From Candidatus Persebacteraceae bacterium Df01 (GTDB lineage Bacteria > Pseudomonadota > Gammaproteobacteria > Tethybacterales > Persebacteraceae): a stretch of DNA of 64,000 nucleotides. The stretch covers positions 199,546 to 263,545 of the forward strand of contig JANQAO010000001.1 in the NCBI GenBank assembly GCA_030386295.1, written 5' to 3'. A program made the position numbers and the translations under genes. Below are positions 1 through 64,000 of the stretch, one piece after another (position 1 is the stretch's first letter; every line of letters begins with the position of its first letter). The notes under the pieces were generated by a model, which worked only from the letters and a program-made list of their open reading frames with translations, was not told the origin of the DNA and did not search any database.

Positions 1-845
1 CCGGTAGAAATGCCACCCAACACGCCGCCGGCGTGATTGGAAGCAAAGCCGGCTGCTGTCATTTCGTCGCCGTGAACGCTGCCGGTTTGTGCGGCGGCGG
101 CAAAGCCGTCACCAATTTCTACGCCTTTAACGGCGTTAATGCTCATTAACGCTTTGGCAATATCAGCATCCAATCGATCAAACACAGGTTCTCCCCAGCC
201 TGCCGCCATGCCAGTTGATACTACTTCTACTACGGCACCGCAAGAGTCGCCGTCGCGTCGTAACTGTGTGATTTTCTCTTCCATCGCTGGTACTGCGCTG
301 TCGTTAGCAGCAAAAAACGGATTGTGCGCTGTTTTTTCCCATGACTCAAATGGCACCTCAATATTTCCCAATCGCATCAACCTGCCGTGCACGGTAACGC
401 CAAAATTTTTTAGCACTAGCCGTGCTATTGCGCCTGCCGCCACCCGCGTTGCGGTTTCGCGAGCCGAAGCGCGGCCACTGCCTCGATGATCGCGCCGACC
501 ATATTTTTTAAAATATGTGTAATCAGCATGGCCGGGACGGAATAAATCGCGTAAATCATCATAGTCATGTGACTTGGCGTCTACATTGCGAATCAGCAAA
601 CCGATGGGAACACCGGTGGTGTGCCCGTCAAAAACGCCAGATAAAATTTCCACCGTATCTGGTTCGCGTCGCTGAGTGACGTGGCGTGAGGAGCCGGGAC
701 GACGGCGTGCCAAATCGTGCTGAATATTCTCTTCGCTTAGCGGAATGCCGGGCGGACAACCGTCTACAATGCAGCCAATCGCCGGGCCGTGGCTTTCACC
801 AAAAGAGGATACGCAAAATAGTTTTCCAAATGTATTGCCAGCCAT
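1..845 (-). CDS. aroC: Chorismate synthase, 3' end cut by window edge
   Basis: AroC converts 5-enolpyruvylshikimate-3-phosphate to chorismate, the last shikimate step, using reduced FMN. The minus strand opens with [10 protein letters not shown] and carries the family signatures SFGESHGP (about residue 14) and [10 protein letters not shown] (about residue 130). About 281 codons are present of the usual ~360, so the C-terminal part lies beyond base 1. The ATG at 845 has no Shine-Dalgarno but sits 8 bp after a TATAAT box. It follows recJ with only a 19-bp gap, so it could also be read through from recJ. Identification is firm. Confidence 0.95.
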
Positions 846-853
846 TAAATAAA

Positions 854-881
854 ATTATACGCGCCTACAAAATAATCTCAA
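854..881 (-). promoter_or_regulatory. Putative leaderless aroC promoter
   Basis: On the minus strand TTGAGA (876-881), a 16-bp spacer and TATAAT (854-859) precede the aroC ATG by 8 bp. The -35 lies inside the 3' end of recJ. The spacing predicts transcription starting at or next to the start codon. Inferred from sequence only. Confidence 0.5.
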
Positions 882-2511
882 TGATTCCAGATACTTGGCT
901 CGTATAACGATCATTAACCAGAGAAAAAACCATTGCTATTTTGTTGCCCACCAATTGTGTACGATTGAAGCAAATTGCGGGTAATCGCCAGTTGCCTTGT
1001 TGTAGCTGCAGTTGCAAATGCCCTCCTTTGAGTGGCCGTTGTTGGGAAATATCAAATTCACCGGCAAACCGTGGTGGCGGGAATCCTTCGCCCCAAACTA
1101 ATTTTTGCAGATCGCTGACTGCCTGCATTGTTACTTCCTCTGGTGGTGGCACAGCGTCCACATCCCACGCTGATGCTCGGCTATTCATCTCTTCCTCTTC
1201 GCAGGCACGAGTAAAAACGTCGGCGAATTTTTCAATGTTCTCTACCGTTACACCAACCGCTTCGGCGTGACCACCAAAACGTCCTGGGATCACTCCGCCT
1301 TCAGTGGCAATTTTTTTAATAAGGTTGTGTAACTGCCAACCTTTAGGCGCCCGCCCTGAGCCGCGCCAGTAGCCTTCGTGTGGTGAAAACGCTAGTGCTG
1401 GTCGGTGATGTTTTTCACACAGTTGTCCCGCTATCAAACCGAGAACGCCGGGCAACCAATTATCTCGGGCGACGACAATGCCTGCCGGTAGGTGTTCATC
1501 CAGCAAAGCGCTGGCTTCGGCCATCGTGTTGCTCATAAGAGCTATGCGGCGGTTGTTCAGCGTATCCAGCTGTGCCGCCAGTCGGCGGGCTTGTGTCATA
1601 TCGTTTGCGAGTAAAAAACGCACGCCCAGTGCGGCTTTATCAAAGCGTCCGGCAGCATTAAGTCGTGGTGCCAGACGAAAGCTAATGTCGCGGCAGTTAA
1701 TGTCGTGTCGCGGACTACGTGTATAAACAGACAACGCCGCCAGCGGTGGACTGACTTGACCAGTACGCAACCGTGCCAGACCACCGCCGACCAAAGCGCG
1801 ATTGATGGCGTCTAACTTTACGCAATCGGCGACGGTGCCCAACGCCACTAAATCCAGATAAGAGCTCATATCAAAATCAAAACCCAAATGCCGCCGTAGT
1901 GCGGCCATGGCATAAAAAGCCACACCCACACCTGCCAAGTTTTGTCCGGCATGATTTTCGCCGAGTCGCGGATTAACCAGACAATCCGCCGGTGGTAGTT
2001 CGTCTCCCGGCAGATGGTGGTCGGTGACACATACCGTCAAACCAAGTTCTTTTGCCCTCGCAATTGCCCGATTAGCGTTAATGCCATTGTCCACCGTCAA
2101 CAATATTTGTGAGCCGTTGGCGGCTTCCGATTCCACAATGGCTGGATGCAGTCCGTAGCCGTGTGTTTGGCGTTCGGGGATTGTCCACGACACCGTCGCA
2201 TTCATGCGCTGCAAACACTTTACTGCTAGTGCTGTAGCACTCATACCGTCGGCGTCATAATCGCCTACTACGCAGATTGGCTGCTTATTTTTCACTGCGG
2301 TACTCATCAAGTCACAAAAACGTTCAATGTTGGGCAAAAAATCGGGTGTGGGCAAAGTTTGCAACGAGGGAATGATTTCTTTTCGTCCATCAATCCCTCG
2401 TCCTGCCAGTAATCTTGCTGTTATAGGCGGTAGACCTTCATCACATAATTTCTTTTGTAAAATGCGGCAGACCGGCCGAATTTTAATTTTAGGATGAGTA
2501 AAATCGTTCAT
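865..2511 (-). CDS. recJ: Single-stranded-DNA-specific exonuclease RecJ
   Basis: RecJ is a 5'-3' ssDNA exonuclease used in recombination, mismatch and base-excision repair. The 548-residue protein (close to the usual ~570) shows the DHH-family motifs in order: VVGDYDADGM, TVDNGI, VTDHHLPG, ALGTVADCV, APRLNAAGR and the DHHA1-type FGGHAEAVG. These supply the Asp/His metal ligands. Its ATG overlaps the rpiA stop by 4 bp (ATGA), so it is probably translationally coupled and part of a transcript starting at the FAD/GcvT gene. No anomalies seen. Confidence 0.95.
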   Translation of the reverse strand: MNDFTHPKIKIRPVCRILQKKLCDEGLPPITARLLAGRGIDGRKEIIPSLQTLPTPDFLPNIERFCDLMSTAVKNKQPICVVGDYDADGMSATALAVKCLQRMNATVSWTIPERQTHGYGLHPAIVESEAANGSQILLTVDNGINANRAIARAKELGLTVCVTDHHLPGDELPPADCLVNPRLGENHAGQNLAGVGVAFYAMAALRRHLGFDFDMSSYLDLVALGTVADCVKLDAINRALVGGGLARLRTGQVSPPLAALSVYTRSPRHDINCRDISFRLAPRLNAAGRFDKAALGVRFLLANDMTQARRLAAQLDTLNNRRIALMSNTMAEASALLDEHLPAGIVVARDNWLPGVLGLIAGQLCEKHHRPALAFSPHEGYWRGSGRAPKGWQLHNLIKKIATEGGVIPGRFGGHAEAVGVTVENIEKFADVFTRACEEEEMNSRASAWDVDAVPPPEEVTMQAVSDLQKLVWGEGFPPPRFAGEFDISQQRPLKGGHLQLQLQQGNWRLPAICFNRTQLVGNKIAMVFSLVNDRYTSQVSGIIEIIL

Positions 2512-3167
2512 CGTTTATCTATTACCTGCAAGCCGCCGCTACCGGCAACAATAACCACATCGGCGCGGCGAAGGGAAAAAATGCCATTTTCCACCACACC
2601 GGCGATGGTGTTAATGTTTTTTTCCATTGTTGTCGCATCGGTAAGGTCTAAACCAGATACATCTAAAATCCAATTTCCATTGTCAGTCACGAAACCCTCC
2701 CGCCAGCGCGGGTTGCCACCCAACGCCGTGAGTTTACGTGCCGCATAAGAACGTGCCACGGGCAATACTTCCACCGCTAGTGGAAAGCGCCCCAAGCGCC
2801 GCACCGATTTTTTATCGTCTACAATGCAGACAAAATGTCGAGCGCAACAGGCTAGCACTTTTTCGCGTGTGTGAGCGCCACCACCTCCTTTGAGCATTTG
2901 CCGGTTGTCGTCAATTTCATCGGCACCGTCTACGTACACGTCTAATTCTTGCGCGGTTTCCAAACATTTAAAGCCGGCAGTTTCTAGTTGCCGGGCGGTA
3001 CGCTCGCTGGCAGCTGTAACTGTTCCACGGCTGCCAGCAGATTCGGCTAACAAATTAATAAAACAGTCTACCGTAGAACCGGAACCTATGCCCAGCCTCG
3101 TTTCTTTATTAATAAAACGTAATGCTTCGCGTGCCGCTGCTACTTTTTGTTCCAGTTGTGTATCCAT
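2508..3167 (-). CDS. rpiA: Ribose-5-phosphate isomerase A
   Basis: RpiA interconverts ribose-5-phosphate and ribulose-5-phosphate in the non-oxidative pentose phosphate pathway. The 219-residue product starting MDTQLEQKV has the family motifs GIGSGST, DGADEID and KGGGGAHTREK, and matches the usual length. An in-frame upstream ATG at 3254 would add 29 residues overlapping the preceding gene; I prefer 3167 because family proteins start near the MDTQ position and it lies 4 bp after the upstream stop. The gene sits between the FAD/GcvT gene and recJ in one apparent operon. Confidence 0.93.
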   Translation of the reverse strand: MDTQLEQKVAAAREALRFINKETRLGIGSGSTVDCFINLLAESAGSRGTVTAASERTARQLETAGFKCLETAQELDVYVDGADEIDDNRQMLKGGGGAHTREKVLACCARHFVCIVDDKKSVRRLGRFPLAVEVLPVARSYAARKLTALGGNPRWREGFVTDNGNWILDVSGLDLTDATTMEKNINTIAGVVENGIFSLRRADVVIVAGSGGLQVIDKR

Positions 3168-3171
3168 AAAA

Positions 3172-5598
3172 TTAACTTCGCATTCTAATGTTGTCGGGGT
3201 CGTGTGCCGGTTGATGTTGAATAACCGCCGTGCGCCGGCTGCCCAGTATTTCAACCGTAAATTCGCTTTGCTCTTGTGCTAGTGCGGTATCCAAATAGCC
3301 TACGGCAAAACTTTTTTTGACAAAGTGGCCATAACCGCCGGAAGTAACAAAGCCTGCATATTTGTCGTCTTTATAAATAGGTTCATCGCCATTGGCATCG
3401 GCATCATCGGCGTCTATCACTAAGTTAACTCGCCGTCGCGTTGAACCGTGTATTCTCTCGGATTGAACTGCCGCTTTGCCGACAAAATCGGCGGTTTTGT
3501 CGTGAGCAACGAAAACGTCCAACCCTGCTTCTGTTGGCGTGAAATCTTCACGAAAATCCATCGCCCAAGCGCCATAATTTTTTTCCAGCCGCATGGACAT
3601 GAGCGCCCGAGAACCAAAAGGGCGTATTTTTGCGTTAGTGCCAGCGGTCATAAGCGCTTCGTACAAGGCTAATTGGTATTCCGCTGCGCAATATATTTCG
3701 TACCCCAGCTCGCCGGTGAACGATACCCGTGCCACAATGGATGGTACTCCGCCGGCTTCCATCCGCCGTACCGACATGAAAGGAAAAGCGGCGTTTGTAA
3801 CGTCTTCACGCGTAAGGCGTGCTAAAACTTCACGTGCTTGTGGTCCGGCGATGGCGATGCCGTGCCATTGTGATGAGCGGTTACACACTGTTACCCCCGT
3901 ATCTGGCAAGTGCGATAAAAATACGCGCATGTGTGCCATTTGCGCCGCGCCGGAACCAAATACATAAAACGTTTCTTCATCCAGTCGTGCTATTGATAAA
4001 TCCCCCAGCAGCCGCCCCCGTGGTGTGAGTAGTGGCGACAGTCGTAATCGTCCTGGTGGCGGCAAATGGCCGGCGAATAGTGAATCCAAATACGCCGCTG
4101 CACCGGTGCCGGTAATTTCGTATTTGGAGAAATTGGCGATTTCGATTAATCCCGAGTGTTCCCTGACATGACACACTTCATCGGCAACATGGGCAAACGC
4201 ATTAGAACGGCGAAACGTTGGTGTTTCCACCGCTGATTTAGTGGTCGGTGCAAACCACAAAACGTGTTCCAAGCCAAAACTCGCGCCAAATACTGCGCCC
4301 GTTGCTTTGAATCGCTCATACAATGCAGTAGTGTGCCAAGGTCGCATGACGGGGAGTTCTTCATTAGGATAAGCCACCATAAAACGGCGACCAAAATTTT
4401 CAATTACTTTGTTAACTGTGTAATGACGGGTGGCAAAATCACCATATCTCGCAACATCCATGGCAAACACATCCATGCCCGGCTCGCCTTCTGTCATCCA
4501 GTCAGCAAACACTTTGCCGAGGCCTGCTCCTTGGCAATAACCGGCCATTACGGCACATGCTGACCAGTAATTGCGTAGCCCCGGAACTGGTCCTACCAAA
4601 GCGTTGCCATCGGGGGCAAAGGTAAAAGGTCCGTTCACTACTTTTTTAATGCCCGCCGTTTCTAGTGCCGGAAAATGCGCAAATGCCGTTTCTAGCCGTG
4701 TTGCAATGCGCGGTAAATTGTCGGGCAGTAGCTCGTGACCAAAGTCCCACGACGTGCCGTCTACTGCCCATGGTTTGCCGCCTTCTTCGTAGGTGCCGAG
4801 CAACATGCCCATGCCTTCCTGCCGACCATAAGCGTTGCCGTCAAAGTCTACCATCGCTGGCAGCTCACGTCTGAGGGCTTCAATTTCTGCTAGCGGTTCG
4901 GTAATCAGATAATGGTGCTCCATCGCTTGTAGCGGCAACTCTATGCCCGCCATACGCCCAACTTCGCGTGCCCACAAGCCGCCAGCGTTTACGACAATTT
5001 CGGCTTGTACGGTTCCAGTTTCAGTTGTGACATTCCAACCGCTGTCGTTGCGAGCTTGCAAAGCGGTCACGCGGGTGTGTTGTAACACGGTAGCCCCTGC
5101 TTGTTGCGCAGCTTTGGCATAAGCTTGGACGACGCTGGCAGGATCAACGTGGCCGTCCAGCGGGTCGTACAGTGCCCCCAAAAAATGACTTTTGTCAATT
5201 AGCGGGTGCTTCTCGTGAGCCTCTTCAAGACTGATAAACCGCATGTCTGGATTGTGCTCACGATTTTTTGCCTGCTCTTGAATAAGATAATTGAGTCGTT
5301 CTTCGGTGGAAGCTAGATAAATACCACCAGTGCGATGCAGTCCGATAGATTGACCGGATTCTTCTTCTAATTGTGGGTAAAATTTGAGCGTATGTAGTTG
5401 TAGCGCAGACAAATTAGCATTTGAATTAATAATATGAAATTGTCCTGCCGCGTGCCAAGAGGAGCCGCATGACAATTCGCGCCGTTCCAACAAGATAATG
5501 TCGCGCCAGCCTTTTTTTGCCAAGTGGTACAAAATACTACAACCAACTACGCCACCACCAATGATGACGACACGAGCGTGTTGAGGTAAATCTGCCAT
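3172..5598 (-). CDS. FAD-dependent oxidoreductase with GcvT domain (dimethylglycine/sarcosine dehydrogenase type)
   Basis: This 808-residue protein combines an N-terminal DAO-type FAD domain (dinucleotide motif VIIGGGVVGC at residues 11-20) with a C-terminal GcvT-like folate-binding region (about residue 420 onward). The GSSWHAAG segment (about residues 45-52) matches the place where dimethylglycine and sarcosine dehydrogenases attach FAD covalently through His. Such enzymes demethylate N-methylated glycines and pass the one-carbon unit to tetrahydrofolate. The exact substrate cannot be read from sequence; glycine-betaine breakdown is the usual context, but no other betaine genes are nearby. 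The ATG has a good AAGGA Shine-Dalgarno. It appears to lead the rpiA-recJ operon. Confidence 0.85.
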   Translation of the reverse strand: MADLPQHARVVIIGGGVVGCSILYHLAKKGWRDIILLERRELSCGSSWHAAGQFHIINSNANLSALQLHTLKFYPQLEEESGQSIGLHRTGGIYLASTEERLNYLIQEQAKNREHNPDMRFISLEEAHEKHPLIDKSHFLGALYDPLDGHVDPASVVQAYAKAAQQAGATVLQHTRVTALQARNDSGWNVTTETGTVQAEIVVNAGGLWAREVGRMAGIELPLQAMEHHYLITEPLAEIEALRRELPAMVDFDGNAYGRQEGMGMLLGTYEEGGKPWAVDGTSWDFGHELLPDNLPRIATRLETAFAHFPALETAGIKKVVNGPFTFAPDGNALVGPVPGLRNYWSACAVMAGYCQGAGLGKVFADWMTEGEPGMDVFAMDVARYGDFATRHYTVNKVIENFGRRFMVAYPNEELPVMRPWHTTALYERFKATGAVFGASFGLEHVLWFAPTTKSAVETPTFRRSNAFAHVADEVCHVREHSGLIEIANFSKYEITGTGAAAYLDSLFAGHLPPPGRLRLSPLLTPRGRLLGDLSIARLDEETFYVFGSGAAQMAHMRVFLSHLPDTGVTVCNRSSQWHGIAIAGPQAREVLARLTREDVTNAAFPFMSVRRMEAGGVPSIVARVSFTGELGYEIYCAAEYQLALYEALMTAGTNAKIRPFGSRALMSMRLEKNYGAWAMDFREDFTPTEAGLDVFVAHDKTADFVGKAAVQSERIHGSTRRRVNLVIDADDADANGDEPIYKDDKYAGFVTSGGYGHFVKKSFAVGYLDTALAQEQSEFTVEILGSRRTAVIQHQPAHDPDNIRMRS

Positions 5599-5655
5599 GA
5601 CAGTCCTTTCTTTTCGTTACAATGCCTCTTTGGGTATCGCTAATCGGATTGTGCC

Positions 5656-6084
5656 ATGCGTTTGCTTTTTTTTATATCATCAGCCATTTCAATTGCCTTT
5701 GCTGTATTGGCGGACAATATAAATAACGTGTGGCTTAAAATTAATAATACTGTCATACACGCTGAAGTGGCGGCAAGCAAAGCGGCGCGGGAGGAAGGAT
5801 TGTCGTACCGTGACGCATTAGCTGCCAATGCCGGTATGTTGCTGGTTTTTGAGACTTCTCGTAAGGTTTGTCTGTGGATGCCGGAAGTGCGGTTCGCATT
5901 AGACGCGGCATTTGTTGATGCGGACGGCGTGATTGTCGGCACTGTACACATGATGCCACATACCGATACGCTGCACTGTGCCCCGCAGCCGGTTTTGTAT
6001 GCGTTGGAAGTCAACGCCGGCTGGTTGGAGGCAAATGAGGTTCGGGTGGGTGACAAGGTTCACGGTTTGTCAACGAGCAATTAA
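5656..6084 (+). CDS. DUF192 family protein, probably exported
   Basis: A 142-residue protein with a hydrophobic N-terminus (about residues 1-19, MRLLFFISSAISIAFAVLA) that looks like a signal peptide. The rest resembles DUF192: VWLKINN, an EGLSYRD segment, then VDADGVIVGT and a Pro-rich turn before the hydrophobic YALEVNAGW. The biochemical role of this family is not established. It is divergent from the FAD/GcvT gene and 42 bp upstream of pyrC. The family call is by pattern recognition. Confidence 0.75.
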   Translation: MRLLFFISSAISIAFAVLADNINNVWLKINNTVIHAEVAASKAAREEGLSYRDALAANAGMLLVFETSRKVCLWMPEVRFALDAAFVDADGVIVGTVHMMPHTDTLHCAPQPVLYALEVNAGWLEANEVRVGDKVHGLSTSN

Positions 6085-6114
6085 TTTTGGCGCACGCTGC
6101 GTTTAGAAGCGGCG

Positions 6115-6120
6115 TACAAT
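6115..6120 (+). promoter_or_regulatory. -10-like TACAAT, 6 bp before the pyrC ATG
   Basis: TACAAT ends 6 bp before the pyrC start codon and no Shine-Dalgarno is present. No good -35 is visible. One of a set of close-set -10 boxes in this window that suggests leaderless transcription. Confidence 0.35.
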
Positions 6121-6126
6121 ATCAGC

Positions 6127-7458
6127 ATGAATTTTTTATTGCGCGAGTGTGAAATTGTCGGCGATGGCGGTGTTACCGCTTCCGATGTGCGGGTACGAGA
6201 CGGACGCATTGCGCAAATCGGAAGCAGTTTGAACGCTGCCGCTGGCGAACGAGTGGTGGAAGGCGGTGGACGATTGCTGTTTCCTGGGGCAATTGATGAC
6301 CAAGTGCATTTTCGCGAGCCCGGACTTACACACAAAGCCGACATTGCTTCCGAAAGTCGTGCCGCTGCCGCTGGCGGTGTTACTTCGTTTATGGAAATGC
6401 CAAATGTTCAGCCGCCGACTTTGGATATGCAACGACTGGAAGAAAAACGCGCCATCGCCGCCGTTCATTCATGTGTTAATTACGCTTTTTATTTGGGAGC
6501 GTCCAATGACAATTTAGCCGCTATCGCTGCCGCCGACCCGCGTCGCATCGCTGGAATTAAAATATTTATGGGCGCGTCAACTGGTGATATGCTGGTGGAT
6601 GATGAAGTTGTTTTGCGGCGAATCTTTGAAGTAGCGCCAACGCTCATTGCCACGCATTGCGAATCCTCGCCGCGTATTCGTAATAATTTGCAAAAAGCAC
6701 AAAATTTGTACGGAGCCAATATTCCGGCGGCAATGCATCCTATCATTCGAAATGCTGCTGTCTGCTATGACTCTTCGTCTTTGGCGGTATCGTTGGCGCG
6801 GGAAACAGGTGCGCGGCTGCACATTTTGCATTTAACAACTGCGCAGGAAATGGAACTATTTGCTCCTGGGCCACTGGATAATAAGCACATCACTGCCGAA
6901 GCGTGTGCGCATCATTTGCTGTTTGATGAGAGTGATTATGTAGCGTTAGGGATGCGTCTTAAAACCAATCCAGCGGTTAAAAGCCGCGCCGACCGTGAGG
7001 CGTTGCACTTAGCGTTAGCCGAAGGACGTATTGACGTGCTGGCGACCGATCACGCGCCGCACTTACCGGCAGAAAAAGACCAACCTTACATCCAAGCTGC
7101 AGCCGGCATGCCGTTGGTGGAATACGCCCTGCCGGCGTATTTGGAGCTAGTGGCAGATGGTGTGCTGACATATGCGCAAGTGGCGACCAAAGCTGCTGGT
7201 GCAGTGGCGGATATTTTTTCGATTCGCGAGCGTGGTTATATTCGCGAGGGATATTACGCTGATCTTGTATTAGTGGAAAAAACGCCAGCGGGTACGCCAG
7301 CTCGCAAAGCGGTACTCAGTAAATGCGGATGGACTCCATTTGCGGACTATCGGTTTCGTCATTCTGTGCATAGTACCTATGTGAATGGTCATTTAGTGTG
7401 GAACGAAGAGGAGATTCAAGAACGCGTGCGTGGCATGGCGTTAGAATTTGATCGGTAG
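6127..7458 (+). CDS. pyrC: Dihydroorotase (class I type)
   Basis: Dihydroorotase closes carbamoyl-aspartate to dihydroorotate in pyrimidine synthesis. The 443-residue amidohydrolase shows DQVHFREPG (about residues 58-66), KIFMGASTGDM carrying the bridging Lys, ATHCES, HILHLTT and ATDHAPH with the catalytic Asp. The usual HxH metal pair is written QVH, so one ligand His is Gln; I recall the same DDQVHFREPG form in a recognised dihydroorotase subgroup, so it is probably active. The ATG has no Shine-Dalgarno and follows a TACAAT box by 6 bp. Confidence 0.88.
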   Translation: MNFLLRECEIVGDGGVTASDVRVRDGRIAQIGSSLNAAAGERVVEGGGRLLFPGAIDDQVHFREPGLTHKADIASESRAAAAGGVTSFMEMPNVQPPTLDMQRLEEKRAIAAVHSCVNYAFYLGASNDNLAAIAAADPRRIAGIKIFMGASTGDMLVDDEVVLRRIFEVAPTLIATHCESSPRIRNNLQKAQNLYGANIPAAMHPIIRNAAVCYDSSSLAVSLARETGARLHILHLTTAQEMELFAPGPLDNKHITAEACAHHLLFDESDYVALGMRLKTNPAVKSRADREALHLALAEGRIDVLATDHAPHLPAEKDQPYIQAAAGMPLVEYALPAYLELVADGVLTYAQVATKAAGAVADIFSIRERGYIREGYYADLVLVEKTPAGTPARKAVLSKCGWTPFADYRFRHSVHSTYVNGHLVWNEEEIQERVRGMALEFDR

Positions 7459-7572
7459 TCAGTTAATCTAAAACGTCCGAAAGACAGGGTTGGTCGCCTG
7501 TTTCCAACGTTTGCAATAAGGTGCAATAAGGCAACAATGCTTCCATTTGGTCAATAGCCAATATTGAAAAAG

Positions 7573-7649
7573 TGGTCGGGGTAGCGAGATTCGAACTCAC
7601 GACCTCCTGCTCCCGAAGCAGGCACGCTACCAGGCTGCGCTATACCCCG
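7573..7649 (-). tRNA. tRNA-Pro (anticodon CGG)
   Basis: The minus strand folds as a complete 77-nt cloverleaf. The acceptor is CGGGGTA paired with TACCCCG, starting with the C1-G72 pair typical of bacterial proline tRNAs. The D arm is GCGC/GCGT, the anticodon stem CCTGC/GCAGG with loop TTCGGGA (anticodon CGG), and the T arm GTGAG-TTCGAAT-CTCGC. The discriminator is A and the 3' CCA is encoded. Confidence 0.96.
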
Positions 7650-7686
7650 TAAAAAGGCGATTCTATCTGAATTTAAAACGGCGACC

Positions 7687-8262
7687 TTAACTCTGCGCCT
7701 GCCTAACGGTTTTTGTGAAAAAATTCCATCGCGAACCGCGAAAAAACCGCCACCACCATATATAAAAAATGAAGCCGGCAAGGCCACTCGACCAAATTTC
7801 CGCATATTCCCATGGTATTGCCTTACGCGACGCCAGTAATATAAAACAGAGGATAATCCACAAACGCGGGTGATGTGGCAGTCGTTGCTTCAATAGTGTG
7901 CCGATAAACCAGCCAGCTATAAATAACGCAAATAACGCGATAACGGATGGTTGTTTTTTAAAGAAGGTGCTGTTGAGTGTAGTTGCCAGCATTGCCAAGG
8001 TTAAATTAAGCGGATGCAGCGTTTGCCAAAAAACAAACGGTTGCCGCCACAAAGAGAGCAGGCCAAATAAGACGAACAAAAAATAGGCTGCCAATCCGGC
8101 TGCTGCGCCTCCAATGACTCCAAATCCCGCCCAATCTTTCTGCGCATCCAACCACCATATCGTTAGGGCACAAATACCAATTAGTTGTGTGAGGAGCACT
8201 GCGTCTCCTAGAAAAATGCCGATGCGAAAACCAACAGCAACAAGCGGGCGGCGAGCACTCAT
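7687..8262 (-). CDS. Hypothetical integral membrane protein, last gene of the pan operon
   Basis: I do not recognise this 191-residue protein. It has about five hydrophobic segments (about residues 15-37, 45-70, 82-95, 103-120 and 130-145) and a Trp-rich C-terminal stretch (WWWRFF) followed by a basic tail. Its ATG overlaps the stop of the HIT gene by 4 bp, which argues for real, coupled translation at the end of panB-panC-hit. A transport role linked to pantothenate is possible but nothing in the sequence shows it. Confidence 0.7.
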   Translation of the reverse strand: MSARRPLVAVGFRIGIFLGDAVLLTQLIGICALTIWWLDAQKDWAGFGVIGGAAAGLAAYFLFVLFGLLSLWRQPFVFWQTLHPLNLTLAMLATTLNSTFFKKQPSVIALFALFIAGWFIGTLLKQRLPHHPRLWIILCFILLASRKAIPWEYAEIWSSGLAGFIFYIWWWRFFRGSRWNFFTKTVRQAQS

Positions 8263-8624
8263 TGGCTGGGCGATAGCAGAGAGCCTAATTTTTGTCCAGC
8301 GAAAATGTGTACATGCAAGTGCGGTACTTCTTGGTTTGCGTTGGCGCCGTGATTGGCGATGAGTCGGTAGCCGTCCGCTTCTACTCCGAGCAGGCGCGCT
8401 ACTTCACCGATGTCGCGTATATAGCCAACAATCTCAGCTTCGGAAGCGCGGGCACTGAAATCGGCAAAAGACACATAAGCGCATTTGGTAATTACTAGCG
8501 CATGGATGGTAGCTTGTGGACTGATGTCATAAAAAGCCAATGAATATTCACTTTCATATATTTTGTTGCACGGTAGTTCGTTGCGCAAGATTTTGGCAAA
8601 CACGTTGCTGTTATCATAAATCAT
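8259..8624 (-). CDS. HIT family nucleotide-binding protein
   Basis: A 121-residue histidine-triad protein. The triad HLHVHIFAG near residue 102 gives the H-x-H-x-H active site of nucleoside phosphoramidase/hydrolase enzymes, and the N-terminal FAKILRNELPCNKIYES matches the start of the HinT-like branch. It probably hydrolyses adenosine phosphoramidates. It overlaps panC upstream and the membrane protein downstream by 4 bp each. Confidence 0.9.
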   Translation of the reverse strand: MIYDNSNVFAKILRNELPCNKIYESEYSLAFYDISPQATIHALVITKCAYVSFADFSARASEAEIVGYIRDIGEVARLLGVEADGYRLIANHGANANQEVPHLHVHIFAGQKLGSLLSPSQ

Positions 8625-9472
8625 GCAAGCTCCCTTTTCGCCGCATTGGGACAGCGTATCTCAATATTATCAATTAATCGTGTTTGCCCCAATGTTGCTG
8701 CCACTAGCAACACTATATCCCCACTTGCCGTCGATGTCAGTGTTGTCGCATTGCGACATTCCACATAATCTACAACAAAGCCGTCTGCTTGTAACTGTTG
8801 CCGTACCGTAGCTGCCGCTGTTGTCGGTTTTTCGCCAGCGGTAATAGCGGCAGCCGCCGTGCGTAGTGCATTCGGCAGCAAAACTGCTCGTTGTCGTTCG
8901 TCGGAGGTGAGATAGGCATTGCGCGAACTCATCGCTAGCCCATCGGCTTCGCGCAAGATGGGCATGGCAGCAATTTTTGTAGGAAAATTTAATTGCGCCA
9001 CCATCAATTGAACAAGGAATAATTGTTGAAAATCTTTTTTGCCAAAAATGGCTGTTTGTGGGCGCACACAATTCAACAATTTACAAACCACCGTTGCTAC
9101 TCCCTGAAAAAAACCGGGGCGTGAGCGACCGCATAATTCATCTGCTAGCGGCGGCAGGGTTATTGTGACTGTTTGCGGTAGCGGATACAATTCAGCGTCA
9201 TTGGGCGCGAACACAATATCGGCAATGTTTTCTAGTCGTGCGCAGTCGGCTTCTAACTCACGCGGATAAGTGGAAAAATCTTCGTGTGGACCAAATTGCA
9301 GCGGATTAACATAAACACTGACTACATTGATATCGGCTAGTTGACGGCCGTGGCGCACCAACGACAAATGCCCTTCATGCAACGCGCCCATGGTGGGTGT
9401 AAGTGCCACGTGTTTGTTTTCTGGCAGCATCGCGCGTAATTCGTTTACACTGTGCACGATAACGGGCAACAT
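8621..9472 (-). CDS. panC: Pantothenate synthetase (pantoate-beta-alanine ligase)
   Basis: PanC joins pantoate and beta-alanine with ATP to make pantothenate. The 283-residue protein matches family length and shows TPTMGALHEGHLSLV (residues 25-39, the nucleotide-binding HxGH-like motif), NPLQFGPHEDFSTYPR and FGKKDFQQL. It follows panB by 15 bp and overlaps the HIT gene by 4 bp, completing a pantothenate operon. Confidence 0.95.
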   Translation of the reverse strand: MLPVIVHSVNELRAMLPENKHVALTPTMGALHEGHLSLVRHGRQLADINVVSVYVNPLQFGPHEDFSTYPRELEADCARLENIADIVFAPNDAELYPLPQTVTITLPPLADELCGRSRPGFFQGVATVVCKLLNCVRPQTAIFGKKDFQQLFLVQLMVAQLNFPTKIAAMPILREADGLAMSSRNAYLTSDERQRAVLLPNALRTAAAAITAGEKPTTAAATVRQQLQADGFVVDYVECRNATTLTSTASGDIVLLVAATLGQTRLIDNIEIRCPNAAKRELA

Positions 9473-9487
9473 AACAGTTAAAGACAG

Positions 9488-10279
9488 TTAAAAAGCGTTT
9501 TCGGCGGCGGGGAAATCACCGTTTTTGACTGCCTGCACATATGCGATGAGCGCATCTTGCACGCTCTCTGCATCCGCCATAAAATTTTTAACAAACCGTT
9601 TGCGGGCGCCGGCAGATAATCCCAGCATATCGTGTAATACCAGTACTTGTCCGTCACAATCGCGGCCGCTGCCTATGCCGATAGTGGGTGGTTGCAAATG
9701 TGTGCTCAATTCTGCCGCTAGTACTGCAGGAATCATTTCCAACACCATCGTTACCGCGCCGGCTTGTTCCATACTGAGCGCATCTTCTCGCACTGCCGTT
9801 GCCGTGTCGCCGCGTCCCTGAACTTTGTAGCCTCCTTGGGCTCGTACCCACTGCGGCAGCAATCCCACATGGGCGCACACTGGAATACCTCGTTCGGTCA
9901 AAAAACGCACTGTGGGTGCCATTGTTAAGCCGCCTTCTATCTTGATAATGGATGCGCCTGCTGCCATTAATTTAACAGCATTGGCAAAAGCACGTTCTGG
10001 TGAAATTTGAAAAGTGCCAAACGGCATGTCACCGATAATGACTGCATCTGGCGCACCGGAGCGTACACAACGTACGTGATAAGCCACGTCGGAAAGCCGT
10101 ACTGCCAGCGTATCTGGCGCGCCCTGCAATACCATGCCTAACGAATCACCTACCAACAAAGCATCTGCACCGGCTTCCGTCAGCAGGTGGGCAAATGTGG
10201 CATCGTATGCCGTCAGCACGGCTATTTTTTCGCCGGCGCTTTTTAATTTGAGAAATTTAGAAAAAGCATTGTGTTGCAT
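9488..10279 (-). CDS. panB: 3-methyl-2-oxobutanoate hydroxymethyltransferase
   Basis: PanB transfers a hydroxymethyl group from methylene-tetrahydrofolate to 2-oxoisovalerate, the first step to pantothenate. The 263-residue protein has the family blocks VLTAYDATFAHLL, VGDSLGMVLQG and IKIEGG with the metal and substrate ligands. An in-frame ATG at 10315 would add 12 residues, but MQHNAFSKF at 10279 is chosen because a good promoter ends 7 bp before it. It leads the panB-panC-HIT operon and is divergent from ppsA. Confidence 0.94.
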   Translation of the reverse strand: MQHNAFSKFLKLKSAGEKIAVLTAYDATFAHLLTEAGADALLVGDSLGMVLQGAPDTLAVRLSDVAYHVRCVRSGAPDAVIIGDMPFGTFQISPERAFANAVKLMAAGASIIKIEGGLTMAPTVRFLTERGIPVCAHVGLLPQWVRAQGGYKVQGRGDTATAVREDALSMEQAGAVTMVLEMIPAVLAAELSTHLQPPTIGIGSGRDCDGQVLVLHDMLGLSAGARKRFVKNFMADAESVQDALIAYVQAVKNGDFPAAENAF

Positions 10280-10286
10280 TGCGAAA

Positions 10287-10315
10287 ATTCTAATCCAAAA
10301 GAGTTTTTGTGCCAA
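10287..10315 (-). promoter_or_regulatory. Putative leaderless panB promoter
   Basis: On the minus strand TTGGCA (10310-10315), exactly 17 bp and TAGAAT (10287-10292) lie 7 bp before the panB ATG. The spacing places the predicted transcription start at the start codon. There is no Shine-Dalgarno. Confidence 0.55.
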
Positions 10316-10365
10316 ACGACAGCAATATAAAGGCTCCGCATAGGATAGAATTAGAAATTTTAATA

Positions 10366-12729
10366 ATGACTTTCACAAACGACAACACCGTGCCTCTGTC
10401 TGCGCTTAGCATGAAAGACGTGCCGCATGTGGGTGGAAAAAATGCTTCACTGGGCGAATTGATTGGCGCGCTGTCTTCTGCGGGTGTGCGAGTGCCGGAC
10501 GGTTTTGCCACAACCTCCTCTGCCTATCGGCGTTTTTTGCGTCAGGGGGGGCTGGATGAAAAAATACAAAACGCTATTACGGCACTGGACGTGAATGATA
10601 CTCGGGCGTTGTCGCAAACCGCCGGAGAAATCCGTGAGTGGGTTGCGCAAGCCCCTCTGCCATCGGATTTGGAAAGCGATATCCGCGCTGCTTACCGGCA
10701 AATGGAAAACGGTACCGCTGCCGTTGCCGTGCGCTCATCGGCTACGGCGGAAGACATGCCGGACGCTTCTTTTGCTGGTCAGCAGGAAACTTTTTTAAAT
10801 ATTTGTGGTGAAGACGCAGTGATTGACGCCGTTCGTCTGGTGTTTGCTTCGCTATTCACCGACCGCGCTGTTTCTTATCGCCATCACCAAGGGTATGACA
10901 AACAGGATGTCGCTTTGTCGGTTGCCGTGCAGCGTATGGTACGTAGTGACTTGGCTGCCAGCGGGGTAATGTTTACGTTGGATACTGAGTCCGGTTTTGA
11001 AGAGGTAGTGTTTATTACCGGTGCTTATGGGTTAGGAGAAAACGTAGTGCAAGGGAGCGTTAATCCAGATGAGTTTTATGTGTACAAGCCTTCTTTGCGT
11101 ACTGGAAAAAATGCCATTATTCGCCGTCAGTTGGGTGACAAAGCCGACAAACTGTTGTTTGGTGATAGTACTTGTGTTGGTGGGTCAGTAAAAAACGTGC
11201 GTGTGGAAGAAGCTGCCCGTCGTCGTTTTTGTATCACCGATGATGATGTGAACACCTTGGCGCGTTATGCTATGGCCATTGAAGCGCATTATGGTCGTCA
11301 TATGGATATTGAGTGGGCCAAGGACGGCGTCAGCGGCGACATTTTTATTGTCCAAGCACGCCCTGAAACCGTGAAATCGCGGGCAACAGTAACAACAATT
11401 AGTCGTTACCGCATTCTCACCAAAGGCGCGGCGCTTGCCGAGGGTCGGGCGATTGGTCAAAAAATTGGTGTTGGTACCGCGCGCATTGTTGCCGGTACTG
11501 CTGACATGCATCGCGTTGAAGCAGGAGACGTGTTGATAGCTGACATGACCGACCCGGACTGGGAGCCGGTCATGAAACGTGCGGCGGGGATTGTCACGCG
11601 GCGTGGAGGGCGCACCTGTCATGCGGCTATTATTGCCCGTGAGTTAGGAGTTCCAGCGATTGTCGGTTGCGGTGACACACTCGCCGGCATTGCCGACGGA
11701 GGTGCTGTGAGCGTGTCTTGTGCCGAAGGTGACACTGGTCACGTATACGAGGGTGAAACGAAGTTTGTGATTGATGAATTTGCTTCTGACAGTGGCGCGC
11801 AGTTGCCCATTAAATTACAAATTAATGTTGCTAACCCTGACTTGGCTTTTGAATTTTCACGCTTGCCTACCGACGGCGTGGGGTTGGCGCGATTGGAATT
11901 TATCATCGCCCGTACTATTGGTTTTCATCCCCGTTGCGCATTGGAATATACCGAGCTTCCCGCTGATTTGCGTCAGGAAGTGCGAAAGCTGGCTGTCGGT
12001 TATGATAGTCCACGCGATTGCTATGTAGGTAAAATTGCCGAAGGTGTTGCCACGATTGCTGCCGCATTTCATCCGCGTCCGGTAGTAGTGCGGTTATCCG
12101 ATTTTAAATCTAACGAATATGCTGGGTTGGTTGGTGGACGACGATTTGAGCCAATAGAGGAAAACCCTATGATCGGTTTCCGTGGCGCCGCCCGTTATGT
12201 GGATGCTTCTTTTGCCGATTGTTTTGCGTTGGAATGTGAGGCCATGCAACGAGTGCGCGAAGATATGGGTATTGACAACATATGGTTGATGGTGCCTTTT
12301 GTGCGCACCGTCAACGAAGCCGAAGCGGTGGTACAAAAAATGCGGACTTTGGGTATTAGCCGTGATGATTGGAAAATCATTATGATGTGTGAAGTGCCTG
12401 CCAATGCATTATTGGCCGAACAATTTTTAGATCATTTTGATGGGTTTTCCATTGGTTCTAACGACCTGACTCAGCTTACATTGGCGTTGGATCGAGATTC
12501 TGAACTGGTATCTGGTATTTTTGATGAACGAAATTTAGCGGTTAAAATGATGATTTCTCGTGCTATTCAAGCTTGTCGGGAACAAAATAAATATGTGGGT
12601 ATTTGTGGCCAAGCGCCGTCCGATTATCCCGATTTTGCTAAGTGGTTGATGGAAGAAGGTATTTCCGCCATTTCGCTCAATCCAGATAGCGTGATAGAAG
12701 CGCGGATTCACTTAGCCTCAAAAAGTTGA
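10366..12729 (+). CDS. ppsA: Phosphoenolpyruvate synthase
   Basis: PpsA makes PEP from pyruvate and ATP (products AMP and phosphate), a gluconeogenic entry point. From the ATG at 10366 it is 787 residues, typical for the family. It has an N-terminal ATP-grasp domain (VGGKNASLGEL, AVRSSATAEDMP, SFAGQQETFLN), the phosphohistidine domain with GGRTCHAAIIARELG, and a PEP-binding TIM barrel with SIGSNDLTQLTL. An in-frame ATG at 10309 would overlap panB's promoter and is less likely. With acs and malate synthase in the window it fits growth on C2/C3 substrates. Confidence 0.94.
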   Translation: MTFTNDNTVPLSALSMKDVPHVGGKNASLGELIGALSSAGVRVPDGFATTSSAYRRFLRQGGLDEKIQNAITALDVNDTRALSQTAGEIREWVAQAPLPSDLESDIRAAYRQMENGTAAVAVRSSATAEDMPDASFAGQQETFLNICGEDAVIDAVRLVFASLFTDRAVSYRHHQGYDKQDVALSVAVQRMVRSDLAASGVMFTLDTESGFEEVVFITGAYGLGENVVQGSVNPDEFYVYKPSLRTGKNAIIRRQLGDKADKLLFGDSTCVGGSVKNVRVEEAARRRFCITDDDVNTLARYAMAIEAHYGRHMDIEWAKDGVSGDIFIVQARPETVKSRATVTTISRYRILTKGAALAEGRAIGQKIGVGTARIVAGTADMHRVEAGDVLIADMTDPDWEPVMKRAAGIVTRRGGRTCHAAIIARELGVPAIVGCGDTLAGIADGGAVSVSCAEGDTGHVYEGETKFVIDEFASDSGAQLPIKLQINVANPDLAFEFSRLPTDGVGLARLEFIIARTIGFHPRCALEYTELPADLRQEVRKLAVGYDSPRDCYVGKIAEGVATIAAAFHPRPVVVRLSDFKSNEYAGLVGGRRFEPIEENPMIGFRGAARYVDASFADCFALECEAMQRVREDMGIDNIWLMVPFVRTVNEAEAVVQKMRTLGISRDDWKIIMMCEVPANALLAEQFLDHFDGFSIGSNDLTQLTLALDRDSELVSGIFDERNLAVKMMISRAIQACREQNKYVGICGQAPSDYPDFAKWLMEEGISAISLNPDSVIEARIHLASKS

Positions 12730-12781
12730 TAAAAGTGAGATAATTCTAATGATAGGGTTATGAAAAAACAGGACAATAACA

Positions 12782-13714
12782 ATGAAATTTTTTATTAAGT
12801 TTATTGCCACAATATTGATTGTGGTAGGTGCTTGGCTGAGTGTTATCGGTTATTCCTATCGGGCGGAAGAAGCTAGTCACCGTGAGTTTGCCGTGCCAAT
12901 GTCACAGCCACTGGTCAATATAGCCAGAAACCTGCCTGCCGCGACAAAAGACTCGTTTTTATTTTCGCAATATGGGTTGTTACCATTGTTTGGTGGTATT
13001 GGCGGGGTACTTATTTTTATCAGTGTTCTTCTTTCCAATATTGCTAATCGTGAGAAAAAATCAATTCTTTCTGAATTGTCAAAGAAAGACACTCGGATTA
13101 AATTGCCTTCATCAGCACAGGGAGCCGAAACGGTTTCAGCTCCTAATAGTGACGTAGTAGCTGATAACACGGAGGAAGAAAATTTTGCCAATGACGATTC
13201 TTCCATGCCCAATCAATCAGAAGGACTCTCTGATGACATTAAAACATATGGCAATTTTGAAGATTTGCTTGACATTAACACGCTGGTTTCCTTGTCACAA
13301 AGCCATCTTGGACAAGAAGAATGCCAGCGCATAATGCAGATGTTTCGCCCTGACTTGTTGGAGCATAAAGAAATTTTGAGCGAAGAAAGCCTTCATGAAA
13401 TTACCAAGAGAATTCTAGAATCTGTTATTCTTCGCCATCGGCGGCAAGAAAAAGACATTACGTCGGACCAATTTCGTATACAAGATCGACGGTTGAGCGA
13501 GATAGAGAAAGGAACGGTAGTCCGCCGTTATTTTCCGCGCGATAAAGATATTTCCCCCGAAGCAAAAAAACATGTAGGAAAGGTGTACGACTTTAATATG
13601 CAATCAGAAATTCAGCAAAATTATCTCAGCGAAGCGGATGATTGGATTGATATTTCTTTACGTAATGCCAAGCAAGTGCTGTCTATGTCGATTGACGAGG
13701 ACAGCTCCTCTTAA
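12782..13714 (+). CDS. Unrecognised two-TM membrane protein
   Basis: I do not recognise this 310-residue protein. It has two hydrophobic segments (about residues 5-25 and 65-87), a low-complexity acidic linker (about 105-160, rich in Asp, Glu, Ser and Asn), and a charged helical C-terminal region (about 165-305). Topology suggests a short loop between the segments and a large soluble tail. It lies between ppsA and gpsA with 52-bp and ~5-bp gaps, so it is probably cotranscribed with gpsA-plsC; a role in envelope or lipid processes is only a guess. Confidence 0.75.
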   Translation: MKFFIKFIATILIVVGAWLSVIGYSYRAEEASHREFAVPMSQPLVNIARNLPAATKDSFLFSQYGLLPLFGGIGGVLIFISVLLSNIANREKKSILSELSKKDTRIKLPSSAQGAETVSAPNSDVVADNTEEENFANDDSSMPNQSEGLSDDIKTYGNFEDLLDINTLVSLSQSHLGQEECQRIMQMFRPDLLEHKEILSEESLHEITKRILESVILRHRRQEKDITSDQFRIQDRRLSEIEKGTVVRRYFPRDKDISPEAKKHVGKVYDFNMQSEIQQNYLSEADDWIDISLRNAKQVLSMSIDEDSSS

Positions 13715-13719
13715 AATTA

Positions 13720-14670
13720 TTGTCCGGCGGAGTGTCTTGCCGAATTGCCATTTTAGGGGCTGGTGCATGGGGAAGTGCGTTGGGGTACGCCATTCGGCAA
13801 GACAACGTCATTTGCTTTTGGGCCCGTAGCGATGCCGCTGCCAACAAGGCAGCAGAGCGGTTTGAGGCGCAATACACATCCGATATTGCGGATGCACTCA
13901 AAAATGCAGATCTCATTATTATTGCCGTTAGCACAGCGGGCTTTGGCAACATACTTACACAAATCAATTGCCACGCTCCCTCTTCGTGTCCGGTTATGTG
14001 GCTAACCAAAGGGTTTCTGCCCAATGGTGACCGCCTGCTACATGATGCTGCCGCCGAACAACTGAATGCTGGTGCATGTTTCGGAGCTATTAGCGGCCCT
14101 TCTTTTGCCGCGGATGTTGCCAAAGGGCGCCCCGCCGCATTGGCTTTGGCCGTAAACAAAACGAATATGTTGGAGCCAGTACAAAAAATGTTACACCGCA
14201 AAAAATTACGCTTGTATCCTACTGCTGATTTAGCGGGAGTTTGTGCCGGTGGTGCATTAAAAAACGTTATCGCCATTGCCGCTGGTGTCTGTGATGGAAT
14301 GAGTTTGGGAGCGAGTGCCCGCGCCGCGTTAATTACCCGCGGGCTACATGAAATGGTGATGCTGGGCACCGCATTAGGCGGAAATAGTGATACGTTGCAC
14401 GGTATTGCCGGTGTGGGAGATTTGTTGCTCACCTGCACTTCTGATTTGTCGCGTAATCGCCGTTTTGGATTAGCGCTGGGAGCTGAGAAAGAATTGCCCG
14501 CTAACACTTGTGAAGGAGTTAATGCCGCTGCAGCCGCCCGCCGTTGTGCTCGCCGTTGCGGTGTAGAATCACCGATTATTAACGCTGTTGATGATTTGTT
14601 GCAGGGAGTTTTGTCACCGTCAGAGGCGATGAATAAATTGCTTGCTCGGCCGCCGCAATTTCCTGTTTGA
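13720..14670 (+). CDS. gpsA: Glycerol-3-phosphate dehydrogenase (NAD(P)+)
   Basis: GpsA reduces dihydroxyacetone phosphate to sn-glycerol-3-phosphate for phospholipid synthesis. The Rossmann motif ILGAGAWGSALG lies near the N-terminus, with WLTKGF, ISGPSFAADVAKG and the substrate Lys in GALKNVIAIAAG. No ATG precedes the Rossmann fold: the start is TTG at 13720 (316 aa) or GTG at 13732 (312 aa), and the sequence does not decide. The stop TGA shares its A with the plsC ATG (TGATG), so the pair is coupled. Confidence 0.93.
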   Translation: MSGGVSCRIAILGAGAWGSALGYAIRQDNVICFWARSDAAANKAAERFEAQYTSDIADALKNADLIIIAVSTAGFGNILTQINCHAPSSCPVMWLTKGFLPNGDRLLHDAAAEQLNAGACFGAISGPSFAADVAKGRPAALALAVNKTNMLEPVQKMLHRKKLRLYPTADLAGVCAGGALKNVIAIAAGVCDGMSLGASARAALITRGLHEMVMLGTALGGNSDTLHGIAGVGDLLLTCTSDLSRNRRFGLALGAEKELPANTCEGVNAAAAARRCARRCGVESPIINAVDDLLQGVLSPSEAMNKLLARPPQFPV

Positions 14671-15380
14671 TGCGTCCCATAGGTTCCATATTGCTTGCAT
14701 TATGGCTTGCGCTGATTACGCCTTTTTTTTCTTTGCTGGCGATCATTATTACTTTTCTACCAGCACATCGCCGTTATGCGCTTATTTCTCAATGGTCATA
14801 TTTGGTAATAAAGGCGGCACGGTTGTGTTGTGGCATCCGCTATCGTGTTATCGGGTTGCAAAATCTACCGCCGCAACCTTGTGTGTTATTGTCACGACAC
14901 GAATCTACATGGGAAACTATTGCTTACCAAGCTATTTTTCCGCCACAGGTGATGGTATTAAAAAAAGAATTGTTGCGTATTCCATTTTTTGGTTGGGGAT
15001 TAGCTCGTATGAGTCCTATCGCTATTGACCGTGGGAGTGGACGTCGTGCTTTGCGGCAAGTGGAAGAACAGGGGCGAGAGCGATTAGCTGCGGGATTTTA
15101 TGTGGTGATTTTTCCTGAAGGTACTCGCATGGCTCCTGGTGCACAGCGTGAATATCAATCCGGTGGTGCGTGGTTAGCAAAAAAAACAGGAACCCAAGTA
15201 GTACCAGTGGCGGTGAACAGCGGTTACTGTTGGCCCAAGCATTCTTTTTTCAAGCGTTCTGGCCTTATTACCGTGCGTATTGGGACAGCTTTTAGCACGG
15301 CGGATTTATCGGTGACCGATATTAATATGAAAGTTAATCAATGGATAGAGTCGCAATCTGATAAAGATGAAAAGGGCTGA
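14670..15380 (+). CDS. plsC: 1-acylglycerol-3-phosphate O-acyltransferase
   Basis: PlsC acylates lysophosphatidic acid to phosphatidic acid at the inner membrane. The 236-residue protein begins with a hydrophobic helix (about residues 5-30), then the acyltransferase motif SRHESTWET (H-x4-E, the form common in this branch instead of H-x4-D) and [10 protein letters not shown]. It directly follows gpsA, which supplies the glycerol-3-phosphate backbone. The start is the ATG at 14670, sharing one base with the gpsA stop. Confidence 0.92.
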
Positions 15381-15408
15381 TAAAATCGGCTTTTCAAGGA
15401 ATATTATT

Positions 15409-15732
15409 ATGACTTACATTGTGTTGGAAAAATGCATCAAATGCAAATATACTGATTGTGTGGAAGTTTGTCCGGTAGACTGCTTCCATGAAGGGCCAAA
15501 TATGTTGGCTATTGACCCAGAAGAATGTATTGATTGCTCTTTGTGTGTGCCCGAGTGCCCAGTCAATGCGATTGTTGCCGAAGATGACGTGCCAGCGGGA
15601 CAAGAAAATATGCTGGAGCTTAATCGAGAATTAGCCGCACAGTGGCCTGAAATTGTAGAGCGCAAAGATCCGCCGGTAGACGCCGACGATTGGAAAGAGA
15701 CTGACGGCAAACTTAAATATTTGGAGCGTTAG
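15409..15732 (+). CDS. fdxA: Seven-iron ferredoxin FdxA
   Basis: A 107-residue ferredoxin that should carry one [3Fe-4S] and one [4Fe-4S] cluster. The Cys pattern is [14 protein letters not shown] at the N-terminus and [12 protein letters not shown] about 25 residues later, followed by the acidic C-terminal extension typical of the FdxA family ([11 protein letters not shown]). It is a low-potential electron carrier; the partner is not shown. The ATG at 15409 has CAAGGA upstream, favouring it over an in-frame start at 15367 inside plsC. Confidence 0.93.
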
Positions 15733-15768
15733 GGCGTTGCCTGTCGCTTTTTTACACGGAAACATGGA

Positions 15769-17010
15769 ATGACAACGGCAGACGCTTCATCATCTGGCGC
15801 GCTGGCACAATTGTTGCGTGGTGCTGAAGAGTGCTTGCCTCAAGGAGAATTACAAAAAAAGCTTGCTTCTGGACGCTCACTACGCGTAAAAGTCGGATTT
15901 GATCCTACCAGCCCCGATTTGCATTTGGGGCATACCGTGCTGATGCAAAAAATGCGTCATTTTCAAGAACTAGGCCATACGGTAATTTTTCTTATTGGCG
16001 ATTTTACCGCCATGATTGGAGATCCCAGTGGGCGCAATACTACTCGTCCATCGCTATCGCGCCAGGAAATTGAAAAAAACGCTACTACCTACACCGAACA
16101 GGCTTTTAAGATATTGGATCGTGATAAAACTGAAATTCGCCGCAATTCCGAATGGTTTTCGCCTATGGATGCGGCTGACTTGATTCGTTTGGCTTCCTGT
16201 CATACGGTGGCGCGTATGATGGAGCGTGATGATTTTTCTGAACGGTATCGCCAACGTCAGTCCATCGCTATTCATGAATTTTTGTATCCGCTGGTGCAAG
16301 GATACGACTCGGTTGCTCTCAACGCCGATATGGAATTGGGTGGAACGGACCAGAAATTTAACCTATTAGTGGGGCGCGATCTACAGCGGCAGCAAAAACA
16401 AGAAGGCCAATGCATACTAACTATGCCGTTGCTGGAAGGCGTGGACGGCGTACGTAAAATGTCAAAAAGTTACGGTAACCACATTGGCGTTAATGAGCCG
16501 GTGAGTGAGATTTATGGCAAGGTCATGTCCATATCGGACGTGCTGATGTGGCGCTATTATGAATTGTTGTCCGCTGCTACCGCTGAAGATATTTTGCAAA
16601 TGCGTAACAAGGTAGCCGCCGGTGAAAACCCCGTTGTTTATAAGAAGGCGCTGGCGCTTGAGATAGCCGGACGCTATCAAGGTGCGAATGCGGCGGATGC
16701 GGCGGCGGCACAATTTCAGCAGCAATTTGTTCGTAGCGAAGCGCCTGATGACATGCCGGAAGCAACTCTTGAAGTTTCATCCAGTGGCGCACCGTTGTTT
16801 TACGTGCTCAAAGCGGCACAACTGATTGACTCTTCTTCTGCTGCCAAACGGTTGATTTTGCAAGGCGGGGTTAAAATTAACGGTTGTGCGGTGACCGATC
16901 CAAACTATGCCATGTTGCCAGGGCAAAAAGTGGTGCAAGCAGGCAAACGTCGTTTTATGCGTCTTTGTATCGTTACAAAATTGGAGACGGATGTTTCTTC
17001 AACAGAATAA
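15769..17010 (+). CDS. tyrS: Tyrosyl-tRNA synthetase
   Basis: TyrRS charges tRNA-Tyr. The 413-residue class I synthetase has the HIGH-type motif as HLGH (in [11 protein letters not shown]), the signature [12 protein letters not shown] (KMSKS form) and a C-terminal S4-like RNA-binding domain (about residues 345-405). It belongs to the KMSKS-type TyrRS branch rather than the KFGKT branch of E. coli TyrS. It stands between fdxA and the grpE operon. Confidence 0.94.
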
Positions 17011-17066
17011 TTACGCGGTTAATTATTCTCGAGTAGGTTGTGTTTTTGATATAAAAAATTTTAGGC

Positions 17067-17095
17067 ATTGAAAAAAAAATAAGTGATCCTATATA
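17067..17095 (+). promoter_or_regulatory. Sigma-32-like heat-shock promoter for grpE-dnaK-dnaJ
   Basis: ATTGAAA (17067-17073), a 14-bp spacer and CCTATATA (17088-17095) resemble the sigma-32 consensus (CTTGAAA, 13-15 bp, CCCCATnT). It lies about 30 bp before the grpE start, and the -10 overlaps an ordinary TATATA-like stretch. The match is partial, but the heat-shock operon behind it makes it plausible. Confidence 0.5.
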
Positions 17096-17126
17096 GGAAT
17101 GGTAAGAAGAAATTAACGGAGTTTGC

Positions 17127-17717
17127 ATGCCTAAAAATAAGGATAAAACAAAAGATAACCTAGAAGCGGCAGAAGACGCGGTGCCGGCGGAAGATGTTGA
17201 TACTGCCGATACGGCTTCGCTTGAAGACGGACAGACAGCAACTAACAGTGAGCCGGACAAGCCCAAAAGCGATGCTGAAGAATTAGCTGAACTGCGCGAT
17301 CTTTATTTGCGCTCTGTTGCTGAAACAGAAAACCAACGCCGACGCGCTGAAGAAAAAATAGCTAACGCCAGAAAATTCGCAATTAGCGTTTTTGCGACAA
17401 GCATTTGCGATGTTTGTGATTGTCTAGAGTCTGCATCAACCGCTAAAGAAGATGGCATGCGTGAAGGGCTTGAACTGACTTTGCGTAAACTGACAGCGGC
17501 GATGGACACTAACGGTATTCGTCCTATTCGTCCTGACGAAGGTGCGTCATTTGACCCTAATTTGCACCAATCTGTTGGTTTTTCTCAAAACAGTGACTTG
17601 CCTCCGCAGACGGTGGCTACCGTAGTGCAAACTGGCTACACACTCAACGGGCGAGTCGTTCGCGCCGCTACGATTTTGTTAAATAAACCGCCGGAAGATA
17701 CTGGCGACAAATCATAA
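17127..17717 (+). CDS. grpE: Nucleotide exchange factor GrpE
   Basis: GrpE drives ADP release from DnaK. The 196-residue protein has an acidic, disordered N-terminus (about residues 1-50), a long coiled-coil helix (about 55-115, [21 protein letters not shown]) and the conserved C-terminal beta domain with [24 protein letters not shown] before the ATG is the Shine-Dalgarno. It is the first gene of grpE-dnaK-dnaJ. Confidence 0.95.
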
Positions 17718-17740
17718 ATTTACACACTTGGAGATATATT

Positions 17741-19654
17741 ATGGGTAAAACTATTGGCATTGACTTGGGTACGACAAACTCTTGCGTCTGCGTACTAGAA
17801 AACAACAAGCCGCATGTAATTGAAAATTCAGAAGGCGCACGTACTACGCCTTCCATGGTGGCATTTAGTGATGATGGTCAAACGCTGGTTGGCGCGGCTG
17901 CTAAGCGGCAGGCAGTCACTAATCCCAAAAACACCTTGTATGCGATTAAGCGTCTTATTGGTCGGCGTTATGCTGATGCCGAAGTCAAAAAAGAGCGCTC
18001 ACTGGCCCCCTTTTCTATCATCAAAGCAAAAAATGGAGATGCTTGGGTAGAAGCTAAGGGAAATAAATATTCGCCGCAGGAAATTTCCGCCAAAATATTA
18101 CAAAAAATGAAAAAAACCGCCGAAGAATATCTTGGCGAGACAGTTACCGAAGCAGTGGTAACCGTGCCGGCTTACTTCAACGACTCGCAGCGACAAGCCA
18201 CCAAAGATGCTGGGCGCATTGCTGGACTGGAAATCAAGCGGATTATTAACGAACCTACGGCGGCAGCGCTGGCTTTTGGTTTGGACAAATCGGTCAAAAA
18301 TAAAACCATTGCGGTTTTTGACTTAGGTGGCGGGACTTTTGATATTTCCATTATTGAAATCGCCGAAGTAGACGGCGAAAAACAATTTGAAGTGCTTTCT
18401 ACCAACGGTGATACTTTTTTGGGCGGCGAGGATTTTGACCAAGCGTTGATTCACCATTTGGTGGAGGAATTTAAAAAGAAAGAAGGGTTCGACCTGAAAA
18501 AAGATATTCTTGCGCTACAACGGCTTAAAGAAGCTGCAGAAAAAGCCAAAATAGAATTGTCTTCGGCAAGTCAAACGGAAATTAATCTTCCCTACATCAC
18601 CGCCGATGCGACTGGTCCCAAGCATTTGGTCTTGTCTCTTACTCGCGCAAAAATGGAAGCGTTAGTGGCAGACTTGATTGAGCGTACCGCGAAGCCGTGT
18701 AAGGTTGCCCTCAAAGATGCCAGTTTGGAAAAAGGCAAAGTGGATGAAGTAATTCTCGTCGGCGGCATGACGCGCATGCCCGCAGTGTATGAAAAAGTAG
18801 GAAAAATATTTGGCGTGGAGCCCAAGCGTAACGTCAATCCCGATGAAGCAGTGGCTATGGGTGCAGCAGTGCAAGGTGCGGTGCTACAAGGCGACGTCAA
18901 AGATATGTTGCTATTGGATGTAACGCCTTTATCTTTAGGTATTGAGACTGAAGGTGGCGTGATGACCAGTCTAATTGAAAAAAACACCACTATCCCCACG
19001 AAGACGTCCAAAGTGTTTTCCACCGCCAGCAATAACCAGCCAGCGGTTACTATTCATGTATTGCAAGGTGAGCGCACAGTTTCCGCTGGCAACAAATCGC
19101 TGGGGCAATTTAATTTGGAAGATATTCCGCCGGCACCGCGCGGCACGCCGCAAATTGAAGTAACTTTTGATATTGACGCCAACGGTATTTTGCATGTGTC
19201 GGCACGCGACAAAAAAACTGGTCGCGAAAATAATATCACCATCAAATCCTCTTCCGGGTTGTCGGAGGATGAGATTCAGCGTATGGTGCAAGATGCCGAA
19301 GAGCATGCGGAAGAAGATCGCCAAGCCACTGAACTGGCGCAGGCGCGCAACGAATGTGACATGGCTATCCACTCGGTGCGTCGTGGGTTAGATGAGCATG
19401 GCGCCGGGTTGGATGCGGCAGAAAAAGAAAAAATAGAAGCCGCGCTTAAGGAAGCGGAAGAAGCTAAAGCTGGGACTGATTTGTCGGAAATTCGAGAAAA
19501 AGGTCAAGCCTTGGCTGTTGTTGCCGCACCATTGGCGCAAAAAATGCAGCAGGCTGGCGCCAACGAAGCCGACTCGACTGATGACGCTGATAGCGTTCAA
19601 GAAGAAGATGTTGTGGATGCGGAATTTCAAGAAGTGGATGATGATAAAAAGTAG
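17741..19654 (+). CDS. dnaK: Chaperone DnaK (Hsp70)
   Basis: DnaK is the ATP-dependent Hsp70 chaperone. The 637-residue protein is full length: nucleotide-binding domain with [23 protein letters not shown] and [12 protein letters not shown], linker [16 protein letters not shown], substrate-binding domain, helical lid and the acidic C-terminal EVDDDKK. It follows grpE by 23 bp with a GGAGA Shine-Dalgarno and is followed by dnaJ. Confidence 0.98.
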
Positions 19655-19679
19655 TTTGCGTTGTGGTGTCTGACCTGGT

Positions 19680-20780
19680 ATGAGCAAACCTGACTATTAC
19701 CAGACGTTAGGCGTGGAGCGCGGCGCGGATAAAAACACAATTAAGCGTTCTTATCGGCGGTTGGCGATGAAATATCATCCCGACCGTAATGCCGGCGATA
19801 AGACTTCGGAAGAAAAGTTCAAACAAGTTCAGGAAGCATATGACATGCTGTCTGACTCAGAGAAACGCGAAGCTTACGATCGGTTTGGCCACAATGCTTT
19901 TGATGGAGCTGGAGCTGGGGCGGCGGGTGGTGGTGCCGATTTTTCCAACGTGTTTAATGATTTGTTTAGTGATTTTTTTGGCGGTGCTGCTGGATCACGT
20001 GGACAAAGTCAGGCACGACAACGTGTTTTGGCAATTCAGTTAAGTTTTTCCGAGTCCATCACAGGCTGCCAAAAAGAGTTAAAAATTAATGAACCGGTGC
20101 CATGTGACGGTTGCGGTGGTAATGGCATAGAGCCGGGAAGTAAGCCACAGGAATGTCCCACTTGTCGCGGTGCTGGACAAATGCGCGTTAATAGAGGCTT
20201 TTTCACCTTACAACAAACGTGTAATGACTGTGGTGGCGCTGGCAAAATTATTACATCTCCCTGTAAGCGCTGTAATGGACGTGGTAACCAAAAGTCTTCA
20301 CGCACGGTGACCGTCAAAATTCCGGCAGGAATTCAAGACGGTGAAACTATTCGTTTAAATATTAACGGCACCCAAAACGCCCAATATTATTTACGCACGC
20401 AAGTTGCACCGCACCCACTATTTGAGCGCGATGGTGATAATTTGCATATTTCCATTCCGGTGTCCATTGTTGTTGCGGCTTTGGGAGGACAGGTAGAAAC
20501 GCCTACCGCTACCGGTGGCAAAGTTAAAATTGCGGTGCCTCCCGAAACACAAACTGGTGCTATTTTGCGCTTGCGTGGGCGCGGAGCTCCCAGCCCTCGC
20601 AATGCTGTCGCCGGTGACATGCTCTGCCACATTGTGGTTGAAACGCCAGTTAGTTTGAGCGAAACACAAAAGCAATTGTTACGTGATTTTGACGACAGCT
20701 TAAAAAATAAACGAAGTCGCCATGCACCGAAAGAAAAATCGTGGCTAGAAAAAGCTAAACAGTTATTTAGCGACGATTAA
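19680..20780 (+). CDS. dnaJ: Co-chaperone DnaJ (Hsp40)
   Basis: DnaJ delivers substrates to DnaK and stimulates its ATPase. The 366-residue protein has the J domain with HPD (KYHPDRNAGD, about residue 35), a short Gly-rich stretch (about 75-85), four zinc repeats CDGCGGNG, CPTCRGAG, CNDCGGAG and CKRCNGRG, and the C-terminal substrate-binding domains. It lies 25 bp after dnaK. The Gly/Phe linker looks shorter than in E. coli. Confidence 0.97.
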   Translation: MSKPDYYQTLGVERGADKNTIKRSYRRLAMKYHPDRNAGDKTSEEKFKQVQEAYDMLSDSEKREAYDRFGHNAFDGAGAGAAGGGADFSNVFNDLFSDFFGGAAGSRGQSQARQRVLAIQLSFSESITGCQKELKINEPVPCDGCGGNGIEPGSKPQECPTCRGAGQMRVNRGFFTLQQTCNDCGGAGKIITSPCKRCNGRGNQKSSRTVTVKIPAGIQDGETIRLNINGTQNAQYYLRTQVAPHPLFERDGDNLHISIPVSIVVAALGGQVETPTATGGKVKIAVPPETQTGAILRLRGRGAPSPRNAVAGDMLCHIVVETPVSLSETQKQLLRDFDDSLKNKRSRHAPKEKSWLEKAKQLFSDD

Positions 20781-20829
20781 CGGCAGCTAAACTACTTTTT
20801 CCCTTATTTTTTACGTAATTAACGTTCCA

Positions 20830-21528
20830 TCAAGACGACGCTTTGGTCGTCGTTTGCCCAAATAATATTTTTTTAGCTTTTTCATCTACTGTGGGAGCGG
20901 TGTTAAGATCGGCGGCTTTTTTATAGGCTCGTGCCACGGCGGGACGCGTTTTAATATTTTCGTGCCAACGCTGAACATGCGGATAGTCTGCCAAATCAAT
21001 ACCTTGTCGTTCGTGTGACGTTGTCCACGGATAGCAAGCCATATCGGCAATGGAATAATCACCGCAAATAAAGTTAAATTTTTCTAACTGGCGATTGAGC
21101 ACTGAATATAACCGTTGCGCTTCTTTGGTATAGCGCTCAATGGCGTATGGTATTTTTTCGGGAGCATAGGCGCGAAAATGATGATTTTGTCCCAACATTG
21201 GCCCTAATCCGCCCATTTGCCACATCAGCCACTGTAATACGTCGGTGCGCTTTCGCAAATTGGGAGATAAAAATCGCCCGGTTTTTTCGGCCAGATAAAG
21301 CAAAATGGCGCCGGATTCAAAAATCGGTACTGGCTCACCGCCGTCAGTAGGTTCGTTGTCCACAATGGCAGGAATACGATTATTGGGTGCGATTTTTAGA
21401 AAAGCAGGTTCAAATTGTTCTCCGCGCCCAATATGCACACTGTGCAAACTATAAGGAAGGTTAGTTTCTTCTAAAAAAATGGTGATTTTATGACCGTTTG
21501 GTGTCGTCCAATAATATAAGTCAATCAT
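20830..21528 (-). CDS. Glutathione S-transferase family protein (YfcG/YghU-like)
   Basis: A 232-residue thioredoxin-fold protein with N-terminal TTPNGHKITIFLEE and a helical C-terminal domain with CGDYSIADMACYPW. This pattern matches the YfcG/YghU glutathione-dependent disulfide-bond oxidoreductases. It probably acts in cytosolic thiol redox balance. It is intact here, but its first 42 codons plus the upstream region recur 1,479 bp to the right as part of a tandem duplication. No clear Shine-Dalgarno precedes the ATG. Confidence 0.88.
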   Translation of the reverse strand: MIDLYYWTTPNGHKITIFLEETNLPYSLHSVHIGRGEQFEPAFLKIAPNNRIPAIVDNEPTDGGEPVPIFESGAILLYLAEKTGRFLSPNLRKRTDVLQWLMWQMGGLGPMLGQNHHFRAYAPEKIPYAIERYTKEAQRLYSVLNRQLEKFNFICGDYSIADMACYPWTTSHERQGIDLADYPHVQRWHENIKTRPAVARAYKKAADLNTAPTVDEKAKKILFGQTTTKASS

Positions 21529-22880
21529 TGCGTGTGTCCGTTGGGAGAAACGATGAATTATGACAGATTGCGAAGTTAGCAGCCGAGTTCGTTGCCGTTT
21601 TTAATTTTTCCAGCTGGTTAAATTCTATTTAGCGAACGTTTTTTGTGCCATAATAAAATCGTTATTTACATCTTTGATAAGGAGAAAAAAGATGTCCAAT
21701 ATTGAATCTGTTTTGACCGAAACGCGCCGCTTTGAACCACCAGCGTCTTTTGCCAATGCCACCGTAGCCGGTCGAGCTGTTTATGATGCAATGATCAAAA
21801 ACGCTACCGATGACTGGGAAGGTTTCTGGCGGCACCATGCAGAAGCAGAAATTGACTGGATCAAACCGTTTTCTACCGTGTATGAGTGCGGTGATGCTCA
21901 CGCCCACAAATGGTTCGCCGACGGAAATCTCAACATTTCCGCTAATTGTTTGGATCGTCATTTGGCTGCGCGCGGTGAACAACCGGCTGTTATTTTTGAA
22001 AGCGATGAGGGCAAAAATAACGATGTGCGCACTTACCGGCAACTGCATAGTGAAGTTTGTCGTTTTGCCAACGCACTCAAAAATGCGGGCGTAAAACGCG
22101 GAGATCGCGTCATTGTGTACATGCCCATGCGTCCCGAAGCGATTGTTTGTATGCAGGCTTGTGCGCGTATCGGTGCCGTACACTCGGTAGTATTTGGTGG
22201 ATTTTCCGCCAAATCATTGGAAGATCGCATCAAAGACGCGGCGGCCAAAGTAGTGATTACCGCTGACGAAAGCATGCGCGGAGGTAAAAATATTCCACTC
22301 AAAAAAACCGTAGATGAAGCACTAGCTGGTGGTGATCATGCGGTGGGAACCGTCATCGTATTTCGTCGAACGGGAGTCGGTGTTCACATGCAAGGTGGAC
22401 GCGATGTGTGGTGGCACGATGCCGTAGCCGATGTGTCTGATGACTGCCCGCCGGCAGTGATGAACGCCGAAGATCCACTGTTTATCTTGTACACCTCGGG
22501 TTCTACCGGAAAACCCAAGGGTATTGTTCACACCACTGGCGGCTATTTGCTGGGCGCAATTTTGTCCATGAAATGGGTGTTCGATTATCAGCCAGGTGAT
22601 ATTTACTGGTGTACAGCGGATGTTGGCTGGATTACTGGACATACTTACGTAGCCTATGGACCACTGGCGGTGGGCGGCACACAGTTAATATTTGAAGGAG
22701 TGCCGACATTCCCGCATTCGGGGCGATTTTGGGAAATCGTGCAAAATCATAAAGTCACAACTTTTTACACTGCGCCAACGGCGATTCGTTCGCTTATTAA
22801 GGCGGGCATGGAATTGCCCAAAGATTACGATTTGTCATCATTGCGTATTTTGGGCACGGTGGGAGAGCCGATTAATCCGG
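21402..22880. repeat. Tandem direct duplication, copy 1 (1,479 bp)
   Basis: Copy 1 holds the first 42 codons of the GST gene (minus strand), the divergent promoter region, and the first ~397 codons of acs. The next 1,479 bases repeat it with no difference found by eye. The unit boundary AAGCA occurs at 21402, 22881 and 24360, in the GST gene, at the junction and in acs, so the ends share 5 bp of microhomology. No transposase or terminal inverted repeat is present. Confidence 0.95.
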
Positions 22881-22933
22881 AAGCAGGTTCAAATTGTTCT
22901 CCGCGCCCAATATGCACACTGTGCAAACTATAA
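21692..22933 (+). pseudogene. Truncated acs copy
   Basis: This copy of acs keeps its Shine-Dalgarno (AAGGAGAA) and ATG and is the same as the intact copy for about 398 residues. It then crosses the duplication junction into the GST sequence and ends after 15 unrelated residues ([15 protein letters not shown]), giving a 413-residue product. It lacks the DTWWQTETG segment, the domain hinge and the C-terminal catalytic Lys, so it cannot complete the acetyl-CoA synthetase reaction. It could still be transcribed and translated. Confidence 0.9.
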
Positions 22934-23007
22934 GGAAGGTTAGTTTCTTCTAAAAAAATGGTGATTTTATGACCGTTTGGTGTCGTCCAATAATATAAGT
23001 CAATCAT
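22881..23007 (-). pseudogene. 5' fragment of the GST gene
   Basis: The first 42 codons of the GST gene (start ATG at 23007), created by the tandem duplication. The frame runs on antisense into the truncated acs and stops at 22825, a 60-residue chimera. Only the N-terminal part of the thioredoxin fold is present, so it should not be functional. Confidence 0.88.
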
Positions 23008-24359
23008 TGCGTGTGTCCGTTGGGAGAAACGATGAATTATGACAGATTGCGAAGTTAGCAGCCGAGTTCGTTGCCGTTTTTAATTTTTCCAGCTGGTTAA
23101 ATTCTATTTAGCGAACGTTTTTTGTGCCATAATAAAATCGTTATTTACATCTTTGATAAGGAGAAAAAAGATGTCCAATATTGAATCTGTTTTGACCGAA
23201 ACGCGCCGCTTTGAACCACCAGCGTCTTTTGCCAATGCCACCGTAGCCGGTCGAGCTGTTTATGATGCAATGATCAAAAACGCTACCGATGACTGGGAAG
23301 GTTTCTGGCGGCACCATGCAGAAGCAGAAATTGACTGGATCAAACCGTTTTCTACCGTGTATGAGTGCGGTGATGCTCACGCCCACAAATGGTTCGCCGA
23401 CGGAAATCTCAACATTTCCGCTAATTGTTTGGATCGTCATTTGGCTGCGCGCGGTGAACAACCGGCTGTTATTTTTGAAAGCGATGAGGGCAAAAATAAC
23501 GATGTGCGCACTTACCGGCAACTGCATAGTGAAGTTTGTCGTTTTGCCAACGCACTCAAAAATGCGGGCGTAAAACGCGGAGATCGCGTCATTGTGTACA
23601 TGCCCATGCGTCCCGAAGCGATTGTTTGTATGCAGGCTTGTGCGCGTATCGGTGCCGTACACTCGGTAGTATTTGGTGGATTTTCCGCCAAATCATTGGA
23701 AGATCGCATCAAAGACGCGGCGGCCAAAGTAGTGATTACCGCTGACGAAAGCATGCGCGGAGGTAAAAATATTCCACTCAAAAAAACCGTAGATGAAGCA
23801 CTAGCTGGTGGTGATCATGCGGTGGGAACCGTCATCGTATTTCGTCGAACGGGAGTCGGTGTTCACATGCAAGGTGGACGCGATGTGTGGTGGCACGATG
23901 CCGTAGCCGATGTGTCTGATGACTGCCCGCCGGCAGTGATGAACGCCGAAGATCCACTGTTTATCTTGTACACCTCGGGTTCTACCGGAAAACCCAAGGG
24001 TATTGTTCACACCACTGGCGGCTATTTGCTGGGCGCAATTTTGTCCATGAAATGGGTGTTCGATTATCAGCCAGGTGATATTTACTGGTGTACAGCGGAT
24101 GTTGGCTGGATTACTGGACATACTTACGTAGCCTATGGACCACTGGCGGTGGGCGGCACACAGTTAATATTTGAAGGAGTGCCGACATTCCCGCATTCGG
24201 GGCGATTTTGGGAAATCGTGCAAAATCATAAAGTCACAACTTTTTACACTGCGCCAACGGCGATTCGTTCGCTTATTAAGGCGGGCATGGAATTGCCCAA
24301 AGATTACGATTTGTCATCATTGCGTATTTTGGGCACGGTGGGAGAGCCGATTAATCCGG
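22881..24359. repeat. Tandem direct duplication, copy 2 (1,479 bp)
   Basis: Second unit, directly abutting copy 1 and reading the same by eye. It carries the GST 5' fragment, the promoter region and the 5' part of the intact acs. It keeps acs continuous on its right, just as copy 1 keeps GST continuous on its left, which is the expected outcome of one tandem duplication event. Confidence 0.95.
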
Positions 24360-25138
24360 AAGCATGGATATGGTATCGTGAAGTGGTAGGAGGTAGTCGT
24401 TGCCCGATAGTAGATACTTGGTGGCAAACTGAAACTGGATGCAACATGATAGCTCCGCTGCCCGGTGCGATTACTACCAAACCCGGTTCTTGCACACTGC
24501 CGTTACCCGGTGTTTTTGCGGCCGTAGTGGATGAAGCGGGCAATGAAACTGGTGCTCATGAGGGTGGTTTTTTGGTAGTGAAGAAATCATGGCCATCACA
24601 GTTGCGCACTATCTGGGGAGATCATGACAGATATTGCAGCACTTATTACCCGAAAGAAATTGCTGATGGGAAGTATTATGTTGCTGGTGATTCGGCTAAT
24701 CGTGATGATGATGGCTATTTTTGGATTATGGGGCGCACTGATGATGTGTTGAACGTTTCTGGGCATCGGCTGGGGACGATGGAAATAGAATCTGCCCTAG
24801 TGGCTAATCCTAAAGTTTCCGAAGCCGCCGTGGTTAGTCGCCCCGATGCGCTTACTGGTGAAGCGGTTGTTGCATTTGTGGTGCTGCAGGGGGAGCGTCC
24901 TGCCGGCGAAGAAGCTCGTGCGTTAGTAGTGGAATTGCGCAACTGGGTGGGCAAGGAAATTGGCGCTATTGCTAAGCCGGCGGAGATTCGGTTTGGTGAT
25001 AACTTGCCTAAAACCCGTAGCGGAAAAATTATGCGTCGCCTGTTGCGTATTATCGCTAAAGGCGAAAAAATAACACAAGATACATCCACACTGGAAAATC
25101 CGGCTATTTTGGAGCAACTGGGGGAAACAGTGAAATAG
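23171..25138 (+). CDS. acs: Acetyl-CoA synthetase (AMP-forming)
   Basis: Acs activates acetate with ATP and CoA. The intact 655-residue protein has the P-loop [18 protein letters not shown] (about residues 264-281), [10 protein letters not shown], the hinge region [21 protein letters not shown] and the C-terminal [10 protein letters not shown], whose Lys is the known acetylation and catalytic site. The ATG at 23171 is preceded by AAGGAG with good spacing. Its promoter and first ~397 codons are duplicated immediately upstream. Malate synthase follows about 190 bp later. Confidence 0.97.
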
Positions 25139-25329
25139 TACAAAAACATCGTTAAAAAAACCGATTGCTGGTAGACATTGTTTTCTCAAAAGCAATTTTT
25201 CCTTTGAAGAGAAATGCGGAGATGAGAAAAGTTATTTGAGTTTTTATTGTGCGCTGCGTAAGGTGCGGTTTGTCTGCGGTAGGTAAAAGCGTAAAATCCG
25301 CCCCTGTTTAATAAAAATATGGATAAAAC

Positions 25330-26895
25330 ATGCTTGAGATAAAAAACAAAACATCGTTGGATTCGTGGAGCCCCAATATTTTCACTCCCGAAGCACTCGC
25401 TTTTGTAGAAAAAATTGCCGACAAGTTTTCAGCTCGCCGCGATGCATTACTGGATGCGCGGCGTGCTGCCAAAGAACGTTTTGACGGCGGGCAGTTGCCT
25501 GGATTTTTGCCGGATACCAAAGACTTGCGGATGGAAAATTGGCAAGTCGCTGACGCGCCGCTGGCGTTGCAAAACCGCCGGGTGGAAATCACAGCTCCTG
25601 CCGAACGGCAAAAAGTTATTCAAGCACTTAACTCATCAGCTAAGGCGTACATGGCTGATTTTGAAGATTCATTAGCACCAACGTGGAAAAATATCGCTAC
25701 TGGTCAGCAAGCCCTTTATGATGCAGTACGTGGCACCTGTGATACTGTTAATTCGGTGACAGGCAAGCATTATGCTCTCAAGCCTGACCACGAGTGCGTT
25801 CTTATCGTGCGTCCGCGAGGCTGGCATCTGCCTGAAAAAAATGTGCTTCGGCAAGGTAAAGCGGTTGCTGGTGCTTTTGTCGATTTCGGGCTTTTTTTCT
25901 TTCACAACGCTAAATTGTTGGCGACAAATGAACGTGGCCCTTATTTCTATTTGCCCAAAACTGAGCATTGGCGCGAAGCGGCATTGTGGAATGACATTAT
26001 GGATTTTGCCGAAAAAGAACTGGAATTGCCGGCTAATTCTACTAAGGCGACGTTGCTGATTGAAACGCTGCCAGCAGTATTTCAAATGCATGAGATTTTG
26101 CACGCCATGCGTGCCCGTTTGGTAGGGCTTAATTGTGGTCGTTGGGATTATATTTTTTCCTATATTAAAACATTAGCACGCCACCAACAACGCATTTTGC
26201 CGGCGCGGGCGTTGGTTACTATGGACAAAGCTTTTCTTAAATCTTATTCCGAAGAGTTGGTGGAAACTTGCCATCGCCGTGGTGCTCATGCTATGGGTGG
26301 GATGTCGGCATTTATACCTATTCGTGGTGATGAAGAGGCTAATGCGCTGGCGCTGGAAAAAGTTCGTGAAGATAAAAAGCGAGAAGCCGCTAACGGTCAT
26401 GACGGCACTTGGGTAGCACATCCGGGATTGATTGACCTAGCTGTGGACGCTTTTTCCGAATACATGCCGAAAGCGCATCAAAAAGACAAATTATCTGGTA
26501 TTGCACATTCCGCGTCAGCACTTCTAGAATTGCCCGAAGGTGGTATTAATCTTGCTGATTTTGATAGCAACATTCAAGTGGCACTGCGTTATACCGCTGC
26601 TTGGTTAGGCGGTACAGGAGCGGTTCCAATATTTAATATGATGGAGGATGCTGCCACAGCAGAAATCTCGCGCGCGCAATTGTGGCAATGGATGCAATAT
26701 GCGACGACGCTTAGTGATGGTGTTGAAATTGATGCTGCTTTGTTTGCCAACCGTTTGCAGTCGGCAGTCAACGCTATTAACGCCGATGGAGAATTAACAT
26801 ATTTGAGTGCCGCTGCCGACATGTTGGATTCGCTGGTGAACTCACCTGATATGGCAGATTTTTTGACTACTGGGGCTTATGCGCTGATTGATTAA
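25330..26895 (+). CDS. aceB: Malate synthase A
   Basis: Malate synthase condenses glyoxylate and acetyl-CoA to malate. The 521-residue protein matches the A-type length and pattern: TPEALAFVEKIADKF at the start, MADFEDSLAPTW, VRPRGWHLPEKN containing the catalytic Arg, GLNCGRWDYIFSYIKT, and a C-terminal IARY-like helical domain. Isocitrate lyase is not in the window, so the glyoxylate source is not shown. Its place beside acs supports acetate metabolism. Confidence 0.94.
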   Translation: MLEIKNKTSLDSWSPNIFTPEALAFVEKIADKFSARRDALLDARRAAKERFDGGQLPGFLPDTKDLRMENWQVADAPLALQNRRVEITAPAERQKVIQALNSSAKAYMADFEDSLAPTWKNIATGQQALYDAVRGTCDTVNSVTGKHYALKPDHECVLIVRPRGWHLPEKNVLRQGKAVAGAFVDFGLFFFHNAKLLATNERGPYFYLPKTEHWREAALWNDIMDFAEKELELPANSTKATLLIETLPAVFQMHEILHAMRARLVGLNCGRWDYIFSYIKTLARHQQRILPARALVTMDKAFLKSYSEELVETCHRRGAHAMGGMSAFIPIRGDEEANALALEKVREDKKREAANGHDGTWVAHPGLIDLAVDAFSEYMPKAHQKDKLSGIAHSASALLELPEGGINLADFDSNIQVALRYTAAWLGGTGAVPIFNMMEDAATAEISRAQLWQWMQYATTLSDGVEIDAALFANRLQSAVNAINADGELTYLSAAADMLDSLVNSPDMADFLTTGAYALID

Positions 26896-26932
26896 GTTGT
26901 AATTCAAAATGGGTAAAACACGTTGTGGCAAC

Positions 26933-27541
26933 TTAAGGCCAAACCCAGTGTTTTTTCCATTTGGCTTGCACTGCGTTAGGATAGTGAGCTCGTCCCAAAG
27001 AACCGTTGTAGCGCCCTAAAGCACGAAAAAGATTGCCTTTTTCAATGTCAAGATAGTGGCGCAAGATAATCGTTCCATAGCGTAGATTAGTACGCAGATT
27101 AAATAAATTGTGTGGTTGTTCTCCGCTGATTAATCCCGTCCAAAACGGCATGACTTGCATGTAACCGCGAGCACCCGCCGAAGAAATAGCATATTTGCGA
27201 AAGGCGGACTCTACATGCACCAGCGACAGTACTAATTGTGGTGGCAAGCCGGCGCGCGTGGCTTCATAATGAAGTGAAACCAAAAAGTCGCGGCGGGCTT
27301 GCTCATTCTGTAAAATGGAACGGCGAGGCAAAATTTTCGCCAGCCGTCGGCTCATTTCTGCCAGCCAGCGTTCGCCTTCCGCAGGGGTGTCAAAAAACAG
27401 CCGTGTTGGTGCCCTGTCGCTAAACAACCCCTGCAACGAGGCGCGGGTGCTGTCGGACAATTCTTCATACTGCTGCTCGCCGGCATGGACCACCGGCGTC
27501 AAAAAAAGTGTGATAATTATTGCTAGTAATAATTTTGGCAC
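26933..27541 (-). CDS. Lytic murein transglycosylase (SLT domain)
   Basis: A 202-residue exported enzyme: signal peptide at residues 1-20 (LLLAIIITLFLTPVVHA), then a goose-type lysozyme fold. VHVESAFRKYAISSAGARGYMQ (about residues 110-131) gives the catalytic Glu and the SAGARG-MQ motif, and NLFNLRTNLRYGTIILRHYL completes the domain. It would cleave peptidoglycan glycan strands. The start codon is GTG, with TATAAT ending only 5 bp before it. It is convergent with aceB. Confidence 0.88.
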   Translation of the reverse strand: MPKLLLAIIITLFLTPVVHAGEQQYEELSDSTRASLQGLFSDRAPTRLFFDTPAEGERWLAEMSRRLAKILPRRSILQNEQARRDFLVSLHYEATRAGLPPQLVLSLVHVESAFRKYAISSAGARGYMQVMPFWTGLISGEQPHNLFNLRTNLRYGTIILRHYLDIEKGNLFRALGRYNGSLGRAHYPNAVQAKWKKHWVWP

Positions 27542-27546
27542 AGATA

Positions 27547-27552
27547 ATTATA
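27547..27552 (-). promoter_or_regulatory. -10-like TATAAT, 5 bp before the transglycosylase GTG
   Basis: A perfect TATAAT on the minus strand ends 5 bp before the GTG start, with no Shine-Dalgarno and no clear -35. It fits the leaderless pattern of this window, though the spacing is at the short end. Confidence 0.3.
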
Positions 27553-27807
27553 AACGGTGAAATAAATGTGGTGATAGTAAATTTAGCTGTGTTTACGAGA
27601 TTGATGGCAAAAATGAAAGACGTTTCCATTGTGTCAAAATGTCCAACCGCAGTGATAAAAATTTGTCAGAAATGATGTTAATTGATGATATTACGAAATA
27701 TTTTTCACGATTTGTGGTTTTTTTTGTGCTTGCGCAAGATTATAAATATTTTCAGCATAAACAATAACTTAAAATTTTTATTTGGAATGAATGGAAGAAA
27801 ATATAGA
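27553..27807. other. AT-rich intergenic region, no gene seen
   Basis: The left part of the 373-bp gap between the transglycosylase and the phasin. It is rich in A and T runs and has short stop-broken frames only. I see no RNA gene or recognisable site here; the phasin control region begins at 27808. Confidence 0.6.
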
Positions 27808-27854
27808 AATTTTCAATATATTTTTGTGCAATGCAATAAAATATATTGAAAATT
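27808..27854. promoter_or_regulatory. Perfect 17-bp inverted repeat, likely operator of the phasin gene
   Basis: Arms AATTTTCAATATATTTT (27808-27824) and AAAATATATTGAAAATT (27838-27854) are exact complements around a 13-nt centre TGTGCAATGCAAT. The right arm overlaps the phasin -35, as expected for a repressor site. The centre holds TGCA-A-TGCA, resembling the TGC/GCA half-sites described for PhaR regulators of phasin genes. It is unlikely to be a terminator because it precedes a strong promoter and has no adjacent gene end. Confidence 0.65.
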
Positions 27855-27873
27855 AGAGGCATCGCTATATAAT
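27846..27873 (+). promoter_or_regulatory. Phasin promoter
   Basis: TTGAAA (27846-27851), 16 bp, TATAAT (27868-27873). The start codon is about 40 bp downstream with an AAGGAG Shine-Dalgarno, so this is a conventional leadered promoter. Confidence 0.7.
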
Positions 27874-27914
27874 ATCAACTATAACCTAATGTTGCACCAC
27901 AAAAAGGAGTAAAA

Positions 27915-28421
27915 ATGCAAACTTGGACTTTCCCAAATACTTATTTTCAAAACACGGAAGCTGTTGAATTGTTCAATGAGGCAACTAAAGCCACAATGGA
28001 ATATTCTAACAAAATGTTTTCTCGTCAGTTGGAATTTGCACGCAAGCTATCTAACCAAAACCCATTGTTTCAGGGCAAAAATTTTTCAGCTGATGCCCTT
28101 TTCAAGTTGCCTAACGTTAATGCCACTGCCCACTTTGAAAAATCAATGAAAGAATACTGCGAATTGGCTAGTGACGTGGTCGGTGATTTTGCTCAGGTGA
28201 CTGAAAAAAGCCGCGACATTATGGAGCGGGCAGTTACAAAAGCAGCTGAAAATGGAAAGGCTATTTTGCCTAAGGAAGCCGCTGACTTTGCTCCGCAAAT
28301 GGCCGAAAATTTTAAGGCTGCTAATTCGGTGGTCAAAAGGAGCATTAATGCCTCTTGCGAAGCTGCACAAGCGGGTTTGAAAAAACAGTCTGCAACGGTT
28401 GCGACTAATCGCAAGAAGTAA
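27915..28421 (+). CDS. Phasin family protein
   Basis: Phasins coat polyhydroxyalkanoate granules. The 168-residue, all-helical protein has the phasin-like layout: NTEAVELFNEATKATMEYSNKMFSRQLEFARKL near the N-terminus, a central amphipathic SDVVGDFAQVTEKSRDIMERAV, and an Ala/Lys-rich C-terminus. There is no signal peptide. The strong promoter, good Shine-Dalgarno and dedicated terminator suggest high expression. PHA synthase genes are not in the window, so granule association is inferred from the family. Confidence 0.82.
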   Translation: MQTWTFPNTYFQNTEAVELFNEATKATMEYSNKMFSRQLEFARKLSNQNPLFQGKNFSADALFKLPNVNATAHFEKSMKEYCELASDVVGDFAQVTEKSRDIMERAVTKAAENGKAILPKEAADFAPQMAENFKAANSVVKRSINASCEAAQAGLKKQSATVATNRKK

Positions 28422-28436
28422 TCACAATTCTCAGGG

Positions 28437-28469
28437 GTGTCGCATATCCCTCTCTCCTCTCCGCGACAC
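28437..28469. other. Inverted repeat in the phasin 3' region
   Basis: GTGTCGC (28437-28443) and GCGACAC (28463-28469) are complementary with a 19-nt pyrimidine-rich loop. There is no following T-run. It may be an mRNA-stabilising 3' structure just after the phasin stop. Confidence 0.35.
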
Positions 28470-28483
28470 TCTACTTACGGGAA

Positions 28484-28516
28484 AAGGCGCAATCGTTTGG
28501 TTGCGCCTTATTTTTT
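28484..28516. terminator. Rho-independent terminator of the phasin gene, possibly bidirectional
   Basis: A 9-bp stem AAGGCGCAA/TTGCGCCTT (28484-28492 and 28501-28509) with an 8-nt loop, followed by TATTTTTT on the plus strand. On the minus strand the stem is followed only by a short TTTT, so it is a weaker terminator for the small ORF on the other side. Confidence 0.85.
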
Positions 28517-28601
28517 ATTTGCGTGGCGGGCGCATTACCCACCATACAAATACGCTAACAAGAAGGAGCACAAGAAAAGCTTCAGCTAAAATTACCCACA
28601 T
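28515..28601 (-). CDS. Possible 28-residue single-TM protein
   Basis: A short frame from ATG to TAA: MWVILAEAFLVLLLVSVF then VWWVMRPPRK. It has one strongly hydrophobic helix and a positively charged C-terminal end (RPPRK), like many small bacterial inner-membrane proteins. It lies between two terminator hairpins on the same strand as the Bax1-like gene, but no Shine-Dalgarno or promoter is visible, so it may be fortuitous. Confidence 0.35.
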   Translation of the reverse strand: MWVILAEAFLVLLLVSVFVWWVMRPPRK

Positions 28602-28604
28602 ATT

Positions 28605-28635
28605 AAAAAGCAGGGCGACCTATTGGTCGCCCTGC
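28605..28635 (-). terminator. Terminator of the Bax1-like gene
   Basis: A perfect 11-bp GC-rich stem GCAGGGCGACC/GGTCGCCCTGC (28610-28620, 28625-28635) with a 4-nt loop. On the minus strand it is followed by TTTTT. It sits 25 bp after the stop of the Bax1-like gene. Confidence 0.9.
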
Positions 28636-28659
28636 AGGGGTAGGTAATTAGTAGGACTT

Positions 28660-29346
28660 TTATTCGCGGTTACCAGAAAACATCATCAACAGATGCAATA
28701 AGCTTTGAAACAAATTAAGCAACATAATATAAAGCGTCATTGTCACCATGATGTAATTGTCTTGACCGCCGCGCACTACATTGTTAATAGTGAACACGAT
28801 AAAGCCAGAGGCAATCAATATAAATAGCGTGGAGACCGCCAACATGACTGCCGGTGCTTGAATAAAGATATTCATTAGTGAGATAGCGAAAAGCATGACC
28901 ATTCCAATCATCAACATTTTTCCAATGGATGGGCTGGCAAGGTTGCGTTTGGTTACTGTGGCGTAGCCTGCCAAAATGAAGAAAAGTGCCGCCGTGCCAC
29001 CAATAGCCATGGCAACTAATTCTGCTCCGTTAGAAAATGAGCCCAAAGCAAAACCTACCAACGGACCGGTAAAATAGCCCATTACAAAAGTAAAAAGCAG
29101 AAGCCACCCGATGCCAGCGACGCTATGGCGGTTTTTAATCACCATTGATTGAATACCAAACATGGCACCCAAAAAGACCACAACGGTCATGATTCCGCCG
29201 AGTTGTGCCATAAGTGGAAACAATGCCCCCAAATAGGCGCCAGCAATGCTTGGCAACAATGTGATGGCCAGCAACATGTAGGAATTGCGTAACACTCGAT
29301 TGGCCTTGGCGGCCGGCATAGAAGTTGCGGGAATAGAATACATCAT
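28660..29346 (-). CDS. Bax inhibitor-1/YccA family membrane protein
   Basis: A 228-residue inner-membrane protein with seven hydrophobic segments (roughly residues 28-48, 52-72, 80-102, 112-130, 140-158, 165-188 and 198-220). The layout resembles the YbhL/YccA group: N-terminal RVLRNSYMLLAITL, central FVMGYFTGPLVG, and C-terminal DNYIMVTMTLYIMLLNLFQSLLHL. The proposed function in bacteria is ion leak or modulation of membrane proteolysis by FtsH. An AAAGGA Shine-Dalgarno and an upstream TATAAT are visible. Confidence 0.88.
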   Translation of the reverse strand: MMYSIPATSMPAAKANRVLRNSYMLLAITLLPSIAGAYLGALFPLMAQLGGIMTVVVFLGAMFGIQSMVIKNRHSVAGIGWLLLFTFVMGYFTGPLVGFALGSFSNGAELVAMAIGGTAALFFILAGYATVTKRNLASPSIGKMLMIGMVMLFAISLMNIFIQAPAVMLAVSTLFILIASGFIVFTINNVVRGGQDNYIMVTMTLYIMLLNLFQSLLHLLMMFSGNRE

Positions 29347-29571
29347 ATATCAAAGTCCTTTGAGTTAGTTTAACTATTTATATTTTCAATTATAAGCATT
29401 ATCACCTAATTTGCAAAAGTGACATATGGGCAATTACGGTATTTTTTTGCCACCTTACGTAGATTCTTTTATAAAAAGACAAAAACAAGTCAAAATCGGA
29501 ATTTTTCTTATCTGTTATCAGGTCAGGTGCACTGACAAAAGGCAATGATAAAAATAGTTCGTGTTATAATC

Positions 29572-29580
29572 GCTATCGTT
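29572..29580 (+). promoter_or_regulatory. Extended -10 promoter of the lipoprotein gene
   Basis: TGTTATAAT is an extended -10 (TGn-TATAAT). No good -35 is seen. It is 32 bp before the lipoprotein ATG. Confidence 0.55.
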
Positions 29581-29612
29581 TTTTGAGTGTCATAAAAAGA
29601 AAGAGAACAAAC

Positions 29613-30014
29613 ATGAAACAAGGGAGCAAACGATTATTGGGCGTTGGTCTGGTCGGAGTGGTTGTCGCTATTTCCGGTTGTTCCTCGGTGTTACGTGGTA
29701 CGCACGAAAAAGTAGAAATTGTTACTACTCCTGAAAAAGCACTTTGCAAGCTGTATCGTGGTTCCGAAGGCTATCTCAAGTCAGTCGCTACACCAGGAGC
29801 AGTGTACATTCCTCGTAGCGTGGATTCGTTAGAAGTAGTGTGCTACAAAGATGGTTACGAAGTTTCTAGTGTTGTTGTGGAAGCAACCAAAAGTAATGAC
29901 ATTTTTGGTAATGTCGCTACAGGTGGTCTTGGAATTTTCGTAGATTTGGTATCTAGCTCCCATCTACATTTGCCGGACACCATTAATGTCAACATGGAAA
30001 AAATGAAAAATTAG
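29613..30014 (+). CDS. Small lipoprotein, function unknown
   Basis: A 133-residue lipoprotein. The N-terminus MKQGSKRLLGVGLVGVVVAISGCSS is a signal peptide ending in the lipobox ISGC, so the mature N-terminal Cys would be lipidated. The mature part (VLRGTHEKVEIVTTPEKALCKLYRG, then VYIPRSVDSLEVVCYKDGYE) resembles a PEGA-like beta sandwich seen in translation-initiation-related lipoproteins, but I cannot name a family with confidence. It is a single-gene unit with its own promoter and terminator. Confidence 0.75.
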   Translation: MKQGSKRLLGVGLVGVVVAISGCSSVLRGTHEKVEIVTTPEKALCKLYRGSEGYLKSVATPGAVYIPRSVDSLEVVCYKDGYEVSSVVVEATKSNDIFGNVATGGLGIFVDLVSSSHLHLPDTINVNMEKMKN

Positions 30015-30029
30015 TATCTTTATTCTCAC

Positions 30030-30059
30030 AAAAAATCCGCTTGTAAAAGCGGATTTTTT
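30030..30059 (+). terminator. Rho-independent terminator of the lipoprotein gene
   Basis: Stem AAAAAATCCGCTT (30030-30042) pairs with AAGCGGATTTTTT (30047-30059) across loop GTAA. The stem ends in a T-run on the plus strand and an A/T-run that also works on the minus strand, so it may serve ubiK as well. Confidence 0.9.
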
Positions 30060-30085
30060 GTGCCTGATTTGAAGTTGGTCTAAGA

Positions 30086-30328
30086 TTAATGCTTGATTTT
30101 ATCTTCGTTCATCTTTTCTAGTTGGCGAATTTTTTCTTCTAGTTTTGCCACCTGTGTGACCGCTTGTGACAGCATTTCACAATGGGCATCAAATTCTTCT
30201 CGTCCTACCACATCCAAACGAGAAAGCAGGTTGGCAGCAACGGCTCGACTATTTTTTTGCCATTCTGCAACTGGTGTGTCAGTAAGCAATTGCGCTAGAC
30301 GTTTGCATAGTTTATCGTTGGCGTTCAT
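30086..30328 (-). CDS. ubiK: Ubiquinone biosynthesis accessory factor UbiK
   Basis: UbiK (YqiC, BMFP family) is a small coiled-coil protein that assists the soluble ubiquinone-synthesis complex. The 80-residue protein has the family layout: a helix with NLLSRLDVVGREEFDAHCEMLSQA and a C-terminal coiled coil KLEEKIRQLEKM. It overlaps the preceding gene by 4 bp (ATGA), an unusual pairing with a VUT-family transporter. Confidence 0.88.
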   Translation of the reverse strand: MNANDKLCKRLAQLLTDTPVAEWQKNSRAVAANLLSRLDVVGREEFDAHCEMLSQAVTQVAKLEEKIRQLEKMNEDKIKH

Positions 30329-30867
30329 GGTGCCCTCTGCAAGCGTATAGTAACTAGACGATAGGGCAATAGCAAGAAGATTACCATCATGATTTTGACA
30401 GCGAAATCACCTGCTGCCCATGTTTCCCACGGCAATCCGGTGCCGGCAAAGGCCAATGAAAAAAATAAAACTGTGTCGGTGAATGCGGCTGGTGCCGATG
30501 AGATAAGTGGCGGCATCCACCAGACAGCGCGGCGCAGGCGGTCAAATACAACTACGTCCAGTAATTGCGCTAAGATGAAAGCGCCACCCGAAGCAGCGGC
30601 AACGCGTAATGCCGTTGTCCATGCCTCACCAGCGCCAGCGCTTGTTATAAAGGATAGCGGCATACCAATGCAGAAACCCGTCATTACCACTCGTCGCGCG
30701 CACGCTGCGCCAGCGACGCGATTAACACAGTCGGTAATGAGAAAAGTCAAAGGATATGTGAATGCGGCATAAGTAAGCCAATCACCCAACGGAAAAAGCA
30801 CCAAATAGTTGGAAACCGTCAGCACCACGGCCATACTGATGGCGCCTACAGTGAAACTCTTGTTCAT
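30325..30867 (-). CDS. VUT-family transporter (YhhQ-like, queuosine precursor)
   Basis: A 180-residue protein with about five or six membrane segments. FPLGDWLTYAAFTYPLTFLITDCVNRVAG matches the conserved YhhQ block with T-Y-P-x-T-F-x-x-T-D, and the C-terminus has LDVVVFDRLRR. Family members take up preQ0/preQ1 queuosine precursors. The ATG is preceded by TAGAAT at 6 bp with no Shine-Dalgarno. It leads ubiK with a 4-bp overlap. Confidence 0.85.
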   Translation of the reverse strand: MNKSFTVGAISMAVVLTVSNYLVLFPLGDWLTYAAFTYPLTFLITDCVNRVAGAACARRVVMTGFCIGMPLSFITSAGAGEAWTTALRVAAASGGAFILAQLLDVVVFDRLRRAVWWMPPLISSAPAAFTDTVLFFSLAFAGTGLPWETWAAGDFAVKIMMVIFLLLPYRLVTIRLQRAP

Positions 30868-30873
30868 GTTGTG

Positions 30874-30879
30874 ATTCTA
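30874..30879 (-). promoter_or_regulatory. -10-like TAGAAT, 6 bp before the yhhQ-like ATG
   Basis: TAGAAT on the minus strand is 6 bp from the start codon, with no Shine-Dalgarno. No good -35 is visible. Fits the leaderless set. Confidence 0.35.
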
Positions 30880-31187
30880 TCGTTTTATCAGTCGCTATGT
30901 ATTGCGCGCATATTTAGTGAAAAGATCAGGGTGACACTTTATTGTATTGTTAACTTCTATGTGCATGACAAGATTTTGTGGAAATCGGTGGGAATTTGCT
31001 GTTGGTAGATACTGGTGAACGATGGAATTAACTTAGTAGAAAGCGACAAAAATTAATTTTTTTGTAATAAATATTAGAACTATCCATAACGGTAAAATGG
31101 GCTATGGAAAAATAAAGAAAGCGACATTCACTCACACTTGCCGCGATGCTTTCCGTCTTTTTCCTGTGATTTAACCAAGCATCCTTA
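30880..31187. other. Intergenic region, little seen
   Basis: This stretch between the divergent yhhQ-like gene and nadA holds only short, stop-broken frames. I see no RNA gene, terminator or repeat that I can support. The nadA -10 box lies at its right edge. Confidence 0.5.
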
Positions 31188-31193
31188 TATAAT
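31188..31193 (+). promoter_or_regulatory. -10 TATAAT, 6 bp before the nadA ATG
   Basis: A perfect TATAAT ends 6 bp before the nadA start codon and there is no Shine-Dalgarno. The -35 is not evident. It predicts a leaderless nadA mRNA. Confidence 0.4.
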
Positions 31194-31199
31194 TGTTTC

Positions 31200-32297
31200 A
31201 TGCAAGAAACTGTTGTTAATTTTTCCCAATTTGCCGCGCTGCCGGATGATGATTGTCAGGCACGCATTGTCGATGCACGAGCACGACTGGGTAAGCGTGC
31301 TTGCCTGTTGGCGCATCATTATCAGCGTGCCGATGTTTATCGTCATGCCGATCTTACTGGCGATTCGCTTAAGCTTTCCCGCCTCGCTGCCGTTAACGAT
31401 GCCGAAATCGTGGTATTTTGCGGTGTGCACTTTATGGCTGAAGTTGCCGACGTTCTTACCGCTGACAGTCAAACCGTGGTGTTGCCCGATTTGGCTGCTG
31501 GTTGTTCCATGGCCGATATGGCTTCGCTGGCCAAAGTAGAGCGTGCTTGGCGTGAATTAGCACAAGTGCTCAACCCCGATGAATACATCACGCCTATTAC
31601 TTACATCAACTCTGCTGCCGACCTGAAAGCGTTTTGCGCCCGTCACGGCGGTACGGTGTGCACATCCAGCAATGCCGCTGCTATTTTGCGTTGGAGTTAT
31701 GCGCAACGCGAAAAAATATTATTTTTCCCTGACCAACATTTAGGACGATGGACTGCGCGCACCATGGGGATGGCTCCTGATGATATGGCGGTGTGGGATT
31801 TTAACTTGCCGTTGGGAGGGCTTAGCGAGGCTGCTATTCGCCGAGCCAAAATTATTTTGTGGAAAGGTTTTTGTTCAGTGCATCAGATGTTTCGTTCCGA
31901 GCACATACGTGCCTTCCGCCAAAAATACCCCGAAGGCTTTGTTATTTCACATCCTGAATGCTGTGAAGAGGTGTGCGAATTGTCCGATTACGTAGGTTCT
32001 ACTGAATACATTATAAAAACTATTGCCGCTGCGTCGGCCAATACCCGTTGGCTGGTGGGTACCGAGCTTAATTTGGTGCAGCGTATTGCTGAAGAGTTCA
32101 AACCGGACGGAAAAATCGTGCGCTTTATGTCACCGATGGTGTGCATGTGCTCCACGATGGCACGAATTGATCCACCGCATTTGGCGTGGTGCTTAGAGTC
32201 ACTAGCCGACGGCACGGTAGTTAACCAAATCAAAGTGCCGAGTGCCGATGCCGCACAAGCTAAGATTGCTTTGGAGCGGATGTTGGCGTGTGTTTAA
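31200..32297 (+). CDS. nadA: Quinolinate synthase A
   Basis: NadA condenses iminoaspartate and dihydroxyacetone phosphate to quinolinate for NAD synthesis, using a [4Fe-4S] cluster. The 365-residue protein shows LLAHHYQRADVY, the Cys-containing AAGCSMADMA, GFCSVHQMF, HPECCEEVCELSDYVGST and MVCMCSTMARIDP. These include the three cluster Cys positions. nadB and nadC are not nearby. The ATG at 31200 lies 6 bp after TATAAT. Confidence 0.95.
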   Translation: MQETVVNFSQFAALPDDDCQARIVDARARLGKRACLLAHHYQRADVYRHADLTGDSLKLSRLAAVNDAEIVVFCGVHFMAEVADVLTADSQTVVLPDLAAGCSMADMASLAKVERAWRELAQVLNPDEYITPITYINSAADLKAFCARHGGTVCTSSNAAAILRWSYAQREKILFFPDQHLGRWTARTMGMAPDDMAVWDFNLPLGGLSEAAIRRAKIILWKGFCSVHQMFRSEHIRAFRQKYPEGFVISHPECCEEVCELSDYVGSTEYIIKTIAAASANTRWLVGTELNLVQRIAEEFKPDGKIVRFMSPMVCMCSTMARIDPPHLAWCLESLADGTVVNQIKVPSADAAQAKIALERMLACV

Positions 32298-32572
32298 GAT
32301 GAATTGACGGGTATCAACTTGGATTATTGCTTGTAGGATAAGTGAATATAAAAGGTACAAAGCATTTCAAATATTTAAACGAGCAATAAACGAAAATTTT
32401 CCGATTGACTTTAAAGGTCGAGGCAATATTCTTTTGCCACATTATGATTTTCGGTGTGAAAAGAACTGTTGGCAATAAAGCTCTTATTTTTCAAATAAAT
32501 TAAGCAGAGCAAGAAGGACTTAATACGTTGCTAACTATAAAAAAGAATTAATAATTTTATATAGGAATAATG

Positions 32573-32578
32573 TATTAT
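32573..32578 (+). promoter_or_regulatory. -10-like TATTAT, 8 bp before the methyltransferase ATG
   Basis: TATTAT is 8 bp before the start codon with no Shine-Dalgarno in range. The region is AT-rich, so the match could be chance. Confidence 0.25.
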
Positions 32579-32586
32579 TTGATGAC

Positions 32587-33696
32587 ATGGCTGATTTGGC
32601 GGTTAATTTAAAGACACAAGGCATTAAATACGCAGGCTCAAAATTAAAAATAATTCCTCGCATATGTCGTTTGTTTGAAAAAATGAACGGTGTGGAAACT
32701 GTATTAGATGGTTTTTCCGGTACGACGCGGGTGTCGCAGGCGTTTTCAAGCATGGGTTACGTTGTGACTTGCAATGACATATCGACATGGTCTTACGTCT
32801 TCGGTGTTTGCTATCTCAAAAGCAAAAGTGAGCGACAGGCGTATACCGATTTAATTCATCATTTAAATAATGTTAAGCCATGCAGTGGCTGGTTTACTGA
32901 GCACTACGGCGGTGGTGTCAACGATGGTAATTCGGTACAGGAAGATGGGTTTAAAAAACCTTTTCAAATCCACAACACGCAAAAATTAGACGCCATTCGT
33001 GATGAAATAGACCGGTTGAAACTGTCCGAAATTGAGCATTGCGTTGCATTAACTTCCCTGATATTGGCGCTGGAAAAAGTGGACAATACTCTTGGGCACT
33101 ATGTGTCATATCTAAAAAATTGGTCGGCAAGATCGTGTGGCGAGCTGCGTTTGGAGATTCCAGAGATGCGAGTTAATGAGCAAGTACATGAGATTATTAA
33201 AGGTGATGTGTTTGATGCGATGCGTGGCCGTCATTTTGATGCTTGTTATTTTGATCCGCCGTACGGTGCTAACAATGTCAAAATGCCACCGTCGCGAGTT
33301 CGCTATGCGTCCTATTATCATTTGTGGAAAACCGTTATTCTCAACGACAAGCCTGCGTTATTTGGTGCTGCTCGTCGTCGCCAAGACTCGGCAGACACGG
33401 AGGCTTATTGCGTTTTTGAAGATTTTAGAAAAGATGATGATGACAGGCCGCTATCCATCAATGCGGTGCAACGATTGTTGGTTGCTGCCGACTGCCGCTA
33501 TATTGTATTATCGTATAGTGCCGGCGGTGAGAAAGTTCCCGATGAATTGCTGGATGCCGTATCATCTGCTGGTAGTTACGAGTGGATAAATTTTGACTAT
33601 CAAAAAAATGTTATGGCGGGGATGCGCTGGCGTAACGAGTGGGTGGACGACAATAAGAAAATCAATAATGAGCATTTATTTTTGATAGAAAAATAG
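32587..33696 (+). CDS. Orphan D12-class DNA adenine methyltransferase
   Basis: A 369-residue DNA N6-adenine methyltransferase. An N-terminal KYAGSKLKIIPRI opens the D12 fold, VLDGFSGTTRVSQAF (about residues 37-51) is motif I for S-adenosylmethionine, and CYFDPPYG (about 218-225) is catalytic motif IV (DPPY). The substrate site cannot be read. There is no endonuclease or specificity gene within the window, so it looks solitary; its AT-rich upstream region and place between nadA and engB suggest acquisition. It could be a phage-defence or regulatory methylase. Confidence 0.88.
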   Translation: MADLAVNLKTQGIKYAGSKLKIIPRICRLFEKMNGVETVLDGFSGTTRVSQAFSSMGYVVTCNDISTWSYVFGVCYLKSKSERQAYTDLIHHLNNVKPCSGWFTEHYGGGVNDGNSVQEDGFKKPFQIHNTQKLDAIRDEIDRLKLSEIEHCVALTSLILALEKVDNTLGHYVSYLKNWSARSCGELRLEIPEMRVNEQVHEIIKGDVFDAMRGRHFDACYFDPPYGANNVKMPPSRVRYASYYHLWKTVILNDKPALFGAARRRQDSADTEAYCVFEDFRKDDDDRPLSINAVQRLLVAADCRYIVLSYSAGGEKVPDELLDAVSSAGSYEWINFDYQKNVMAGMRWRNEWVDDNKKINNEHLFLIEK

Positions 33697-33729
33697 AGGC
33701 GAATTATTCCAATAATGGTTTGTCGTTTG

Positions 33730-33735
33730 TACAAT
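33730..33735 (+). promoter_or_regulatory. -10-like TACAAT, 8 bp before the engB ATG
   Basis: TACAAT precedes the engB ATG by 8 bp and no Shine-Dalgarno is present. No convincing -35. Part of the leaderless set. Confidence 0.35.
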
Positions 33736-33743
33736 AGCGAATA

Positions 33744-34358
33744 ATGGAATTATTAAATTTTCAAAATCCAAATTTTTTGCGCTCTACATGGACTGCGCGC
33801 GATATTGATGCTGCCACAGTGATTTTTGCCGGACGTTCTAATTCTGGCAAATCTAGTGTGCTCAACGCCCTATGTGGTGGGCGTTTTGCTCGTACTGCAC
33901 GTCTGCCGGGACGTACTCGTGCTATTAATTTATTTGCACTGCAGCGTGGTCAAATATTAGCTGATTTACCTGGTTACGGCTATGCAGTAGTTGCTAAAGA
34001 AGAACAGCGTACGTGGAGCAGCAAATTGATGTATTTTATTAAAGCGCCGTGTTTGTGTGGGTTGGTACTGGTGGTGGATTGCCGACGTGGGTTGCAAGAA
34101 CGAGATATGGCACTGCTTCATGCCGCCTCACGACTGCCGGCGTTGGTGCTCATGAATAAAGCCGATAAGCTCGGACGTGCAGCATTACGTGATTGCGTTG
34201 AGTCAGCGAAATCAACACTGGCAACCCTTCCGATGGCAAGCACCGTGTTGACTTTTTCCGCGCTTAAAAAAAGAGGATTGGAAAAATTACGCTACGGTGT
34301 GACGGATTTATTTTTAGGCGAAGCGACGCCTAGCACCGACGAAAATAATGCCAATTAG
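33744..34358 (+). CDS. engB: Ribosome biogenesis GTPase EngB (YihA/YsxC)
   Basis: EngB is a GTPase needed for large-subunit assembly. The 204-residue protein has the G motifs in order: FAGRSNSGKSSVLNAL (G1), GRTRAINLF (G2), ADLPGYGYA (G3, DxxG), MNKADKL (G4, NKxD) and SALKKRG (G5). Its 3' end overlaps the 3' end of lptG on the other strand by 45 bp, so the two genes share coding DNA at their C-termini. Confidence 0.95.
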   Translation: MELLNFQNPNFLRSTWTARDIDAATVIFAGRSNSGKSSVLNALCGGRFARTARLPGRTRAINLFALQRGQILADLPGYGYAVVAKEEQRTWSSKLMYFIKAPCLCGLVLVVDCRRGLQERDMALLHAASRLPALVLMNKADKLGRAALRDCVESAKSTLATLPMASTVLTFSALKKRGLEKLRYGVTDLFLGEATPSTDENNAN

Positions 34359-35351
34359 TAATAATGTCGGTAGCGCATTAATGAGAGGTAAACGCAATAA
34401 TGTTGCCAACTGCGCACAAAGGATAGCAGAAAAATAATAAGCGCCAACCATGCCGGTAGCGGCAAGCGCCGTGGCGAGAATGCGCCGTCGCCGCGTGTGA
34501 CCGACAAACCATACACCAGAGGCGGCTAGCAACAATGGTGCTGGCAGTGACCACAACCGCTTCCATAAAGCGCCGATAAACTGTGTGCCGCCCGAATTTT
34601 TTTCTAATGTAACGGCAATTAGCAAGCTACGCATGGACATTTCCCTCGGACGACGCGCGACGGCCTTAAGCGCAGCAGCAGTAGCGGCAGCGGGAAAATC
34701 CCAACCACGAGATACGAAAGTGCGATGTTGCATGGATGGTGCGGTGAACGAGTTATCTCCTCGATTTAGTGTCGTCATGTTGCCGTTTATTAACTTCCAA
34801 GAGTTGCCTTGGCGGATGGCGGCACTGGCACGGAGAACCATTAGTTGATCTTCGGTGGGTCGGTAAATGGTGATGTCGCTCATATTGCCATTTGCTTTTA
34901 GCTGTTTAGCATGAAAATAAGAATCTTTATTTTGCAACCAGATGCCGTCGTTTGCTGAAAAATCTCCTCGTGCGGCGCGTGCTACCGTTTCCGCTGGCTC
35001 CAATACGATTTCGCTGAGTGTTAGCAATGCCAACGAAAAAGCGAGACCGCCGCCCGCTGCGGCCATGGTTAAATATTTCAGCGACATGCCTGCTGCTCGC
35101 ATGACTTGTAGCTCACGATTTTCTTCCATACGGCGCAATGCAGTAGCGGCGCCGATAGCACAGGCAAAAGGTAGTGTTTCTAGCGCCAGCCGCGGTGCGT
35201 TAAGTGCAGCCTGCAACAGTGCGAGACTCAGAGAGGCGACAGAAAGGTTGGCCAGCAACTCCAGCATGATGATGAGCATGGTGAGAATCAGCCATAACAC
35301 GCTGACGGTAGCGGTAACGCGACGGATAATATAGCGCGTGGCAATATTCAT
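34314..35351 (-). CDS. lptG: LPS export permease LptG
   Basis: LptG and LptF are the membrane subunits of the LptB2FGC transporter that extracts lipopolysaccharide from the inner membrane. The 345-residue protein has the YjgP/YjgQ layout: three N-terminal membrane helices, a periplasmic beta domain (about residues 130-250) and three C-terminal helices. RMEENRELQVMRAAGMS is the conserved cytoplasmic coupling stretch. It overlaps lptF by 4 bp and engB by 45 bp. Confidence 0.92.
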   Translation of the reverse strand: MNIATRYIIRRVTATVSVLWLILTMLIIMLELLANLSVASLSLALLQAALNAPRLALETLPFACAIGAATALRRMEENRELQVMRAAGMSLKYLTMAAAGGGLAFSLALLTLSEIVLEPAETVARAARGDFSANDGIWLQNKDSYFHAKQLKANGNMSDITIYRPTEDQLMVLRASAAIRQGNSWKLINGNMTTLNRGDNSFTAPSMQHRTFVSRGWDFPAAATAAALKAVARRPREMSMRSLLIAVTLEKNSGGTQFIGALWKRLWSLPAPLLLAASGVWFVGHTRRRRILATALAATGMVGAYYFSAILCAQLATLLRLPLINALPTLLLIGIIFVGARRRFA

Positions 35352-36385
35352 CGGCGTAGAGGGCGTTCAATCAGCCACGCGACAGCAAATACCGCCAGCG
35401 GTGGCAACAACAGCGCGATAATAGTAGACATATCTTTGCCGGCTACGCCGCCACGGACAAAGTACAACAAATTTAAATAAATGCAAAACAGCAACAACGC
35501 GATAAGAAAACCTATTCCTCTCCCCAGCTGTGGGTGTGAACGGGCAATAAACGGTGCGAGTAGTACTAAAAACAGTGCAGCCAGCGGTTGATGAATGCGC
35601 CAGATGATTTCTGCACGCTCTGTGGCATCACGCCAATTTAACGATTTGGTGGTGGCTCCACGAGGACTATCTGAGGCGATTTGTGTCGCCGGGAGATTAA
35701 TTAGCATGCGCTCGAAGCCAGTGGCTTCGGCAACGCCGGTGTCTGCTAGCCGTGGTAGCCGATAAAGCACACCATGTTCTAAGGCCAGTAGCTCAACGTC
35801 ATTAGCCGTATCGCGACGAGCTTTGGCGGCGATAATAATTTCATGAAAATTGCCGTCATTGCGGGCAATAAAAATGTTACCGGCATCTTCTCGGTCACCG
35901 TTAAAAAAATAAGTAAAAATATTGCCCGGCGTGGTGCCAAATTCACCAGCACGAATGTTTTCGGGATTAACATCGCTAACTAGCTGTGCTCGTAGCGCGT
36001 CGGCGGTGCGTACCGACCATGGTGACAAATACAGTGACGCGCCTGCAATCGCCAGTACAATGGGTAGAGCAAATAATATTTCCGGCAGAACAAAATGCCG
36101 TAACCCGATGCCGGAAGCAAACCACACATCCATTTCGCGTTCGTGAAAGGAGCGACCAATGGCAAGTAACACACCGGTAAAAACCGACACAGTAAGCAGT
36201 TGCGGTATATATTTGAGAATGGTAAGACTCAAAAAATGCCATAACGAAAATGTCGGCAATGCTTGTGCCACGGTGTCGGGTAGCAGCCGCGATAAAAAAA
36301 TCAGGCTGCTGATGATGAGTACAATGGGAAAAACAATGCTCATGTGACGCGCGCAGTCACGAATGTGGGCACCTTGGTAAATCAT
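35348..36385 (-). CDS. lptF: LPS export permease LptF
   Basis: A 345-residue partner of LptG with the same fold: helices at about residues 13-35, 50-75 and 95-118, a periplasmic domain, and three C-terminal helices. SFHEREMDVWFASGIGLRHF is the coupling motif. It starts the lptF-lptG operon and is divergent from pepA, the usual arrangement in Gammaproteobacteria. The ATG follows TATACT by 7 bp with no Shine-Dalgarno. Confidence 0.92.
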   Translation of the reverse strand: MIYQGAHIRDCARHMSIVFPIVLIISSLIFLSRLLPDTVAQALPTFSLWHFLSLTILKYIPQLLTVSVFTGVLLAIGRSFHEREMDVWFASGIGLRHFVLPEILFALPIVLAIAGASLYLSPWSVRTADALRAQLVSDVNPENIRAGEFGTTPGNIFTYFFNGDREDAGNIFIARNDGNFHEIIIAAKARRDTANDVELLALEHGVLYRLPRLADTGVAEATGFERMLINLPATQIASDSPRGATTKSLNWRDATERAEIIWRIHQPLAALFLVLLAPFIARSHPQLGRGIGFLIALLLFCIYLNLLYFVRGGVAGKDMSTIIALLLPPLAVFAVAWLIERPLRR

Positions 36386-36392
36386 AGCCGAG

Positions 36393-36398
36393 AGTATA
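36393..36398 (-). promoter_or_regulatory. -10-like TATACT, 7 bp before the lptF ATG
   Basis: TATACT on the minus strand is 7 bp from the lptF start codon. No convincing -35 and no Shine-Dalgarno. Part of the leaderless set. Confidence 0.35.
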
Positions 36399-36469
36399 AT
36401 GCCGCGATTGCCTGCGAGGCATTATTTATTAAAAAATCAACAATATAAAACAGTGTTCGGAGCGTTGCT

Positions 36470-37903
36470 ATGCCTAAATTTTCCATCACCAAAAAAAGCT
36501 TTTCAGAGGGAAAGTGTGACAGCTTGCTTGTTATTCTTGCCGCTAAAAAGGGAAAGCCAATGCTGTCATCAACGGCACAGGCGGTTGACGGTGTACTGAA
36601 CGGCTTGCTCAGTACACTGTGCAAGCGCGGTGATTTTTCTGCCGGTGCCGGCGATACGCTGACCTTGCACGCGCAAGACGGGATGCGCGTGACGCTTGTT
36701 GGCATTGGTGAAGGAACAATAGCGGAGCACACGCAGATCTTGGTAGCAACTGTTGGGGGGATGAAAAAAACGACCATTTTAGGTGTCGTGCCGCCAGAAG
36801 ATGCCGGAGCCGCTGATCTTGCAGCCGTTGTGGCAGCCGTTGGAGCGGGAGCCTATCAATATAAATTGGGGGCGAGCAAGCCGGCAACAACCTCGCTCAA
36901 AGAAGTGCGCTGGATGCCGGTGGTTAATTCCGCTATGTTGGTGCATGGTGGTGCCATTGCTGAAGGCGTTCGTTTAGCACGGCATTTGGCGGAGCAGCCT
37001 GGCAATGTGTGTACCCCGAGATTTTTAGCCAAAACGGCTACTCAGTTAGCTAAAGATACTACTCTGAAAGCCACGGTTATTGATGAAAAACAAATGCGTA
37101 AGCTCAAAATGTACGCTTTGTTGGGCGTGTCACAGGGCAGTCGAGAAGCGCCGCGGTTGATTACGCTGGAACACCGTGGTGGTCGTGGTGCGCCAGTTGT
37201 GTTGGTGGGTAAGGGCGTAACTTTTGACACCGGTGGCGTCTCACTCAAGCCGGCAGCGGCGATGGATGAAATGAAATTTGACATGTGCGGTGCTGCTTCG
37301 GTGTTTGGTGCGCTGCTTGCTTGTGCGCGCATGAAATTACCGTTAAACGTTGTTGGTGTCGTGCCGTCTTGCGAAAATATGCCCGGCGGTGCGGCGATTA
37401 AGCCGGGTGACGTTATCACCGCAATGAATGGCAAGACTATTGAAGTACTCAATACCGATGCCGAAGGACGTTTGATTCTTGCTGATGCATTGACGTATGC
37501 TGAGCGCTACAAGCCGGCGGTGGTGGTGGATGTAGCGACACTCACAGGCGCTTGTGTGATCGCGCTTGGACATCACGTTAGCGGTATGACGGCAAATGAT
37601 GATAAGTTGGCGACAGAGCTGGTGGCAGCCGGCGAAGAGTCTGGAGATCCATGTTGGCGGTTACCGTTGGGCGATAAATATTCGCACCAACTCAAGAGTG
37701 ACTATGCCGATTTAGCCAATATTGGTGGGCGTTCGGCGGGAACGATAACCGCGGCGGCTTTTCTTTCACAATTCACTAAATGTAAGCACTGGGCACATTT
37801 GGACATTGCCGGCACTGCTTGGACAACTCAAAAACGTGCTACCGGTCGTCCTGTGCCGTTGCTTACCCGGTTTCTCATGCGCCGCGCCGGTATTGTTAAG
37901 TAA
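36470..37903 (+). CDS. pepA: Cytosol (leucyl) aminopeptidase PepA
   Basis: PepA removes N-terminal amino acids with two metal ions. The 477-residue protein has [16 protein letters not shown] (metal-binding Lys and Asp), [13 protein letters not shown], and the diagnostic [14 protein letters not shown]. The start at [11 protein letters not shown] has GGAG about 10 bp upstream. It is followed by holC, the usual neighbour. Confidence 0.96.
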
Positions 37904-37999
37904 TTTGATATATTTTTGTTTAGGAAATGGCCTATTTCGTTTTGGAGAGAGGCAGAAAAAAGTGCTATTGGTCAAGCTACAAAAATTGAATAAAAGACC

Positions 38000-38419
38000 A
38001 TGACCAACGTCATCATGTATATCGGCGTGTCTGATAAATTACGTTTTTTGTTAGGACTGCTCAGCAAAAAACTGTTGCCGCACAACATGCGTGTGCTCAT
38101 CGCTGCCGCTGATGAGGCGGAAGTGGCGAAAGTAGATAACTATCTGTGGACAGCGGTGCCTGGTGGTTTTGTGCCTCACGTACGGCTGGAAGATGATGCG
38201 GCAACGGAAACGCCGGTACTCATCACCGCCGGTACCTTGGCGGATGATTTTCACGCAGACACATTGGTGTCGTGGCAACATGAAACGCAGTCTTTTTTCC
38301 CTCGATTTGCTTGTCTGATTGATATTGTGCCGACTGAGGGGAAAGATTCGGGGCGGACACGTTATCGTTTTTATCAGTCGCATGGCTATCAAATTAACGT
38401 CCATAACTTGGATAAATAA
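38000..38419 (+). CDS. holC: DNA polymerase III subunit chi
   Basis: HolC (chi) links the clamp loader to single-stranded-DNA-binding protein. The 139-residue protein matches the family: KLLPHNMRVLIAAADEAEVAKVDNYLWT, then FVPHVR and a C-terminal RYRFYQSHGYQINVHNL. It follows pepA by 96 bp. Its identity is supported by the pepA-holC order as well as by these blocks. Confidence 0.88.
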   Translation: MTNVIMYIGVSDKLRFLLGLLSKKLLPHNMRVLIAAADEAEVAKVDNYLWTAVPGGFVPHVRLEDDAATETPVLITAGTLADDFHADTLVSWQHETQSFFPRFACLIDIVPTEGKDSGRTRYRFYQSHGYQINVHNLDK

Positions 38420-38486
38420 TTACGGTGATAGCGTTGCGGTTATAGTTTTTGTGGCGGGAATTTTACTGTTCGACAGCATCGCCGTG

Positions 38487-39518
38487 TTACGGGGCAAAAA
38501 AAGCAAGCAATAATTTTTTGATAGGTGCTGGCAAGGCGGCATCTGCGAGCGCGCCTTTTTGCATCCACTTGGCTGTTGGAGAGGAGGTAGGAGGTTTGTA
38601 GCATGCGTAACACAACACTTTTGCATGGAGATGATAATGCGTAAATGTATGCGTGAACGCCATTTCTTCGCGTGGTGTGAGCGTGTCGCCGAATTTTTTG
38701 CAGCAATAATCGCGTAAGTCCGCCGTTGCTTCTTTCTCGGGTAAAGACCATAAACCGCCCCAAATGCCAGCATGTGGACGCTTTTGTAACCACACTTTAT
38801 TGTGGTGGTAAATGAGTGCCATTGCTATGTGACGCACGGATTTAATGGGGCGAGGGGAGCGATGTGGTAGCCGTCGCTCAATCCCGCGCTGGCGTGCGAG
38901 GCATTGTTTGCTTAGTGGACAAGCCTCACAACGTGGAGAGACGCGTACGCAGACAGTCGCGCCTAAATCCATCAGCCCCTGCGTATAAGGTTTGATGTTG
39001 TGTGTGGGAAGCAATGAATCAGCCAGTTTCCATAGTGTGTGAATAGTGGCAGCTTTATTAGTTGGTTGCTCAATGGCAAAAACGCGGGTTAGTACTCGTT
39101 TGACGTTGCCGTCCAAAATTGCATGGTGCCCACCACCGGCAAAAATGGTAATAGCCGCCGCTGTGCTCTTTCCTACGCCGGGTAGAGTCTGCCAGCTGGC
39201 AGCGTTTTGTGGAAAGCCTTTACAGGCGATGATTTTTGCCGTTGCATGAAGGTGGCGGGCGCGAGCATAATAACCAAGTCCGCTCCACACTGCCATAACG
39301 CTTTCGGTGTGGGCGCGGGCCAAACGGTGGACATCGGGGAAGCGCCGCAAAAAACGCTGATAATAAGGTAACATAGTTGTCACTTGTGTTTGCTGCAGCA
39401 TAATTTCCGACAGCCAAATATGGTATGGATTATCACATTGCCACGGAAGGTTGTGCCGACCGTATCTTTTTTGCCAGCAAATGATGGCGGTGGCAAAAGC
39501 GGTGTTTTTTGTGTTCAT
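38487..39518 (-). CDS. mutY: A/G-specific adenine glycosylase MutY
   Basis: MutY removes adenine mispaired with 8-oxoguanine or guanine. The 343-residue protein shows the catalytic SEIMLQQTQV (Glu), the helix-hairpin-helix LPGVGKSTAAAI with DGNVKRVLTRV (catalytic Asp), the [4Fe-4S] Cys cluster CVRVSPRCEACPLSKQCLA, and a C-terminal NUDIX-like domain with MALIYHHNKVWLQKRP. It is convergent with holC and divergent from the oxidase gene. Confidence 0.95.
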   Translation of the reverse strand: MNTKNTAFATAIICWQKRYGRHNLPWQCDNPYHIWLSEIMLQQTQVTTMLPYYQRFLRRFPDVHRLARAHTESVMAVWSGLGYYARARHLHATAKIIACKGFPQNAASWQTLPGVGKSTAAAITIFAGGGHHAILDGNVKRVLTRVFAIEQPTNKAATIHTLWKLADSLLPTHNIKPYTQGLMDLGATVCVRVSPRCEACPLSKQCLARQRGIERRLPHRSPRPIKSVRHIAMALIYHHNKVWLQKRPHAGIWGGLWSLPEKEATADLRDYCCKKFGDTLTPREEMAFTHTFTHYHLHAKVLCYACYKPPTSSPTAKWMQKGALADAALPAPIKKLLLAFFAP

Positions 39519-39666
39519 TTGGAAAGTTTAATTCAAAAATATGCCGGATAATGACAGAGAGCAACAATGGGCATTGGGGAAGAATGGTTGCTTGTCATTA
39601 ACGTCAGTTAAAATAGTGTTTAATACAAGTTAATTCCATGAAAATTCATACACACAGGCGACAACC

Positions 39667-40512
39667 ATGAGCGATTCTTCTCATTATTTTGTTCCGGCTA
39701 ATTCCAAATGGCCAATCTACACTTCGCTTTCCATGTTTTTGGTAGTTAGTGGTTTTATCTGCATTTTTAATGAACTGTCCGGCGCCTACGCTGTTTTTGG
39801 TGCAGGATTTTTGGCGCTGACATACTGCATGGTGGGCTGGTGGCGTGATGTTACCGTAGAAAGCGAAGGCGGTAAGTATAAAGAATGGGAAGACATGTCT
39901 TTTCGTTGGAGCATGGGCTGGTTTATTTTTTCTGAAGTCATGTTTTTCGTTTCGTTTTTTGGCGCCTTGTTTTACGCTCGAGTATTAGCTGTGCCAGATT
40001 TGGGCGGGTTAGACAGCAAAGTTATCTGGCCACAGTTTGAGGCTATTTGGCCAACTGCTGGACCGTATTTTCCTGATAATTTTGAAACGATTCCGGCTTT
40101 TGACGTGCCGTTAGTGAACACGCTTATTTTGCTTACTTCCGGCGTTACGGTGACGTGGGCACACTGGGCGCTAAAACTCAACAAACGTCGCCAACTCAAT
40201 ATCGGGTTGGCGTTAACCGTATTGCTGGGAGTGATTTTTTTAGCCTTTCAGGTGCAAGAGTACGTACATGCCTACAACGACCTTAATCTGAGGTTGGACT
40301 CAGGTATTTACGGGTCCACTTTTTTCATGCTTACCGGATTTCACGGGTTGCATGTAACTATCGGCACCATCAGCCTCATCGTGATTTTGGGGCGTTGTAT
40401 GGCCGGACATTTTACGCCTGACAAGCATTTTGGTTTTGAAGCTGTCGCTTGGTATTGGCACTTTGTAGATGTTGTCTGGCTGTTTTTGTTTATAGTGGTG
40501 TACTGGCTGTAA
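39667..40512 (+). CDS. ctaE: Cytochrome c oxidase subunit III
   Basis: Subunit III of an aa3-type haem-copper oxidase. The 281-residue protein has about seven membrane helices and conserved blocks: FRWSMGWFIFSEVMFFVSFFGALFYAR, LTSGVTVTWAHWALK, FMLTGFHGLHVTIGTI and the C-terminal FGFEAVAWYWHFVDVVWLFLF. It is flanked by mutY and thrS on the other strand, with no cox1, cox2 or cox11, so it is separated from its usual operon. Confidence 0.93.
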   Translation: MSDSSHYFVPANSKWPIYTSLSMFLVVSGFICIFNELSGAYAVFGAGFLALTYCMVGWWRDVTVESEGGKYKEWEDMSFRWSMGWFIFSEVMFFVSFFGALFYARVLAVPDLGGLDSKVIWPQFEAIWPTAGPYFPDNFETIPAFDVPLVNTLILLTSGVTVTWAHWALKLNKRRQLNIGLALTVLLGVIFLAFQVQEYVHAYNDLNLRLDSGIYGSTFFMLTGFHGLHVTIGTISLIVILGRCMAGHFTPDKHFGFEAVAWYWHFVDVVWLFLFIVVYWL

Positions 40513-40559
40513 ACGATAAAGCTGTATTTCATAAAAACAGCAAGGGTTAGCGAGTTAAA

Positions 40560-42512
40560 TTAATCCGGCGGTTGGGCTTCTTCCCGCAATGAGGAAACTG
40601 CTGCATCCACGGACATGGCGATGTTGCGATTGTCCCCCAACCGTCGTACTGCCACACTGTTTTGTTCGGCTTCGCGCTTGCCAACTACCAATATTGCAGG
40701 TACTTTTGCTGCCGAATGCTCGCGCACTTTGTAATTTATTTTTTCGTTCCGTAAGTCTGTCTCGGCTCGCAATCCTGCCGCCTGTAATGTTGAGCACACT
40801 TGTCGCGCATGTTCGTCGGCGTCCGATACAATCGTTGCCACTATCACTTGTAGTGGTGATAACCACAGTGGGAGTCGCCCTGCGTGATGTTCAATAAGAA
40901 TGCCGATAAAGCGTTCAAAAGAACCGACAATAGCACGATGGCACATTACTGGCCGCAGCCGTTCAGCACTGGCTGCGGTGTATTCGGCATGCAGCCGTTC
41001 CGGCAATACAAAGTCCACCTGCCAAGTGCCACACTGCCATTCTCGACCAATGGCATCGCACAGTACAAATTCTAGCTTGGGACCATAAAACGCACCCTCG
41101 CCGGGATTGAGCGTCCATTGCACATTGGCTTTGTCGCAAGCTTCACGCAAGGCGGCTTCGGCGCGGTCCCATACGGTATCGTCGCCGGCTCGTTGCGGCG
41201 GTCGGTCGGCAAATTTGACAACGAATTTATCAAAACCCAAATCACGGTATATTTGTGACAGTAGTGCCATAAAAGACACCGTTTCATCGGCAATCTGTGC
41301 TTCGGTGCAAAAGATATGCGCATCATCTTGTACAAAATGGCGCATGCGCATTAAGCCGTGTAACGCGCCCGATGGCTCGGCACGGTGGCAGGAACCAAAC
41401 TCGGACATGCGCAGTGGCAAATCGCGGTAGCTTTTGGTTCCGCGCTTGTAAATTTCTACATGGCAGGGGCAGTTCATTGGCTTTAATGCAAAAATGCGCG
41501 CTTCTTGTGGGTTATCTACATAATTGCGTAGGCCTTCTTCGTTTTCAGCGATGTACATGTTTTCACGGAATTTATCCCAATGACCGGAAGCTTCCCATAA
41601 CTTGCGGTCTATCAGTTGCGGTGTTTTAACTTCAATATAACCGGCAGCACGCTGCCGGCGGCGAAGATAGGTTTCCAACGTGCGGTACAGCGTCCAGCCT
41701 TTATCGTGCCAAAAAGCTGTGCCTGCGGCTTCTTCTTGCAAATGAAACAACCCCATTTCACGTCCCAGCCGGCGGTGGTCGCGCCGTTCGGCTTCGGCGA
41801 GCATGTTGAGATAAGTGCGTAGTTCTTTGTCGGTTCGCCAAGCAGTGCCATAAATGCGTTGCAGCTGCGGGCGACGAGAATCGCCACGCCAGTAGCTTCC
41901 AGCGACGTGCGTAAGCTGAAATGCTGTGCCAGTGTTGCCGGTGTGGCGCATGTGTGGTCCGCGACACAAATCCAGAAAATCTCCTTGTCGGTAAAAAGAT
42001 ACTGTTTCGGTATCGGGAATGGCATCTACTAATTCAACCTTAAACGACTCGCCTAACTTCTCGTAATGGGCGCGAGCATCGGCGCGCGTTCGGACTTCGC
42101 GCCGTAAGGGAATTTTTTGCGCTATAAGTTCACGCATGCGGGACTCAATTACTTGTAAATCGTCGTGTGTGAATGGTGTCTCGCGATAAAAATCATAAAA
42201 AAAACCGTTGGTTATGACTGGTCCAATCGTTGGCTGTGCGTCAGGAAACAGTTGTCCCACCGCTTGTGCCAGCACATGCGCGCAATCATGGCGAATTAAC
42301 TCCAACGCCGCGCTATCGTCTCGGGTGATAAATTCCACTGTACAGTCTGTTTCTAGCGGCAAATAAATATCTTGTAAGACACCATCAACAGCGCAGGCGA
42401 CCGCCTTTTTGGCGAGTGATGGCGCAATGCTGGCGGCGACTTCATCGGCGGTGATGCCAGCAGCAAAATGGCGCGTGGCACCATCTGGTAGGGTAATGTA
42501 AATATCGGACAT
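40560..42512 (-). CDS. thrS: Threonyl-tRNA synthetase
   Basis: ThrRS charges tRNA-Thr and edits Ser. The 650-residue class II enzyme has a TGS domain (residues 1-62), an editing domain with HDCAHVLAQAV and the HxxxH/CxxxH zinc-like site, class II motifs (KPMNCPCHVEIYK, FGSCHRAEPSGALHGLMRMR) and a C-terminal anticodon domain. The ATG lies 7 bp after an extended -10 TGATAAAAT and has no Shine-Dalgarno. Confidence 0.96.
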   Translation of the reverse strand: MSDIYITLPDGATRHFAAGITADEVAASIAPSLAKKAVACAVDGVLQDIYLPLETDCTVEFITRDDSAALELIRHDCAHVLAQAVGQLFPDAQPTIGPVITNGFFYDFYRETPFTHDDLQVIESRMRELIAQKIPLRREVRTRADARAHYEKLGESFKVELVDAIPDTETVSFYRQGDFLDLCRGPHMRHTGNTGTAFQLTHVAGSYWRGDSRRPQLQRIYGTAWRTDKELRTYLNMLAEAERRDHRRLGREMGLFHLQEEAAGTAFWHDKGWTLYRTLETYLRRRQRAAGYIEVKTPQLIDRKLWEASGHWDKFRENMYIAENEEGLRNYVDNPQEARIFALKPMNCPCHVEIYKRGTKSYRDLPLRMSEFGSCHRAEPSGALHGLMRMRHFVQDDAHIFCTEAQIADETVSFMALLSQIYRDLGFDKFVVKFADRPPQRAGDDTVWDRAEAALREACDKANVQWTLNPGEGAFYGPKLEFVLCDAIGREWQCGTWQVDFVLPERLHAEYTAASAERLRPVMCHRAIVGSFERFIGILIEHHAGRLPLWLSPLQVIVATIVSDADEHARQVCSTLQAAGLRAETDLRNEKINYKVREHSAAKVPAILVVGKREAEQNSVAVRRLGDNRNIAMSVDAAVSSLREEAQPPD

Positions 42513-42519
42513 AACCGCT

Positions 42520-42528
42520 ATTTTATCA
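42520..42528 (-). promoter_or_regulatory. Extended -10 of thrS, 7 bp before the ATG
   Basis: On the minus strand TGATAAAAT (TGn plus TAAAAT) ends 7 bp before the thrS start codon. Extended -10 promoters need no strong -35, and none is seen. It predicts a leaderless thrS mRNA. Confidence 0.45.
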
Positions 42529-42571
42529 ACCTCGTTACGTTGTTCGTGGTTGATGTTTTGCCGTGAGTGAC

Positions 42572-42682
42572 TTATTGGTTGAGTGCACTGATTTTAGCGA
42601 TGCATCGTTCTATTTCTTTGATTTCTTCTCTTGTTGCGTTACGGGCGGCTTCTTTTTGTATCACTACGTTTTTTTCTTCCAT
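42572..42682 (-). CDS. Possible 36-residue helical ORF
   Basis: From ATG at 42682 to TAA: MEEKNVVIQKEAARNATREE, then IKEIERCIAKISALNQ, a charged amphipathic helix. The frame stays open well upstream (LIFIVDAKRVERSATRAYERINK) without another ATG, so this may be the tail of a decayed gene. No Shine-Dalgarno is seen. The opposite strand also has open frames here. Confidence 0.2.
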   Translation of the reverse strand: MEEKNVVIQKEAARNATREEIKEIERCIAKISALNQ

Positions 42683-42977
42683 TTTATTTATCCGCTCGTA
42701 TGCTCGAGTTGCCGACCGTTCAACACGTTTGGCGTCGACGATAAATATGAGTCGGCAATAGTAAAATGGGCAAAGGTGTAAACAAGATTGCGTCTTGCAA
42801 TTAACAAGGATTGCATTAGGTTAAAGAAATAAAAGAACAGATAAATAGGTAAAAATAAGCAGAATGAGCACTAAGAATAAAGCTCTGCTAAGCTGCCTAA
42901 ATTGATGGCAACGTTAGGGTATTCGCTTCCCGCACGTTTGCTGCCGTAACAGGAGAATGTCTTTTATTAACTTTGCT
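42683..42977. other. Intergenic region between thrS and leuA, little seen
   Basis: No supported gene, terminator or RNA. It lies downstream of leuA on the minus strand and contains several A-rich stretches. Confidence 0.45.
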
Positions 42978-44522
42978 TTATATTGTCTGCTGTTGCGGGT
43001 GTGTGCGTGAAGCGTTGCCTTCTAGTCGTCCTAAAGCGTTGAGGTAAGCCTTAACCGAAGCAATAACGATGTCGGTGTCGGCTCCGTGACCAGTAACCGC
43101 AGCTCCATTTTTTTGCAATCGTACCGACACATCACCTTGGGCGTCGCTGCCGGCGGTAATATTGCGGACTGCATATAATGCCAATGATGCGCCACTTTGT
43201 ATTTTTGATTCAACTGCACAAAAAGCCGCATCTACTTGTCCGTCGCCATTTGCTTCTGCCGTGTGCGCTTCGCCGTCAACGGAAAAAACCACTGTTGCTC
43301 GTGCTTGTCTGTCACTGCCGGTCGTGGATGAAAAAGATAATAGGCGGTAGCGATTGTCTTCATCCCTTTCGGTTCCGGCAGCAACGGCAAGTAAGTCATC
43401 ATCATAAATGTCGCGCTTTTTGTCTGCCAGCGATTTAAATCGCTCAAAGGCGTTGTTGAGCAATGTATCATTTTCAAAAGTTACACCGAGTTCAACTAAT
43501 CGTGTTTTGAAAGCGTTTCTCCCCGATAATTTACCCAAGCGTATTAGATTGGAAGACCAGCCCACACTTTCCGCCGACATGATTTCGTAAGTTTCTTTAT
43601 GTTTGAGTACGCCGTCTTGGTGGATGCCCGATTCGTGGGAGAAAGCATTTGCTCCAACAATGGCTTTGTTTGGTTGTACCGGAAAGCCGGTCACTGATGA
43701 AACCAATTTGCTGGCTGTCACTAGTTGACGGCTTTCTATGCGGCTGTCGCACGAAAACACGTCACGCCGCGTACGCACGGCCATAATAACCTCTTCCAAC
43801 GCTGTGTTGCCAGCGCGTTCACCGATGCCATTAATTGTGCCTTCTACTTGCCGCGCACCTGCTAGCACCGCGGCTAGTGAGTTTGCTGTAGCCATACCCA
43901 AATCGTTGTGGCAGTGTACCGAAAACACAGCTTTGTGCGCGTTGGGCACGCGCTCGCGCAATCGCTTAATAATTTCGCTAAATTGGTGTGGTACCGTGTA
44001 GCCGACAGTGTCGGGAATGTTAATCGTTGTCGCGCCGGTGGCAATGGCTGCTTCTACGATACGACACAAAAAATCTTCTTCCGAACGTCCAGCGTCTTCG
44101 GGGGAAAACTCTACATCGTCGGTATATTTGCGTGCCATTTTGATTGCCGCTACAGCGCGCGCTAAAACCTCATCGGGGGAAAGGTTAAGTTTCTTTTGCA
44201 TATGAATGGGCGAAGTGGCGATAAAGGTATGCAACCGCTTGCGGCGGGCGGGAGCAATTGCTTCACCGGCGGCGTGAATATCTTTTTCGTTGGCGCGTGC
44301 CAATCCACAGACGATACTGTCAGTAATATTTTCGGCGATTTGTTTAACTGCGGCAAAATCGCCGGCGCTAGATACTGGAAAGCCAGCTTCAATCACATCT
44401 ACTCGCAATCGCTCCAACTGTAGGGCGATTTTTAGTTTCTCTTCTGCGCTCATCGCGGCACCGGCGCTTTGCTCGCCATCGCGCAATGTCGTGTCAAAAA
44501 TAATTAAATTGTCATTGCTCAT
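42978..44522 (-). CDS. leuA: 2-isopropylmalate synthase
   Basis: LeuA condenses 2-oxoisovalerate and acetyl-CoA, the committed step to leucine. The 514-residue protein has the DRE-TIM catalytic blocks FDTTLRDGEQSAGAA, VFSVHCHNDLGMATANSL (metal His) and TINGIGERAGN, plus a C-terminal regulatory domain (about residues 390-500) that normally binds leucine. It is preceded by GGGAGGT and a leader peptide. leuB, leuC and leuD are not in the window. Confidence 0.96.
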   Translation of the reverse strand: MSNDNLIIFDTTLRDGEQSAGAAMSAEEKLKIALQLERLRVDVIEAGFPVSSAGDFAAVKQIAENITDSIVCGLARANEKDIHAAGEAIAPARRKRLHTFIATSPIHMQKKLNLSPDEVLARAVAAIKMARKYTDDVEFSPEDAGRSEEDFLCRIVEAAIATGATTINIPDTVGYTVPHQFSEIIKRLRERVPNAHKAVFSVHCHNDLGMATANSLAAVLAGARQVEGTINGIGERAGNTALEEVIMAVRTRRDVFSCDSRIESRQLVTASKLVSSVTGFPVQPNKAIVGANAFSHESGIHQDGVLKHKETYEIMSAESVGWSSNLIRLGKLSGRNAFKTRLVELGVTFENDTLLNNAFERFKSLADKKRDIYDDDLLAVAAGTERDEDNRYRLLSFSSTTGSDRQARATVVFSVDGEAHTAEANGDGQVDAAFCAVESKIQSGASLALYAVRNITAGSDAQGDVSVRLQKNGAAVTGHGADTDIVIASVKAYLNALGRLEGNASRTHPQQQTI

Positions 44523-44532
44523 CGTGAACCTC

Positions 44533-44548
44533 CCGCTGCAGTGAGCGG
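44533..44548 (-). promoter_or_regulatory. Small hairpin overlapping the leuA Shine-Dalgarno
   Basis: CCGCT and AGCGG (44533-44537 and 44544-44548) can pair, with loop CACTGC on the minus strand, directly before GGGAGGT. The structure could partly hide the ribosome site of leuA. It is short and may be chance. Confidence 0.25.
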
Positions 44549-44579
44549 AAAAATATCAAAAAAATAAAAAAGTGAGGGT

Positions 44580-44615
44580 GGAAAAAAGAGAAAGAATTAG
44601 CGCGCCGGTTGGCGC
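44580..44615 (-). terminator. Candidate leuA attenuator terminator
   Basis: On the minus strand GCGCC-AACC-GGCGC (44602-44615) overlaps the last codons of the leader peptide and is followed by a pyrimidine-rich run TTCTTTCTCTTTTTT. The 5-bp stem is short. Ribosome stalling at the upstream Leu run would be the switch. Confidence 0.45.
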
Positions 44616-44665
44616 AGCAGAAGCAGCGAAAGAGAAAATAAAAGCGACTGCCGATTAGTAAACAT
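44597..44665 (-). CDS. leuL: leuA leader peptide
   Basis: A 22-residue frame, MFTNRQSLLFSLSLLLLRQP plus AR, with seven leucines including four in a row (CTG CTT CTG CTG). It lies about 75 bp upstream of leuA, starts right after the promoter, and ends on a GC hairpin followed by a T-run. This is the classic design of a leucine-sensing attenuator. The ATG lies 7 bp from the -10, so the leader itself should be leaderless. Confidence 0.8.
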   Translation of the reverse strand: MFTNRQSLLFSLSLLLLRQPAR

Positions 44666-44672
44666 GTTTTCA

Positions 44673-44701
44673 ATGATAGCAAACATTGTTTTTATTGTCA
44701 A
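44673..44701 (-). promoter_or_regulatory. leuA operon promoter (near-consensus)
   Basis: On the minus strand TTGACA (44696-44701), exactly 17 bp, TATCAT (44673-44678). It is followed after 7 bp by the leader-peptide ATG. The best promoter match in the window. Confidence 0.8.
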
Positions 44702-44971
44702 TTTCATATATTAATTTATGTCATGGCAGAAAGGTGATTCGCGGAGGCTAAATTTTATGAAAAACAAAATTTGACAATAGTTGATGTTGTTGGAAATGAC
44801 GTTTTGACCAAACAGAATTATGTTGTGCTGGCGTGGTTAGTTAGGCCATCGGTATTTTGATATTTTTTGCAATCATAAAATTGACTCTGCCGTAGTGCAT
44901 CAATGTATGTGCTTAGGCAAATAATTTTTTAATGTTAATATAATTTGGTAGAGAGACAGAGAGGAGTTATC

Positions 44972-46486
44972 TTGCCAGAGTTTTTGAATTATCTAGGCAA
45001 CGTTTTTGCACCGTTTAACTTTTCAATTTTACTTTTGGGAACCGCTGGTGGGTTGATTTTAGGCGCCTTGCCCGGTCTTAGTCCGACTATGGCGGTAGCA
45101 CTTTTGATACCGTTTACTTTTCATATGGAACCAACCAGCGGGTTAATATTGCTGGGGTCGGTGTACACCGCTACGGTTGCTGGCGGTGCAGTCAGTGCTA
45201 TTTTGCTCAAAATTCCTGGTGCCCCGGCTAACATTGCTACCACGTTAGACGGTCACCAGATGGCACGTCAGGGTCGCGCCGCGCAAGCTTTGCAATTAAG
45301 TTTTTTATCTTCTGGCGTGGGTGGTGTGTTGGGGGTTTTGGTGCTGATTTTTTTTACACCAGTGTTGGCACGGTGGGCGTTAAATTTCGGCCCCTCACAT
45401 TTGTTTTGGCTTGCGGTATTGGGAGTGACTGTTATTGCCTCGCTGGCGACAAATTCTATGATTAAGGGGCTTGCCGCCGGTTGTATCGGTTTGTGGATTT
45501 CCTCAATCGGTTATGACGGGGTGCACGGTGTACACCGGTTTTCTTTTACTTCCCACTTGGACGGTGGCATTCACATCATCGCCGCGTTGGTGGGGCTGTT
45601 TGCCATCCCACAAGTTATTGACATGCTGGTGCGCAGTAGAGGTGGTGGTAGCGGTGAGAATATGAGTAAAACCGTACAACCGCATTCGTTGTTACAAGCC
45701 GTGCGGCAGGTGTTGAGTAAGCCGCGAACATTAACAATTGGCTCTATTGTGGGCATTGTTGTTGGGTTGGTGCCCGGAGCGGGTGGACAAATTGCTGGAC
45801 TGGTGGCTTATGACCAATCGCGCAAATTTAGTAAAACACGGGAGACTTACGGCAAGGGCGAGCCAGAAGGGCTTATCGCTGCGGAAACCGCCAATAATGC
45901 TATGGTTGGACCATCGCTCGTGCCGTTGCTGACGCTGAGTGTTCCCGGCAGCCCCACTGCTGCCGTGCTGTTGGGAGGCTTGCTTATACACGGTATTTTC
46001 CCGGGGCCATCATTGTTCACCGATTATCCAGAGGTGTCTTGGACGTTTATTAATTCCCTGTTGGTTGGACAAGTGTTGATGGTTGTGTTGGGGTTGGCGC
46101 TTGCCCGGTTGGCGGCAAAAGTCATTATGCTGCCCGAACATTACCTAGCTGCCGCAGTGGTAGTGCTGGCGGTGTTTGGCACTTACAGTGTGCAACATTC
46201 ATATTCAGACGTGCTCATTATGGCGACTTTGGGTGGCGGCATGTGGTTTTTTGAAAAATATGGTTTTAGTGCGGCCCCTTTAGTATTAGGCATTGTATTA
46301 GGCCCCATTGCCGAACAAAACTTTGTTTATGGACGCACCATCGCCGAAGCCGGCGATGGTATTTTGCCTTATTTCTTTGGCGGCGGATTAAATATTGCAC
46401 TGGTGACTCTTATCATTTTGTCGGTGCTAGGTAGCGCTGTTTTGGAAATGCGTGCTCGGCGCAAATCATCATTGGTTGTGGCATGA
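44972..46486 (+). CDS. tctA: TTT-family transporter large subunit (TctA)
   Basis: The main membrane subunit of a tripartite tricarboxylate transporter. About 504 residues and ten or more membrane segments, with family blocks GLILGALPGLSPTMAVALLIPFTF and PGAGGQIAGLVAYDQSR. A TTG at 44972 preceded by GAGGAG at 5 bp is the likely start; an in-frame TTG at 44945 has no ribosome site. It opens an operon with tctB, tctC, an aldehyde dehydrogenase and a CoA ligase. Confidence 0.9.
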   Translation: MPEFLNYLGNVFAPFNFSILLLGTAGGLILGALPGLSPTMAVALLIPFTFHMEPTSGLILLGSVYTATVAGGAVSAILLKIPGAPANIATTLDGHQMARQGRAAQALQLSFLSSGVGGVLGVLVLIFFTPVLARWALNFGPSHLFWLAVLGVTVIASLATNSMIKGLAAGCIGLWISSIGYDGVHGVHRFSFTSHLDGGIHIIAALVGLFAIPQVIDMLVRSRGGGSGENMSKTVQPHSLLQAVRQVLSKPRTLTIGSIVGIVVGLVPGAGGQIAGLVAYDQSRKFSKTRETYGKGEPEGLIAAETANNAMVGPSLVPLLTLSVPGSPTAAVLLGGLLIHGIFPGPSLFTDYPEVSWTFINSLLVGQVLMVVLGLALARLAAKVIMLPEHYLAAAVVVLAVFGTYSVQHSYSDVLIMATLGGGMWFFEKYGFSAAPLVLGIVLGPIAEQNFVYGRTIAEAGDGILPYFFGGGLNIALVTLIILSVLGSAVLEMRARRKSSLVVA

Positions 46487-46929
46487 ACTGGCGGCATGGA
46501 TTGGCAGCGGCAAGCGGTGATGTGGCCGCATTGCTGTTTGCGCTGATGGCGGTGTGGGCTTCGTTCACGGCGGACGAGCCTGAAGCTTATGTGTTTCCGC
46601 AGCTTATATCAATATTAATGCTGGTTTTTTGTGGAATTAATTTTGTTCGTCGCGCCGTTACACAATTTGCCGGCAAACCGCCGCTGGATGCAGTATTACT
46701 CAAAAAAATCGCGCCCGGCGCGGCTGTCATCTGTGTGTATATATTAACAGCAGAAACGGTAGGCTTTTATCTGGCGGCGGCGGTGGTGTTTGCGACATTG
46801 TCGTTGCTGTACGGTGCTGCAACGCATCGGAAACAAGTGTTTATTGTTACCGGCGCGGTGGTTGCTGTGCTGTATAGTTTATTTTCGTTGTTATTGCGAG
46901 TACAGGTTCCGCGGGAATTTTTCTTATAA
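46483..46929 (+). CDS. tctB: TTT-family transporter small subunit (TctB)
   Basis: A 148-residue protein with four hydrophobic segments (about residues 12-30, 35-55, 80-100 and 118-138), the TctB topology. Its ATG overlaps the tctA stop by 4 bp. TctB sequences are poorly conserved, so the call depends on size, topology and position. Confidence 0.85.
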   Translation: MNWRHGLAAASGDVAALLFALMAVWASFTADEPEAYVFPQLISILMLVFCGINFVRRAVTQFAGKPPLDAVLLKKIAPGAAVICVYILTAETVGFYLAAAVVFATLSLLYGAATHRKQVFIVTGAVVAVLYSLFSLLLRVQVPREFFL

Positions 46930-46976
46930 TGGAAAAGTTATTAAACTTAAAATCATTCATCAAAGAGGAGAAAAAA

Positions 46977-47957
46977 ATGAAAACGTATTCTTTCAAAAAA
47001 CTGGCTGCCGCAATGGCGGCCGTTATGTTGGCTGTGGCGCCAGCTGCACAGGCGGCTTATCCTGAGCGGCCCATTGGCGTCGTGGTGGCTTATGGTGCTG
47101 GCGGCGCGACAGATTTTCAGGCGCGCATTGTCACTATGATGTCGGCACAGGAAGATTATCTCGGTCAGCCCATTTATATTATTAACAAGCCCGGTGCTGG
47201 CGGTCAAAAAGGTTGGAATGCTTTTGTTAACAAAGCCAAATCCGACGGTTATGAACTGTCCGCTTACAATGTTCCGCATTTTATTGCTCAATCCATCGCT
47301 TTTCCGGGTAAAGTCAAATACAATATTGGCAATCTAGAGCCGATTGGTAACTGGGGTGCCGATCCGGCAGTACTTATCGTACCTAAGGACAGCCCGTTTA
47401 ACAGTGCACAAGAATTAGTTGATTTTGCCAAGAAGAATCCGGGCAAATTGACTGTTAACGGTGCCGGTAAATTTGTTGGGCATCATATCGCTTTTTTACA
47501 GCTGGCGCGAGCGACGGACGCTAAAATGACTTACATTCCCCATCCCAAAGGTGGTGCTGGTGCACTCAAAGATGTAATGGGAGGTCAGGTCAAGGCTGGA
47601 TTTAATAATTTGTCCGATGCTTTTCGCTCCAAAGACAATCTCAAAATTCTTGCGATAGCTGATTTGCAGCGTCACGATTTTTTGCCTGATGTGCCGACAT
47701 TTAAAGAGCAAGGCGTAGATATAGACGACTCCAGTGTGAATTTTCGCGGTATTATGGCGCCCAAGGGAACTCCACCGGAAATCATCGCTTATCTTGCCGA
47801 GCGAGTGCCATTGATGTTTGGTAACAAAAAGCGAGTGGAAAAGAAAATGAAATCCAGTGGATCACCTGTGCGAATTATGAGCCGCGAAGAAGTGCAAGCC
47901 ATGTGGAAAGAACGCCAAGTATATTTAACAGACTTGCTCAAAGACTTAGTACAGTAA
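46977..47957 (+). CDS. tctC: TTT-family periplasmic binding protein (TctC)
   Basis: Extracytoplasmic solute receptor of the transporter, 326 residues. Signal peptide at residues 1-22 (LAAAMAAVMLAVAPAAQA), then YPERPIGVVVAYGAGGATDFQAR, PGAGGQKGW and a C-terminal PTFKEQGVDI, typical of the TctC/Bug family. GAGGAG 6 bp before the ATG at 46977 decides the start. Bug receptors bind small carboxylates; the bound ligand is not readable here. Confidence 0.9.
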   Translation: MKTYSFKKLAAAMAAVMLAVAPAAQAAYPERPIGVVVAYGAGGATDFQARIVTMMSAQEDYLGQPIYIINKPGAGGQKGWNAFVNKAKSDGYELSAYNVPHFIAQSIAFPGKVKYNIGNLEPIGNWGADPAVLIVPKDSPFNSAQELVDFAKKNPGKLTVNGAGKFVGHHIAFLQLARATDAKMTYIPHPKGGAGALKDVMGGQVKAGFNNLSDAFRSKDNLKILAIADLQRHDFLPDVPTFKEQGVDIDDSSVNFRGIMAPKGTPPEIIAYLAERVPLMFGNKKRVEKKMKSSGSPVRIMSREEVQAMWKERQVYLTDLLKDLVQ

Positions 47958-49354
47958 TGGCTGTCGCGCCGGATGGGGCGGTAGATTCAACTATCGCTGA
48001 TATTGTCGCGCGCGCGCGACGCGCGCAAGCCGTATTTGCCACCGGCTCGCAAGCAGATATTGATTTAGCCTGTTTGGCTGCGGCGCGCCCTCTGATGCGT
48101 CCCGAGGATAATCGTCGGTTGTGTGAGATGGCGGTGGAGGAGACTGGAATCGGCAATGCCGCCGACAAAATGCGCAAAAATATGCGCAAGACGTTGGGAT
48201 TGTTGAATGATATTCACGGACAGTCAACAGTCGGAGTAGTGCGTGATGATCCAGCCCAAGGAATTACAGAAATTGCTCGCCCTGTAGGCGTTGTGGCGGC
48301 ACTGACGCCGTCCACTAACCCGGTGGCGACGCCGGTAAATAAAACTGTCAATGCTCTCAAAGGTGGTAATGCTATCGTGTTGGCTCCGCCGCCGGCTGCT
48401 GCTCGTACCGGTGCTGCATTGCTAGAACTTATGCGCATTGAATTGAAGCGCGTTGGCGCGCCGCCGGATGTGGTGCAAATGTTGCTGCCACCATCTAAAG
48501 CGGCGACGGTGGCACTCATGCGTCAAGCTGACTTGGTAGTGGTGACCGGTTCTCAGCGTAATGTGCGTGGCGCTTATGCTAGTGGCACGCCGGCAATTGG
48601 CGTAGGTGCCGGTAATGTGGCGGTAATCGTTGACGAAACTGCTGATGTTGGGCAAGCTTCCGCTCGTATCCGTACTTCTAAAATTTTTGATAATTCTACT
48701 TCCTGTTCATCGGAAAATCATTTGATAATTGTTGCCAGTGTGTACGACGCTATGATGGAAGCGTTGCGCCGTGAAGGCGGAGTATTATTGGATGACTCTG
48801 ACAAGCGTCAATTGCAGTCGCAATTGTGGGTGAACGGCGCACTTAACCGTGATCTCATCGCCCGTGACATGGCGGTATTTGCCGATCGCGCCGGACTGGG
48901 AGCTACTGCCGAGCAAGCGGCATTTTTGATGGTGGAAGAAAATGGCGTGGGTGATGCTTATCCGTTTTCCGGTGAAAAATTGTCGCTGGTGCTGACTTTG
49001 TATAAAGCCGCTGACTTTTCAGCTGCCAAGGTGCAGGCGGCGGCGTTGCTGGCGTACCAAGGTGCCGGACATTCGTTGGGTATTCACACACAGACCGAGG
49101 CTCGACCACTAGAATTGGGATTAGAATTGCCGGCGTGTCGCATAATTGTTAATCAGGCACACTGTTTTGCTAATGGAGGTAATTTTGACAATGGAATGCC
49201 GTTTTCATTATCTATGGGTTGCGGCACTTGGGGAGGAAATTCTATTAGTGACAATCTTAATTTTCGCCACTTCATCAACACAGTGAGAGTGGTTCGCGCT
49301 ATCCCTGCACAAGAGCCGACGATAGAAGATATTTATTCTGATTATCCAGATTAA
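47957..49354 (+). CDS. CoA-acylating aldehyde dehydrogenase, SauS-like
   Basis: A 465-residue dehydrogenase of the acylating (PduP/SucD/SauS) branch: TPSTNPVATPVNKT, the catalytic Cys in DNSTSCSSENHL (about residue 250), and a Gly-rich C-terminus with SMGCGTWGGNS. These enzymes interconvert acyl-CoA and aldehyde with NAD(P)H. The sequence pattern and the CoA ligase next door fit sulfoacetaldehyde dehydrogenase SauS; succinate-semialdehyde or other acylating dehydrogenases remain possible. It starts in a TAATG overlap with tctC. Confidence 0.8.
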   Translation: MAVAPDGAVDSTIADIVARARRAQAVFATGSQADIDLACLAAARPLMRPEDNRRLCEMAVEETGIGNAADKMRKNMRKTLGLLNDIHGQSTVGVVRDDPAQGITEIARPVGVVAALTPSTNPVATPVNKTVNALKGGNAIVLAPPPAAARTGAALLELMRIELKRVGAPPDVVQMLLPPSKAATVALMRQADLVVVTGSQRNVRGAYASGTPAIGVGAGNVAVIVDETADVGQASARIRTSKIFDNSTSCSSENHLIIVASVYDAMMEALRREGGVLLDDSDKRQLQSQLWVNGALNRDLIARDMAVFADRAGLGATAEQAAFLMVEENGVGDAYPFSGEKLSLVLTLYKAADFSAAKVQAAALLAYQGAGHSLGIHTQTEARPLELGLELPACRIIVNQAHCFANGGNFDNGMPFSLSMGCGTWGGNSISDNLNFRHFINTVRVVRAIPAQEPTIEDIYSDYPD

Positions 49355-49359
49355 TTATT

Positions 49360-50898
49360 ATGAGTGACGAAATGTCAGCATTAATGACGGCTCAGCAGCA
49401 CACGTTACAAAGCCTTATTGATATGCGTGCCGAGGAGACGCCAGCGCAACCATTTTTTTTGTCGTTGGAGAGCGGGCTTTGTATAACCTATGCTCAGTTG
49501 CGAGAGTCATTGTGCGGCTGTGGCGAGGCATTAGCAACTGTACCGCGGGGAGAGACGGTAGGAATCCTCGCCGGTAACGGTTGGGCGGTAGCGCAATTTT
49601 TATTAGCGGCACCGTATCACGGTCGGCGGGCGATGTTGATTAATTTGGCTGCTGGTAGAAACAATATTATTTACACGTTGACTCACAGTGGGTGCAAATT
49701 GATTTTTGCCGACGCCGACAATATTGACGCACTGTGCGATATGGTTGTTGCTGCTGGTGTGGAAATAATGATTGTGCCAGTGGATCGTGACCGAGGAATT
49801 GAAAATAATCAGCCCGCCACATTGCCACCACTAGTGTCGCGCGAGGATGATGCGCTGCTAATATACACCAGCGGCACCACTGGCAAGCCCAAAGGCGTAT
49901 TGCACACGCACGGCAGTTTGCTTGCTGGTGGTGCCAACACCGCACTGGCGCATCGGCTTACCGCTGCTGACCGAGCATTGTGTGTGCTGCCGTTGTGCCA
50001 TATTAATGCCCAGTGTGTGACTGTCATGGCACCGCTGGTTAGCGGTGGCAGCGTGGTGGTGCCACATCGGTTTAGTGTGAGTCGTTTTTGGCAGTGGTTG
50101 GAAAAAATGGAATGCACTTGGTTTAGTGTGGTGCCAACGATTGTGTCGCATTTGTTGCACAATGTCGCTCCGGCAATATCCTTACCCAAATTACGCTTTG
50201 GGCGTTCGGCGTCATCGGCGTTGGCACCAGAAACACACCGCCAATTTGAAAAGCGCTTTGGTGTTAACCTTTATGAAACAATGGGACTTAGCGAAACGGC
50301 AGCACAAATTTTATCTAATCCGATGCCACCACAGCAGATTAAATACGGATCGCCGGGAATTGCTTTTGGCAACGAAGTGACGGTTTTGGATGCTAAGGGG
50401 CAGGAGACACCGCGCAATGCGGAAGGCGAAATAGCCGTTCGTGGCGACAACGTGATGCGCGGCTACCTCAACGCGCCAGCAGATACAGCTGCCGCATTTA
50501 CCGCTGATGGTTGGTTTTGTACCGGCGATTTAGGACGCATGGATGAGGATGGTTTTGTATTTATTACTGGTCGGCGTAAAGAGTTAATTATTAAAGGTGG
50601 TGAAAATATTGCTCCGCGCGAGATAGATGATGCGTTGTATCAGTCTGCCGGCGTGGTGGAGGCAGCAGCGTTTGGCTGTGCTTGTAAGGTGTACGGCCAG
50701 CGGGTGGAAGCCGCTGTAGTTTTGTCATCGCCGCAAATCCATAGCGAACAAGAACTTATTGATTCGTGTGTCCACCAAGTGGGTGCGTTTAAGGCACCGG
50801 AGCGGGTGCATTTTATGGAATCGTTGCCCAAGGGGCCGTCGGGTAAGGTGCAACGATTAAGATTGGTGGATATAATTGAAGAACAGTTGAAAAAATAA
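49360..50898 (+). CDS. AMP-forming acyl-CoA ligase, SauT-like
   Basis: A 512-residue ANL-family ligase with P-loop YTSGTTGKPKGVLHTHGS (about residues 168-185), YETMGLSETAAQ, the hinge GRRKELIIKGGENIAPREID and C-terminal LPKGPSGKVQR with the catalytic Lys. It would join a small carboxylate to CoA. It follows the SauS-like gene by 5 bp, matching the sauS-sauT order of sulfoacetate users. Other carboxylates are not excluded. Confidence 0.82.
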   Translation: MSDEMSALMTAQQHTLQSLIDMRAEETPAQPFFLSLESGLCITYAQLRESLCGCGEALATVPRGETVGILAGNGWAVAQFLLAAPYHGRRAMLINLAAGRNNIIYTLTHSGCKLIFADADNIDALCDMVVAAGVEIMIVPVDRDRGIENNQPATLPPLVSREDDALLIYTSGTTGKPKGVLHTHGSLLAGGANTALAHRLTAADRALCVLPLCHINAQCVTVMAPLVSGGSVVVPHRFSVSRFWQWLEKMECTWFSVVPTIVSHLLHNVAPAISLPKLRFGRSASSALAPETHRQFEKRFGVNLYETMGLSETAAQILSNPMPPQQIKYGSPGIAFGNEVTVLDAKGQETPRNAEGEIAVRGDNVMRGYLNAPADTAAAFTADGWFCTGDLGRMDEDGFVFITGRRKELIIKGGENIAPREIDDALYQSAGVVEAAAFGCACKVYGQRVEAAVVLSSPQIHSEQELIDSCVHQVGAFKAPERVHFMESLPKGPSGKVQRLRLVDIIEEQLKK

Positions 50899-51005
50899 AC
50901 AAGAAGAAGGTAGCGATAGGGTGCGAAAAGGTACCCTTATGCAATAAATAGCGGTTTAATCGATAGTTATTAAAACTGATTTTTTATTAACGAACCCAAC
51001 AAGAT

Positions 51006-51923
51006 ATGAATTCATCCATTAGCGCCAGAATGAACAGTCGTGTATGGGCAATGCTCATCACGTTGTCTGTTCTTTGGGGCGGTTCATTTTTCTTTATTGG
51101 CATTGCGGTGTCAGGGTTGCCGCCGTTGACAATTGCTGCTTTGCGAGTTTCGCTGGCTGCCATCACACTTTGGATTGTTGCATTCGCTATGGGCTTACGT
51201 CTGCCGAGCTCAATGCGCACGTGGTGGGCATTTATTGTTATGGGGCTTTTAAATAATGCTATCCCTTTTTCGCTGATTATCTGGGGGCAGATGTACATTG
51301 CTTCAGGGCTTGCTTCTATTTTGAACGCTACAACGCCGTTGTTTACTGTTGTTGTTGCTGGCATTTTGCTTGCTGATGAGCGACTATCGGCAAAAAAAAT
51401 AGCAGGTGTGATTATTGGTTTTGTCGGTGTGGTGGTGATGTTAGATGTGGCGACGCTAATAGAGGGAACGAACGATAATGTCATCGCCCAGTTAGCCATA
51501 CTTGTTGCGGCACTTTCTTATGCTTTTGCTGGCGTATACGGACGTCGGTTCAAAACGATGGGAATTAATCCCATCATTATTGCATCGGGACAAGTGACAG
51601 GAAGCTCACTGATATTAATTCCGTTGGCATTGCTTATTGAGCGTCCTCTTGCCGGAATTATGCCGGATATGGCGGTGTGTGGTGCCATTGTGGGGCTTGC
51701 CGTGATGTCAACCGCATTGGCATACATGTTATATTTTCGCATTCTGGCATCGGCAGGGGCGACAAATTTGTCGTTGACGACGTTTTTAGTTCCAGTGTCG
51801 GCGATTTTTCTCGGTTCAGTGTTTTTAGAAGAAAGACTGGAATTGATTCATTTTATAGGTTTGTTTGGTATTGGCGTTGGATTGTCGTTAATTGATGGGC
51901 GACTGTGGCAAAAGCGCACATGA
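51006..51923 (+). CDS. EamA/DMT-family transporter
   Basis: A 305-residue protein with ten predicted membrane helices in two repeats, each of EamA type (LWGGSFFFIGIAVSGLPPLTIAALR; then ALSYAFAGVYGRRFK and LVPVSAIFLGSVFLEE). Drug/metabolite transporters usually export small molecules. It is 107 bp after the CoA ligase on the same strand; whether it belongs to that operon is uncertain. No clear Shine-Dalgarno. Confidence 0.85.
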   Translation: MNSSISARMNSRVWAMLITLSVLWGGSFFFIGIAVSGLPPLTIAALRVSLAAITLWIVAFAMGLRLPSSMRTWWAFIVMGLLNNAIPFSLIIWGQMYIASGLASILNATTPLFTVVVAGILLADERLSAKKIAGVIIGFVGVVVMLDVATLIEGTNDNVIAQLAILVAALSYAFAGVYGRRFKTMGINPIIIASGQVTGSSLILIPLALLIERPLAGIMPDMAVCGAIVGLAVMSTALAYMLYFRILASAGATNLSLTTFLVPVSAIFLGSVFLEERLELIHFIGLFGIGVGLSLIDGRLWQKRT

Positions 51924-51950
51924 CAAACCGTAGATAGATTTTGCGCCTAG

Positions 51951-53120
51951 TTATGTGGTCAGGTGCGTACACAGATTGTCCAAAAAGTGAAGGCATTCTG
52001 CTAATTGGGATATTTCTATGTATTCATCGGGCTTGTGCGCTTGTGCAATGTCGCCGGGGCCAATAACGACGGCGGATATGCCGTCTTGTTGAAAGTGTCC
52101 GGCTTCGGTGCAAAATGGTACCACATCGCTATCGGTGTTGCCGGTTAATTTAACGGCTATTTGGTGTGCTGGGGAGTCGGGACGCGGTGCCAAAGCTGGC
52201 TCAAATGAATTTACGATATTTTCAATAGTTGCTGGATGTCCGCTTGCTCGCATTTCCGGCAAAAGTGTGTTTTGTAAAAAATCTTCAACTTGGGCAACAA
52301 AATCTTCTGGTTTATCGCTGGGCATGCCGCGATAATGCCAGTTGACTTCGCAACGGGCAGCAATAATATTGAGTGCTGTACCACCTGTGATAACACCGGT
52401 GTTGACAGTAGCATGAGGCGGTACAAAAGGGCTATCTGCGGGAGCTCGTCGTCGCAAGTCTGTTTCTAAAGATTCTAAATGCGTGATAAAGCGTGCGGCA
52501 AAGCGAATAGCGCTTATACCTGCTGCTGGCGTGGCACTGTGTGCGGGAACGCCATGAAAAATGGTTTTTACGCTTACTCCTGATTTGTGACCGGCAATTA
52601 TTTTCATGTGTGTTGGCTCGCCGACGATAGCTGCCGCTGGCTTCATTCCACTATCTTTGAGCAGTGCTAGTATATCTGCGCTGCCAAGGCAACCGGTTTC
52701 TTCATCCCGAGAAAAAGCCAAATGAATAGGACGGGACAGTGTCGCTGCAGAAAATACCGGTGCCATGGCTAAGGCACAGGCGACAAAACCTTTCATATCA
52801 CAAGAGCCGCGTGCATATAGCCGCCCGTTGCTCTCACATAATTCAAACGGCGGTGTTGCCCATTGCTGCCCGGCTGTGTCCACTACGTCAGTATGGCCAG
52901 AAAGCACTACGCCGCCATCAACAGTGGGACCGATGGTTGCCAGTAAGCTGGCTTTGCCGCCGTCATTAGTCGGGCAAATGGTGCTATTAATATTAATTTC
53001 TCGCAATTTTGTTTCCACATAGCGCACTAAATTAATGTTGTTGTGCGAAGGGATAGTGTCAAAAGCCACAAGCTCACGTAACCATTGTATAGCGTCAGGC
53101 AGGCGGGGATGGGTTGTCAT
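51951..53120 (-). CDS. argE: Acetylornithine deacetylase
   Basis: ArgE hydrolyses N-acetylornithine to ornithine in arginine synthesis. The 389-residue M20 metallopeptidase has SGHTDVVDT (metal His), ARGSCDMKGF (bridging Asp), RDEETGCLGS (catalytic Glu-Glu), VGEPTHMK and the C-terminal HKPDEYI His. A conventional promoter TATAAT lies about 30 bp before the ATG. Related M20 enzymes cannot be wholly excluded. Confidence 0.9.
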   Translation of the reverse strand: MTTHPRLPDAIQWLRELVAFDTIPSHNNINLVRYVETKLREININSTICPTNDGGKASLLATIGPTVDGGVVLSGHTDVVDTAGQQWATPPFELCESNGRLYARGSCDMKGFVACALAMAPVFSAATLSRPIHLAFSRDEETGCLGSADILALLKDSGMKPAAAIVGEPTHMKIIAGHKSGVSVKTIFHGVPAHSATPAAGISAIRFAARFITHLESLETDLRRRAPADSPFVPPHATVNTGVITGGTALNIIAARCEVNWHYRGMPSDKPEDFVAQVEDFLQNTLLPEMRASGHPATIENIVNSFEPALAPRPDSPAHQIAVKLTGNTDSDVVPFCTEAGHFQQDGISAVVIGPGDIAQAHKPDEYIEISQLAECLHFLDNLCTHLTT

Positions 53121-53263
53121 GTGATTGGGCTCAAGAAACAGTGAAATTGAATTATAAGGGCAGATAATGTCTTTTTAGGTGACCGTTCAACGAGAAAAAT
53201 GGTCTTCCGAAAAAATACTAAAATTGACGATGTCTTTACTCGCCATAAGAATGCTATTCGTAA

Positions 53264-54502
53264 TTATAATTTTGAAGTTGCCGATAGTGTTCGCACTGCG
53301 CGAATGCGAGCATAACGAATTTGTTCGGCAATCTTGGACGGCGTATGACCATATTTTTTTTGTGTTGTGCAGGCAATGGCACCAGAATCAACAGTTTTTG
53401 CTGCTTCTATGGCAAGGCGTATAAATTCGCCTTGCGGGTAGCGAGTGCCACGTCGCGCTGGCCAATAGGCATAGTCGGCTTCGCACACGCGCAATACTGA
53501 TTCGGCACGGGTCGGGCGACGAAAAACGTCTAGTCGCATGAGCAGATCAACCACTTTGCTTGACCGCAATACAAGGGCGTTGTGAACATTGCCGTGTTCG
53601 GCGGCGGCAGTGAGGGCAAGAGAGGAAAATTCTTGCGGTGTTTTTAGTCGTTGGCACAAAGATTCAACTAAAGTCCGGCTGCGTGCTTCATGACCGTGAT
53701 GGCTGGGTAGTATGGTGGCTGGTGTTTGTGCCTTGCCAATATCGTGTACCAGAGCGGCAAAACATTCTGCCGCACTTAGGTGCAAATCAGCGGCGGCATC
53801 TAAGACCATCAACGTGTGTATGTAAGTTTCTCCTTCGGGGTGATAATCTCGTCGTTCTGGAACTCCCCGCAGTGCGGCAACTTCAGGCAATATTACTTCT
53901 AGTAACCCACAATCATTCATCACTTCAATCATGCGCGCGGGACAAGCTGCAGTAAGTCCGCGTGCTAGCTCGCGCCATACTCGCTCTGCGGTTAAGTTAG
54001 CGGCTTCCCCACGTTGTACCATGTGCCGCATGAGTGCCATTGTGTCGGCGGCTATGGAAAAATCAGGTAGCGTCGCCGCAAAGCGGGCGACACGCAGCAG
54101 TCGCACAGGGTCTTCCGAAAATGCTGGTGATACATGGCGCAACACTTTGGCGGTCAAGTCATTTATGCCACCCCAAGGATCAATTAATTTTCCGTTTTCG
54201 TCCTGCGCAATGGCGTTAACCGTCAAGTCGCGGCGGCGTAAATCATCCTTCAGCGATACATCGGGCGCGGCATAAAAAACAAATCCATGATAGCCTTTCC
54301 CGTGTTTTTTTTCGGTTCGTGCTAACGCATATTCTTCTTTGGTTTTGGGATGTAAAAAAACCGGAAATTCTCCGCCCACAGGCATAAAACCAGCGGCTAA
54401 CATGTTTTCTGGGGTTTCTCCAATAACGACAAAATCGCGATCGCCGACCGATCTGCCCAGCAAAGTATCACGTACCGCGCCGCCAACAAGATAGGCGCGC
54501 AC
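53264..54502 (-). CDS. cca: CCA-adding tRNA nucleotidyltransferase
   Basis: Cca adds or repairs the 3' CCA of tRNAs. The N-terminal catalytic fold has YLVGGAVRDTLLG and DRDFVVIG, followed by DLTVNAIAQDENG, RLLRVARFAATL and a C-terminal HD domain (ALVHDIGKAQTP). A GTG at 54502 gives 412 residues, the E. coli length, aligns with the usual start just before YLVGG and lies 4 bp after the upstream stop. ATGs at 54547 or 54583 would overlap the upstream gene. Confidence 0.92.
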   Translation of the reverse strand: MRAYLVGGAVRDTLLGRSVGDRDFVVIGETPENMLAAGFMPVGGEFPVFLHPKTKEEYALARTEKKHGKGYHGFVFYAAPDVSLKDDLRRRDLTVNAIAQDENGKLIDPWGGINDLTAKVLRHVSPAFSEDPVRLLRVARFAATLPDFSIAADTMALMRHMVQRGEAANLTAERVWRELARGLTAACPARMIEVMNDCGLLEVILPEVAALRGVPERRDYHPEGETYIHTLMVLDAAADLHLSAAECFAALVHDIGKAQTPATILPSHHGHEARSRTLVESLCQRLKTPQEFSSLALTAAAEHGNVHNALVLRSSKVVDLLMRLDVFRRPTRAESVLRVCEADYAYWPARRGTRYPQGEFIRLAIEAAKTVDSGAIACTTQKKYGHTPSKIAEQIRYARIRAVRTLSATSKL

Positions 54503-54506
54503 GGAT

Positions 54507-55448
54507 TTAACGGCGAGAGTGTTCCCTGAGTCCGGAATAGGCAGCATCGGTGTGTGGCGCAAACATAGCAGCGAGACCGGCATCCAACGTAGTGAGCGTT
54601 CCTAACAATTCTTGGGCATCATTCACACTTCCACAGACTGAGGGAATTTTGGCAGACAGACAATTGTCGCGGCTGAGAAAATTTACTTTTGGGATATATT
54701 CGGCAATGGCGGCGACTAGGTAAGACGAAGCTGGGTTAAGTCCAATGAGCGACCGTTTGATGTCGGCAGCGGCAAATGTGTGACGCACTATATCGGCGAG
54801 TGTCAAGATTTCTGGCCCGCCGACGGAAAGTGTTTTGTTATCGGCCTCGCCGCTTTTTAGCACTCGCGCTAAAATTTGTACCAAGTCCGTTACCGCCAAC
54901 GGTTGCATATTTGCCGTAGCACAGGGCAATACTACTATTGGCGTGAGCCGCGCTAACCGCACAAAAAGATTGATAAATTGGTCGCCTTCGCCGAACACCA
55001 CAGAAGGACGCACGATAACATGGCGAATGGAAGACGCTTCTTTTATGATTTGTTCCGCTTTGGCTTTGCTGCGTAGGTAGGCGCTGGGTGCGGCTGCCGC
55101 CGCGTTGAGGGCGCTCAGATGTACAAATCGGTATATCCTGCGATCAATACAGCCATTAATCAATATGCGAACAAATTCGCAGTGAGTGCGCTCAAAATCA
55201 CCACGTTGCCGCTCATTCAAAATGCCTACCAAATTGACCACTGCGTCCGCTCCGTCCAGTGGCTGCAATACGCTTTGTATGTTGGCTGGATTACAAGCGA
55301 TAACGTCTGTATTGGGAAGCAAAATCAGGTCATTTTTTACTTTTTCACGATCGCGCACCGGCAATACAAGTTCGTGCCCAGCAGTAGCCAGTGATGCTGT
55401 CAGGTGCCGGCCAATGAAGCCGCCGCCGCCAAAAATGACAATGCGCAT
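54507..55448 (-). CDS. NDUFA9-like NAD(P)-binding protein
   Basis: A 313-residue short-chain-dehydrogenase-like protein with IFGGGGFIGRHL at the N-terminus and FVHLSALNAA, SAYLRSKAKAEQ (Y-x3-K-like) and IVRPSVVFGEGD. It resembles the complex I NDUFA9 subfamily of extended SDRs, found next to cca in many Proteobacteria. The catalytic role in bacteria is unknown. Its ATG shares a base with the metG stop. Confidence 0.85.
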   Translation of the reverse strand: MRIVIFGGGGFIGRHLTASLATAGHELVLPVRDREKVKNDLILLPNTDVIACNPANIQSVLQPLDGADAVVNLVGILNERQRGDFERTHCEFVRILINGCIDRRIYRFVHLSALNAAAAAPSAYLRSKAKAEQIIKEASSIRHVIVRPSVVFGEGDQFINLFVRLARLTPIVVLPCATANMQPLAVTDLVQILARVLKSGEADNKTLSVGGPEILTLADIVRHTFAAADIKRSLIGLNPASSYLVAAIAEYIPKVNFLSRDNCLSAKIPSVCGSVNDAQELLGTLTTLDAGLAAMFAPHTDAAYSGLREHSRR

Positions 55449-57508
55449 TAGCTTACTTTTGCTCCCGCTGGCATGTCAGCGGCGGTGAGTAATTGCAAAT
55501 CGCCTTTGCCATCGGTTGCTGCGAGTACCATACCTTCTGATTCACCAAAACGCATTTTTCTTGGCTTGAGATTAGCTAGATACAACACCTGTCGCCCCAC
55601 GAGCGTTTCCGCCGCATAATGTTGCTTAATGCCGGCAAATACCTGTCGCAGCCGTGTATCACCGACGTCTAGCGTGAGTTTAAGAAGTTTTTGGGCTTCT
55701 GTTACATCTTCTGCCGCTGTGATTGTAGCCAATCGTAAGTCCATTTTGGCAAAGTCTTCAATAGCGATGGGAGATTTGTTAGCGGGTTCGTCTTTTGTTG
55801 GCGGCGGAGATTTATCCGGCGTTTTTTTTGACTGTGCCAATCGCTCTAATTGTTTGTTATCCATGCGCTGCATTAAGTGTTTATATTTATTAATCACGTG
55901 CTTCGCCGCCAGCGGATGCAATTTTTCGCCCCAATGCATATCGGTATTTAAAAACTCTCCGGCTTTCGTTGCCAACAGCGGCAACACTGGCGTTAGCATT
56001 AACATTAACAAATGAAAGGCGCGTGTAGCGGCGGAACAAACTGCGTGTAATTCTTCACGGCGAGCTGTGTCTTTGGCGATTGCCCACGGTGCGGCGGCGT
56101 CCACATGGGCATTAATGGTATCTGTGGCGCGCATGAGTAGCCGCATTGCTTCCTGATAGCGGCGAGATTCGTATGCCGTTGCTACTTGTTCTTCTACATC
56201 CAAAAGTGGGCGCACCATGATATCAAAATCAGTGCCGCCCCTGTCACATTCATCTAAACCGCCATCAAATAATTTGTGCAAAAACGGCGCTACACGACTG
56301 GGGATATTAACTAACTTGCCGACCAAGTCGCTGTTCACCCGAAAATTAAAATCATTTAAACTTAAGTCTAAATCTTCCATTCGGTCATTGAGTTTACAGG
56401 CGTAATAGTAGCGTAGCCATTCGGGATTAAGCCCGCAATTTAGGTAATGTTCGGCGGTGATAAAGGTGCCGCGTGATTTGGACATTTTCTCGCCGTTAAC
56501 TGTCAAAAAGCCGTGAGCAAAAATCCGTGTGGGTCGTCGGTAACCACTGTGGTGTAGTACTGCAGGCCAAAATAACGCGTGAAAATACAAAATGTCTTTA
56601 CCGATGAAGTGATATAGCTCGGTATTTCCGCCGGGACGCCAGAAATCATCAAAATTCATACCGGTACGGGCACACAAATTTTTAAAGCTCGCCATGTAGC
56701 CAATAGGTGCATCTAACCACACATAAAAATATTTTTCTTCGGGCACTTCAGGAATGCGAAAGCCAAAATAAGGCGCGTCACGTGAAATGTCCCAGTCATG
56801 CAAGTCGCGTTCCAGCCATTCCATTAATTTGTTGGCTGCCCCTTTTTGCAGGCGCGTTACGCGAGTGTCAGGGGCGGCAGGATTAATTTCGTCGCCTTGC
56901 GTCCATTCGCGCAGTTCATCGCGCATGGCACTCAAGCACAAAAAATAGTGTTTTGATGTCTTAAGCACTGGCGGGGTGTTAGACAACGAGGAGCGTGGGT
57001 TTTTAAGTTCAGTTGGCGCATACGCTGCGCCGCAGTGTTCACAAGAGTCGCCGTATTGTTCGGCTGTGCCGCACTTGGGACAGTCACCACGTACATAGCG
57101 GTCGGGCAAAAAAATGCCTTTTTCAGCATCCTGTAATTGCTCAATTTCGCGTTCGGCAATATGACCGCTTTCGCGTAATTGCAAAAATATACTGCTGGCA
57201 AGCGCTTTGTTTTCTGGTGAGTGAGTGCTGTAATAATTATCAAACGCAATATGAAAGGCGGCAAAATCGCGTACGTGATTGTCGCGTGTTTTTTTGATTA
57301 ACGCTTCAGCGCTGATGCCTTCGGATTCAGCGCGCAACATAACTGGCGTTCCGTGTGCATCATCGGCGCAGACATAAATACATTCGTGCCCACGTGATTT
57401 TTGAAACCGACACCAAATATCCGCTTGTATGTATTCAACTAAATGCCCTAAATGGATATCGCCGTTAGCATAAGGCAAGGCGGCAGTCATGAGAATTCGG
57501 CGTGACAT
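55448..57508 (-). CDS. metG: Methionyl-tRNA synthetase
   Basis: MetRS charges initiator and elongator tRNA-Met. The 686-residue enzyme has HLGH (in GDIHLGHLVEYIQ), a zinc knuckle CPKCGTAEQYGDSCEHCGAAY, KMSKS (NGEKMSKSRGTFI) and a C-terminal EMAP-II-like tRNA-binding domain (about residues 585-686). The ATG follows an extended -10 TGATAAAAT by 6 bp. It leads metG-NDUFA9-cca, all joined by overlaps or 4-bp gaps. Confidence 0.97.
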   Translation of the reverse strand: MSRRILMTAALPYANGDIHLGHLVEYIQADIWCRFQKSRGHECIYVCADDAHGTPVMLRAESEGISAEALIKKTRDNHVRDFAAFHIAFDNYYSTHSPENKALASSIFLQLRESGHIAEREIEQLQDAEKGIFLPDRYVRGDCPKCGTAEQYGDSCEHCGAAYAPTELKNPRSSLSNTPPVLKTSKHYFLCLSAMRDELREWTQGDEINPAAPDTRVTRLQKGAANKLMEWLERDLHDWDISRDAPYFGFRIPEVPEEKYFYVWLDAPIGYMASFKNLCARTGMNFDDFWRPGGNTELYHFIGKDILYFHALFWPAVLHHSGYRRPTRIFAHGFLTVNGEKMSKSRGTFITAEHYLNCGLNPEWLRYYYACKLNDRMEDLDLSLNDFNFRVNSDLVGKLVNIPSRVAPFLHKLFDGGLDECDRGGTDFDIMVRPLLDVEEQVATAYESRRYQEAMRLLMRATDTINAHVDAAAPWAIAKDTARREELHAVCSAATRAFHLLMLMLTPVLPLLATKAGEFLNTDMHWGEKLHPLAAKHVINKYKHLMQRMDNKQLERLAQSKKTPDKSPPPTKDEPANKSPIAIEDFAKMDLRLATITAAEDVTEAQKLLKLTLDVGDTRLRQVFAGIKQHYAAETLVGRQVLYLANLKPRKMRFGESEGMVLAATDGKGDLQLLTAADMPAGAKVS

Positions 57509-57514
57509 ACATTA

Positions 57515-57523
57515 ATTTTATCA
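57515..57523 (-). promoter_or_regulatory. Extended -10 of metG, 6 bp before the ATG
   Basis: TGATAAAAT on the minus strand, the same extended -10 as at thrS, ends 6 bp before the metG start codon. No Shine-Dalgarno. Predicts a leaderless metG mRNA. Confidence 0.45.
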
Positions 57524-57541
57524 TCGCCGTTGTGCTACCCG

Positions 57542-58306
57542 CTACGGTGCCAATGACAGCAATTTTTGCTTTCCCAGTGTTGGCACACTGAAGGCGTTGT
57601 CAATTGCTTCCAACGTTCGTTGATGAGCGGTGTCAGCGGCTTGTGCCGGCGTATCATCAAAAGCTAGTCGTGTCGCTAGAAGAGAGGAAAAGAAACAGCC
57701 GCTGCCGTGATAATTCCCTGGTCGGCGCTTTGTTGCCGTTTCCCATAGCAATTGTCGATTGTTGCCGTAAAGTGCATGGTGCACTGTCGCTCCTTTTTTG
57801 CAGTCGGTTATTAACACGTGCCGTGCGCCAGCATCCAATAGCACTGCGACGCCGTCAATCACTTGTCGTCGTTCGCTAAGTTCCGTCAATTCCTGGCGAT
57901 TTGGTGTGATGACACAGGTGTGTGGGAGTAACCGTCGTACGAGCTGCACCCGTTGCGTTGGAGAAATAAAAGCGGTGCCAGCAGTAGGCGACAGTACCGG
58001 GTCCCACACTGTGGGCGCGCGCCAATGGCGGATACTTTCAATAATAACGCTGGCGGCATTGCCACAAACGCCGATTTTGATCGCGTCCACTGATGTGGCG
58101 CACAAAGTGGAAAATTGCGTCCGCACTCGCGCTGTCGGTAACGGCCAGCAAGCCTTTACGCCGTTTAAATTTTGTGCGGTTACTGCTGTTGTTATTGTTA
58201 GCGCTTGACCGCCACCACAGGCAATCGCGCGCGTATCGGCGATTAATCCGGCGCCGCCGGTACCGTCAACGCCAGCAAACACGGCTACTAGTGGGCGCGC
58301 GCTCAT
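57542..58306 (-). CDS. thiD: Hydroxymethylpyrimidine/phosphomethylpyrimidine kinase
   Basis: ThiD phosphorylates the thiamine pyrimidine precursor twice. The 254-residue ribokinase-fold protein has VDGTGGAGLIADTRAI at the N-terminus, WDPVLSPTAG, VITPNRQEL and the anion hole/catalytic GNYHGSGCFFSS (GSGC). Family members usually read DPSGGAG; here it is DGTGGAG, a mild change. The ATG at 58306 is chosen; an in-frame TTG at 58312 is less likely. Divergent from rubredoxin with only 15 bp between start codons. Confidence 0.87.
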   Translation of the reverse strand: MSARPLVAVFAGVDGTGGAGLIADTRAIACGGGQALTITTAVTAQNLNGVKACWPLPTARVRTQFSTLCATSVDAIKIGVCGNAASVIIESIRHWRAPTVWDPVLSPTAGTAFISPTQRVQLVRRLLPHTCVITPNRQELTELSERRQVIDGVAVLLDAGARHVLITDCKKGATVHHALYGNNRQLLWETATKRRPGNYHGSGCFFSSLLATRLAFDDTPAQAADTAHQRTLEAIDNAFSVPTLGKQKLLSLAP

Positions 58307-58307
58307 G

Positions 58308-58313
58308 TACAAT
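58308..58313 (+). promoter_or_regulatory. -10-like TACAAT, 8 bp before the rubredoxin ATG
   Basis: TACAAT lies between the divergent thiD and rubredoxin starts, 8 bp before the rubredoxin ATG. No -35 or Shine-Dalgarno is evident. Leaderless candidate. Confidence 0.4.
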
Positions 58314-58321
58314 TAACCCTT

Positions 58322-58504
58322 ATGAGCGAAACACAACCATACTGCACCTTTATATGCCAGATTTGTGGCTGGACGTACAGTGAAGAAGAAGGAAACGAAG
58401 AAGAAGGACTGCCTCCCGGCACCCGCTGGAAAGACGTTCCTCCTAACTGGACTTGCCCTGAATGCGGAGCCCGCAAAGAAGATTTTGAAATGACCGAAGT
58501 GTAA
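58322..58504 (+). CDS. Rubredoxin
   Basis: A 60-residue rubredoxin, an Fe(Cys)4 electron carrier. Cys pairs are CQICGW (about residues 12-17) and CPECGA (about 45-50), with the typical PPGTRWKDVPPNW between them. Single-domain rubredoxins feed alkane hydroxylases or oxygen/peroxide reductases; the partner is not in the window. The gene is a single-gene unit pointing away from thiD. Confidence 0.95.
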   Translation: MSETQPYCTFICQICGWTYSEEEGNEEEGLPPGTRWKDVPPNWTCPECGARKEDFEMTEV

Positions 58505-58537
58505 AAGTGGGGGGCTGCTCTAAGCTGCCATCCTTCC

Positions 58538-59116
58538 CTACTCGCGAAATTCAAATGCTTTAACCACTTTAACGACGCCACGTATTTTGCGTGTCGTATT
58601 AATAGCAGTGGCCGCTTGTTTTTTGTTCACTAACCCAAGTAGATAAACAACGCCTTTTTCGTTGACGACTTTGACATCCAAACAAGAAAAATCTTCTATT
58701 TGGATGCTGCACAATGCTGCTTTGACTCGTGCGGTGAGTGCGCTGTCCGAGGCTTGCGAACTCAATGATGCGGCACCGGCGATTTCAATTTGATTGAGAA
58801 TTTCGCGGACATTTTCAATATTTTCTGCGATGTCAATTACTTGTTGGCGCAACGCTTCGGTAGGTGCTTGACCGGTGAGCAATAGCCGCCGGTTATAACT
58901 AGTAATGCTGATATTAACGTTACTATCAATATCGGACGACAGTTGCACCCGCATTTTTAGTTCAATCGCGTAGTCTTCAACAAAAGATCCGGTAGAACGT
59001 TCATCATTGATTACTGCGGCACCACTGGCACCGCTAAGGACGACTGCCGCTGGACAACCAGACAATAAGAAGGGCGCAATACAGGCAAAAAATAGGCAGG
59101 AAAATTTTTTCTTCAT
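58538..59116 (-). CDS. dolP: BON-domain outer-membrane lipoprotein DolP (YraP)
   Basis: DolP is a lipoprotein with two BON domains that supports outer-membrane integrity. The 192-residue protein has a signal peptide ending in the lipobox LSGC (about residue 20), then two BON-like repeats (about 45-115 and 118-188) with NVNISITSYNRRLLLTGQAP and DVKVVNEKGVVYLLGLV. The ATG at 59116 is preferred over the TTG at 59119. It lies downstream of yraN, as in E. coli. Confidence 0.88.
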   Translation of the reverse strand: MKKKFSCLFFACIAPFLLSGCPAAVVLSGASGAAVINDERSTGSFVEDYAIELKMRVQLSSDIDSNVNISITSYNRRLLLTGQAPTEALRQQVIDIAENIENVREILNQIEIAGAASLSSQASDSALTARVKAALCSIQIEDFSCLDVKVVNEKGVVYLLGLVNKKQAATAINTTRKIRGVVKVVKAFEFRE

Positions 59117-59123
59117 CAAAATG

Positions 59124-59129
59124 ATTGTA
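59124..59129 (-). promoter_or_regulatory. -10-like TACAAT, 7 bp before the dolP ATG
   Basis: TACAAT on the minus strand is 7 bp from the dolP start codon and overlaps the intergenic gap after yraN. No Shine-Dalgarno. Leaderless candidate, although dolP may also be cotranscribed with yraN. Confidence 0.35.
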
Positions 59130-59131
59130 CC

Positions 59132-59467
59132 TTAATTTGTCGCATCAAAAGCGTTACGCAGCCAGCGTACGTTGCCGTCAACGTCTACCAGTACGGCGTC
59201 AAAGCGACACGGAGGTTCGCCGTTGGCTGCTAAATAATGTGTTGCGGCCGCCGTTAGCCGCCGCTGTTTGTGATAGTCAATGCTTTCAGCGGCAGCGACT
59301 AGATTTTTGCGCTGCCGCACTTCCACAAATACTAAGGTCCTGCCGTCTTCGGCAATAATGTCAATTTCTCCCCGCCGACAACGATAATTTGTTGTAGCTA
59401 CCTGCAATCCATGTTTTTTCAGATGAGCTACCGCCATTTGTTCAGCGAGCTGTCCGGCAGTGTTCAT
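59132..59467 (-). CDS. yraN: YraN family protein (UPF0102)
   Basis: A 111-residue protein of the predicted endonuclease-like YraN family: GQLAEQMAVAHLKKHG, NYRCRRGEIDIIAEDGRTLVFVEVRQR with the E-D-EVK-like metal residues. The function is not established. The ATG at 59467 overlaps the lpoA stop by 4 bp, so it is coupled to lpoA. Confidence 0.9.
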   Translation of the reverse strand: MNTAGQLAEQMAVAHLKKHGLQVATTNYRCRRGEIDIIAEDGRTLVFVEVRQRKNLVAAAESIDYHKQRRLTAAATHYLAANGEPPCRFDAVLVDVDGNVRWLRNAFDATN

Positions 59468-60657
59468 GGTGTCAACTCCCGCAGCCGACCGCCACGATAG
59501 AATGCCAGCTTGCCAGCGCGGGAAAAAGTGCCATTTTTGAGTTGCCAGTTGCCGCTTATGCCGTTCATTAACCAATTTTCATCCCATAACGGTGAGTTCA
59601 GCACCGCGAGGCAGGCGTCTATGCCCAAGGCAAAAAAGCGCTGACGGATGATTGGCAACGTTCGCGTTTGCGGCGCGTCAAAAATTGTATGTTCGTTTGG
59701 CAGAGTAAAAAACCAAGGCATTTCCATAAAACGCAGACCTTCGCTAAGCAGAGAGCCGGAAGCTTGATTGTTGTTTATGCTGACAGCAAATACTGAATAT
59801 TGTTGCGGAACAAACTTGCGTGCTTTGCGGGCAAAGTCACCGTTGCCGGCGGCAAAAAGTACAAGGCCTCCCTTTTCGTCTGGTAATTCTTTGAGATCAT
59901 CAAACAATCGCTGCCAGTCACGTGCTGGGTCGCGAACCAAAAAACGCCCCGAAATTTTTCCGCTGGCAGCAATCCACGCTTGCTCGAAAGCCTTTCGTTG
60001 TTGGCTGCCGCGTTGCCCCGGTTGTTCTATGACACGCACGTTGGTTATGCCTTGTGCGTGCAACAAGTGCGCTAAATCGGTGGCCTCTTGACCGGCGTCC
60101 AGTGTCATCACGTAATATCCTTCACCGGCGGACGGTTGTAGCAACAATGTAGGCACTAACGCTTGTGGCTGTCGGTTTAGCAATTCCTTTACCCCGCTTT
60201 TGAGCATGGGACCGACGACAAATTGTGCTGCATTGCGTACCGCCGCCGCATAATTAGCGTACACCGACTCGGCTGTGCCGTCGGTGGCGTACAAGTCTAT
60301 TTCTACAGCCTGTTGCGATTTTTGTATGCCGTGCAGGCAACCGCGGTGAAAGCTATTTGCGGCGCGACCAGCTAATTTGCCCGCTTTTGTAGGTAGTACC
60401 AGAGCCAGTGCTGTGGGCTTAATATCCTTGCCAATACTGGGTGCACGCAGAGGTAAAAAAATAGAGTTATCAGTATCTATAGGTGGTTGTGATTTTTCTT
60501 GTACGTCCGTCGGTGACCGGTCCGAAGGAGCTTGCCGTAAAATAGCATCGCGGTCATAATCACGGTGATTAAGCAAATCTATAATCGGATTGTTTTCCGC
60601 CTGTGTTGTTATTGTTGCCAGCGCCAGAAGCGCGCACCACCATTTTTGTTTATGCAT
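59464..60657 (-). CDS. Penicillin-binding protein activator LpoA/LppC-like
   Basis: A 397-residue protein resembling the C-terminal (periplasmic-binding-fold) domain of LpoA: signal peptide (about residues 1-20, without a clear lipobox; AEN after TTQA), then ALALVLPTKAGKLAGRAANSFHRGC and a Venus-flytrap fold. In E. coli LpoA is a lipoprotein that activates PBP1A; this one is shorter, lacks the N-terminal TPR-like domain and has no obvious lipid Cys. Its identity is also supported by the rsmI and yraN neighbours. Confidence 0.78.
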   Translation of the reverse strand: MHKQKWWCALLALATITTQAENNPIIDLLNHRDYDRDAILRQAPSDRSPTDVQEKSQPPIDTDNSIFLPLRAPSIGKDIKPTALALVLPTKAGKLAGRAANSFHRGCLHGIQKSQQAVEIDLYATDGTAESVYANYAAAVRNAAQFVVGPMLKSGVKELLNRQPQALVPTLLLQPSAGEGYYVMTLDAGQEATDLAHLLHAQGITNVRVIEQPGQRGSQQRKAFEQAWIAASGKISGRFLVRDPARDWQRLFDDLKELPDEKGGLVLFAAGNGDFARKARKFVPQQYSVFAVSINNNQASGSLLSEGLRFMEMPWFFTLPNEHTIFDAPQTRTLPIIRQRFFALGIDACLAVLNSPLWDENWLMNGISGNWQLKNGTFSRAGKLAFYRGGRLRELTP

Positions 60658-61482
60658 AATTCCCCGATTTTATATGTGATTGCTTCGCCAATTGGAAATC
60701 TACGTGATATTTCACAGCGTGCTTTGGATATTTTGTCGTCGGTGTCGCTTTTGGGCGCGGAAGATACTCGTGTGGCGCGTCGCTTGCTGGCTGCTCACGG
60801 TATTTATGGTAAACGGTTACTTTCTTTGCGTGCGCACAACGAAAATCATGCCGCTGAGGCACTGCTGGCTGGCGCTTTTGAGCTGGGCACCGTTGCATAT
60901 TTATCCGACGCTGGCACCCCCAGTATCAGCGATCCGGGTGCGCGCTTGGTGCGAGCCGCTCGGGCGGCGGGAGTACGAGTGTCACCAGTGCCGGGAGCGA
61001 GTGCTTTGACGGCGTTGTTGTCGGTGGCTGGGGTTCCCGAGAGTGCGGTGCATTTTTTTGGATTCCCGCCACGAGCTGCGGTGCGGCGGCGGGATTTTTT
61101 TGAAAAATTGCTATTGCTGTCCGGTTCTGCGGTGCTGTTTGAAGCACCAACGAGAATGTCCGACACCGTGTCGCAGTTGCTTGCAGTATTGGACAGCAAT
61201 ACACGCGTTGTAGTGGGACGTGAGCTTACCAAGACGCATGAACAGGTGGTGGATATTTCGTTGGAAAATCTTGAGCAGGCACTGGCGGAAGGTAGTGTGC
61301 CGGCACGCGGAGAGTTTACATTGTTGGTGGAGTTACCCGGACGCAATCCGTTGGCGGCGGTGGGAGATGCTTTGTTTACGGCATTAGCTGCTGAATTACC
61401 GCGGCGGCGAGCAGCGTCACTGGCGGCACAATTCTGCGGTGGCGATGCCAACGATTACTACCGCCGTCACATAAAAAAATAA
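60652..61482 (+). CDS. rsmI: 16S rRNA 2'-O-methyltransferase RsmI
   Basis: RsmI methylates the 2'-O of C1402 in 16S rRNA. The 277-residue protein has the tetrapyrrole-methylase fold: VIASPIGNLRDISQRAL, GAEDTRVARRLL, YLSDAGTPSISDPG and GRELTKTHEQ. The ATG at 60652 faces the lpoA ATG at 60657 and the two start codons overlap in the palindrome ATGCAT. An in-frame start at 60565 would lie deep inside lpoA and is rejected. Confidence 0.94.
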   Translation: MHNSPILYVIASPIGNLRDISQRALDILSSVSLLGAEDTRVARRLLAAHGIYGKRLLSLRAHNENHAAEALLAGAFELGTVAYLSDAGTPSISDPGARLVRAARAAGVRVSPVPGASALTALLSVAGVPESAVHFFGFPPRAAVRRRDFFEKLLLLSGSAVLFEAPTRMSDTVSQLLAVLDSNTRVVVGRELTKTHEQVVDISLENLEQALAEGSVPARGEFTLLVELPGRNPLAAVGDALFTALAAELPRRRAASLAAQFCGGDANDYYRRHIKK

Positions 61483-61583
61483 CTGCCGTTATACGATTTC
61501 CCAAAAGCTCGGATTAAGATTAGCAAAGTATCTCAAAGCCAGCAGTATCATCAAAACAACTGTCGAGGACAGCGACTTAATTT

Positions 61584-62441
61584 TTATTCGTTGTCTGCCA
61601 ATATCCGCCAGCCACTTTTTCGGTAATAAGCCACAGCAGCGTTGCGAATTGGCAAGTGGTCAGAGCGTTTGTACGTTGCCACGGCACCACCGCCAGCAAT
61701 TTTGCCGAAATCGGGGTCACAACTCCACAACTTTATGTCATCCGGCGGATGTGGCGGTACATACGTTTTAACGCCACCGTATTTGAGAGCTGTATAACTT
61801 AAATGGATGTCTTCACCGTTGTCCCACGAATAGGGCTCTTCGCGCCACAAATGGCAAAAGTGAGCCTTGCGTGCAAACCAAGCGTGTCCAACCAAATCTA
61901 CCGTAGTTGGCTGTGACAGCAGCGCGCCGTTCCAACCAATTTTTTGTTTGGCTGAATATCCCTCTGTCGGCAAGAGTACGCCACTACCGCCCAATATGCC
62001 ATCATAGCCGGTTGTTACTGTGTTAATACAGTTTTCAAACCACAGTGGCTGTGGCAAAATGTCATCATCAAAAAATGCTACATAAGTAGTTTGTGCCAAC
62101 GATGCCAAGGTAAAACGACCGAAAAACTTCCAGTTAAAATTGGATACCAACACTCGGTCAACCAAAGACGAAAAATCTGGTGTTGGCTTTTCACTGTCAT
62201 TGCACCACACCCAAATTTGTGCCGGCGGTACACTTTGTGCCCGCAACGCTGCGACTTGTTGTTGCAAATAGCCGGGGCGTTTATAGGCGTTAAGAATAAC
62301 CGTAATACCGTTTTTGCTATCTGCAGAAAAAGGAATTCCTTCACGCTCAAAAGCAATGCCATTCTTGCGCATAGTGCGTTCTTGCGCCCAAGCATTAATG
62401 CGCATCGCTATTTTTTTGAACAATCGTGGCTTGCGGCGCAT
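61584..62441 (-). CDS. Family 2-like glycosyltransferase
   Basis: A 285-residue GT-A fold enzyme: ITVILNAYKRPGYLQQQVAALRAQ opens the nucleotide-binding fold and FFDDDILPQP (about residue 119) is the DxD metal motif. A later EEPYSWDNGEDIHLSYTALKYGG resembles the acceptor-loop ED motif. The sugar donor is unknown. It starts one base into the wecB stop (TAATG-like overlap), so the two probably act in one surface-polysaccharide pathway. Confidence 0.82.
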   Translation of the reverse strand: MRRKPRLFKKIAMRINAWAQERTMRKNGIAFEREGIPFSADSKNGITVILNAYKRPGYLQQQVAALRAQSVPPAQIWVWCNDSEKPTPDFSSLVDRVLVSNFNWKFFGRFTLASLAQTTYVAFFDDDILPQPLWFENCINTVTTGYDGILGGSGVLLPTEGYSAKQKIGWNGALLSQPTTVDLVGHAWFARKAHFCHLWREEPYSWDNGEDIHLSYTALKYGGVKTYVPPHPPDDIKLWSCDPDFGKIAGGGAVATYKRSDHLPIRNAAVAYYRKSGWRILADNE

Positions 62442-63577
62442 TATGCGTTTTTCGCCAGAATATCTACAATACGTGGGGCAGACAAGCCGTCGCCGTAAGG
62501 GTTAGACGCCGCCGCCATGTGTGCATAAACGGCTTCGTTATCCAGCACTTGCGTAGCGGCACTAACAATACCATCTATCGTCGTGCCTACCAATTGTGCA
62601 GCACCAGATTCCAGCACTTCTGGGCGCTCGGTGGCATTGCGCATCACCAGCACTGGTTTGTCCAGCGATGGTGCTTCTTCTTGTACTCCACCGCTGTCAG
62701 TCAATATGAGGTGGCAACGGTCCATCAACATTACAAAAGCACCATAATCTAACGGGGGGAGTAAAAATATATTGCTAATGTTATTTAACATCTGGCGTAC
62801 GGTTTCATGTACCTGCGGGTTCAAATGCACCGCGTATACCAAGTCAATGTGTGGGTGCATCGTTGCCAACTGCACCAGTGCCCGACAAATATTTTGTAAT
62901 CCTTCACCAAAACTCTCGCGGCGGTGTCCCGTCACCAAAACAAAGTGTCGCTCATCGGTGGGCGTATAACCGGCAGCAGTCAATTCGGATTTCACAACAG
63001 TGCGCATGGCAACGTCTTCTCGCAATCGCCGGCGTATGAGCAGTAGCGCGTCCAGCACTGTATTGCCTACTACATGCACCTCACCGGAGGCGTTCTCATT
63101 TTTCAAAATGGCGGCATTTTTAGCGGTGGGAGCAAAATGCAAATTAGCCAGCTTGCTAATTAAAACTCTATTAATCTCTTCTGGCCACGGGGCGTGTCGG
63201 TTACCACTGCGCAAGCCTGCTTCCACGTGAGCGATAGTCGTGCCGGCATAAAAAGCGGCAAGCGCACCAGCTAACGCTGTGGTAGTGTCGCCTTGAATCA
63301 CCGTCACATCAGGGCGCAATCGCTCAATAACCTCTCCGGCACCACGTAGCACGGCGGCGACCGAGTTGGACAACTGCGGTCCTTCGTGCATGACTTGTAA
63401 ATTTTCATTAGGCTGTAAATCAAACCAACGCAGCGCTTGCTCCAGCATCTGTTGATGCTGCGAACTTGCGCACACAGTCGTTTTAAAATCCGTTGGACGA
63501 GCGCGTAACGCCGCAACCAGCGGTGCCAGCTTAATGGCTTCCGGTCGAGTGCCGATGAATATGAGGATGTGTTTCAT
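62441..63577 (-). CDS. wecB: UDP-N-acetylglucosamine 2-epimerase (non-hydrolysing)
   Basis: WecB interconverts UDP-GlcNAc and UDP-ManNAc for surface glycans. The 378-residue protein has FIGTRPEAIKLAPLV at the N-terminus, VQGDTTTALAGALAAFY, HVEAGLRSGN, TGHRRESFGEGL and LTDSGGVQEEAP, the standard family blocks. It is coupled to the downstream glycosyltransferase. A TAAAAT box lies 12 bp before its ATG. wecA and wecC are not in the window. Confidence 0.94.
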   Translation of the reverse strand: MKHILIFIGTRPEAIKLAPLVAALRARPTDFKTTVCASSQHQQMLEQALRWFDLQPNENLQVMHEGPQLSNSVAAVLRGAGEVIERLRPDVTVIQGDTTTALAGALAAFYAGTTIAHVEAGLRSGNRHAPWPEEINRVLISKLANLHFAPTAKNAAILKNENASGEVHVVGNTVLDALLLIRRRLREDVAMRTVVKSELTAAGYTPTDERHFVLVTGHRRESFGEGLQNICRALVQLATMHPHIDLVYAVHLNPQVHETVRQMLNNISNIFLLPPLDYGAFVMLMDRCHLILTDSGGVQEEAPSLDKPVLVMRNATERPEVLESGAAQLVGTTIDGIVSAATQVLDNEAVYAHMAAASNPYGDGLSAPRIVDILAKNA

Positions 63578-64000
63578 TTCGGTTACGATATTTTACCCGC
63601 GTTGTTATTTACATTGACTAACATTTTTACTACAGAGAATTGTCATTAATCAAAGTCAGTGCTTGGAGATAAATGGACGTTGAAGATCATGAGTTGCATG
63701 CGTTGATAGGAGTGGAAAAATTATTTTCGTAAAACAATATTTTTGCAAATTGAGATGTTTGCCGAAAACTGTAAATCAATTAATTATTTGTGGTAAAAGC
63801 TTTAAGATGATTTTTCATATAGGAAAAGATTTTTATTTTGAACGAACAGTGAAATGATTTTTCTATATAGGTAACTAGATGATATTAAAATCATTTGCGT
63901 ACTTGATGGAATGTAGTAAATTAATTCCGAATGCAAATAAAGGCTAGATGTTGTTGATGTTTTATGTTCGCTTGCTTAAGAAATAGCCAAATCTTGCGTA
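63578..64000. other. AT-rich intergenic region at the window end
   Basis: No gene over 30 codons. A 19-codon frame at 63673-63732 (MDVEDHELHALIGVEKLFS) has TTGGAGA upstream but resembles nothing I know. The right part is dominated by short A/T runs. A control region of a gene beyond 64,000 is possible. Confidence 0.4.

Follow-up and report, generated by a model that had tools for sequence, protein, structure and literature searches.

What is the substrate of a transporter of the tripartite tricarboxylate (TTT) family whose genes are joined to those of a CoA-acylating dehydrogenase and an AMP-forming CoA ligase? Such a gene set was identified within the 64,000-nt stretch of the Candidatus Persebacteraceae bacterium Df01 genome analyzed here (the window). 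An earlier reading, made from the sequence only, had tentatively proposed sulfoacetate, an acid that contains sulfur and occurs both in the sea and in animals, with another small carboxylate, reduced to its aldehyde, as the main alternative. This proposal, left open at the time, is now strongly supported by the profile score and phylogeny of the dehydrogenase, the presence of xsc, pta and soe genes in the genome and the composition of homologous gene clusters in related bacteria. We consider it highly probable (approximately 0.88) that the operon serves to take up sulfoacetate and to initiate its degradation.

Genetic organization of the operon

Five ORFs, all of which were confirmed, are located on the + strand of the window (positions 44972–50898) in the order tctA-tctB-tctC-sauS-sauT, with the gaps of −4, 47, −1 and 5 bp given in the sequence-only reading. 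The Pfam matches of all five encoded proteins exceed the curated cut-offs. The first gene, tctA (44972–46486), has a TTG start codon, with the sequence GAGGAG approximately 6 bp upstream, and encodes the large membrane subunit of a SauXYZ-like TTT (TctA, 448.9 bits). It overlaps by 4 bp with tctB (46483–46929), encoding the small membrane subunit (TctB, 47.2 bits). The third gene, tctC (46977–47957; a longer in-frame ORF would start at position 46929), encodes a predicted periplasmic receptor for the substrate (TctC, 117 bits), the N terminus of which resembles a signal peptide; it completes the set of three TTT subunits, encoded together. The product of sauS (47957–49354; Aldedh, 83 bits) is a putative CoA-acylating sulfoacetaldehyde dehydrogenase, i.e. 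a sulfoacetyl-CoA reductase in the direction of breakdown. Starting 5 bp after sauS, sauT (49360–50898) encodes a candidate AMP-forming sulfoacetate-CoA ligase (AMP-binding, 228.7 bits; AMP-binding_C, 50.9 bits). The identical gene order was found in nine further gammaproteobacterial genomes (one cluster, L071, is cut by the end of its contig, and TctA and TctB could not be told apart as separate ORFs in L041, L072 and L076), so the arrangement is not due to chance.

The operon is preceded by a divergent leuA gene and followed by a gene encoding an EamA permease (51006–51923; same strand, 107 bp away) and a convergent acetylornithine deacetylase gene, none of which is pathway-specific. The EamA permease was considered as a possible component of the pathway and rejected, since no homologous gene was found beside the sau clusters of the relatives examined; the EamA gene adjoining sauS in one other genome (G217) is not closely related to it. 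Neither a major-facilitator sauU gene nor a sauR regulator, as present in sauRSTU loci of the Cupriavidus necator type, was found among the genes flanking the operon. Promoter-like sites were no more frequent than in shuffled sequences, and an Rfam search of the window identified a single tRNA only.

Relationships of the enzymes and the receptor

SauS matched the NCBIfam SauS equivalog NF047625 with 684.5 bits (cut-off 600; profile positions 3–458 of 464). Its scores against other models were lower by nearly twofold or more: 361 bits for AdhE, 325 bits for acetylating acetaldehyde dehydrogenase and 193 bits for the ethanolamine/propanediol-type model PRK15398. In a maximum-likelihood tree, 13 SauS-type proteins formed one group (support 86/90), from which SucD and a below-threshold homologue were split off by a 100/98 branch, and AdhE and acetaldehyde dehydrogenase by another 100/98 branch. 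Clustering with succinate or propanediol-type dehydrogenases, which the sequence-only reading had named as evidence against its own proposal, was thus not seen for SauS, judging from the model scores and the tree. The closest sequence of solved structure is that of a CoA-acylating succinate-semialdehyde dehydrogenase (~36% identity). The expected catalytic cysteine is present in SauS (Cys250) and, by homology, would provide the catalytic thiol. A dehydrogenase that does group with SucD was observed in another genome (G258; L075, 8696–10063), beside an acyl-CoA dehydrogenase-like gene; its matched stretch contains one in-frame TAG.

The family assignment of SauT is based on its Pfam domains; NCBIfam has no SauT equivalog. 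In each of the nine relatives that have the TTT layout, as well as in G267 and in a contig of SAR324, sauT comes directly after sauS. The nearest solved relatives of SauT are oxalate-CoA ligases; oxalate, too, is a C2 acid that carries two negative groups, and this kinship is compatible with sulfoacetate as the putative substrate.

TctC of the operon is the sole protein of this family in the genome. It is 60–67% identical to the TctC proteins of other sau clusters (55–76% in the case of TctA). Ten sau-linked TctCs were compared with 14 others, 13 of which came from the same genome set. The sau-linked proteins formed a single clade (support 96/97), with at least 53% identity among themselves and at most 30% to the 14 others, a pattern that fits a dedicated receptor, as judged from sequence comparison. 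Residues such as His117, Asn226, Asn227 and Arg233 are shared by the sau-linked TctCs and seldom or never occur in the other TctCs; a role of these residues in ligand binding is conjectural. The conservation of this clade makes the ligand directly testable. It appears somewhat more probable than the opposite that the sau-linked TctCs are a distinct, dedicated sulfonate-binding branch of the TTT receptors, so that TTT-sauST rather than SauU-sauST would be the usual layout for sulfoacetate uptake in gammaproteobacteria, lineages with reduced genomes and a probable association with animals among them.

Gene linkage in related genomes and the remaining pathway genes

The distribution of SauS was examined in a sample of 274 genomes of the class. 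Among these, 11 encode a protein scoring over the cut-off; a further one (G001), belonging to the same family as the genome analyzed here, was identified by a search of relatives. All three sampled members of this family, which has few sampled members and small genomes, have SauS. TTT genes are located directly beside sauS-sauT in 10 of the 12 gammaproteobacterial genomes with SauS over the cut-off (the cluster of G186 is cut off, and TctB could not be told apart as a separate ORF in G001, G055 and G193); they are not found there in G217 or in G267, which has no TctC anywhere in the genome. A SauS search of named genomes revealed only one relative, the SAR324 contig, carrying a TauE-type gene, sauS and sauT. 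The TctC encoded on the opposite strand of this contig falls outside the sau-linked clade.

The strongest evidence that the aldehyde produced by SauS is sulfoacetaldehyde comes from clusters in other families that contain downstream pathway genes: (i) tctABC-sauST-xsc-pta (G046), (ii) tctABC-sauST with an IclR regulator and divergent xsc-soeA-soeB-soeC (G051), (iii) tctABC-sauST-xsc-usp-ackA-tauE (G059; usp, universal stress gene) and (iv) tct-sauST-pta (G055). Clusters of relatives in which these five genes are accompanied by xsc, pta, ackA, soeABC or tauE fix the predicted pathway as C2-sulfonate breakdown. Moreover, each of the 11 other SauS-positive genomes encodes an Xsc over the cut-off, whereas none of the 33 genomes used for comparison does, three of which have below-threshold SauS homologues. 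The probability of such a perfect split is 1.3e-10 if the genomes are treated as independent, a value that overstates the significance because several of them are related.

The genome under study (1.53 Mb, five contigs, 98% complete) was screened for the corresponding genes, which lie far from the operon. The sequence-only reading had noted that xsc, a sulfite oxidase and a SauR-type regulator are not in the window, which nothing in our results contradicts, and had regarded absence of xsc from the whole genome as an argument against sulfoacetate. The gene was found outside the window on contig C3 (253675–255417), its product scoring 914.2 bits against TIGR03457 (cut-off 676.4). A second xsc-like match was rejected as acetolactate synthase; it adjoins ilvN. 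Phosphate acetyltransferase (Pta) is encoded on contig C1 (426724–427665; PTA_PTB, 326.5 bits; TIGR00651, 307.1 bits, slightly below the cut-off of 311.2). Candidate sulfite-disposal genes were detected as well: a molybdopterin protein homologous to SoeA, 52% identical over 927 aa to SoeA of the G051 xsc-soeA-soeB-soeC operon, and an adjacent soeB-soeC pair on a different contig, with SoeC only 35% identical to its G051 counterpart. In contrast to the single soeABC operon of G051, these genes are split, soeA (L014, 6347–9214; C3) being located alone between tsaD and ftsH, and soeB-soeC at L058, 6129–7787 (C1). Two other molybdoenzymes of the genome were dismissed as formate-dehydrogenase-like. 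Two TauE-family proteins are also encoded.

Since Xsc also takes part in taurine breakdown, the presence of xsc alone does not show sulfoacetate use, and the argument for sulfoacetate is carried by the gene clusters and by the score of SauS. Xsc probably serves taurine also. In a member of the same family (G002; L108), xsc adjoins a tauABC-type ABC transporter, and the genome analyzed here has genes for a similar transporter, with a TauA-like protein scoring 178 bits, below its cut-off. The TauABC-type genes (L059, 4606–8846; C3) have an FAD-dependent amino-acid-oxidase-like gene upstream, with which they may form a taurine uptake and deamination unit.

Several further observations were made in this genome. 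On contig C3 (~249.9–255.4 kb; L004, 5388–10924), phaC and the genes of a thiolase (phaA) and a reductase (phaB) come after xsc in the same orientation, which suggests that acetyl units from sulfonates may go into polyhydroxybutyrate storage; no pha genes were found beside xsc in the two family members examined (L108 and L109). Approximately 4 kb from xsc, phnX encodes a phosphonoacetaldehyde hydrolase (L004, 14638–15489; C3; TIGR01422, 270 bits), and an ORF that is phnX-like, judged by the start of its sequence only, was seen in the vicinity of the G059 sau cluster (L069, 14632–15504). Two ORFs at the end of contig C2 (L005, 15239–16501 and 17204–18322), porin-like by eye, have the stretch AQDTSGMQYTSASEGFWASLRV in common and are possibly recombining copies.

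Proposed function, alternatives and known systems

From the genes observed, the families to which they belong and their linkage and co-occurrence we infer the substrate, the direction, transport and regulation. TctC would bind the sulfoacetate anion in the periplasm, and TctAB would carry it across the membrane. SauT would then convert sulfoacetate, ATP and CoA to sulfoacetyl-CoA in an AMP-forming reaction, and SauS would reduce this thioester with NAD(P)H to sulfoacetaldehyde. Xsc is predicted to cleave the aldehyde with phosphate to sulfite and acetyl phosphate, from which Pta would form acetyl-CoA, while the toxic sulfite would be oxidized by SoeA with SoeBC. AMP-forming ligases are normally irreversible towards the thioester, and transporters of the TTT type that have a periplasmic receptor work in the import direction.

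Alternatively, the substrate might be a different small carboxylate (oxalate, giving glyoxylate; malonate; succinate; or 3-sulfopropionate), which the operon would reduce to the aldehyde via a CoA thioester. The kinship of the ligase to solved oxalate-CoA ligases, and of the dehydrogenase to a solved acetylating succinate-semialdehyde dehydrogenase, speaks for this, but the score of SauS is nearly twice as high for the SauS equivalog as for any other model, and a branch supported at 100/98 separates SucD from the SauS-type group. A sulfoacetaldehyde route also fits the strict co-occurrence with xsc and the xsc, pta, ackA, soe and tauE genes that adjoin the clusters of relatives. A CoA-acylating 3-sulfopropionaldehyde dehydrogenase, HpfX, does exist, but it is described with ADP-forming HpfYZ and with HpfD (PMC11489063), whereas the ligase encoded here is of the AMP-forming type. 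Another carboxylate is thus an improbable substrate. Even less probable, to a degree that we regard as very slight, is that the enzymes run in reverse and make sulfoacetate for export from taurine-derived sulfoacetaldehyde. The taurine-type ABC transporter encoded in this genome could supply such a route; however, Xsc already consumes sulfoacetaldehyde, and a TTT with a periplasmic receptor imports its substrate. In a sulfo-TK variant, a CoA-acylating sulfoacetaldehyde dehydrogenase is used in this direction (SqwD with SqwKL, PMC12890257), but the SqwKL partner is ADP-forming, unlike the AMP-type ligase encoded here.

The proposed breakdown of imported sulfoacetate can be compared with known systems. 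As far as the description of the C. necator H16 sauRSTU locus goes, the two have in common sauS and sauT side by side and the route from sulfoacetyl-CoA through sulfoacetaldehyde to Xsc; they differ in that a TTT is present here in place of the major-facilitator protein SauU and that there is no adjacent regulator. For Bilophila, SauXYZ has been put forward as a sulfoacetate transporter of the TTT type, according to the accounts in PMC12625764 and PMC12890257. The B. wadsworthia sauXYZ-SauSCD system, again compared by description, shares the joining of a TTT to SauS; it is described with the ADP-forming SauCD and a route through isethionate and a glycyl-radical lyase, whereas an AMP-forming SauT and Xsc are predicted here.

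The idea that uptake proceeds by a TTT instead of SauU is upheld by the present analysis and is not without precedent. A study of 2025 (PMC12625764) reported sauST clusters joined to a TTT in OTU1 (Ca. Eurynomebacter; Tethybacterales/Persebacteraceae) and OTU4 (Ca. Halichondribacter), both of them dominant symbionts of Arctic sponges, and termed these clusters a hybrid of Cupriavidus enzymes and the Bilophila SauXYZ transporter. The TTT-sauST layout being already published, the operon is a well-supported further example and not a new type of system. With it, a likely substrate can be named for one transporter of the TTT family, whose substrates mostly lack assignment, and its relatives show that the use of sulfoacetate via a TTT importer extends to several families of gammaproteobacteria, beyond the published sponge symbionts. 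The genome analyzed here could itself be a member of the published symbiont group. Its operon and the symbiont clusters have the same gene content (TTT, sauS and sauT) and the same proposed function, and no difference in content was found between them.
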